Shown here one piece after another: positions 1-32,336 of a stretch of 32,336 bases of DNA. The notes under the pieces are model-generated. The model made no database searches and had not been told where the DNA came from. It worked only from the letters and a program-made list of their open reading frames with translations. Position 1 is the first letter of the stretch. Each line of letters starts with the position of its first letter. This stretch comes from a virus: IMG/VR virus record IMGVR_UViG_3300034071_002143, positions 1-32,336 of that record, one strand, 5' to 3'. Both the position numbers and the translations under genes were made by a program.

Positions 1-1369
1 AAACATTTGTAACTCCAGATGGTATAATAAAATTAAAATTAACTGTAATATTGTTTGTTTTTTCAGTTGGAGCGGGAGTAGCTCCAGAAAAACTAAAATG
101 CGTAAAACTTAAAGATATAGTCAATAGCCCACCTTCTTGCAATGGAATGCCAGTAAAATCCATATATAATGAATTTTTTGGGTATGGGGCGCTAATACTA
201 TTTAATGCTACTGATATTGCTCTGTTGTCTACATTAAAATTATTTATTTGAGAACTATTCAAATTACATTGGTAGTCTAACAATACAGGTTGATTATCAG
301 CGGAAACCAATGGATAGCCTTCTGTATAATTACCATACATAAGTCTATTCCCCATTATGGTTTGAGCCTTAGCCTTTAAAGGGACATTGTCATACCTTCT
401 TAAAATCTCGCTATCTGGCAATCCAGTAAATACTTTTTCATCAAAATTATATGAATAATTTGAATTGCTAGGCAACCCTAACTTTCCTTTGTCTATTTTT
501 TCAGACACTTTTATAATATTCCCATCTGCCTCTTTAAATAAAATATCTATTCCTTTAACTAATAAGCCCCCTGTATTTATATTTAAAATAACATCATTTA
601 TTGCATTTGTCATTCCATCATTAAGAGTAGAACTAGAATTAAATAAAAATTGTTGTGGTATAAATGCAGGCTCTGACCATTGCGAGGTCGCAGAATACAT
701 ATTGTCGTCATATCTATATCTGTAAGCAAAACATAAAAATCTATTGTCTAAGTATTTATTATCGCCTACAGAATTTATCAATTGTAAAGTAGGAGCAGAA
801 AAAGGTGGCTTTTTAACCACATTAAGCATTTCGTCTAGTAAAGAATCATCTACACCTAAAATTGGATAAGGATAAGACCGTGTTATATTGATATATTTTG
901 GCTGATTATAGTCATCTGTAAAAAATAACATCTCATCAATTAAATTAACCGCATTGATAAGATAAGTTGGATTAAAATTTAAAGTAGTTGTAGTTGGCGC
1001 ATTAGGGTTATAAACACTAATAACGTGGTAAGTCAAAACATCAGTAATAGTATTTAAAGATACTATCATGTCTATCTTTCCTAATGGTTGAGCAGTAGCA
1101 TTTGGATCATGTACAAACCAATAAATAGTTTGCTTTTGAATATCTGTATATGCTCCTATTGTTATAGCATCTTGGCTTAATGGAGTTCCATCAATAAACG
1201 CCAAAGAACTTAGCTTCGTATTCCCCTTTATATTATTAGGAGTCTGATTAGTTCCAGATAGTTCTCCTGTTTGAATATTTAATGCATTAATGTATTGACC
1301 ATTTTCAACAAGCCTTTCGTCTAAGTCCTTGTTCATTATGCCTTTTATGAAATTTCTTATTAGTCTCAT
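1..1369 (-). CDS. Tail hub/muzzle-like structural protein (partial, 3' end off window)
   Basis: This leftward frame is open from its ATG at 1369 to the window edge, giving at least 456 codons with the C-terminus missing. Near the N-terminus it reads MNKDLDERLVENGQYINALN. I recognise this pattern from large tail proteins of short-tailed Bacteroidota phages, where it belongs to the tail hub or muzzle-type component. The rest is rich in Asn, Thr, Tyr and Ser with alternating hydrophobic residues, as in beta-rich tail proteins. Its start overlaps the stop of the upstream gene by 4 nt (ATGA), so it is translationally coupled and last in the visible morphogenesis operon. The virion role is fairly secure; the exact component is an inference. 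Confidence 0.7.
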   Translation of the reverse strand, partial: MRLIRNFIKGIMNKDLDERLVENGQYINALNIQTGELSGTNQTPNNIKGNTKLSSLAFIDGTPLSQDAITIGAYTDIQKQTIYWFVHDPNATAQPLGKIDMIVSLNTITDVLTYHVISVYNPNAPTTTTLNFNPTYLINAVNLIDEMLFFTDDYNQPKYINITRSYPYPILGVDDSLLDEMLNVVKKPPFSAPTLQLINSVGDNKYLDNRFLCFAYRYRYDDNMYSATSQWSEPAFIPQQFLFNSSSTLNDGMTNAINDVILNINTGGLLVKGIDILFKEADGNIIKVSEKIDKGKLGLPSNSNYSYNFDEKVFTGLPDSEILRRYDNVPLKAKAQTIMGNRLMYGNYTEGYPLVSADNQPVLLDYQCNLNSSQINNFNVDNRAISVALNSISAPYPKNSLYMDFTGIPLQEGGLLTISLSFTHFSFSGATPAPTEKTNNITVNFNFIIPSGVTNV

Positions 1370-2289
1370 TTAAGTACTTTATCTAACCCTCTTAAATTCA
1401 TCAACAATCGAGAAGGATTAATGTTGCCAATTCTTATTTTCGCATTTCTAAGCAAAGAAAAATATTTCTTTTTAGCTCTGTTTACAATATACTCTTGTAC
1501 GCCTAATTTAGAATCCAAAAGCTGATATTCAATATAAGCATAAATTACACTTTCAAAAAGCTTATTTACACTAACTAAATTGTCATCTCCTCCCTCCATT
1601 CCATCAGATATATACTCTAAAATACACGTCTCTCCGTGCATATCTGAATTAAAGTTTATAACTCCATTTCTTTTGTCTACCTTAAATGTAGGATTAAAAT
1701 TGGCTGTCTCTGTATTTAAACCATATCTTTCGCCATAACTTGCTTCAAAGTACCAATCCCCCTCTAAACACCACCCTTGCGAACCATTTAAAGGACTCAT
1801 TGGATTAAGATAAATGTCTTTTTTTCTTCCATCTAATCTATCCTTTACAATTTTAGAGTGCTGTGGCTCTAATACATTCCCATTAATATCAAATAAAATA
1901 GCGCCTGTATTGCTTTGTAAATAAGCATTAGCAGACAATATTTGTATGTTCTCGGTTAAAGGTCTTAAATATCCATCCTTATAAAGATTAATCCTAACCC
2001 AATTTACATAGTCAGAAGGAAGTACAAATCTTAATTCGTCATCTACGGTAAGTTCAAGCACCTTTAATTCCTTAAAAGCATCGTAATTTAGTTCCTGAAT
2101 AGCTCTTTTTGCATGAAACAACACCTTATATCTTTCCGTATTATTTACCAAAGAGTGATTACCTGTGTACATTAACATATAGTTGTTCACAAGGTCATAT
2201 AAACTAATGTATTGATAGCTCCCCCAGTTCTTGTCTGTTGGATTTACCTGATTATTAGTGTAATATTCGTATTGACTTAAATATGCCAT
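1366..2289 (-). CDS. Tail connector/ring protein candidate
   Basis: This 307-residue protein has no signal peptide or membrane segment and has the aromatic-rich, mixed composition of a phage connector protein. It begins MAYLSQYEYYTNNQVNPTDK and contains a strand-rich central part around residues 90-190 and a helical C-terminal third. Its position between the head genes and the tail hub gene matches the ring or tail-tubular proteins that sit below the portal in short-tailed phages. It overlaps the upstream gene by 1 nt (TAATG) and the downstream gene by 4 nt. I do not recognise a specific family motif, so the assignment comes mainly from gene order. Confidence 0.6.
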   Translation of the reverse strand: MAYLSQYEYYTNNQVNPTDKNWGSYQYISLYDLVNNYMLMYTGNHSLVNNTERYKVLFHAKRAIQELNYDAFKELKVLELTVDDELRFVLPSDYVNWVRINLYKDGYLRPLTENIQILSANAYLQSNTGAILFDINGNVLEPQHSKIVKDRLDGRKKDIYLNPMSPLNGSQGWCLEGDWYFEASYGERYGLNTETANFNPTFKVDKRNGVINFNSDMHGETCILEYISDGMEGGDDNLVSVNKLFESVIYAYIEYQLLDSKLGVQEYIVNRAKKKYFSLLRNAKIRIGNINPSRLLMNLRGLDKVLK

Positions 2290-3215
2290 TATTGTTTATT
2301 TTGTTGTTCTTGAGCAATAGCAAATTGAGCTACCTCTATCTCTCGTATTGAAATTCCACAATATTGTAGTATTTTACTTACTAATTTATACTCGTCTTCA
2401 GTTGGTAATTCAAAATCTTGATAGTCAGGTTGAGATTGGTCAAATACAGGACTTCCATTAGATAATGTAATATATGTCCATTTTGGAGGGTATGGGTATC
2501 TAATATATTGAGCAAACAACCTACCTTTGCCTTGTATAGTTTTAGGGTAAATATTTATTTTATTTTCTTCTATAGTATAAGAAGGATATTTTAATGTAGG
2601 CGCAGTCAAATTAGACTGAAGCAACATTGTTATATTGCTATGCTGAACATTTTTAGCCTCCGAAGGCTCCCCTAAATAAATCTTATATTGAGTTGCAGTT
2701 GAAGGAAATATGTTAGCACTTAATAACAACGTAGTCGTTCCTACACTTGTTACTTCTGCCGTTAATCCTGTCGTTTCGTTTACTACAATGTCCCCAATAG
2801 AAACAGTTAAATTAAAATTCTTAGTATTGTCTACTAACGAATTTAGTACAACACTTGTATTTGTGCCACTTGATACTAATTCGTGATAGCAAAGCACTTT
2901 ATTTAAAAGATAAGCATAACTACCTGTAGTAGTAGGACTTGGAGAAAAATATCTATTTAGCGCATCATGTGTTAAAAACCGAGAAACTGAAAACGAATCT
3001 ATAGTTTCAGTTACAAACTTCATAGCGTCACCATATTCAGACCCCGACATCCTTGCATTTTCCTTATTTAGTACATCATTATAGCTACTAAAATAATCAT
3101 CAAACAACTCTAATTGCGCTTGTAATGCAAACAAATTAAAATCAGAAGGACTAATATATCCATAGTTGTTTTTGTTCAATATTGATAGTACAGTATTTCG
3201 TACGGAATTAATCAT
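2289..3215 (-). CDS. Tail stabilisation/ring protein candidate
   Basis: I place the start at the ATG at 3215 (308 residues) rather than the in-frame GTG at 3230. The GTG overlaps a TATATTTG -7-like box at 3230-3237, and the ATG lies 15 nt downstream of it. The N-terminal half is helical with several acidic-aromatic stretches. A central segment around residues 130-190 is rich in Val, Thr and Leu and reads as a small beta domain. Gene order after the capsid genes suggests a head-tail connector or tail stabilisation protein. It is coupled to the next gene by a TAATG overlap. No catalytic motif is visible. Confidence 0.58.
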   Translation of the reverse strand: MINSVRNTVLSILNKNNYGYISPSDFNLFALQAQLELFDDYFSSYNDVLNKENARMSGSEYGDAMKFVTETIDSFSVSRFLTHDALNRYFSPSPTTTGSYAYLLNKVLCYHELVSSGTNTSVVLNSLVDNTKNFNLTVSIGDIVVNETTGLTAEVTSVGTTTLLLSANIFPSTATQYKIYLGEPSEAKNVQHSNITMLLQSNLTAPTLKYPSYTIEENKINIYPKTIQGKGRLFAQYIRYPYPPKWTYITLSNGSPVFDQSQPDYQDFELPTEDEYKLVSKILQYCGISIREIEVAQFAIAQEQQNKQ

Positions 3216-3229
3216 TTGAATAATTTTCA

Positions 3230-3237
3230 CAAATATA
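3230..3237 (-). promoter_or_regulatory. Bacteroidota -7 element upstream of the tail-connector genes
   Basis: Read leftward this is TATATTTG, an exact match to TAnnTTTG. It lies 15 nt before the ATG at 3215 and directly after a terminator-like hairpin. No TTG is present at the -33 spacing, so the promoter is tentative. It would allow the connector genes to be transcribed separately from the capsid genes. Confidence 0.4.
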
Positions 3238-3268
3238 AAAAAAGGGAAGCATATTGCCCCCCTTTTTT
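3237..3268 (-). terminator. Bidirectional terminator-like hairpin
   Basis: An A-run plus GGG at 3237-3246 pairs with CCC plus a T-run at 3260-3268, around an inner GC/GC pair and an ATATT loop. It lies in the 70-nt gap between the gene ending at 3286 and the gene starting at 3215. It has U-runs in both directions, so it could end leftward transcription from the head genes. Confidence 0.6.
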
Positions 3269-3285
3269 ACAAATTTATTTTTAAA

Positions 3286-4029
3286 CTATTCTTCTTGAGA
3301 AACTAAAAGCTTTAAAACGTACTCCCCCTCCTCTGTTTTTAGGAAATCTGTAGTAAATTCGTATAAGTCTTGACCAAATGGAAGAACAAATACTCTCTTC
3401 TTATTTCCTGGCAAATTGAAATGTACATTCTTATTGTCTCTTAAAGTAAGTAGTTTGTCTGAATAAAACTTACGAACTTGAGCGCTAAAATCTAAAGAAG
3501 GGTCTTGAATTATATTTAAAAACCCTTTTGGATCTTTTCTTACTTGTACCCTAATATCTCTCTTGATTTCAGACGTTTTATACCTAGATGGGTCTTTACC
3601 AAACCAAACTCTAAATATCATCTCTAATTGCTCAATAGTCAAGTTTTTGGAAGCTAATAATGCCTCATCTTCCATGTCAAGTCTTTCTAAATCTTTTTCC
3701 GCATCTTTTTCATTGTTTACCTCAATAAAGGTTGTCCCATTCAAAGGATGGTAGTGCATAAATTCCTGTAAAACTTGGTTTGTTCTTGGAACAAAAAGCA
3801 TTCCCTTTTCAAAAATAATTGGCTCTAAAATAAAGTTTCCATCTTGTCTATCCTCAAATGGACTTTTTTGATTTACCGCATACCTTAATGGTCTGTTCTG
3901 ACCTGTAGTTTCATCAAAATAAAGTAATGGAAATCTTTTTGTGCTTTTAGAAGGAAGCATAAAGCTTAAAGGCTGCTTATTGCCTGTTAGTTTATAGACC
4001 TTGTCTATAAATTCTGATTTTGTTGTCAT
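3286..4029 (-). CDS. Head/auxiliary virion protein, function unknown
   Basis: This 247-residue cytoplasmic-type protein directly follows the major capsid gene, with a terminator hairpin between them. It begins MTTKSEFIDKVYKLTGNKQP. The middle (about residues 100-130) is acidic and helical, and the C-terminal part contains several Lys/Arg-rich strands. There is no signal peptide, membrane segment or enzymatic motif. In short-tailed Bacteroidota phages the gene after the capsid protein usually encodes a structural or auxiliary head protein, and that is the only basis for the call. Terminators on both sides suggest it is transcribed at its own level. Confidence 0.55.
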   Translation of the reverse strand: MTTKSEFIDKVYKLTGNKQPLSFMLPSKSTKRFPLLYFDETTGQNRPLRYAVNQKSPFEDRQDGNFILEPIIFEKGMLFVPRTNQVLQEFMHYHPLNGTTFIEVNNEKDAEKDLERLDMEDEALLASKNLTIEQLEMIFRVWFGKDPSRYKTSEIKRDIRVQVRKDPKGFLNIIQDPSLDFSAQVRKFYSDKLLTLRDNKNVHFNLPGNKKRVFVLPFGQDLYEFTTDFLKTEEGEYVLKLLVSQEE

Positions 4030-4052
4030 AAGATATAATATAATTTTAAATT

Positions 4053-4082
4053 AAAAAAAAGAGAGGGGATTGCTCCCCCCTC
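4053..4082 (-). terminator. Terminator after the major capsid gene
   Basis: On the leftward strand GAGGGG pairs with CCCCTC across a 6-8 nt loop, followed by a run of T (the A-run at 4053-4060 on the plus strand). It begins 11 nt after the capsid stop codon. A partial terminator here would keep capsid mRNA abundant relative to the genes that follow. Confidence 0.75.
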
Positions 4083-4093
4083 ATAATTAAATA

Positions 4094-5527
4094 CTAAGAA
4101 CCATAACGGAACAAGAAGAAGTTGTTTGCACCCAATGTACACAAACATCTTTCTGACAAGAAGTTTACTTCCATTGCATCCAAATCACTTGTAGCAGCAC
4201 CGCCAGCAGAACCTGTAATCCAAGTTTTGTAACGTCTGTTTTCTTGTGGAACCGCACGGTATCTAACGTGCAAATAAGGTCTCTTCATGTTTTTGCCCAT
4301 TACTTGGTCGTAAACTGAAGTTGAACCAGCAGGAACCATTACTCCTGTTACTGTTCCAGAAGCAGAACCACCTGTTGGTAAACCACCTCTCATTGTAGGG
4401 TCGTTCAAGTATTTCCAATCAGTTTTGTAGAAATCGTAACCTCTACGGAAACCATTGAACCCTAAGTTTAATGCCATTTGAACGTCATTGTCAAACAATC
4501 CAAAAGATGCAGCACTAGCAGGAGACCCACCATTGAAACCGTTTAGAGTTGCCAACATATCGTCAATGTCAAATCCAAAATCTCTATTGTTAAAGATAGC
4601 GTTTTCTTCAATAGCACCTTGTTTGTCAAGACGAGAGATAATAGTATCGAAATCTGCTAGAGTAGTTGGGTTTCCACCTCCCCATACGTTACCTCTAGTG
4701 TTGATAACATAGAACATACCCTCGCTACCTTTGTTACCGTAAGTAGGGTTAAGAGCCGAGTTAGCAACCCCTGAACCTGTTTCAGCAGGTACAGCCTCAA
4801 TCATTGAAGTTTCAAGGTAATCCTCGAATCTCAAACGAGTTTCATGCTCAGATTTTAAATACCATAGGTAACCAGTAGCACCATTTTCGGTAGTTACTTC
4901 AACCCATCCAATTTGAGCCATGTCAGAACCTGATACAGCATATTTATCTTTGATGATAATTGGAGAGTTAGAGAAAAACTCATCTTCTGATTCCAAAGAA
5001 CCAATCATTCCTACAGTTCCTTTTTTGAACTCAGAACCATAAATCCATACAGAACAAGTAGCAGTATCAGCAAAAGTTTGTCCACCACCTTCGTAATAAG
5101 CAACAGTAAATGTATCAGTAGAAGTGTTAACCGCAGTTACAATTCCTTTGTTTGATAAACCAGTTGCGTTGTCAGAAATATATACAGTTTGACCTGCACG
5201 AATAGCAATTCCTGTTACGTTAGCGTCGTTTACGGTAAATGTGCCACTATCAGAACCTGCAACGTCAGCAGGATTACAATTTACATATTTAGTATGCAAT
5301 CTACCTTGCTCTGCCCATTTAATCATGTCAGATGCAGAAGGCAATTCAGAACTTGTCATTCTCAAGAAAGAAGCAATAGTTCTGTTTCCATATCTTTCAA
5401 CTTCTTTTTCGTAAATATCTGGTAGATATTGATTCAAGAAGTCAAAGTTGGTAATATAATTGGTTGACAAAGCAACCTGCTCCGCACTTGGCTGGAGCTG
5501 ATAATTTGGTAAGGGTAATACAGCCAT
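4094..5527 (-). CDS. Major capsid protein
   Basis: This is a 477-residue capsid subunit that would assemble into the icosahedral head. The N-terminus contains EKEVERYGNRTIASFLRM followed by a WAEQGRLH motif near residue 70, a signature I recognise from major capsid proteins of crAss-like and related Bacteroidota podoviruses. An internal Thr/Val/Gly-rich segment at about residues 90-165 reads as an inserted beta domain. The gene follows portal and scaffold candidate, the standard head-gene order, and is followed by its own strong terminator, as expected for a highly expressed protein. Its base composition is visibly less AT-rich than its neighbours, consistent with codon choice for high expression. 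Confidence 0.88.
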   Translation of the reverse strand: MAVLPLPNYQLQPSAEQVALSTNYITNFDFLNQYLPDIYEKEVERYGNRTIASFLRMTSSELPSASDMIKWAEQGRLHTKYVNCNPADVAGSDSGTFTVNDANVTGIAIRAGQTVYISDNATGLSNKGIVTAVNTSTDTFTVAYYEGGGQTFADTATCSVWIYGSEFKKGTVGMIGSLESEDEFFSNSPIIIKDKYAVSGSDMAQIGWVEVTTENGATGYLWYLKSEHETRLRFEDYLETSMIEAVPAETGSGVANSALNPTYGNKGSEGMFYVINTRGNVWGGGNPTTLADFDTIISRLDKQGAIEENAIFNNRDFGFDIDDMLATLNGFNGGSPASAASFGLFDNDVQMALNLGFNGFRRGYDFYKTDWKYLNDPTMRGGLPTGGSASGTVTGVMVPAGSTSVYDQVMGKNMKRPYLHVRYRAVPQENRRYKTWITGSAGGAATSDLDAMEVNFLSERCLCTLGANNFFLFRYGS

Positions 5528-5546
5528 TTTTTTTTAAGTTTAGTTA

Positions 5547-6614
5547 TTAATTTTTCCCCGATTTTATCTTTAATCGTGAACCTGTATCGGGATTAACAGC
5601 TTTCACAACCATTCCGCCTTTAGATTGAACTTCAGGCAACCTCTGCTCCGACATTTTTGTATTTTTTATCGTAGCATCGTAACTTTCGATTCCATCACTT
5701 TTGCCTTGCTCATAAAAATACTTAGCAAACTTATCAGGATTCATTGCAACAGCAAGCGCCTTATGATAACCCTCTGAATCTTTTAACATTCCATTTTCAT
5801 CCAAAAATTTACCAATGAAATTCATAGGAGTAGAATGAGATGAAATCAATTCATTTCGGTCGGCAGGTGCAAATTTTAAAACTTTGTTGTTAATCTCGAA
5901 CCCAAAACCTTTGAACTCGTCATTAAAAACTTCTTTTGTTTTTTGAGCAAACCAATTGCTCTTTTTTATTGCATCTTCCTCAAGAACTTGTGCTTGTTGT
6001 TTATATTGCTTATAAGACTCGTACTCTAACTTTTCGGATTCAGGCAAACCTACCGACATAGACTCAAGCGGTGCTTTGTATTTTGACTTTACTTCCTCAA
6101 AGTATTTTTTAGCCTCTTTAAGCTTTTTCTTTGTATTAATTGTTTTCTTTTTAACGTCAGCATCGTCATCAAAATCATCTGCTATATAGTCTAGCATTTG
6201 AGTTTCTACATCGTCATCGTCAAGTTCAGGTTGAGTTTCTTTTAAATATCTTTTTATTAAAGACTTCTCATCTAAATTATCTATATCTTCAGTAGCCTTT
6301 AGATAGTCTTGAATACCCCTGCCTGTTTCCTTTTTAAATTCCCATAACACTTTAATGTCTTCAGGAAGTTCCTCCTTCTCAACTAAATCATTTAATGAAG
6401 AAATTGGCTTGTTTAATTTACTTCCTAAGTATTTAAATACCTTTTCGTCATCTAATTCTACTTCAGGATAACCTGTTTCGTCTTCTTTTTCGATTTCTAC
6501 TTTAGGCTCTTTAATTGTTTCACTAACCTTTTCTTCGTGATTTTTAAGCAATTCTGCTTCTATTTCAGCAGTTCCTTTTTCTTCTACTCCTTCGACTAAT
6601 TTTACTGTTATCAT
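5547..6614 (-). CDS. Head scaffolding protein candidate
   Basis: This 355-residue protein is very rich in Glu, Asp and Lys. The first 60 residues are strongly charged, residues 125-165 hold Asp clusters and a Lys-rich helix, and long stretches read as amphipathic helix or coiled coil. It lies 19 nt before the capsid gene and after portal, the usual place for the scaffold. Scaffolds co-assemble with capsid protein and leave before DNA packaging. They are poorly conserved, so the call rests on position and composition. A protease or internal head protein is less likely, as no catalytic motif is visible. Confidence 0.65.
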   Translation of the reverse strand: MITVKLVEGVEEKGTAEIEAELLKNHEEKVSETIKEPKVEIEKEDETGYPEVELDDEKVFKYLGSKLNKPISSLNDLVEKEELPEDIKVLWEFKKETGRGIQDYLKATEDIDNLDEKSLIKRYLKETQPELDDDDVETQMLDYIADDFDDDADVKKKTINTKKKLKEAKKYFEEVKSKYKAPLESMSVGLPESEKLEYESYKQYKQQAQVLEEDAIKKSNWFAQKTKEVFNDEFKGFGFEINNKVLKFAPADRNELISSHSTPMNFIGKFLDENGMLKDSEGYHKALAVAMNPDKFAKYFYEQGKSDGIESYDATIKNTKMSEQRLPEVQSKGGMVVKAVNPDTGSRLKIKSGKN

Positions 6615-6649
6615 AGTTTTATAGTTTTTTATATAATATAATTAAAGTA

Positions 6650-6657
6650 CAAATATA
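6650..6657 (-). promoter_or_regulatory. -7 element upstream of the scaffold-capsid genes
   Basis: Read leftward this is TATATTTG, matching TAnnTTTG, 36 nt before the scaffold ATG in the 71-nt gap after the portal gene. No clear TTG lies at -33. It may be a secondary promoter boosting scaffold and capsid expression. Confidence 0.45.
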
Positions 6658-6685
6658 CTAAATTTACTTTTATTTGTAAAAAAGT

Positions 6686-9121
6686 TTATCTTGGCTCAAA
6701 TTGATTTAGACCTAAACCATCTAAACTATCTTCATTTGACTCAAAGTTTATTGGAGGTAAATTATTCTTTCTTTGATTTATCAACATTGATTGTTGGCTA
6801 TTTTGTTTGCTAATCCTTTTATCTTTGCTATCTTCTTTTACTTTTTCTTTTTGTAATACTAAAGATTCGGAAAGCCCTGCCATTTGCATATTGTAGTTAA
6901 ATTCTAACTCCATTAATTGAGCCTTTAATTGTGCTTCAGTTTGGAGCTTATCTTTCTCCCATTGAGCTTGTCTATCAATTACTTGTATTTTCATTTGAGC
7001 GTCAACTTGAGATTTCTGCATTGCAGCTTCGGCAGCCATCTGTTGAACTTGAATATTCTGCTGAGAAGTAATAGCCTGCTGTTGCATTTGCATCTTTTCT
7101 TCTCTTTGCAATTTAGCCTTTCTTTTTTGTTTTAAAAGCTGATTGGCTAACTTTAAATTTCTAATCTCCCTAATGTCAATAGCATCTTCTAAATATATAT
7201 CTCCTCTTGATAAAGCCATTTGAATATTCGCCTCTAACTGCGCTTTTTCTTGTTCGTCTGGCTCAAGCTCAATAAAAATGCCAAAATCATATAGGTATAG
7301 TTTTTTAATGTCTTCTAAAATATGAGCATTGTATTTTCCTATTTTATTAGCAAAATCATCTTTAAAATCTGCATATTTCATAATATCCGCAACTCTATAA
7401 GTTATCGCTTCAGATAGTCCTCTACATACATAGAGCAATCCATCAAGAATATGCCTTGTCGCTACGTTTGAATTTAAAGCTGCTAACTTTTGTAATCCTA
7501 CCAATGAATTAGGGTCAGGCATTGAACCATCCCTTGCTTCATTTAGCCCTGTAACATCTCTTATCATTGACAAATACTGATTATAAGTAGTTATCAAAGT
7601 GCTTATCTTAGATGCTCCAGAATTAGAGTTTAGTTGTTGAATTGGTATCCTTGCATGATTAAAGTCACCCTCTTGAGTTAAACTTCTACCAATAACACTA
7701 CCTGTTTGAAAATATAGCCTTAAAGCTTCTTCAGGATTATATGTAGCCCCATTTCCTAAGTCTACTTCGTTTAGACCATCAGCATCTATAAATACACCAT
7801 CAGGAACTGTTCTATTAATTACCTGTTGTAGCTTTAAATGGACAATTTGAATCCCATCAGCAAAAGGAACCATTTTTCTTCCTAATGAATCTATTACCCC
7901 TTTGTACATTCTTGGAGCGCAACCTACATAGTTTGAAATGGCGTGTTGAGAACTTGATTGTGGTCTAACCATATTCTCTGCTAATTGCCATTTAATCAAA
8001 ATATTAGCACCTAATACCATCACCCCCTCATACCAAACATCAATAGTCTTTTCCTTTTTCTCAAATCTTCCTTCCATTACTTCGTCAGGAGGATTAAAAC
8101 TATCGTCCTTTTGAATCATCTTAGTCCCATACTCCCCTATTTTTTTCTTATACACTACTTTCTTTGTAGTTTTATAATTATAATATAATAAAGTAGTAAC
8201 GTCTTGACCAAACATACTATTGTTATAGTATTGAGCTAAATTGTAATAATCAAACCATGCTGCTCCATATTGAGAAATAATTTCTAATTCTTCTTTAGAA
8301 ATATCAGGCTTAATCTTTTTTAATTCAGTAATAGATATAGTCTTAACCTCACCAAAATAAAAACAATCTTTAAAGTAAGGGTCTTCGGTATATGAATAAA
8401 CTAAGTTTGCAGGATCTACATAAGAAATCTCTACGCCAGAGCCTAATAAAAATTCATGCTTACCAAAACCTATTCCTATAGTTGCAATATCATAAGCAAT
8501 TCTTTTTTGAGTATCTTGGAAGTGGTTTTCATCAAATACGGTTTCTATTGCTGTTTCTTCGGCTATTTCTATTGAAGGCTTATATTTTAAATTCATGTAT
8601 AATTGCAACTCCTCATCTGTGCTTGGCAATTCATCAGGATTAACAACAAAAGGATTTACTCCTGTTTGTTCTTGAATATTTAAAAGAAGACCTTTAGATA
8701 ACATTTGCCCTTCTATTATATCTTGGAACTTAGACCTTTGTTCTTGACTTAAAGCGTCTTGAGAGTAAGCCTTTACTTTAAACATTCTTTCGCACATCCC
8801 ATTTACTACAACGTCTATAAATTTAGACATAATAGGAACGGGAGTCCAATCTAAGTTAAGATAAGACAAGTCCCCATTAATAGCAAGCTCATTCTTGTAT
8901 TTTTGAACAGGTTGCTCCCCTCTTGCATATAATCTTAATCTATGGAAGTCGCCCCATTGATTATAAAATCTGCAACCTTGCCCATCCTTACGCATCCACT
9001 CGTATTGTATGGCGTTGCCAACTTGAAGTCCATACTCAGGACTTTCTTTCTCTGCATCGGTAGCCATCTGATTTGGAAAAGACGCTGTAACAATGCTAAT
9101 TTTAATATCTTTTTCTTTCAT
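6686..9121 (-). CDS. Portal protein
   Basis: At 811 residues this is within the size range of large portals from short-tailed Bacteroidota phages. The portal forms the dodecameric ring at one capsid vertex through which DNA is packaged. Residues about 95-650 form a mixed alpha/beta body without catalytic motifs. The last 150 residues (about 655-780) are a Gln/Lys/Glu-rich coiled coil, with repeated MQ, QQ and QAQ runs, which resembles the C-terminal helical barrel of large portals. It sits directly after large terminase with a 4-nt overlap (ATGA), the canonical terminase-portal arrangement. Confidence comes from length, coiled-coil tail and gene order together. Confidence 0.85.
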   Translation of the reverse strand: MKEKDIKISIVTASFPNQMATDAEKESPEYGLQVGNAIQYEWMRKDGQGCRFYNQWGDFHRLRLYARGEQPVQKYKNELAINGDLSYLNLDWTPVPIMSKFIDVVVNGMCERMFKVKAYSQDALSQEQRSKFQDIIEGQMLSKGLLLNIQEQTGVNPFVVNPDELPSTDEELQLYMNLKYKPSIEIAEETAIETVFDENHFQDTQKRIAYDIATIGIGFGKHEFLLGSGVEISYVDPANLVYSYTEDPYFKDCFYFGEVKTISITELKKIKPDISKEELEIISQYGAAWFDYYNLAQYYNNSMFGQDVTTLLYYNYKTTKKVVYKKKIGEYGTKMIQKDDSFNPPDEVMEGRFEKKEKTIDVWYEGVMVLGANILIKWQLAENMVRPQSSSQHAISNYVGCAPRMYKGVIDSLGRKMVPFADGIQIVHLKLQQVINRTVPDGVFIDADGLNEVDLGNGATYNPEEALRLYFQTGSVIGRSLTQEGDFNHARIPIQQLNSNSGASKISTLITTYNQYLSMIRDVTGLNEARDGSMPDPNSLVGLQKLAALNSNVATRHILDGLLYVCRGLSEAITYRVADIMKYADFKDDFANKIGKYNAHILEDIKKLYLYDFGIFIELEPDEQEKAQLEANIQMALSRGDIYLEDAIDIREIRNLKLANQLLKQKRKAKLQREEKMQMQQQAITSQQNIQVQQMAAEAAMQKSQVDAQMKIQVIDRQAQWEKDKLQTEAQLKAQLMELEFNYNMQMAGLSESLVLQKEKVKEDSKDKRISKQNSQQSMLINQRKNNLPPINFESNEDSLDGLGLNQFEPR

Positions 9122-11409
9122 CTAAGTTCGCTTTGATAACCAAAATTTTCATATTGTGCAAATTTAATACAAATTTTTGATTCTTTACGTTCAGGTTGAT
9201 ATAATTGTTTATTATTTGCCATAATTGCTAACCCACTACTTATTGAAGCGTCATGTTTTGACCTATCCGTAATGTCAAAAACTGCCCAATCTGCTAAAGT
9301 ATTATTAAATAACATAGACCCAATTTCAGTCGTATCTCTATAAACCCCTGTAGTATCGTACCCTACATATTTTTCTATGTACATCTCTATTGCAGAGGCA
9401 TGAGCTTGTATTACATCTGTTGAACTGTTTGGAATACCACCTAATTCTCTTTCGGTTTTTGATAACGACGCCCCATGTTTATCTGGTCTATTTAATGAAA
9501 ATGGTCTATACCCTCTATTTTTAAAGTGATACAATAATCTTGTCTTATTGTTCTCTATTAATATCGGCATACCATAGAATACACAAGCCATAAGAACATC
9601 CTCAAAGAATATTTCAGCCATTTGAGGTCTGCATATATACTCTAAAAAAAACGTATTAGTAGGCGCTTTAGACTCCATGTGAAACTTGGTTAGCCCATGT
9701 AATGAACCATTTGACCCCCTACCATCTACCACCGCAGAAATGTCATAAGGGTCACACCCAAAAGCGCCAATATGCTCTAATAGTGGATATTTTTGTCCAC
9801 CTCTTTCAACAATTTTGTTTTGAAGTTCAGGTGGAGGCATCCAATTAATCAAAAATCTACCCTTTTTATCAGGACTCCATATTACTTTAGTGTCCTTTAT
9901 TCCATCTTTCCACATAAAGTTGCCCCTTGTTAAATGATGGCTAGTTATTAAAGAGTCATTGTAGTCTATTTGTTGATAAATTTTAGTCAAGTTAAATAAA
10001 GAACTCTGCGACTCATCTCTAAACGCATGAGCCAATGTTCTTGGAAACTGACGATAATATTCATTTAATGCTTCACTATCATTTTTAAGAGAGTTTACCT
10101 CCCCCTCCCAATAGTCTATCGCCCCTATCTTAATTGTTTCGCCATTTATTCCTATTATTGGCTCCTTTGGCGCTCTAAAAACAGGCATCCCATATCTATC
10201 TATAAACCCCTCCATATTCCACTCCATAGGTATAAATAAAGCATAAAGTCCGCTTTTAGTTTGACCGTTGTCATTTCTATTTAAAATATTGGAATCGTTT
10301 ATTAGTTTCTTATAATTAGAACCTCCATTCTTCATAGCATTTACAGTAGAACCCATCATACACTTGCCAATAATTCTACTACCCAACCGCAAACAAGTTT
10401 TTGTTACACGCCAATTCTCTTCAATGTTATTTGGTCTTAGCCATTTAGAAGACTCATCGTGTGCTAAAAATGTTAGTTTTTCCCCATCATAAGCGTTATT
10501 GTCGGTATTTTTCCAGTCAATACTTGAGTCCATACCCTCGTATTCTTTAGAATCTGCCCTTTCCCCAAGCTTCTTTTTGCTTAATCGTGTTGCAGGAACT
10601 TGATATAGTAACTCACTCTTAGGCTTGTCCATACCATCCATAATTGGCTTAAAGAAGAACGGAAGCTTAGTATTTATAGGAACAACTTTTAAAGTAAACA
10701 TCTTCTTAGCGTCATCCCCTGTCTTACTCAATATGCCTACCCTTGCTTTTTTAGTAGAAGTAGCCACATTGATACACTCTGAAGACTCCATAAATGAAAA
10801 TCCAGACCTACGAATTTTAACATAAGCCATTCCAAAACATCTATTGTCTGCCTTGCAAGCCTCCCAAAAAATAAAAAATATTCTGTTTGCTTCTCTATAG
10901 TCTGGATAACCAACATCTATACAAGCCCATTGCAAATAAAACCAATGTGAACCCGTAATATAAGTAGGCTTACCATTGGAATAAAACCAATACCCATTCT
11001 CTCTGTAGTCAAATTGATCATTTATATAAGAAATATGACTATTTTTAAACTCATTAGAATACTCGTCCCATTCAAAAATAGACCTTATTTTTTGTAATTC
11101 TTTTGGAACTAACTCCCTTTCCCAATATTGGTCTTTTTTAACATTACTTCTGTTTTTGATTTTGTCTTCGGAAGGCTCCTCTGGAAGGGCAATAACAAGC
11201 CCATTTATTGATACTATTTCGCCTATACGACCTGTCTTGGAAATTACAACCATATCATATTCAGGGTCGTAACCATAAGCCCACTTTTTCTTTTCGTTGC
11301 GCCTATTTAAAGTATTTGTGTTGACATACTTATCAAGTACTACATAAAGATTACTTTGCGAATGATTCTGCAAATCCTCTCTGTCCTGTTGTAATTTTTT
11401 CAGACTCAT
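9118..11409 (-). CDS. terL: Terminase large subunit (packaging ATPase/nuclease)
   Basis: This 763-residue motor protein translocates DNA into the prohead and cuts the concatemer. A variant Walker A, KIRRSGFS, lies at about residues 198-205. The Walker B strand LTFLAHDES lies at about 312-320, with the Asp-Glu pair needed for ATP hydrolysis. The RNase H-like nuclease begins near residue 548 with GAFGCDPYD, carrying the first metal-binding acidic residue. The N-terminal 150 residues are an added domain, as in the long terminases of crAss-like phages. It overlaps portal by 4 nt and the small upstream gene by 59 nt. The long upstream overlap is unusual, but the N-terminal residues before the next Met look coding. 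Confidence 0.92.
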   Translation of the reverse strand: MSLKKLQQDREDLQNHSQSNLYVVLDKYVNTNTLNRRNEKKKWAYGYDPEYDMVVISKTGRIGEIVSINGLVIALPEEPSEDKIKNRSNVKKDQYWERELVPKELQKIRSIFEWDEYSNEFKNSHISYINDQFDYRENGYWFYSNGKPTYITGSHWFYLQWACIDVGYPDYREANRIFFIFWEACKADNRCFGMAYVKIRRSGFSFMESSECINVATSTKKARVGILSKTGDDAKKMFTLKVVPINTKLPFFFKPIMDGMDKPKSELLYQVPATRLSKKKLGERADSKEYEGMDSSIDWKNTDNNAYDGEKLTFLAHDESSKWLRPNNIEENWRVTKTCLRLGSRIIGKCMMGSTVNAMKNGGSNYKKLINDSNILNRNDNGQTKSGLYALFIPMEWNMEGFIDRYGMPVFRAPKEPIIGINGETIKIGAIDYWEGEVNSLKNDSEALNEYYRQFPRTLAHAFRDESQSSLFNLTKIYQQIDYNDSLITSHHLTRGNFMWKDGIKDTKVIWSPDKKGRFLINWMPPPELQNKIVERGGQKYPLLEHIGAFGCDPYDISAVVDGRGSNGSLHGLTKFHMESKAPTNTFFLEYICRPQMAEIFFEDVLMACVFYGMPILIENNKTRLLYHFKNRGYRPFSLNRPDKHGASLSKTERELGGIPNSSTDVIQAHASAIEMYIEKYVGYDTTGVYRDTTEIGSMLFNNTLADWAVFDITDRSKHDASISSGLAIMANNKQLYQPERKESKICIKFAQYENFGYQSELR

Positions 11410-11632
11410 TTTCGTTCTCAGCGTTTATTCGTGAAAGTATCTCTAATGCGTCAAATATCGCTAATTTTTTAGCAGCAGCAGCATTTTTTAATCTATCGGC
11501 AGTTAAATCGTTCTTAGCAATTTCAAATTCGTCTGCTTCTCCGTTATTAAAAATAGGAGATTCGGCTACTTTAATAAGTTCATTAATAGCCTTGTACCCT
11601 GCGTCTATGATTTGTTGCTTAATTGTTTTCAT
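11351..11632 (-). CDS. Small protein upstream of terminase; small-terminase candidate
   Basis: This 93-residue protein is predicted to be almost entirely helical, with an Ala/Lys-rich central segment (residues about 45-70) and an acidic tail. I recognise it as a short conserved protein often found just before large terminase in Bacteroidota phages. Small terminase subunits are small helical oligomers that recognise DNA, so the role is plausible. However, no clear helix-turn-helix is visible, and 93 residues is short for that family. Its 3' end overlaps the terminase start by 59 nt in another frame, implying coupled translation. Confidence 0.6.
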   Translation of the reverse strand: MKTIKQQIIDAGYKAINELIKVAESPIFNNGEADEFEIAKNDLTADRLKNAAAAKKLAIFDALEILSRINAENENESEKITTGQRGFAESFAK

Positions 11633-11654
11633 ATTCTTTTTGAAAATAAAACAT

Positions 11655-12218
11655 TTATATAATAGCTGTTATTTGATGGTCAAATATTCTATATAAAACC
11701 TGTCCGTCTACCTCAAACTCATATTCGCTTTCAGGAGTGAAACTTACTATGTCCCCTTTTGATACTCCATTCTTAATCAAATAATCGTTTGGGTAAATCA
11801 TCTCGCCCATCAATGGCTCGTTTATAATGTTTTTATAAAGATAAGATTCTTTTTTTGGAATCGGCTTAACAAAACAATATTTATTGTAGGCTATCCAATC
11901 TTCTCCCTTTTTATATAAAAAGAATTGGTCTGGCTCAATTAAAAACACATTGTCCCTAAAAAAGCTTTTACCGCTCTTTTTATTTCCCTTCATGTCATTA
12001 TAGTATTTAAACGTATTATGATGCACAAGAAGCGTATCTCCTTCTGAAATATCGCCTTTATACCACAAAGGAGTAGATATGACCTTTGCTTGTCTGTTTG
12101 AATATTTATGGTCTTCTTCTGAAGTATTTACAATAAATTCAATTCCACCTATGTTTTTAACATTGGAATATCTATGCCCACCTATAGGCTCACAAATAAA
12201 ATAAAATGGAGACTTCAT
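11655..12218 (-). CDS. Tandem GroES-like (co-chaperonin fold) protein
   Basis: This 187-residue protein reads as two GroES-like beta-barrel halves. The first (residues about 25-100) has the pattern AKVISTP...ISEGDTLLVHH. The second (about 115-187) contains GVSKGDIVSFTPESEYEFEV followed by DGQVLYRIFDHQITAI, which closely follows the GroES pattern of a GD(I/V)V core, then a DG turn, then a terminal strand ending in an Asp-Ile-type motif. A co-chaperonin would cap a GroEL ring during folding. It sits immediately upstream of the terminase genes and is separate from the groES at 18.4 kb. It could act on the host or phage GroEL, or be a structural protein reusing the fold. The fold is moderately supported; the role is inference. 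Confidence 0.6.
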   Translation of the reverse strand: MKSPFYFICEPIGGHRYSNVKNIGGIEFIVNTSEEDHKYSNRQAKVISTPLWYKGDISEGDTLLVHHNTFKYYNDMKGNKKSGKSFFRDNVFLIEPDQFFLYKKGEDWIAYNKYCFVKPIPKKESYLYKNIINEPLMGEMIYPNDYLIKNGVSKGDIVSFTPESEYEFEVDGQVLYRIFDHQITAII

Positions 12219-12436
12219 TAATAATTAGTTATGTATTCTTTTGTCATGGCTACATGATTGTTAAAATCTTTCCATAACATTATCTCACTTTTTTCGTTAA
12301 TAACGTAGATTTCTACGCCTTTTTCTGTATCTTTAATTAAGTGAATTTTGTACTCATTTTCTAAAACAGACTGACCTACGATATAGTGCATCGCATTATT
12401 TTTTAAATCTAGTCCTATAGATAATTTTCTTATCAA
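12218..12436 (-). CDS. Small hypothetical phage protein
   Basis: This is a 72-residue soluble protein with alternating short strands (HYIVGQSV, IHLIKD, VEIYVI) and no Cys pair, signal or membrane segment. It shares 1 nt with the GroES-like gene and overlaps the end of the fibre gene by 4 nt, so it is tightly coupled in the head operon. I do not recognise the family. The small all-beta pattern would suit a fibre chaperone or adaptor, which is only a guess from position. Confidence 0.6.
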   Translation of the reverse strand: MIRKLSIGLDLKNNAMHYIVGQSVLENEYKIHLIKDTEKGVEIYVINEKSEIMLWKDFNNHVAMTKEYITNY

Positions 12437-13248
12437 ACTTGAGTAATTTTTAAAGCAACAGAAGCTCCATTAGGCTCAATACTAGGAACACCACTTTTGC
12501 TATATAAATATAAATTTGTACTGCTTGAATACCATTTGATTTTTATTTTTTCAGATGGATTTACTATTCTTAATAACCAACTATAATTAAATAATTGACT
12601 TTTTGCATCAGAAGCGTATGTGTTTTCAAACTTAGAATAAGCCACTAAAGCATTATTTTTTTCAATCCATAGTCTAAAGTAATTACCATTTACAACATCG
12701 TCATTATAAACATTAATCATCAAATCTAAACTATAAATGCCAGGAACTACAAACTCAATTGTTGCATTGTCCATTGGATCAAGTATAATATTTGGAGAAG
12801 CGTCAGGAACTTGGTCGTATGTTAAATCTTCTATTCCAAGCCCACCAACCGTTGCTGTATTTAATGCAAAGAAATACTCTATACCCGTCCATTTAATACC
12901 TCCACCTGTAGAAACAAGTTTTGCACCACTAACCCCTCCGCTATTAAAAGAGTCTATTATTGTACCTTGTATTTCTACATCCCCCGAAAATTCACCATTT
13001 GCCCTTTGCAAATCCCCCACTCCTACAATGTTCCCTGTTAAAGAAATAGACCCTGTCAGATTTATACTTTGAGTAGCAGTATTTCCCTCATTTAGCACCG
13101 CTTGTAGTGTACCTATATTGTTTTGAAATAAAGTTTGAATGTCAGACAATACAAAGTTCTCTGTTTCGTTACTACTAGAAACATTTGTTCCAATTACTTT
13201 TGAAGAAAGAGTTACAGGACTAGACGATGGGTAATTTGCTATTTTCAT
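12433..13248 (-). CDS. Virion fibre with C1q/TNF-like C-terminal domain
   Basis: This 271-residue protein has two parts. The N-terminal third contains repeated short strands rich in Gly, Ser and Thr (LTGSISLTGNIVGVGDL), typical of a trimeric beta-helical or shaft segment. From about residue 125 the pattern of strands (GIYSLDLMINV, NYFRLWIEKNN, EKIKIKWYSSSTN, GASVALKITQ) fits the C1q/TNF jelly-roll used as a trimeric tip for binding receptors or surfaces. Its place among the head genes suggests a head fibre or appendage rather than the main tail fibre. Host-surface adhesion is the likely role. Variation in the tip would be expected between relatives. Confidence 0.7.
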   Translation of the reverse strand: MKIANYPSSSPVTLSSKVIGTNVSSSNETENFVLSDIQTLFQNNIGTLQAVLNEGNTATQSINLTGSISLTGNIVGVGDLQRANGEFSGDVEIQGTIIDSFNSGGVSGAKLVSTGGGIKWTGIEYFFALNTATVGGLGIEDLTYDQVPDASPNIILDPMDNATIEFVVPGIYSLDLMINVYNDDVVNGNYFRLWIEKNNALVAYSKFENTYASDAKSQLFNYSWLLRIVNPSEKIKIKWYSSSTNLYLYSKSGVPSIEPNGASVALKITQV

Positions 13249-13253
13249 TTTTT

Positions 13254-13481
13254 TTAGTTTGATTTTTGAGTTACTTCTCCTGTGTTCATATCAATCACAG
13301 AATCTTTACCGTATGTTTCAATTAAAACCTTTTCAAACTCCGTAAAGTCTTTTTTAAGGTCTAATATTTTTTCTAAATAAATTTGTTTTTCATACTCCAA
13401 CTCACCTATTCTAATTTTATAAGAGGTTAATTGTTTCTGAGATTCTTGAATTTTTGTTAATTCTTCTTGAGTTACTTTCAT
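13254..13481 (-). CDS. Small coiled-coil protein at the head of the morphogenesis operon
   Basis: This is a 75-residue, highly charged protein forming one long amphipathic helix (residues about 3-58), followed by a short tail with YGKDSVIDMNTGEVTQ. A Glu/Lys coiled coil ending in a YG...D..TGE(V/I) tail is a pattern I have seen in short conserved proteins of Bacteroidota phages. The function is unknown. It is the first gene behind the strong promoter at 13505-13535 and is 5 nt from the fibre gene. Confidence 0.65.
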   Translation of the reverse strand: MKVTQEELTKIQESQKQLTSYKIRIGELEYEKQIYLEKILDLKKDFTEFEKVLIETYGKDSVIDMNTGEVTQKSN

Positions 13482-13504
13482 ATATGATATAATTTAATTT
13501 TTGA

Positions 13505-13535
13505 CAAAAATAATAAACTTTTTGTTTTAATGCAA
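13505..13535 (-). promoter_or_regulatory. Promoter of the leftward head/packaging operon
   Basis: Read leftward, TTG (13533-13535) is followed after 20 nt by TATTTTTG (13505-13512), matching the Bacteroidota TTG-N19/20-TAnnTTTG pattern. The first ATG follows at 13481, giving a leader of roughly 20 nt. It would drive the fibre, GroES-like, terminase and portal genes. Confidence 0.7.
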
Positions 13536-13539
13536 TATT

Positions 13540-13792
13540 TTTTTTATGGACACACCGATAGCTTTATACTGTTGAAATTAGGATGACAACAGCAATTGGC
13601 TTTCCATTAAACCAACGAATAAAGATACTATTCCAAGAAGCCTGTTATACTAATTTGTATAAATACAAATCCGTTCTTTTTTTAAGTCGTTCGGCTACGA
13701 CACCTCAATCTATGGATTAATATTTTTTTTACCTTTCGGCATTTCAACAGTATATGTTCCTGCTAAGGAGAGCATATAAGAAGCAAAAATAT
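13540..13792 (-). ncRNA. Candidate structured RNA with a 14-bp closing stem
   Basis: No gene fits here. Positions 13565-13578 and 13741-13754 form a perfect 14-bp inverted repeat (TATACTGTTGAAAT). Inside, on the leftward strand, are more stems: a CC-GAAA-GG hairpin, GTCGT/ACGAC, ATTTGTA/TACAAAT, GAATA/TATTC, and AACAG/CTGTT with GGCTT/AAGCC. Just before it, TATATG/CATATA encloses TCC/GGA. A TATTTTTG -7 match at 13784-13791 (no TTG at -33) could start transcription just before the first hairpin. It may be an independent RNA of roughly 230 nt or part of a longer transcript. It lacks an obvious U-tract terminator. Strand and ends are inference; the stems are visible. Confidence 0.45.
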
Positions 13793-13882
13793 TAAACTGA
13801 ATAGTTTCTTAGGAAGCGAGAAGATTCTTTAATTATCGTCTTTTTGTTTTAACTCTTAGACATTGAGAACAGAGTAAAAAGA

Positions 13883-13957
13883 AAAAAACACGCTTCAGAT
13901 TATCGACCTAATGTTCTTTTCCATTAGTTCCAGCTCGATAAACTTGGCGTGTTTTTT
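13883..13957 (-). terminator. Long three-part hairpin with flanking A/T tracts (terminator or switch)
   Basis: Three nested stems are visible: an 11-bp outer stem (13883-13893 with 13947-13957, AAAAAACACGC/GCGTGTTTTTT), a 7-bp TTATCGA/TCGATAA stem (13900-13906 with 13935-13941), and a CTAATG/CATTAG stem (13908-13913 with 13922-13927). Both arms end in T-runs, so it could terminate transcription in either direction. Copies of two of its segments lie at 14003-14019 and could pair with it instead. Confidence 0.65.
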
Positions 13958-14022
13958 ACAAAATATATCTATGTAAGATTTTGCAATACAAACAATCTAT
14001 CAAGCTGGAAGTCGATAAATCA
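13883..14022 (-). ncRNA. Candidate attenuator/switch RNA downstream of a consensus promoter
   Basis: A leftward transcript from the promoter at 14028-14057 would start near 14020 and run about 138 nt to the terminator-like hairpin at 13883-13957. Near its 5' end are the complement of AGCTGGAA (14003-14010) and a TTTATCGA segment (14012-14019 reversed). The first can pair with AGCTGGAA inside the hairpin (complement of 13928-13935). The second duplicates the hairpin's own 5' arm and can compete for TCGATAA. This gives two mutually exclusive folds, the hallmark of an attenuator or riboswitch-type element. No ligand or protein is suggested by the sequence. Confidence 0.45.
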
Positions 14023-14027
14023 TAATG

Positions 14028-14057
14028 CAAAAATAATAGTTTTTTTTAAAAATGCAA
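14028..14057 (-). promoter_or_regulatory. Consensus leftward promoter of the 13.5-14 kb RNA region
   Basis: Read leftward, TTTG (TTG at 14055-14057) is followed after exactly 19 nt by TATTTTTG (14028-14035). Both elements and the spacing match the Bacteroidota consensus. No gene starts within 500 nt downstream, so the promoter points to a noncoding transcript or a very long leader for the head operon. Confidence 0.65.
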
Positions 14058-14076
14058 ATTTTTTTTATTTTTTTTT

Positions 14077-14104
14077 AAAAAGCCCCCGATTCTCATCGAA
14101 GGCT
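14077..14104 (-). terminator. Terminator of the lysis operon or a short RNA
   Basis: On the leftward RNA AGCCTTCGAT pairs with ATCGGGGGCT as a 10-bp stem with a 4-nt loop, followed by a U-run. Two pairs are G-U, and the plus strand would have C-A mismatches there, so the fold is specific to leftward transcripts. It ends transcription about 105 nt after the stop codon of the membrane protein gene. Confidence 0.8.
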
Positions 14105-14150
14105 AATTACACTAACAAATATTATTTACAAACAAATACAAAAACTGACG

Positions 14151-14180
14151 CAAATATATAGCGTTTTTAACTAAATACAA
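14151..14180 (-). promoter_or_regulatory. Consensus leftward promoter in front of a terminator
   Basis: Read leftward, TTG (14178-14180) is followed after exactly 19 nt by TATATTTG (14151-14158). Transcription would start near 14144 and meet the terminator at 14104-14077, giving an RNA of roughly 65-70 nt unless read-through occurs. Confidence 0.65.
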
Positions 14181-14208
14181 AATATTTTTTTTAAAAAATT
14201 TATTTTAA

Positions 14209-14835
14209 TTATTTAAACCGAGAGTAAAAAGCAAAGCTGAGAGCCGAGCCTATTAATATCCAGCCCCAAAAAGGCATACGATATTCTACTATATTATTTA
14301 TAGTTGTTTTCTCTTTTTTTTCAAGCCTATAAGACCTTACAAGGCTATCCAAGTATTTATTTACTATATGCAAAGAATCGCAAATAAACGTATTAGTGAG
14401 CGTATTATTTACAAGTTTCGTTTTTACTTCGCTACGTTTCCCTTTGGCTACTTTATTATCTACTATTTGTACTTTGCCCGCACTATCGCACTCCAACTGA
14501 ATTACCTGAGTGAGCGTGTCCATTTTAATTATTGTATCAAATACTTTAACTTTTGTTTCAATAGTAGTAGTATCGTGAATAGTATTAGTTTCAGTAATAG
14601 TTGTAGTAATTTTAGGACAACATCCCGATATTATCAACAAAAAAAGTGAATAAAAAAAGTACTTAGGAAATGTTTTTGCTATAAAATAAACCAAAATAAA
14701 ACCTAAAATGCCAAATAAAATAGACACTATGTTAAAATCTATTTTGTTTGAATATGAATCTGCTACTGCTAAAACAGACGTACTAAAAAACAAAGGAATA
14801 GTAAGTAGCCACAATATTTGAGGTTTAAATTTCAT
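14209..14835 (-). CDS. Membrane protein of the lysis module, spanin-like candidate
   Basis: This is a 208-residue envelope protein. There is a hydrophobic N-terminal segment (residues 8-25), a second and third around 38-58 and 59-71, and a C-terminal membrane helix (about 188-203). Between them lies a Thr-rich, periplasmic-type stretch after an ISGCCPK motif at about 70, which resembles an internal lipobox. Thr/Asp-rich segments after a Cys occur in short lipoproteins of Bacteroidota phage lysis cassettes. It is the last gene after lysozyme (3-nt gap), where spanins are found. The outer-membrane disruption role is inference; a generic membrane protein is the alternative. Confidence 0.55.
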   Translation of the reverse strand: MKFKPQILWLLTIPLFFSTSVLAVADSYSNKIDFNIVSILFGILGFILVYFIAKTFPKYFFYSLFLLIISGCCPKITTTITETNTIHDTTTIETKVKVFDTIIKMDTLTQVIQLECDSAGKVQIVDNKVAKGKRSEVKTKLVNNTLTNTFICDSLHIVNKYLDSLVRSYRLEKKEKTTINNIVEYRMPFWGWILIGSALSFAFYSRFK

Positions 14836-14838
14836 TGT

Positions 14839-15294
14839 TTATTTTTTAAAGTATAGTTCCACTTCAGCAACTCGTCTATTTACAAGACCTTTTAAAACCT
14901 TACCATTGGCTCTCGTCCACTTCATAAACTCTGCGGAAATAGTTGCGTCGTTTGGATTTGCATTTACCTTTTTTAGTAACGTGCTATTTTTTAAGTTCCC
15001 GTTCCCACAATTATAGGCAAAATCTACAAGCGCATCAAACTGATTTTGACTAATATCATCCCTTGTATTTGCATCTACAAACTTTTCATACGTTCCTAAT
15101 GTATCATAAAGTAGTCGTACAGCCTGCTCCTTAGTAATCTTATCGCCCATTTTTACTCTACTACCATCTGAGTAATAAGTACTTCCATAACCAATTGTAG
15201 CTATTCCCGCCGGGCATTTATAAGCCTCTAATTTAAGACCCTCAAATTTTGCTATAAGATTGATTAAGTTTTGACTGCCTTTAGTAATTCTCAT
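14839..15294 (-). CDS. Endolysin, GH24 (T4-type) lysozyme
   Basis: This 151-residue muramidase hydrolyses the glycan strands of peptidoglycan to release progeny. The catalytic Glu is E18 in KFEGLKLEAY and the catalytic-site Thr is T33 in ATIGYGS, in the spacing of T4 lysozyme E11 and T26. The residue matching T4 D20 is a Cys (C27 in YKCPAG), a variant known in many phage GH24 enzymes. The C-terminal NRRVAEVELY motif is also typical. No signal peptide or SAR segment is visible, so export depends on a holin, and two small membrane proteins are encoded just upstream. Length is normal for a single-domain GH24 endolysin. Confidence 0.92.
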   Translation of the reverse strand: MRITKGSQNLINLIAKFEGLKLEAYKCPAGIATIGYGSTYYSDGSRVKMGDKITKEQAVRLLYDTLGTYEKFVDANTRDDISQNQFDALVDFAYNCGNGNLKNSTLLKKVNANPNDATISAEFMKWTRANGKVLKGLVNRRVAEVELYFKK

Positions 15295-15295
15295 A

Positions 15296-15727
15296 CTAAT
15301 TGTCTTTTAGTTTTTTCTTAAACTCAATTACTTGATTCATATTGTTTTCAAAATCTTTTATCATTAAGTCTTTTAAGTTGTTATCTTTCTCTAAATCCTT
15401 TAATTGCTTACTTTTTATCTTATGGTCTAAATACGCTAATTTAAGCCTAAATAACGCCCATATAGTAGCAGAAGAACCACTTACATAAAAGAATATAGTT
15501 TCAAAAATACCATGAAGATCAATATGCATCCCTGATATATTTATATATCCTATAACAAACATAAAACCACCACTTATAAAATCAAAGAAAAAATCCAATC
15601 CGTTGTCTTTCATAAACTCATAAACCTCGCTTTCATGATTCTTAGTAAATAAAGACCAAACTAATAGTGGCAAACTAATCATTAATTTAAAAAACATCAA
15701 AAATAATTTATTTATTAATGACAACAT
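15296..15727 (-). CDS. Small membrane protein, holin candidate
   Basis: This 143-residue protein has a hydrophobic N-terminal helix (residues about 7-26), two central hydrophobic segments (about 46-66 and 75-95), and a charged coiled-coil C-terminus (about 96-143). This membrane-plus-charged-tail layout and the position 1 nt before lysozyme fit a class I type holin. It is longer than most holins. The neighbouring gene at 15914-16186 is an alternative holin, so which one forms the hole is not decided here. Confidence 0.55.
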   Translation of the reverse strand: MLSLINKLFLMFFKLMISLPLLVWSLFTKNHESEVYEFMKDNGLDFFFDFISGGFMFVIGYINISGMHIDLHGIFETIFFYVSGSSATIWALFRLKLAYLDHKIKSKQLKDLEKDNNLKDLMIKDFENNMNQVIEFKKKLKDN

Positions 15728-15729
15728 AT

Positions 15730-15936
15730 CTATTGATTTAATATTTTATTATGAGTTACAAGTTCTGTTTTGTCATAAAATCCATAGTTTAACTCTAATT
15801 CTTCCACTAAATATATTATGTCTGATAATGTCATATCTGGAAATTCAGATAAATTAGCAAGCAAATCCGACATCCTAAACAAATCCTCACTCCCCCTTGC
15901 TGTAACTACTAACCTATTGTGGAATATTGCTATCAT
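15730..15936 (-). CDS. Small hypothetical protein in the lysis module
   Basis: This 68-residue soluble protein begins MIAIFHNRLVVTARGSEDLF, followed by two helices with acidic faces (residues about 20-50). It overlaps the upstream membrane gene by 23 nt and lies 2 nt before the next, so it is coupled in the lysis operon. There is no motif or membrane segment. I do not recognise it; a lysis regulator is conceivable by position only. Confidence 0.5.
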   Translation of the reverse strand: MIAIFHNRLVVTARGSEDLFRMSDLLANLSEFPDMTLSDIIYLVEELELNYGFYDKTELVTHNKILNQ

Positions 15937-16186
15937 TTTTAGAATTTAAAAATTTTATTAATTCAGGTATGGTTACAAGACCCAAACACAATAAAGCAAA
16001 CAATAGCCAAACAATAATTATAAACTTAATCAATTCAGGGTGCTGAAAATGAATAGTATAAAATATTCCTGAAATGCTTGCAATAGTAGCAACTCCAACG
16101 CCTTGAAACGCACTTAGCTTCCTAGCACTAAAACCACTATTTTTTTTATAAAAACTTTCTATTATGTTCTTTAAAATTGCTTGCAT
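15914..16186 (-). CDS. Two-helix membrane protein, holin-like candidate
   Basis: I choose the ATG at 16186 (90 residues) because it overlaps the stop of the fibre gene by 1 nt (TAATG). A longer frame reaches back to 16252 but would lie inside the fibre gene. After a basic N-terminal segment there are two membrane helices (residues about 29-48 and 54-74) joined by a short loop, and a charged tail. A small two-helix hydrophobic protein between fibre and lysozyme is typical of class II holins. Confidence is limited by having two membrane candidates in the cassette. Confidence 0.6.
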   Translation of the reverse strand: MQAILKNIIESFYKKNSGFSARKLSAFQGVGVATIASISGIFYTIHFQHPELIKFIIIVWLLFALLCLGLVTIPELIKFLNSKNDSNIPQ

Positions 16187-17013
16187 TATGCTCTTTTTGC
16201 TAAAGATATAGTCAATAAATTCAAACCTAATTGAGTATTCGTCCCTGTACAAACATTGTTAGGAACAGCAGATATTTTTATTGTGTCAGAACCTAACTGA
16301 GGCATAAAATAACAATACCCATAGTACATTTTGTCGTGAGCCCCCCCTTGTGTATGCTCGTTTGTAACCATACCTATAATATTATTAGAGCCATCAAGAA
16401 CAAAAACTTGCATAATATGACCTGACCCTTGATTTGTAAAATGACTTTGTACCTCTATTTTATAAATGCTATTATATGACGCTGAAGTAAAAGAAAAAGT
16501 AGTTACGGTTGCAGAAACATAATTTACAATAGGTAAATAATCTGAATTTGTATATGTAGTGTATGTAAAATAATCTGAATCGTAAGGAATTATATTCGTC
16601 CCCAATGAAGTAAATGTATAGTAAGGATTTATCCCTGTCCAAGCATAACTAGCTGTTGCAACAATAGGAATATTTGTATTATCACAAGGAGAACTAATTT
16701 GCCACCCCGCTCCTGTAAATTGCAAAATATCATTTAAACTTCTTGTTGCTGCTGAAGTAATATTAGTTAAAGCGTCATCAGCATTTGTAGCGTTAGTCCC
16801 TCCTTTTGCTAAATCAAGAATCCCACTTGTTTGACCAGATAAGTCTAATGAGCCACCAATGCTTCCTAAATTCATTAATGACGATAAAGCAAAAGCTAAA
16901 TCAGTCTTACTTACTTTGACGTTTTGATTAGATGGGTCTAGTCCAACTAAATAATAAGTTCCTGCAGATAGAAATGAGTCTGATAAAAAGTCTGAAAATT
17001 TTACGTTTGGCAT
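16186..17013 (-). CDS. Tail fibre or tail-associated fibre protein
   Basis: This 275-residue protein has three parts. The N-terminal 60 residues (MPNVKFSDFLSDSFLSAGTY) look like a virion-attachment segment. Residues about 60-95 contain ILDLAKGGTNATNADDALTN, a variant of the AKGGTGAT/ALTN motif found in many phage tail fibres. The C-terminal half (about 150-275) is a strand-rich domain ending NLLTISLAKRA, probably the receptor-binding tip. It lies among lysis and tail genes, suggesting the main host-binding fibre, distinct from the head-operon fibre at 12.4-13.2 kb. The motif is solid evidence for fibre; the host receptor cannot be read from it. Confidence 0.75.
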   Translation of the reverse strand: MPNVKFSDFLSDSFLSAGTYYLVGLDPSNQNVKVSKTDLAFALSSLMNLGSIGGSLDLSGQTSGILDLAKGGTNATNADDALTNITSAATRSLNDILQFTGAGWQISSPCDNTNIPIVATASYAWTGINPYYTFTSLGTNIIPYDSDYFTYTTYTNSDYLPIVNYVSATVTTFSFTSASYNSIYKIEVQSHFTNQGSGHIMQVFVLDGSNNIIGMVTNEHTQGGAHDKMYYGYCYFMPQLGSDTIKISAVPNNVCTGTNTQLGLNLLTISLAKRA

Positions 17014-17022
17014 AATTTTAAA

Positions 17023-17148
17023 TTATTCTGTTATTAAAAAATCTCCTGTTTCGGAAATTATACTATTGTCTTGCTCCGTTACAATAAATTCCCCTGATGG
17101 AATACCATCACCATAAATACCCCCTAATATCGCTATTGCTATTACCAT
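17023..17148 (-). CDS. 41-residue virion-associated small protein
   Basis: A short leftward frame starts at 17148, overlaps the 3' end of the preceding gene by 7 nt and ends 9 nt before the fibre gene. It reads MVIAIAILGGIYGDGIPSGE, followed by a tail with two related segments, TEQDNSI and SETGDFLITE. Segments of the type (S/T)E-x-GDFLITE recur in small tail proteins of Bacteroidota phages. The N-terminus is mildly hydrophobic but short. Tight packing between two genes supports it being real. Confidence 0.55.
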   Translation of the reverse strand: MVIAIAILGGIYGDGIPSGEFIVTEQDNSIISETGDFLITE

Positions 17149-17612
17149 AATGCTACAATATTTGTTGCAGTTGTTGATGCATATACCTTGCGAGTGTAAA
17201 CAGGAATAAAAGTACCCTTTAATACCCCTACTAAAGTTATGTCATCGCCAGCCTCTGTTTGAATTGTTAAGTTCCCAGCTCCACCTACATATAAAACAGC
17301 ACCATCTTTATTCGCCCCATTGTATAACGTATAAGTATCACCAATAGAAGTAAATATTTGCGTGTTTAATTGAAGAGCATTTTGATTCAAAACAACCTCA
17401 ACAGTCGCTGCTAAATTTGCAGTAGTATTATATACTATATCCCCAGCTTGTACATTCAAAGCCCTGAAATCAACATTTGAGTCAAGCAATAAAGGAAGTA
17501 TAGCAGTAAGAGTGTTAGTACTTGTTACTATTTTTTGAGGAAAAGGTAAGTTGCAATAATCACTTGTTATCACTTCTAATGCTCTCCCCGTTTGAAGTTT
17601 CGGTGTTGCCAT
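17142..17612 (-). CDS. Small virion protein (decoration/fibre base candidate)
   Basis: This 156-residue all-beta protein begins MATPKLQTGRALEVITSDYC and ends in a strand pattern finishing YASTTATNIVALW. This ending (T-T-A-T-N-I-x-A-L-W) is one I recognise in small structural proteins of several short-tailed marine and Bacteroidota phages. The middle alternates Val/Thr/Ala strands (residues about 55-130). There are no enzymatic motifs. It overlaps its neighbours on both sides (53 nt upstream, 7 nt downstream). A virion component is likely; decoration protein or fibre adaptor are both possible. Confidence 0.6.
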   Translation of the reverse strand: MATPKLQTGRALEVITSDYCNLPFPQKIVTSTNTLTAILPLLLDSNVDFRALNVQAGDIVYNTTANLAATVEVVLNQNALQLNTQIFTSIGDTYTLYNGANKDGAVLYVGGAGNLTIQTEAGDDITLVGVLKGTFIPVYTRKVYASTTATNIVALW

Positions 17613-17763
17613 TGTTTTCTTTTTTAAATAAATTATTTAATGCTTTTTTTCTTTCTTCACATGGAGTACAAGTCTCTAAAGAAGGAAATACCCTTGTAAT
17701 GCCAGTCATCCTTATAGCGCTAGCCAAAATATCTCCTACACCCTTATCTACTATTTGTTCCAT
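17560..17763 (-). CDS. Small conserved phage protein with CxxC
   Basis: Starting at the ATG at 17763 this is 67 residues; the frame extends 15 nt further to 17778 but would then overlap the -7 element. It contains GVGDILASAIRMTGI and then CTPCEERKKALNNLF. The combination of an amphipathic helix followed by a Cys-containing (K/R)-rich ...R...LN segment is a pattern I have seen in small phage proteins of unknown role encoded with virion genes. It is the first gene of the leftward tail/lysis operon and overlaps the next by 53 nt. Confidence 0.55.
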   Translation of the reverse strand: MEQIVDKGVGDILASAIRMTGITRVFPSLETCTPCEERKKALNNLFKKENNGNTETSNGESIRSDNK

Positions 17764-17775
17764 AATAAATCGCAA

Positions 17776-17802
17776 CAAAAATAATAAAATTTATTATCTT
17801 TA
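17776..17802. promoter_or_regulatory. Overlapping divergent promoter pair
   Basis: Leftward TATTTTTG (17776-17783) precedes the tail/lysis operon at 17763. Rightward TATCTTTA (17795-17802), one base off consensus, precedes the gene at 17822. Neither has a good TTG at -33. The elements are so close that polymerases would compete, coupling the two units. Confidence 0.5.
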
Positions 17803-17821
17803 CGAAATTTTATTTTATTCT

Positions 17822-18280
17822 ATGGAAAAAAAACATGATTATTTAAAGTATTGGAAAGTTATAAGACATTGGACTGAATCCAAATACGACATCACAACAC
17901 TAGAACTAGAATTTCTACTCTACGTTTACTCCGAAAAAATAATATCCCAAAAAGACGTGCGCCTATTTTCTAGGACAGGAAACTTCTCAGACTACTCCTT
18001 TGAAAAACTAAAAGAAAGAAAACTACTCCTAGATATGTTCCCCGAAATAAAAGAAAAATATAAAACGTATAAATTATCCTATAAAGCGTCCAGAATAATA
18101 GACGTATTATATAGGAAACTTCACGGAGAAGAAATATGCGTCTTCCCGCAAAAGAATAAACTATTCCTTAAAAATATATCCTCTAAGGATAAAATATATC
18201 AGTCGCTTATTATTAGAATGAATGAAGAATACAAGTCCAAAAAAGCTCGTAATTCCACATTAGACGACGAAATTAATTAA
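17822..18280 (+). CDS. Winged-helix-like regulator candidate
   Basis: This 152-residue protein starts at the ATG at 17822; an open frame continues upstream to 17522 but runs antisense through two leftward genes. Residues about 14-100 contain a helical layout (TTLELEFLLYVYSEKIISQK, then a helix with LKERKLLL, then basic strands) that resembles MarR-type winged helix proteins, with a Lys/Arg-rich C-terminus. It is the only rightward gene in the left block, lies behind a divergent promoter shared with the tail/lysis operon, and ends overlapping the groES stop tail to tail. A regulator of the late operon fits this position. The family assignment is tentative. Confidence 0.55.
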   Translation: MEKKHDYLKYWKVIRHWTESKYDITTLELEFLLYVYSEKIISQKDVRLFSRTGNFSDYSFEKLKERKLLLDMFPEIKEKYKTYKLSYKASRIIDVLYRKLHGEEICVFPQKNKLFLKNISSKDKIYQSLIIRMNEEYKSKKARNSTLDDEIN

Positions 18281-18530
18281 CTAAGACAACGTCTCTCTCT
18301 CTTATTACCATAACGGTCTCCCCCTCGATAATCATACCGAAGGATTGACCCTTGTCGTAATAAATCTTATCACCACTCTTAATCTCTTTTACATCACCAC
18401 CTACAGAATCTACCACCCCACAGCTATATCTGAACATACTCTTGTCCTTCTCGGTCAAAAGTAACCCACCCGAAATAGTTATGTCCTCCTTAATCTCTTT
18501 AATTAATATGTATGTTCCTATTGCTCTCAT
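18273..18530 (-). CDS. groES: Phage co-chaperonin GroES
   Basis: This 85-residue protein starts at the ATG at 18530, five nt after the groEL stop; an upstream extension to 18608 would overlap groEL. It has the GroES fold pattern: MRAIGTYILIKEIKE, a mobile-loop segment with ISGGLLLTEK (compare SAGGIVL in host GroES), a GVVDSVGGDVKEIKSGDKIYY core and a terminal strand with VIRERDVVLV. It would cap the phage GroEL ring and close the folding chamber. The gene follows groEL, the reverse of the usual bacterial groES-groEL order. Its end overlaps the convergent gene at 17822-18280 by 8 nt. Confidence 0.85.
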   Translation of the reverse strand: MRAIGTYILIKEIKEDITISGGLLLTEKDKSMFRYSCGVVDSVGGDVKEIKSGDKIYYDKGQSFGMIIEGETVMVIRERDVVLVN

Positions 18531-18535
18531 GTTAT

Positions 18536-20089
18536 TTATTTTTTGCTTACTACAGCGTTTGCACTTAATATTGTTACCGCTACACTTACAGAATTCTCTA
18601 TTGCACATCTTACTACTTTAAAAGGATCTATAATACCCATCTCAATTAAATTACCATAACTCATCGTCTTTATATCATAACCACAACCCATAGCCTCACT
18701 CCCATTATAAACATCCTCATATTTTAACCCTCTATTAGAAAGCATAGTTATAATAGGCTTCTTTAACCCATTTACCATTATCTCCGAAGCAATAGCACTC
18801 TCCTTACTATCCACCCCAAGTTCAGACTTAGTTATCTCAGATAAACTCTTACCACCACCCCATATTACTCCCTCCTGCATAGCACTCCTTACAGCACAAA
18901 CACTATCATCAACCCTGTCATAAAGCTCCTTTTGCTCCATCTCAGTAAATCCACCTACATAAATTACACCTATTCTGCCCTTTAAATTGCCAATCCTACT
19001 CGAAACATACTCCTTTTCACCCTTGTTTTTAAGCAAATTTACATTCTCCTCAAGCTCAGAAATACGATTGTTTACCTTCTCAATATCCTTATTGCCTCCT
19101 ACAAGAACCGTATTATTAGCCCCTACAATCACTTTTTCTACTTTCCCTAAGTCTTTTAACGTCAATCTACTCATGTCCTCCCCTGTCTTCTCACTTACAT
19201 ACAACGACCCTACACTTAAAGCTATATCCTCCATCACCTCCTGTTGCCTAAAACCACTCATAGGTGGACTTACTACACAACACTTCAAATTACCCTTCAT
19301 TACATTGGCAGCCAATGTATTTAAAACAGGTACACTACAAGGAGCTATAATCAATAACTTTAACCCCTTAGGTACTACTTCATCCAAAATACTCTCTAAT
19401 TGACTCAAATGTGTTATCTCCATATCACTCGTCAATACATAAACGTCCTTCATAATGCACTCATCCCTCCTCCTATCATTGACAAAAATATTACTCCTAT
19501 AACCCCTGTCAAATTTAAACCCATTAGTAACCTCATAGTAACTCTCTACCCCTTGACCCATATTTACCCCTACATATCCACCATCAACCTCCTTATAAGC
19601 CCCAAGAACCAAATCGGAAATAGCACTATCATTATTGCTACTTATCATGGCAACATGACCCAACATACCCTCACTTGGAATACTCCGACCCTTTAATATA
19701 TCCAATACCTTATCCTTCATCTCCGTAAACTTCCTTAACACCTCTACCCTATTAACATCCTCAGTTATCAGCCTCTCACCCTGCTCAATAAAACCACCAG
19801 CAAGAACAATACTCGTACTCGTACCATCTCCCGCATCCATTACAGTCTTCTCACTCGCAGCCTTCAATAACCTACATCCCAATCCCTCTAATCCCTCCAA
19901 ATTTACACTCCTACTCACACTCACACCGTCTTTAGTTACAGCCATGCCCCCTACATAACCATCATCCTCTATTACTACTACATTTCCACTTGCTCCCAAA
20001 GTACTCCCAACTACTTCACATAGCTTCTTAGCACCCTTTACTAATTCTCCCCGTGCATCCGCACCAAAACTGATATTCTTAATTTGCAT
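18536..20089 (-). CDS. groEL: Phage chaperonin GroEL
   Basis: This 517-residue chaperonin starts at the ATG at 20089 (MQIKNISFGADAR); the frame extends to 20110 but that would place the -7 box almost at the start codon. The ATP-binding motif GDGTST is at about 87-92. VDDSVCAVRSAMQEG carries the catalytic Asp equivalent of E. coli D398. GYDIKTMSYGNLIEMGIIDP and the following helix match the C-terminal equatorial domain. It is about 30 residues shorter than host GroEL, with a compact apical domain and no Gly-Gly-Met tail. Together with groES it forms a phage folding machine, probably for capsid or other virion proteins; the client is inference. Confidence 0.92.
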   Translation of the reverse strand: MQIKNISFGADARGELVKGAKKLCEVVGSTLGASGNVVVIEDDGYVGGMAVTKDGVSVSRSVNLEGLEGLGCRLLKAASEKTVMDAGDGTSTSIVLAGGFIEQGERLITEDVNRVEVLRKFTEMKDKVLDILKGRSIPSEGMLGHVAMISSNNDSAISDLVLGAYKEVDGGYVGVNMGQGVESYYEVTNGFKFDRGYRSNIFVNDRRRDECIMKDVYVLTSDMEITHLSQLESILDEVVPKGLKLLIIAPCSVPVLNTLAANVMKGNLKCCVVSPPMSGFRQQEVMEDIALSVGSLYVSEKTGEDMSRLTLKDLGKVEKVIVGANNTVLVGGNKDIEKVNNRISELEENVNLLKNKGEKEYVSSRIGNLKGRIGVIYVGGFTEMEQKELYDRVDDSVCAVRSAMQEGVIWGGGKSLSEITKSELGVDSKESAIASEIMVNGLKKPIITMLSNRGLKYEDVYNGSEAMGCGYDIKTMSYGNLIEMGIIDPFKVVRCAIENSVSVAVTILSANAVVSKK

Positions 20090-20107
20090 ACGATATAATA
20101 TTTTTGG

Positions 20108-20136
20108 CAAAATTAATAAACTTTATTATACCACAA
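20108..20136 (-). promoter_or_regulatory. groEL-groES promoter
   Basis: Read leftward, TTG (20134-20136) is followed after 18 nt by TAATTTTG (20108-20115), a full TAnnTTTG match. The groEL ATG at 20089 lies 18 nt downstream. It shares the 87-nt intergenic gap with the divergent promoter at 20150. Confidence 0.65.
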
Positions 20137-20149
20137 AATTATTTTTTCG

Positions 20150-20157
20150 TATATTTG
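20150..20157 (+). promoter_or_regulatory. Rightward -7 element for the zinc-ribbon/NinG unit
   Basis: TATATTTG followed by C matches TAnnTTTG and lies 19 nt before a short leader frame at 20176 and 77 nt before the zinc-ribbon gene. No TTG is present at -33. It is divergent from the groEL promoter. Confidence 0.5.
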
Positions 20158-20175
20158 CATATACACAATATCTAC

Positions 20176-20247
20176 ATGAAATTAACACATAACCTTCAAA
20201 TTAATAAATCTAACCACAAACCCAATAACAACAATGAAAATCAATAA
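20176..20247 (+). CDS. Possible 23-residue leader peptide
   Basis: A short frame with Asn/His/Lys-rich composition begins 19 nt after the -7 element and ends inside the next gene with a 14-nt overlap. Its position suggests a translated leader coupled to the zinc-ribbon gene. Composition is that of the surrounding A/C-rich DNA, so chance is a real alternative. Confidence 0.2.
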   Translation: MKLTHNLQINKSNHKPNNNNENQ

Positions 20248-20401
20248 CCAATGCCAATACTGCAATAAACCACTCAACTCAAAAAATAAATACTGCTGCC
20301 AAAATTGTATAACAAAAAATAACCCCAAACTTGATTTTAAATCTGATTTTAAATCAACCAAATCAATAATAAATGATAAAACAAAAACCAAAAAAATGTA
20401 A
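20234..20401 (+). CDS. 55-residue zinc-ribbon protein
   Basis: This short frame contains CQYC (Cys7, Cys10) and CCQNC (Cys21/22, Cys25), two CxxC knuckles about 11 residues apart, so it should bind one zinc as a ribbon. The C-terminal half is Lys/Asp/Ser-rich with a repeated DFKS segment and is probably disordered. It overlaps the start of the NinG-like gene by 29 nt, suggesting coupled expression and possibly a joint role on DNA. The family is not recognised. DNA has the same extreme C-over-G bias as the following gene. Confidence 0.6.
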   Translation: MKINNQCQYCNKPLNSKNKYCCQNCITKNNPKLDFKSDFKSTKSIINDKTKTKKM

Positions 20402-21137
20402 AGGAACAAACCACGCCATCAATTACGGCTGCGGACAAATACAAATCCCATTCAAATACGGACTATGCCAACAATGCTTCAAAGATTTCCTTAAATCCGA
20501 TAAAGGAATAGAAATAATACAAAAATATACCATCAAAGCATCTAAACTAAACTCCCTAAACCAAAAAAAACAAACCTCATACCTAAATAAACAAAAACTA
20601 CAAACAAAAAAAGAAACACAAATAGAACTAATGTCCAACGACAAATACCGCTCACAAATAATACAACCACTAATAAACCAAATAGCCAGACTAATAGACT
20701 ACGGACTCCCATGCATAGCAACTCAAACATACGGACAAATACACGGAGGTCACTTCATATCAGTAGGAGCAAATAGAACAATAGCTCTTAACCTTCATAA
20801 CATACATAGACAATCAGCCTACTCAAATACATACAATCACGGAGACACCACCAAATACAAAAACGGACTAATACAAGACTACTCACACAACTACCTAAAC
20901 TTCATAGAACAACTACAACAAACACCAACACTTAACCTATCCAAAAATGACCTCAAAGAAATACACCAAATAGCCAAATCAATAATAAAAGAACTTAAAC
21001 AATTCATAAAAACATTATCAGAACCAATATCACCACAACAAAGAATATACCTTAGAAACCTATATAACCAACAACTTAATATATACCCAACACATTGCGC
21101 AATCTATTCAATAAACCACTATTTAGACAAAATCTAA
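20373..21137 (+). CDS. NinG/Rap-like recombination protein
   Basis: This is 254 residues. The N-terminal part has Cys residues at 9, 20, 32 and 35 (CQQC) as a zinc site. Residues about 85-165 carry a degenerate NinG pattern: LPCIATQ...GQIHGGHFISVGANRTIALNLHNIHRQ, then a KYKNGLI segment, matching the lambda NinG layout of C..C, GH(Y/F), then N..N.H.Q...N. Lambda NinG (Rap) is a structure-specific nuclease acting on recombination intermediates. The second Cys of the usual CxxCG is replaced by Thr here. It is the only recombination gene left of the strand-composition switch. Coding-strand DNA is strikingly C-rich and G-poor, unlike later rightward genes. Confidence 0.75.
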   Translation: MIKQKPKKCKGTNHAINYGCGQIQIPFKYGLCQQCFKDFLKSDKGIEIIQKYTIKASKLNSLNQKKQTSYLNKQKLQTKKETQIELMSNDKYRSQIIQPLINQIARLIDYGLPCIATQTYGQIHGGHFISVGANRTIALNLHNIHRQSAYSNTYNHGDTTKYKNGLIQDYSHNYLNFIEQLQQTPTLNLSKNDLKEIHQIAKSIIKELKQFIKTLSEPISPQQRIYLRNLYNQQLNIYPTHCAIYSINHYLDKI

Positions 21138-21185
21138 ATAAACAAAATACAAAGCGTAAATACCTAAATACTACATAAATAATAG

Positions 21186-21234
21186 ACAAATAATAGAAAA
21201 ATAGTAGAAAAAATAGTAGAAAAAAATAGTAGAT
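21186..21234 (+). repeat. A-rich tandem repeats (iteron-like)
   Basis: Four or five imperfect copies of AATAGTAGAAAA follow one another at 12-14 nt spacing, with the A-run growing from copy to copy. They lie just after the NinG-like gene in the gap where strand composition flips. They could be initiator-binding iterons or simple slippage repeats. Confidence 0.6.
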
Positions 21235-21510
21235 ACGAAGATAGTTGGGGTTCTCCCCCCCATTTGACATCACTCCCCCAAAAAGAAAACCAACATTAAA
21301 ACAAAGCGGGGGGGGTCTATTTTGAACTTTTGCCCCTAAATTTTTGGCTTTTTGCTCCTGCTTGGTCCTTGTGTCCTCCAGCATAGATATTGCATAAATA
21401 TTGCCCCTATATATTTATTTATTCCATAGATAGATAGCCGCCCTTGCTCCTGATTATTTATTGATCTACTTGCCCAGACACAAACAAACTATAAACTCAA
21501 ACATAGTTTA

Positions 21511-21532
21511 TAAATGTTAAAAAATGTTAAAA
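21511..21532 (+). promoter_or_regulatory. Operator-like double repeat, copy 1
   Basis: Two copies of AAATGTTAAA stand exactly 10 nt apart, one helical turn, 38 nt upstream of the -7 box of the promoter at 21547-21577. A 22-nt exact copy occurs in inverted orientation at 24812-24833 upstream of another early promoter. A shared regulator binding both is likely. Confidence 0.55.
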
Positions 21533-21546
21533 AATTATTGTAGGTA

Positions 21547-21577
21547 TTGACAATTCAAAACAAGGTATATATATTTG
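21547..21577 (+). promoter_or_regulatory. Early rightward promoter 1
   Basis: TTG (21547-21549) is followed after 20 nt by TATATTTG (21570-21577), a full Bacteroidota match. The leader that follows has 26 nt (21589-21614, ending in the ATG) identical to 24865-24890 in front of the RadC-type gene. Confidence 0.75.
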
Positions 21578-21611
21578 CGTCATATTATTTAACAAATCAA
21601 AAACAAATTTT

Positions 21612-22859
21612 ATGAAACCAATCTATTCAAAATCATTTGAAAATTTTTTAGAAACAAGTCAGAACAAAGTCGCAAAGGTATTAACATCTATTAATTATAA
21701 ATACAAATATAGATATAGCTATATTAGTAACATAGTAACTACAGAAGAGATCAATCATATAACATTCAGAAAAAACGGCATGTTGTCATATCTACCTGCG
21801 GGCAAAGAACATAAACTAACAGAAGATGGGGAGTGGTCAAGAGATGGCAGACAAGAGGGAAAGCCCGCCAAAGTAATAAAAAAACTATTCACAGAAAGAG
21901 GACTAAAACTATTTAAGGAAATAGACTTCGAGCAATTTGCGAACGAATACAAATCGAACTATTTAGATGACAATTACAAACTAGAGCTATTAAGTAGTAC
22001 AGAGATAAAAAGAGTGTACGATATGGAAAGGAGGGAAAGCGGAAGCCTAAAAGGCTCATGCATGAACGATAAGTCCATGTTTCTAGATATTTACGAATAT
22101 TGCGACAAATTAGAGGTATTAATATTGACAGACAAGGAAGGAAAATTGTGCGGTAGGGCATTAATTTGGGACTGTGACGACTTTAAGTTAATGGATAGAA
22201 TTTACGTGTCCGACGACCACATGTACAATACATTTATAAACTATGCAACAGAAAATAAATTGTGGAGAAAAAAAGACTACAAATCATATAGCAATAAAAG
22301 AACATTTATAGACTCTAATGGAGAAGAAGTTACAAAAACTTTGACTATAAAATTAAACACAGATTTTGATTATTACCCATATATTGACACATTCACTTAC
22401 GGCGACGACGGGGTATTGTCAAATCAAGGTGGAGAGCATGAATATACACATACTGATGGAACAAGGGAGGAAAATAATAGATTTTACGATGAAATAGACG
22501 GGGAATATATAGATGAATGCGATGTTGCATATATAGATAGCGGGGAGGGAAGATATATAGGACTGACAACCCATGTAGATAACACAATAACAGATGTAAG
22601 AGGTAACGTATATTACAATGATGATATAAATATCGTCGCAGTAAATGGCGAATATTACGACATAAATAACGGGGAAGTATGCGAAGTAGACGGGGAGTAT
22701 TATTTAGAAGAAGAATGTTGCTATTCTGACCTAGATGGTTCTTATTACTTAATTGACGACTGCACTTATATAGATAGCTTAGATAGCTATGTATTGACTA
22801 ACGAAGTATACAAAGTAAATGGAACATATTACCACGAATCACAAGTAGAAAAACTTTAA
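21612..22859 (+). CDS. Conserved phage protein with Tyr/Asp-rich C-terminal repeats
   Basis: This is a 415-residue soluble protein. Residues about 55-85 contain LPAGKEHKLTEDGEWSRDGR then GKPAKVIKKL. Residues about 140-200 contain SGSLKGSCM, a strand LEVLILTDKEGKLCGRALIW and MDRIYVSDD. I recognise this arrangement as a widespread phage protein of unknown function. From about residue 290 a low-complexity acidic region repeats short units of the type DGEYYLEE.C.Y.DLDGSYY, each with Tyr-Tyr and Asp-Gly turns. It is the first gene of an early rightward unit ending at a strong terminator with the peptidase gene. A host-takeover role is inference. Confidence 0.75.
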   Translation: MKPIYSKSFENFLETSQNKVAKVLTSINYKYKYRYSYISNIVTTEEINHITFRKNGMLSYLPAGKEHKLTEDGEWSRDGRQEGKPAKVIKKLFTERGLKLFKEIDFEQFANEYKSNYLDDNYKLELLSSTEIKRVYDMERRESGSLKGSCMNDKSMFLDIYEYCDKLEVLILTDKEGKLCGRALIWDCDDFKLMDRIYVSDDHMYNTFINYATENKLWRKKDYKSYSNKRTFIDSNGEEVTKTLTIKLNTDFDYYPYIDTFTYGDDGVLSNQGGEHEYTHTDGTREENNRFYDEIDGEYIDECDVAYIDSGEGRYIGLTTHVDNTITDVRGNVYYNDDINIVAVNGEYYDINNGEVCEVDGEYYLEEECCYSDLDGSYYLIDDCTYIDSLDSYVLTNEVYKVNGTYYHESQVEKL

Positions 22860-22871
22860 AAATATATAACA

Positions 22872-23810
22872 ATGAACAAAAACAAATTAGTAGAGATACT
22901 TAAAATCCAATCAGAAAGTTATAACCAATTTAGAATGTTCGCCTATATTATAAGGGAGCTAAAAAAACTAAACGTATATTATTATACTTATAATGGGTGC
23001 ATATATGCACAAAAAGGAAATGCGGACACATTCCCTTGCGTAGTGTCACACATGGACACGGTACACGATATAGTCGAAGACTTAACGCCTATAGAGATAA
23101 ACGGCAATATAACAGGCTTTAATTCGTGTACAATGGAACAAACAGGAATAGGGGGAGACGATAAGGTTGGAATATTTATTGCCTTAGAATGTATATCTAA
23201 ATTTAAAAACATAAAAGCAGTTTTTTTTAGAGATGAAGAAATCGGATGCGTGGGCAGTTATCGCCCCGATATAAATTTTTTTACCGATTGTTCTTTTATT
23301 CTGCAATGTGACAGGAGGGGAAATAGCGACTTTATTACAAACGCAAGTGGTATAGAATTGTCTTCATCTAAATTTCAAAACGATATATCCCCAATAATAT
23401 CTAAATATGGATATAAGTTTAATAATGGAGCTATGACAGACGTAATGGCACTAAAACAATGCAAAATAAATATTTCTATGGCAAATATTTCCTGCGGCTA
23501 TTATAATCCCCATTCTCCACAAGAATATGTAAATATAAAAGACGTCGAAAATACTTTAAATTTAGTGGAGGAAATTATACAAAACATAGGACACATAAAA
23601 TATATACATGAGCATAAGGAAAAAACATACACTTATAAACACAAAAAATATAAATATGATCTATTTGATAACTATAATATAAAATCCACAAAGTCAATAT
23701 GTGATATGTGTTTTCAAAATAATGAAGTAGACAGTATTGTGTACTCCAGAGAATATGACATGAACATTTGTACAAAATGCACAGAAGACTATAGTATTTC
23801 ATGTAGATAA
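22872..23810 (+). CDS. M20-family metallopeptidase with C-terminal zinc ribbon
   Basis: This is 312 residues. It has the di-zinc M20 (peptidase T-like) ligand set: H60 and D62 in SHMDTVHD, D96 in GIGGDDKVG, E122-E123 in RDEEIG with E122 as general base, D147 in QCDRRG, and H214 in NPHSPQEYV. The inserted dimerisation domain of classical M20 enzymes appears absent or very short, giving a compact enzyme. After a Tyr/Lys-rich linker the last 40 residues carry CDMC (277-280) and CTKC (300-303), an added zinc ribbon. M20 enzymes cleave small peptides or amides. An early phage enzyme of this type might process a host metabolite, signal or defence product; the substrate is unknown. It lies 12 nt after the preceding gene. 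Confidence 0.85.
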   Translation: MNKNKLVEILKIQSESYNQFRMFAYIIRELKKLNVYYYTYNGCIYAQKGNADTFPCVVSHMDTVHDIVEDLTPIEINGNITGFNSCTMEQTGIGGDDKVGIFIALECISKFKNIKAVFFRDEEIGCVGSYRPDINFFTDCSFILQCDRRGNSDFITNASGIELSSSKFQNDISPIISKYGYKFNNGAMTDVMALKQCKINISMANISCGYYNPHSPQEYVNIKDVENTLNLVEEIIQNIGHIKYIHEHKEKTYTYKHKKYKYDLFDNYNIKSTKSICDMCFQNNEVDSIVYSREYDMNICTKCTEDYSISCR

Positions 23811-23828
23811 AACAATGTATTTTTTTCA

Positions 23829-23859
23829 AGCCCTCCTATTTATTTCGGGGGGCTTTTTT
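23829..23859 (+). terminator. Terminator of the 21.6-23.8 kb transcription unit
   Basis: AGCCCTCC pairs with GGGGGGCT across a 10-nt loop, with one G-U pair that forms only on the rightward RNA, followed by six T. It lies 18 nt after the peptidase stop codon. Confidence 0.85.
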
Positions 23860-24070
23860 ATTTCTTGCCCTTATCAACACCATCTAAAACTCTATTTTTT
23901 AACATAACTCATTGATAAAGGTATTTTTTTACTCAAACTTGCATACGTTGAAAATCAATCACTTATATTCTCAAAGTATCAAAATTTTCGGGGATTAGAC
24001 TTTCTCTTTTCAAAAGTGCTTATATATAACGAAAAACATTAATGGAATTGAGTTATTAACATATTTTTAG

Positions 24071-24313
24071 GTGAAGAAAGGGAGGGTTCCCCCTATTTAT
24101 ATTCTACTCTGTGTTTATTTTTTCTCTATTTGCCCTATTCTATGTTTATTTTTTTCTCTATTTACTCTATTCGGTGCTTATTTTTCCTCTCTATACTCTC
24201 TTTTAGGTTTATTTTTTCTCTTTATATTCTCTTTTGAGTTATTTTGCCTATTATTTTATTTTGCTTCTTCTAATTATCTATTTAGTTGTTTTAGCTTTCT
24301 TTATTTTCTTTAA
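24071..24313 (+). CDS. Hydrophobic 80-residue frame with 11-residue repeats (doubtful gene)
   Basis: After a short basic start (MKKGRVPP) the frame is almost entirely Phe, Leu, Tyr, Ser and Cys and repeats an 11-residue unit about four times (CVYFFSICPIL, CLFFSLFTLFG, AYFSSLYSLLG and a shorter copy). The underlying DNA is a degenerate 31-33-nt tandem repeat of T and C. It could be a small membrane toxin or simply a translated pyrimidine repeat; no promoter match is close. I favour repeat DNA over a gene. Confidence 0.2.
   Translation: MKKGRVPPIYILLCVYFFSICPILCLFFSLFTLFGAYFSSLYSLLGLFFLFIFSFELFCLLFYFASSNYLFSCFSFLYFL
24095..24260 (+). repeat. Degenerate pyrimidine-rich tandem repeats
   Basis: Four to five copies of a 31-33-nt unit of the type TGTTTATTTTTTCTCTATTT plus a short variable tail follow one another. 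One strand is almost pure pyrimidine. Such tracts can form triplex or unwound DNA, and this one lies in the largest gap of the right arm. Confidence 0.6.
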
Positions 24314-24811
24314 AGTTTAGATCCGTCTTCTCATTGTGTTCTGCATTATTGTCCTCTCTCTATTTATTGGTGCAGGAGGTTATTTTTTAATCCTCTGGGC
24401 GATTTTATTTTTTACTAACTTGTACTGATGCGAAAATTTGTCCGTTGCTTATATTGGTTATGCGCTACTTGTTATAAGGAATATTTTAGTTTTTTTCTGT
24501 TTTTAAATATGTATTTTTTTATTTTAGGCGTATCTTAATTAGATTGAGTCTAAATAGTGTAAATTTATCGAGGTTATTTCGCTATGTAGCAACTTTGTAG
24601 TTTTTAGTATTAATTTGGGGGAGGTTTTTTTCATATTGTAAAACTAATCTGGTTTTTTAAATACTATCTAAATAAATTGAGTGAAGTTTTTTATCTCTCT
24701 TCAATACCCTATAAAAATACAAAATATTTTTTAATTAAAAAAATAAAATTGTCCACAAACGCACACAGGAAAAGGAATTGCACGAAATAAGGGTAATTTG
24801 TAGTAAATAAA

Positions 24812-24833
24812 TTTTAACATTTTTTAACATTTA
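24812..24833 (-). promoter_or_regulatory. Operator-like double repeat, copy 2 (inverted)
   Basis: This is an exact 22-nt reverse complement of 21511-21532, with two TTTAACATTT units 10 nt apart. It lies 18 nt upstream of the -7 box of the promoter at 24851. Orientation and distance differ from copy 1, which suits a palindrome-independent or dimeric regulator. Confidence 0.55.
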
Positions 24834-24850
24834 AGTAATGAATAAATATA

Positions 24851-24858
24851 TATCTTTG
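24851..24858 (+). promoter_or_regulatory. Early rightward promoter 2 (-7 element)
   Basis: TATCTTTG followed by CC matches TAnnTTTG; no TTG lies at -33. The leader 24865-24890 is identical over 26 nt to that of early promoter 1, ending in the ATG of the next gene. Confidence 0.65.
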
Positions 24859-24887
24859 CCATTATTAACAAATCAAAAACAAATTTT

Positions 24888-25322
24888 ATGCAAACGACAA
24901 AGCTTTATGAATTGAAAAAAATTCAAACCGATTTCCCAAAAATTAAAATCAAAAGTTCTAAGGATTCAGCAGATTTTATCAGGCAGTTTTATGGGGACGA
25001 TATAGAGATATATGAATCATTTTTTTTATTATTACTAAATAGAGCAAACGACACTATCGGATATGCTAAGATAAGTCAAGGCGGGATATATGGCACCGTT
25101 GTAGACGTGAAAATAATTGCTAAATATGCGGTGGATTCATTAGCGAGTGCGGTTATATTGGCACACAATCACCCATCAGGCACGTTAAGCCCTTCTGCTC
25201 AAGACATTGAGATAACCAAAAAAATTAAACAAGCGTTGAGCCTATTAGAGATAAACGTATTAGACCACATTATACTAACCTCCGATAATTATTATTCTTT
25301 TTTAGACGAAGGAATGATGTAA
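24888..25322 (+). CDS. RadC-type JAB/MPN domain protein
   Basis: This 144-residue protein is made almost only of the RadC JAB metalloprotease-fold domain. The zinc-ligand motif HNHPSG is at residues 93-98 and the Asp ligand at D106 (SAQDIEI), with an upstream Glu region at about 40-43. The C-terminal strand ILTSDNYYSF is typical. The helix-hairpin-helix part of chromosomal RadC is missing, as is common in phage and plasmid versions. RadC is not a proven repair protein; phage copies have been linked to DNA processing or anti-defence, so the role is open. It heads the rightward unit that runs into small unknown genes. Confidence 0.85.
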   Translation: MQTTKLYELKKIQTDFPKIKIKSSKDSADFIRQFYGDDIEIYESFFLLLLNRANDTIGYAKISQGGIYGTVVDVKIIAKYAVDSLASAVILAHNHPSGTLSPSAQDIEITKKIKQALSLLEINVLDHIILTSDNYYSFLDEGMM

Positions 25323-25350
25323 ATTTTTTAAATCATTAAAATCAACAAAC

Positions 25351-25725
25351 ATGAAAAAACTAACTGCAATTATCTTAACTACTTTCATTTTCTCTTGCGC
25401 CAAAGAGGAGGTAGATATATATTCTTTCCCTACTGCTATATTTTTTCAGGATGAGCAAAAAGGTAACGAAGTATATAAATATAAATATACTCTAATCAAG
25501 TATAATAACTTTTGGTTTCTGAAACATAATGAAAAAACGACTACTCTCTTAAAATTCGACGTCTATACCAACCAAGCTAAGCCCGTAGGCAAATGGATAA
25601 CGTACCCAGAGTGGATGCAGAACCCATCTATTCTAACATTTGACAATAATACAATAGATAGTGTAACAAATATGCGTCAAACAGATATATCAGAAACCAA
25701 ACTAAATAATTTAAAAACCAATTAA
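25351..25725 (+). CDS. Phage-encoded lipoprotein with surface-export signal
   Basis: This is 124 residues. A type II signal peptide (MKKLTAIILTTFIF) ends at a lipobox with Cys16 in IFSCAKEE. The residues after the Cys (A-K-E-E) fit the Bacteroidota lipoprotein export signal of a Lys followed by two acidic residues. The mature protein would therefore be anchored to the outer face of the outer membrane. The rest is a small Tyr/Lys/Thr-rich beta-type domain without known motif. Phage surface lipoproteins often block re-infection by masking the receptor, which is inference here. It follows the RadC-type gene in an early unit, consistent with expression at the start of infection. Confidence 0.75.
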   Translation: MKKLTAIILTTFIFSCAKEEVDIYSFPTAIFFQDEQKGNEVYKYKYTLIKYNNFWFLKHNEKTTTLLKFDVYTNQAKPVGKWITYPEWMQNPSILTFDNNTIDSVTNMRQTDISETKLNNLKTN

Positions 25726-25737
25726 AACCAATTTTTT

Positions 25738-25890
25738 ATGTATTTTATTGATTACCTAAGCAAAAAACACAACTACAATAAAAAACGTCAATACTTCGAT
25801 GACTGGGGCAAAGCCATCGAATGGGGGCTAAAAAATATTGACAATTTTAGTATAGATATGCTCTTCTGTACGCCAAACAAATCTAATTAA
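25738..25890 (+). CDS. Small protein of 50 residues
   Basis: This frame begins at the ATG at 25738, 12 nt after the lipoprotein stop, with an A/T-rich leader as used elsewhere here. It reads MYFIDYLSKKHNYNKKRQYF then a Trp-containing helix (DDWGKAIEWGLKNID). It is basic at the N-terminus and compact, with no membrane segment. The family is not recognised. Position in a run of closely spaced early genes supports it being real. Confidence 0.55.
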   Translation: MYFIDYLSKKHNYNKKRQYFDDWGKAIEWGLKNIDNFSIDMLFCTPNKSN

Positions 25891-25907
25891 CAATTAAAAA
25901 AACAAAT

Positions 25908-26183
25908 ATGCAAACTACAATTATTATCTCAGGACAACCAAACGGCAATTCAACACTAAAAAATGCAATTACTTCGCATAATTGCGAAGAAAAAAGGCTA
26001 CAATATGGAGGCTGGGAACTAACATTTAGGACCAAAGGCGAAGCGGTTAAGGCTATTCGCAGCGCATATACTTATTTGCTTAGAGAATATCCAGAACTAA
26101 AGGGATCAATGCTAAATGCTTCTCAAGATAGAACTTCAATAAACTTTGACGCATCAAGGGCTTATATTTTTATAACTAACTAA
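25908..26183 (+). CDS. Hypothetical early phage protein, 91 residues
   Basis: The protein has an alternating alpha/beta layout: a first strand (TTIIISGQ), a helix, a strand (GWELTFRT), a long helix with AVKAIRSAYTYLLREY and a final strand pair (TSINFDASRAYIFI). This is a plausible small ferredoxin-like fold. No Cys pair, signal or catalytic motif is visible. The gene lies 17 nt after the previous stop with the same AAACAAA-type leader as its neighbours. Function unknown. Confidence 0.65.
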   Translation: MQTTIIISGQPNGNSTLKNAITSHNCEEKRLQYGGWELTFRTKGEAVKAIRSAYTYLLREYPELKGSMLNASQDRTSINFDASRAYIFITN

Positions 26184-26197
26184 TTAAACAAACAAAC

Positions 26198-26491
26198 ATG
26201 AGACCAATTAAACTAACCATTGTAGGCTATCTTTTTAACGGCATTCTATACACAAGTAGAGAAGCGTGGCTAATAGCTAAGGAGAAGGCAGAAAAGGCTA
26301 AAAATCACAATTTTTTTGCTAAACTATTAAAGTCCATTGTACTATCCGACAAGGTGCAAGAGGCAAAAAACAAATTGAAAAAACTAGGCTACTCCTTCAG
26401 TAGATACGTTGAGCTAATTAAAGCAAAAGCGAAAGCAAAAGAATTTTTTATATATTTGCCGAAAAAGGAGAGAATACTACTATGCGACTAA
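26198..26491 (+). CDS. Hypothetical basic early protein, 97 residues
   Basis: The first 30 residues contain a strand-like start (IKLTIVGYLFNGILYTSREA). The rest is very Lys/Ala-rich helix (about residues 25-87), giving a strongly basic protein that could bind nucleic acid. A promoter match for the following gene (TATATTTG at 26451-26458) lies inside its 3' end, and its stop overlaps the next start by 10 nt. Family not recognised. Confidence 0.6.
   Translation: MRPIKLTIVGYLFNGILYTSREAWLIAKEKAEKAKNHNFFAKLLKSIVLSDKVQEAKNKLKKLGYSFSRYVELIKAKAKAKEFFIYLPKKERILLCD
26451..26458 (+). promoter_or_regulatory. Internal -7 element
   Basis: TATATTTG followed by CC lies within the end of the preceding gene and 23 nt before the ATG at 26482. 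No -33 TTG is present. An AAGGAG stretch at 26465-26470 resembles a Shine-Dalgarno sequence, unusual for this genome. Confidence 0.4.
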
Positions 26492-26835
26492 GTAAAATAA
26501 CATTAGAGATATTAGGGAGCAAGAACGCAAAAGCCTATTTAGGCGCTTATTATAGCGTCGATTCTAAAGAGATAGGCGATTGGGTTAAACTTGAGAAAAA
26601 AGGCGAAAAAACGAGGTTAACAAGTGAATTTGGGTTAAATCTTATACTTCAATATAGAGTACAAGAATTAAAAGATTATTTAGTCTCAGAGGTGCCTGAC
26701 TTGCTTGAAAAAGACGACTTAAAATTGCCCATTAAACAAATGACAAGCAAAAAAAAGTATAGATACGATATGAGTGGGAGAAAACACAGAATTGACTCTA
26801 TGACCGGAAAGAAAAAACAAATTGATAATTTTTAG
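26482..26835 (+). CDS. Hypothetical basic protein, 117 residues
   Basis: The N-terminal 75 residues mix strands and helices (ITLEILGSKNAKAYLGAYYS then a charged helix). The C-terminal 30 residues are a Lys/Arg-rich tail with MTSKKKYRYDMSGRKHRIDS and a second related MTGKKKQI segment, suggesting RNA or DNA binding. It has its own promoter candidate and an AAGGAG upstream. The next gene begins 3 nt after its stop. No known family is seen. Confidence 0.6.
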   Translation: MRLSKITLEILGSKNAKAYLGAYYSVDSKEIGDWVKLEKKGEKTRLTSEFGLNLILQYRVQELKDYLVSEVPDLLEKDDLKLPIKQMTSKKKYRYDMSGRKHRIDSMTGKKKQIDNF

Positions 26836-26838
26836 ATC

Positions 26839-27027
26839 ATGGCAATAATTACAGCGAACACAAAAGCAGAGATAGTCCTAGAGTTAGACGATAATAGCTC
26901 AATAATTAGCGTATGGATGTTATACGGAAATGCCGAACCAATTAAGGTGGCGTTTGACAGAAATTCAGAAATATTTATAGAGATGCAAAAAGACATTGAT
27001 AACGAGATAATAAAACCAAACTTATGA
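26839..27027 (+). CDS. Small acidic protein, 62 residues
   Basis: A short protein of alternating strands (AIITANTKAEIVLELDD, SIISVWMLYG, PIKVAFDR) and an acidic C-terminal helix. It overlaps the next gene by 4 nt (ATGA), so the two are translationally coupled and may work together. Family not recognised. Confidence 0.6.
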   Translation: MAIITANTKAEIVLELDDNSSIISVWMLYGNAEPIKVAFDRNSEIFIEMQKDIDNEIIKPNL

Positions 27028-27305
27028 ATCAAGAATTTTTTAATAAATTGTTCGATTACTTTGACATTTCCAAAGGCAGAGACAATGAAATGAGCAAAAT
27101 AGCAAACAAAAAAGTAAACAAGGTTAAAGATAGAGAACTGGTTTATAATTTGGTAAATGGAGACCGCTCTACCAAAGAAATATCTATTATTTTGGGCAAA
27201 GAGATATATCGCATAAGTGGCAGGTTTACCGAGCTTAAAGCAAGCGATAAGATAGAATTGTCGCATTATAAGGATGGTTTTTCGGTTTATAAATTAAAAA
27301 AATAA
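27024..27305 (+). CDS. Winged-helix DNA-binding protein candidate, 93 residues
   Basis: Residues about 37-93 read as a winged helix: a helix with DRELVYNLVNG, then RSTKEISIILGKEIYRISGR as turn and recognition helix, then two strands (IELSHYKDGFSVYKL) forming the wing. The N-terminal 30 residues are a separate charged helix. Such proteins act as early or late transcription switches in phages. It is coupled to the small acidic protein before it. DNA binding is likely; the target site is unknown, although the CCAATATTGG palindrome at 27341-27350 just downstream is a candidate. Confidence 0.55.
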   Translation: MNQEFFNKLFDYFDISKGRDNEMSKIANKKVNKVKDRELVYNLVNGDRSTKEISIILGKEIYRISGRFTELKASDKIELSHYKDGFSVYKLKK

Positions 27306-27325
27306 CTTATGGATTGGAGCATAAA
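27302..27325 (+). repeat. Long direct repeat, copy A
   Basis: This 24-nt segment (core GATTGGAGCATAAA) matches 31546-31569 at 23 of 24 positions. Together the two copies bracket a 4.2-kb block holding the exonuclease, SSB-like, DnaA-IV and methyltransferase genes. Confidence 0.6.
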
Positions 27326-27340
27326 AACTTCCTCAATCTT

Positions 27341-27350
27341 CCAATATTGG
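27341..27350. promoter_or_regulatory. Perfect palindrome CCAATATTGG (operator candidate)
   Basis: A perfect 10-bp palindrome, extended imperfectly on both sides, lies 43 nt upstream of the -7 box at 27394-27401 and just after the winged-helix gene. Autoregulation or control of the replication genes is plausible. Confidence 0.4.
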
Positions 27351-27393
27351 GAGGATATAAGAACAAAAAATCAGTACTTTAAAATAAAATATA

Positions 27394-27401
27394 TATCTTT
27401 G
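27394..27401 (+). promoter_or_regulatory. -7 element with near-leaderless start
   Basis: TATCTTTG followed by C ends 7 nt before the ATG at 27409, so the transcript would begin at or next to the start codon, as in leaderless mRNA. No TTG is seen at -33. Confidence 0.55.
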
Positions 27402-27408
27402 CAAAACT

Positions 27409-27735
27409 ATGGACAAACTAAACAAAGACTATTGGGCAGGGTGGATACATTGCTACTTGAGAGAACTTCAATGTAACAATCCAGAATTTAAAGAGGCGTG
27501 CAATCTCTTGAAAATTGTTATTTTAGAAGACAAGGTAGTCCTACATTATGCTGTGGAAGTTTATGGACATACTGACCATATTTTGTGTGATGACCCAAAA
27601 CACATTGAGTCTACTACAGATTACCGAGAAGACATAGAAGTAATTAATATCAACAAAAATAAACTGATGTTTATAAGCGACCTAGAAGACGCATTAATTA
27701 AAATATCTCAAATTAATCCATTTTATGCAGAATGA
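27409..27735 (+). CDS. Hypothetical early protein, 108 residues
   Basis: This acidic soluble protein begins MDKLNKDYWAGWIHCYLREL and contains a strand-turn-strand around VVLHYAVEVYGHTDH. Its C-terminal half is alpha/beta. It has no recognised motif. Its own promoter candidate with virtually no leader suggests separate control from the upstream genes. It lies just before the exonuclease gene. Confidence 0.6.
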   Translation: MDKLNKDYWAGWIHCYLRELQCNNPEFKEACNLLKIVILEDKVVLHYAVEVYGHTDHILCDDPKHIESTTDYREDIEVININKNKLMFISDLEDALIKISQINPFYAE

Positions 27736-27801
27736 ATATTTTGTTAGACTACTACCTTGTTTTATTACCTTTTTGCTTATTTTAATTATATCTTTATTTA
27801 T

Positions 27802-28644
27802 ATGATTATATTATTTGATTACGATTCAATGCTATACAAGGCTAACTACAAAATAGTTAGCATAAGTGAAATAAAAGAATTATATCGTATTGGCATGAAC
27901 AGGGAGGCAATATCCGAAGAGATTGTCATTAAGTCCATAGATAGGATGCAAACAATTGAACAAAAGATATTTGAGGATATTGAAAGCACAGGGGCGCAAA
28001 TAACAGAGATAAGATATTTCGTCACGGATTGCCACAAATCTATAAGGAAGCAAATAAGCGCTGAATATAAGGCTAAAAGAAAGAAGAACAAGTGGGCTGA
28101 GGCAATACGCAAAAAGATTTTAAGAGGGTATTCTAATATTTTTAGAAACGACTACTTTGAGGCTGACGACTTAATAGCTGATGAGGCAAATTATTTAAGA
28201 GCAAATGGAATAGAATATATAATTTTATCCCTTGATAAAGATTTGCAACAAATAGAGGGTATTCATTACAATTATTACACTGATATTGTAGAGGAAGATG
28301 GCAGAGAAATAAGAGTTTCAAGGGGGCTGTCTATTACTTCTGAATTTGAAAGCAAATATTTCTTTTGGAGGCAAATGCTTATGGGAGATAGTTCCGATGG
28401 CGTACAAGGATTATTTAAAATTGGAATTGTAAAGGCTACTGAAATATTAGACGGATGTATAACAGAATCTCAACTTAAACTAAGAGTGTGTAGGGCGTAT
28501 TTAGACCATTATTCTTATAAAGAGTATCAGGGCAAAGGAAATAAAAAAATTAGAATAAAGTATGAATTAAATGCAGATAAGGCAAGGGAGGAGTTAGAAA
28601 AAAACTATAGACTTTTAAAATTAGGCACATACGAAATAAATTAA
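27802..28644 (+). CDS. 5'-3' exonuclease / flap endonuclease (PIN-like, T4 RNase H/T5 D15 type)
   Basis: The start is the ATG at 27802 (280 residues); the frame extends to 27757 but only as a Tyr/Phe-rich stretch overlapping a TATCTTTA box. The metal-binding acidic residues of the FEN superfamily are present: D6/D8 in FDYD, E120-A-D122-D123 in EADDL, D145 and D147 in SLDKDL, and GDSSDGVQG at 195-203. The last is followed by GIVKATEIL, the helix-3-turn-helix DNA-binding motif. The enzyme removes RNA primers and 5' flaps during phage replication. It heads a block with SSB-like and DnaA-IV genes. Confidence 0.88.
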   Translation: MIILFDYDSMLYKANYKIVSISEIKELYRIGMNREAISEEIVIKSIDRMQTIEQKIFEDIESTGAQITEIRYFVTDCHKSIRKQISAEYKAKRKKNKWAEAIRKKILRGYSNIFRNDYFEADDLIADEANYLRANGIEYIILSLDKDLQQIEGIHYNYYTDIVEEDGREIRVSRGLSITSEFESKYFFWRQMLMGDSSDGVQGLFKIGIVKATEILDGCITESQLKLRVCRAYLDHYSYKEYQGKGNKKIRIKYELNADKAREELEKNYRLLKLGTYEIN

Positions 28645-28663
28645 TAACTTAAAATAAAACAAA

Positions 28664-29011
28664 ATGGAATTTAAAGGAAAATTAGTAAAAAAACCTATTC
28701 TTACTACCGGAGTAACGAAAGCAGGAAAAAATTGGGCATCTTGTGAATTTATTGTAGAAGAACAAACCCAGTACCCACAAAAAGGAAAGTTCAAATACTT
28801 TGCTCAGGACGACAAGGTAAAATTTGTTAAAATCTTTGCTGAAAAAGCCAAAGCAGGAGACAAATTAGACATTAGCTTCAACATTAAGTGCAATGATTAT
28901 CAAGGTAAGGAATATGTAGAACTTAGTGTATGGAGTGTTAAGTTTGCGGATCAAAAAGCAAATGTAATACCTGTAGAAAGCAAGGAGGACGATTTAGATT
29001 TGCCATTTTAA
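28664..29011 (+). CDS. SSB-like single-stranded DNA-binding protein (DUF3127 type)
   Basis: This 115-residue OB-fold type protein begins MEFKGKLVKKPILTTGVTKA and has WASCEFIVEEQTQYPQKGKF then FNIKCNDYQGKEYVELSVW, the pattern of the small DUF3127 proteins common in Bacteroidota and their phages. The tail SKEDDLDLPF closely resembles the acidic, Phe-ending tip with which bacterial SSB recruits partner proteins. It likely coats single strands during replication and recombination with Sak and the exonuclease. It lies 19 nt after the exonuclease and 9 nt before the DnaA-like gene. Confidence 0.85.
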   Translation: MEFKGKLVKKPILTTGVTKAGKNWASCEFIVEEQTQYPQKGKFKYFAQDDKVKFVKIFAEKAKAGDKLDISFNIKCNDYQGKEYVELSVWSVKFADQKANVIPVESKEDDLDLPF

Positions 29012-29020
29012 TATTAAACC

Positions 29021-29509
29021 ATGAACAACGAAAATAATGACTTCATGATAGAAGTGCAGCAGGCTAAAACAAATTTAGAAAAGTATGCGGAAAGCATTAT
29101 CGAACAATTAAAGGCTAAATATCCAGAACTTGAACTATTTTTTAGTGTAAATTTAGTAGACAAGACCAATCATAAAATGTTTATAGAGGACCTCATTAAA
29201 GAAACTAATTTGTTTTTTAATGTGGATATAACGAGCAAGTCAAGAAAGTCTTGTTATACGAAAGCGAGGTTTATTTTTGCTTACTTATGCAGAAATGCTT
29301 TAGGATTTTCTACTCCTTTTATAGGTGATAGGTTGGGTGGGAGAGACCACTCGACAATAATTGCTTCTACAAATAAATTCAAAGATTTTTTTGAGACCGA
29401 AGAGCCGTTCAGAGAAGATACATTCAAGTATATTGAACACATGAAAAAATTAGGGTATATATCTATAGCGTATAAACTTAATTATAACGAAAAATATAAA
29501 TTTTTGTAA
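29021..29509 (+). CDS. DnaA domain IV-like DNA-binding protein
   Basis: This is 162 residues. Residues about 60-135 match DnaA domain IV: SKSRKSCYTKARFIFAYLCR (basic loop and first helix of the helix-turn-helix) followed by IGDRLGGRDHSTIIASTNKF, whose GGRDHST is the DnaA signature that contacts the DnaA box. The AAA+ domain is absent. The N-terminal 55 residues are an acidic helical domain of unknown type. It could mark a phage origin through DnaA-box-like sites, or compete with host DnaA to stop host replication. Family is firm; role is inference. Confidence 0.88.
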   Translation: MNNENNDFMIEVQQAKTNLEKYAESIIEQLKAKYPELELFFSVNLVDKTNHKMFIEDLIKETNLFFNVDITSKSRKSCYTKARFIFAYLCRNALGFSTPFIGDRLGGRDHSTIIASTNKFKDFFETEEPFREDTFKYIEHMKKLGYISIAYKLNYNEKYKFL

Positions 29510-29540
29510 ACAAAGATGCTATTTGGCTGAAAAATTATTG

Positions 29541-29630
29541 CCACTAACGTGATGCAGATAAGCGAAGGCACAAATAGCGTTGGCTTTTGCGAGGGATTTG
29601 GGCTTTTGCTTATGTGCTGTTATAAGCCGT
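29541..29630 (+). repeat. attC-like hairpin site 1
   Basis: The ends carry CTAACG and TGCTGTTATAAGC. Inner arms ATAAGCGAAGGC (29558-29569) and GCTTTTGCTTAT (29602-29613) pair at 12 of 12 positions, two as G-T. Ends and architecture match sites 2 and 3, and it sits directly before the first methyltransferase. The core differs from the classical RYYYAAC/GTTRRRY. Confidence 0.6.
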
Positions 29631-29654
29631 TTTTCTTAATTTAAAATTTATAAA

Positions 29655-30317
29655 ATGGAACAAAATAAAATATATCACATTGATTGCCTTGATGGGTTTA
29701 AGCAACTTGAAAATAAAAGCGTTAACCACGTTTTTACAAGTCCACCATACAATAGAAAAAGAAATGATAAATACGAACACCATAACGATTGTATTGATGA
29801 TTATTTTGGGTGGCTGTGTAATGTTATTGATGAATGTATAAGGGTTTCAAAAGGATATGTATTTTTCAACATAATGAAAAACTACTACAATAAACAAGAT
29901 GTTTTTAAATTGATTGGTAAATACTCTGAAAACATAGTTGAAATAATTGTTTGGGAAAAAACAAATCCACTACCTGCAAATGGAAATAATATTACAAATG
30001 CTTATGAGTTTTTTTTGATATTTGGAAGCGATGCTTTAAAAAGCAATACTACTTATACAAAAAATATAATATCAACCGCAGTAAATTCAGATATGACAAC
30101 CGACCATAAAGCAATAATGAAACAAGATGTTGCGGAGTGGTTTATTAAAAATTTTACAAAAGAAAATGATTTAATTTTAGATTGTTTTATGGGTGCTGGG
30201 ACTACTGCTATAACTTGCAAATTCAATAAAAGAAATTATATTGGATTTGAATTAAATGAAAAATATGTCGAACTGTCAAATAAGCGAATTTACGATGCAC
30301 TTGGGTTGTTCGCTTAA
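29655..30317 (+). CDS. DNA methyltransferase (N6-adenine/N4-cytosine type), cassette 1
   Basis: This 220-residue enzyme has catalytic motif IV TSPPYNRK at residues 28-35 and the AdoMet-binding motif DCFMGAGTT at about 180-188. Motif IV comes first, the beta-class order. Residues about 60-70 and 105-120 hold a short specificity segment (IVWEKTNPLPANGNNI), too small for a long recognition domain. It transfers a methyl group from AdoMet to an amino group in DNA, probably protecting phage DNA from host restriction. No restriction gene accompanies it. It lies between attC-like sites 1 and 2, so it looks like captured cargo. The recognition site cannot be read. Confidence 0.88.
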   Translation: MEQNKIYHIDCLDGFKQLENKSVNHVFTSPPYNRKRNDKYEHHNDCIDDYFGWLCNVIDECIRVSKGYVFFNIMKNYYNKQDVFKLIGKYSENIVEIIVWEKTNPLPANGNNITNAYEFFLIFGSDALKSNTTYTKNIISTAVNSDMTTDHKAIMKQDVAEWFIKNFTKENDLILDCFMGAGTTAITCKFNKRNYIGFELNEKYVELSNKRIYDALGLFA

Positions 30318-30320
30318 AAT

Positions 30321-30457
30321 GGCTTATAACGGGTTGCGGCTAAACGAGGTGGCTGATTATACCTCGAAACTTAATACGAAGAACAATGGATAATTTAAAC
30401 AACAAACTTTCAGACGAAGCACAAAACCAGCCATCTTGTTTAGGTGCTGTTATACGC
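30321..30457 (+). repeat. attC-like hairpin site 2
   Basis: It is bounded by TTATAACGG (from 30324) and GGTGCTGTTATACGC (to 30457). A 17-nt arm at 30339-30355 pairs with 30428-30444 at 16 positions, two as G-T. It is longer than the others, and the first 24 codons of the next small gene lie inside its loop and 3' arm. Confidence 0.65.
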
Positions 30458-30607
30458 AGTTTTCCTGATAATGTTGAAATATGGAAATGGTGGCAAACAC
30501 AGAAATTTCAAAAAGAACAAGGTGAGCAAGAGTACACAATGATTTATGAGATTGATTTACCTAAGATACTGAAAGCATTTACGGAGCAGTTTCCAAATTG
30601 CGTATAA
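30386..30607 (+). CDS. 73-residue cassette-borne small protein
   Basis: The start codon lies within attC-like site 2, and the stop codon is made by the GTATAAC end of site 3, so the frame spans exactly one cassette. The first 24 residues (MDNLNNKLSDEAQNQPSCLG and a few more) are therefore encoded by the recombination-site DNA. Short Bacteroidota proteins with this kind of N-terminus recur for that reason. The remainder (WKWWQTQKFQKEQGEQEY, then an acidic helix) has no known motif. It may be a real cassette product or a frame created by the site. The internal Met at about residue 51 is a possible alternative start. Confidence 0.45.
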   Translation: MDNLNNKLSDEAQNQPSCLGAVIRSFPDNVEIWKWWQTQKFQKEQGEQEYTMIYEIDLPKILKAFTEQFPNCV

Positions 30608-30675
30608 CGGTTTGCAGCTTGGCGCAGTTTGCGCTGGCTTGTGGGAGGGGAATTGCGCTAAGGTGCTGTTATGTG
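30602..30675 (+). repeat. attC-like hairpin site 3
   Basis: It is bounded by GTATAACGG and GGTGCTGTTATGTG. Arms GCTTGGCGCAGTT (30617-30629) and AATTGCGCTAAGG (30651-30663) pair at 12 of 13 positions, two as G-T. A small extra hairpin GCGCA/TGCGC lies inside. It precedes the second methyltransferase by 28 nt. Confidence 0.65.
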
Positions 30676-30702
30676 TCTGTAATTTTTTTAAACTTTTGAG
30701 CG

Positions 30703-31509
30703 ATGGAATTAAATAAAATATATAATGAGAGCAATTTAGAAACGATGGCAAAGATGCCTAATGGTTTCGTTGATTTAGTGGTAACATCACCGCCTTATGA
30801 TGGACTAAGAACCTATAATGGTTACTCATTCCCATTTGAAGATATTGCTAAAGAACTTTACAGAGTAACCAAAGAAGGCGGTGTTGTTGTTTGGATTGTA
30901 GGGGATGCCGTTGTTGATGGTGGTGAAAGCGGAACAAGTTTTAGGCAGGTGTTATTTTTTCAATCACTTGGCTTTTTAATACACGATACAATGATTTACG
31001 AAAAGAACGGTGCTGCATACCCAGCAAATGACAAAAGCAACCGTTATAGCCAAGTGTTTGAATATATGTTTGTGTTGAGTAAAGGGAAGCCTAAAACTTA
31101 CAATTTGATTAAGGATAGAAAAAACAGGTGGGCAGGAAGTAAAACATTTGGAAACCAAAGCAACAGAAAACAAGATGGCGAACTTGATAAAAAAGGGAGC
31201 AGAGAAACGGCAGAATATGGCTACCGATACAATATTTGGAAATACAATAATGGATATGGATATTCAGCCGAAGAAGATATTGCATACGAACACCCTGCCA
31301 TATTTCCCGAAGCGTTGGCTGCCGACCACATATTTACTTGGAGTAATGAAAATGATTTGGTTTACGATTGTTTTGGTGGAAGCGGAACAACGGCAAAGAT
31401 GGCTCACAAACTGAAACGAAACTGGATATTAAGTGAATTGAGCAAAGAATATGTTGATATAGCAGAAAAAAGAATTGCTCCTCATTTAGCACAAACTTCA
31501 TTGTTTTAG
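30703..31509 (+). CDS. DNA methyltransferase (amino-methyltransferase, beta class), cassette 2
   Basis: This 268-residue enzyme has catalytic motif IV TSPPYDGLR at 28-36 and the AdoMet motif DCFGGSGTT at about 225-233. Between them is a longer, Lys/Asn/Gly-rich target-recognition segment (about residues 125-195). It is of the same class as the methyltransferase at 29.7 kb but shares only the motifs, so the two probably recognise different sites. The DNA is visibly less AT-rich than neighbouring genes, suggesting recent transfer. It lies directly after attC-like site 3; no matching site was found downstream. Likely role: modification against host restriction. Confidence 0.9.
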   Translation: MELNKIYNESNLETMAKMPNGFVDLVVTSPPYDGLRTYNGYSFPFEDIAKELYRVTKEGGVVVWIVGDAVVDGGESGTSFRQVLFFQSLGFLIHDTMIYEKNGAAYPANDKSNRYSQVFEYMFVLSKGKPKTYNLIKDRKNRWAGSKTFGNQSNRKQDGELDKKGSRETAEYGYRYNIWKYNNGYGYSAEEDIAYEHPAIFPEALAADHIFTWSNENDLVYDCFGGSGTTAKMAHKLKRNWILSELSKEYVDIAEKRIAPHLAQTSLF

Positions 31510-31545
31510 GTGCGGTGGGAAAAAAGTTTAAAAAAATTATTGCAC

Positions 31546-31569
31546 ATAACTTATTGATTGGAGCATAAA
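31546..31569 (+). repeat. Long direct repeat, copy B
   Basis: This matches copy A at 27302-27325 at 23 of 24 positions, in the same orientation. It lies just before the small gene at 31582. Confidence 0.6.
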
Positions 31570-31581
31570 CACCTACTAATA

Positions 31582-31806
31582 ATGAAAACAATATCAAAAA
31601 GTTATAAGGTTAAATGGCAATTAGCGTTCAACAACAACTATGTATGGACTGAATGCGGGAAACTGTTTAATTTTAAAACTAAAAGAGAACTTAAAAAAAC
31701 TCTTAAAGGCTCAAAAATTGGCTATTGGATTGGATCTAAATTCTATAAAATTGAAAAACTAAAAAAAGAAATAGAATTAATTCCAAAAATTATTTGTCCA
31801 TTTTAA
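31582..31806 (+). CDS. Small basic protein, 74 residues
   Basis: I start at the ATG at 31582 rather than 31558 because the upstream codons fall in or next to direct repeat copy B. The protein is Lys-rich with aromatic strands (SYKVKWQLAFNNNYVWTECG, then IGYWIGSKFYKI) and reads as a small beta domain with a basic surface, possibly nucleic-acid binding. It has no recognised family. The promoter of the next gene has its TTG element inside the last codons. Confidence 0.55.
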   Translation: MKTISKSYKVKWQLAFNNNYVWTECGKLFNFKTKRELKKTLKGSKIGYWIGSKFYKIEKLKKEIELIPKIICPF

Positions 31807-31823
31807 AATAATATATATATTTG
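31794..31823 (+). promoter_or_regulatory. Consensus promoter of the annealing-protein gene
   Basis: TTTG (TTG at 31794-31796) is followed after exactly 19 nt by TATATTTG (31816-31823), a perfect Bacteroidota promoter. The ATG at 31842 follows after 18 nt. Confidence 0.8.
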
Positions 31824-31841
31824 CACTCTAAACAATAAACT

Positions 31842-32336
31842 ATGACAACAAATCTTTCAATTTACAACAAACTCAAGACACCTCCAAAAGAGGCATTAAA
31901 AACAATTGGAGCAGGTAGGCTTAAAGGCATGACCGATATTAAGCCTCAGTGGAGAATACTTGCTATGACAGAGCAATTTGGACCTTGCGGTATTGGTTGG
32001 TTTTATGACGATGTTATTTTTGATTATCAGCATACTGCATCTGGAGAAGTGGTTTGTAATTGCAGACTAAAATTATTTATTAAGGTAGACGGAGAGTGGA
32101 GCCAACCTATTGTTGGTACTGGTGGAAGTAAATTAATCGCACAAGAAAGCAAAGGTTTATATGTTTCTGACGAAGCCGAAAAAATGGCAATGACCGATGC
32201 TTTAAGCGTGGCTATGAAAGCTATAGGAGTAGCAGGGGATATTTACTTGGGATATTCTGACTCTAAGTACAATACAAGCGAAAAGAAAGAAACTAATTTA
32301 GCGCCTATACAAGACACTTTGTCTTCTATTAATACC
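31842..32336 (+). CDS. Sak-type (Rad52-like, DUF1071) single-strand annealing protein, partial
   Basis: The frame is open from the ATG at 31842 to the window end, 165 codons. Residues about 20-40 contain GAGRLKGMTDIKPQWRILAM, then TEQFGPCGIGWFYDD, GEWSQPIVGTGGS at about 85-97 and TDALSVAMKAIGVAGDIYLG at about 122-141. I recognise this order from the Sak/DUF1071 family of phage single-strand annealing proteins. These pair complementary strands during recombination-dependent replication and would work with the SSB-like protein and exonuclease. The C-terminal tail, normally the SSB-interacting part, is cut off by the window. It has a perfect consensus promoter of its own. Confidence 0.87.
   Translation, partial: MTTNLSIYNKLKTPPKEALKTIGAGRLKGMTDIKPQWRILAMTEQFGPCGIGWFYDDVIFDYQHTASGEVVCNCRLKLFIKVDGEWSQPIVGTGGSKLIAQESKGLYVSDEAEKMAMTDALSVAMKAIGVAGDIYLGYSDSKYNTSEKKETNLAPIQDTLSSINT

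Follow-up and report, generated by a model that had tools for sequence, protein, structure and literature searches.

A predicted autonomous small-RNA unit with two competing folds at the lysis/head module junction of an elemovirus-like phage

Introduction

Among described RNAs, the nearest in kind to the locus analysed here is IsrK of prophage Gifsy-1 (an analogy for which no sequence relation is claimed). The IsrK RNA ends at a terminator of its own, also occurs as a read-through isoform and can adopt alternative structures (PMC4825925). Our locus is similar in that the phage small RNA it would encode is predicted to start and stop at signals of its own, to fold in alternative ways and possibly to have a read-through isoform. 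It differs in its surroundings: the target of IsrK is the translation of a neighbouring ORF with an upstream antQ, whereas no comparable ORF lies beside the RNA described here.

Three other systems share some of these characteristics. In the leader attenuators of amino-acid operons, a terminator and an exclusive alternative fold share one segment (S2 in the present RNA), and a small ORF lies over the 5′ segment; here, however, the downstream operon has its own promoter, the first gene lies ~400 bp beyond the terminator and the element is not conserved with the operon. Phage morons are likewise self-contained promoter-terminator units found at module junctions and absent from relatives, but they usually code for protein, and the composition of the gap that holds our locus is not clearly distinct. 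The phi29 packaging RNA (RF00044) is also a three-way-junction phage RNA near packaging genes; unlike it, the present RNA has no family match, and relatives with the same terminase lack it.

To our knowledge, small RNAs from Bacteroidota phages have hardly been described. If transcribed, the locus would amount to an RNA gene that is compact, complete in itself and carried where two modules meet; it would also offer a good setting in which to study kinetic control of folding, with timing deciding both termination and the final shape of the RNA. Should it act in cis, phage late genes would be preceded by an RNA control point of an unusual kind. We lean, with slightly better than even confidence, towards an autonomous, moron-like small-RNA unit of the phage with a metastable terminator fold, a reading in which we infer transcription, termination, folding order and function.

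Source phage and promoter

The window (the whole stretch of DNA analysed) is a virus record of 32,336 bases. Its terminase shares 69% identity with that of MW202828, an uncultured podovirus genome of 60.9 kb, and 45% with those of Flavobacterium elemoviruses; PHROG matches in the window are to terminase, portal, endolysin, GroEL and a GroES-like protein. These identities and matches mark the window as a genome fragment from an elemovirus-like podovirus of Bacteroidota. The phage GroEL and GroES are accompanied by a separate cpn10-like protein adjoining the terminase (18273-20110 and 11655-12218, minus strand), an arrangement shared with elemoviruses. The structural genes lie on the minus strand, and the predicted RNA unit has the lysis module on one side and the head module on the other.

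The first-pass annotation described a perfect leftward TTG-N19-TAnnTTTG promoter reading into gene-free DNA, and this holds: the promoter of the RNA (P2, TTG-N19-TATTTTTG, 14028-14057, minus strand) matches the Bacteroidota sigma-A type consensus perfectly, and the RNA region contains no minus-strand ORF of at least 60 aa. The window contains 7 instances of the TTG-N19-TATTTTTG pattern, where shuffles predict 1.15. In Flavobacterium psychrophilum the -7 box sits at -12 to -5 (PMC9723704), which places the start of the RNA at 14023. The predicted RNA is ~141 nt long (13883-14023, minus strand), with its start deduced from the promoter and its end in a U tract.

Terminator and competing folds

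The 3′ part of the RNA is a 75-nt terminator hairpin (13957-13883) that folds alone at -25.2 kcal/mol. Its outer stem, AAAAAACACGC/GCGTGTTTTTT (also given as AAAAAACACGC/GCGUGUUUUUU), is a perfect 11-bp inverted repeat (I11) followed by T7CT5, or U7CU5 in the RNA: the 5′ arm, AAAAAACACGC, lies at 13947-13957 and the 3′ arm at 13883-13893 (both minus strand), and the U tract TTTTTTTCTTTTT runs on to ~13875. A perfect inverted repeat of 11 nt is rare in shuffles (0.0025).

Inside this hairpin and ahead of it are the segments that can exchange partners, all on the minus strand. S1 (13994-14019), in the 5′ part, can fold on itself early as a hairpin (H0) or pair with S2 over 17 bp and with S3 over 10 bp. 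S2 (13927-13944) pairs with S3 in the terminator form and with S1 in the alternative form; S3 (13898-13907) pairs with S2 in the terminator form and with the 5′ end of S1 in the alternative. Between them is a small hairpin, CUAAUG-GAAAAGAA-CAUUAG (13908-13927). At the level of the letters, TTCCAGCT (in 14010-13994) is complementary to AGCTGGAA (in 13944-13927), and TTTATCGA is present in both the 5′ and 3′ parts of the RNA, although an 8-nt direct repeat alone is not rare in shuffles (0.16). The duplicated and complementary 5′ segments and the 75-nt terminator-like hairpin are thus as the first-pass annotation had them.

The best fold of the whole RNA is not the terminator but a three-way-junction rod (S1b:S2, 17 bp; S1a:S3, 10 bp; the small hairpin as third arm) at -44.4 kcal/mol, with a z of -5.6 to -5.9 and none of 200 shuffles as good. 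The terminator-closed form reaches -36.3 kcal/mol; the pairs that close it appear in the nested ensemble with a probability of ~8e-6, and masking S1 in folding yields the terminator form. Pairing between the 5′ and 3′ parts gains -9.7 kcal/mol, and when the 5′ part was shuffled 1000 times with the terminator half kept, the mean gain was -0.4 and the best -1.9, so that no shuffle came near the observed value and the competition between folds is real. In the nested model, then, folding the leftward strand yields the two exclusive forms, one of them breaking the terminator, that had been proposed. The exclusion need not be absolute in that a pseudoknot combining S1:S2 with the terminator stem is possible by a rough estimate of -30 to -36 kcal/mol. 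Judged from sequence, the switch-like anatomy (promoter, terminator and competing 5′ segment) is confirmed as both real and unusual.

The opposite strand folds more weakly (-32.3 kcal/mol, z -4.7), and the minus-strand RNA has five G-U pairs; both favour a function at the RNA level in the minus direction. In a coarse minus-strand fold scan, windows overlapping the RNA rank third and seventh of 537. The strongest fold in that scan is at 25743-25882 (minus strand, -38.5 kcal/mol), where the plus strand may carry a short ORF from ~25739.

Order of folding

H0 is formed by nt 60, and the rod is the best fold from ~90-95 nt made, before the 3′ arm of the terminator exists. A path search gives a barrier from H0 to the rod of up to 11.4 kcal/mol (an upper bound), and reversal from the rod to the terminator costs ~33 kcal/mol. 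With the usual prefactors, we estimate that leaving H0 for the rod would take seconds or more, slower than synthesis of the last 40 nt at 20-50 nt/s. This slow exit means that H0 may hold S1 until the terminator forms. Termination may therefore come first, with the released RNA relaxing to the rod later; whether or not the pseudoknot forms, the rod should be its final state.

The proposed unit, set at the lysis/head junction, would be transcribed from its own promoter P2 into a structured RNA of ~141 nt and would end at an intrinsic terminator of its own. During synthesis S1 would close on itself first; S2 would then pair with S3, the terminator stem would form and RNA polymerase would stop. 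Once freed, the RNA would slowly refold into the more stable three-way-junction rod, whose paired 5′ and 3′ regions would protect it. Action in trans is probable, as a regulatory or sequestering RNA on some target.

The head operon and its predicted promoter

The first gene downstream is at 13481-13254, ~400 bp from the terminator, and a promoter of its own lies in between: P3 (TTG-N20-TATTTTTG, 13505-13535, minus strand) is near-consensus and closely resembles P2 (direct repeat D5). Its predicted start is 13500, which puts the first ATG (13481) 19 nt downstream; 5′ UTRs in F. psychrophilum have a median length of 24 nt (PMC9723704). With a near-consensus promoter of its own, the head operon does not need read-through from P2. 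An attenuator's controlled gene should depend on such read-through, and here the predicted P3 directly precedes the first gene.

Relatives point the same way. By gene order, the corresponding genes in MW202828 and elemoA are adjacent, without a comparable gap, which implies that the head operon runs elsewhere without this RNA. The suggestion that read-through times late (head) gene expression is therefore not supported: a predicted promoter precedes the operon, and relatives have a homologous head operon and lack the RNA.

Distribution and origin

The 141 nt recur unchanged in two other metagenome contigs, L082 and L160, and are thus not an assembly error. The window and these contigs represent one phage, being 99.9% identical overall and 100% identical in the gap. 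No similar sequence or fold was found with blastn, nhmmer or a covariance model in ~150 relative contigs, collected through homologous terminase or cpn10-like genes, many of which are short so that some may not reach the region. On the switch hypothesis of the first-pass annotation, the alternative pairing should recur in relatives; across these ~150 it does not stand before the same operon, the element being absent and its sole other copies identical. Among phages and plasmids, blastn with the gap returned short AT-rich chance matches only. Exact and degenerate patterns searched in viral and genome contigs, with a covariance-model screen of the matched loci, recovered only the same phage and chance matches. 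In Rfam 15 no family exceeded its gathering threshold, the best sub-threshold matches lying outside the RNA or far below the cut-off, and the covariance model of the phi29-type packaging RNA (RF00044) gave no match, as it gave none in the control genomes either.

The proteins flanking the gap match only L082, L160 and L159, a contig that shares the lysis gene and lacks the RNA. Over its last 424 nt (14199-14622) this lysis-cassette gene, which lies upstream of the RNA, matches L159 at 98% identity, L159 being otherwise a different phage with other genes beyond the shared one; identity stops ~10 nt past the stop codon. By sequence, this similarity reflects a recent exchange whose limit lies shortly after the stop codon, which makes the gap a mosaic module junction. 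Mosaic junctions are a usual site of extra transcription units. The composition of the gap shows no clear deviation. As in a moron, the unit has, by sequence match, its own promoter and its own intrinsic terminator, and gene order in MW202828 and elemoA indicates that relatives lack the insertion at this position.

Competing explanations

The autonomous small RNA is supported because the promoter is perfect, the terminator is followed by a U tract, the fold is strong and strand-biased, and the two folds exclude each other beyond chance; the slow exit from H0, the absence of the element in relatives, its place at a module junction and the head operon's own promoter add to this. Counting against it, the search for targets within the window found a longest perfect complement of 11 nt, as expected by chance, and the RNA has no homologues. 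The 5′ part also competes with the terminator more strongly than a plain small RNA would need. In a cis attenuator, the kind of model behind the first-pass annotation, the RNA would be a leader, the rod its antiterminator, and a signal would choose between termination and read-through into the head/packaging operon. The RNA does combine an intrinsic terminator with a rival fold that uses one of the same segments, the 5′ segment disrupts the terminator far beyond chance, structural genes come next on the same strand, a ribosome or factor sitting on S1 would restore the terminator (as masking does), and leader-peptide attenuation has been inferred in flavobacteria (PMC9723704). The distance of ~400 bp with P3 within it, the relatives that have the same head operon without the element, and a pseudoknot that may make the exclusion less than absolute lead us to regard this as unlikely. 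A more specific version holds that the RNA starts at an AUG and that ribosome occupancy of a leaderless 7-codon ORF (MIYRLPA-stop, 14000-14023, minus strand), which covers S1, sets the fold. The predicted start does fall on AUG, the ORF ends inside S1, and S1 masking gives the terminator form. This ORF is speculative, since it depends on a start at 14023, and chance can easily put an ATG at any one position; leaderless mRNAs make up just 5.5% in F. psychrophilum (PMC9723704), MIYRLPA shows no amino-acid logic, and every objection to cis models applies, so that we think this version very improbable.

A rather different explanation dispenses with a functional transcript: the inverted repeat would serve replication, recombination or packaging as DNA, or be the remnant of an inverted duplication. 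That the opposite strand also beats shuffles (-32.3 kcal/mol) is consistent with this, as are the other inverted repeats and palindrome in the gap and its character as a mosaic junction. A perfect promoter and a U-tracted terminator that share one direction argue against it, and so does the strand preference conferred by G-U pairs; we consider it somewhat less likely even than the cis attenuator. A further reading is a timed two-stage device, in which the metastable fold terminates its own transcription and slow refolding, possibly gated by the leaderless 7-codon ORF, gives a rod with a second function or late-gene read-through, but such a device seems improbable. A mimic of a type II-C tracrRNA or repeat is one more candidate, a speculative one. 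The autonomous small RNA remains the reading we favour over the cis attenuator, the DNA-level element and the leader-peptide attenuator.

Other features near the locus

Two further features lie close to the RNA. On its upstream side, at 14074-14180 on the minus strand, another perfect promoter (14180-14151) is followed within ~70 nt by a strong hairpin with a GAGA loop and U5. Either this hairpin terminates the lysis operon, or promoter and hairpin would make up another RNA unit, shorter than the one described here. On its downstream side, the noncoding gap contains a perfect 14-bp inverted repeat, TATACTGTTGAAAT/ATTTCAACAGTATA, at 13565-13578 and 13741-13754 (162 nt apart), and a palindrome, TTTGTATAAATACAAA, near 13653-13668; the repeat and the palindrome are possible operator or recombination sites.
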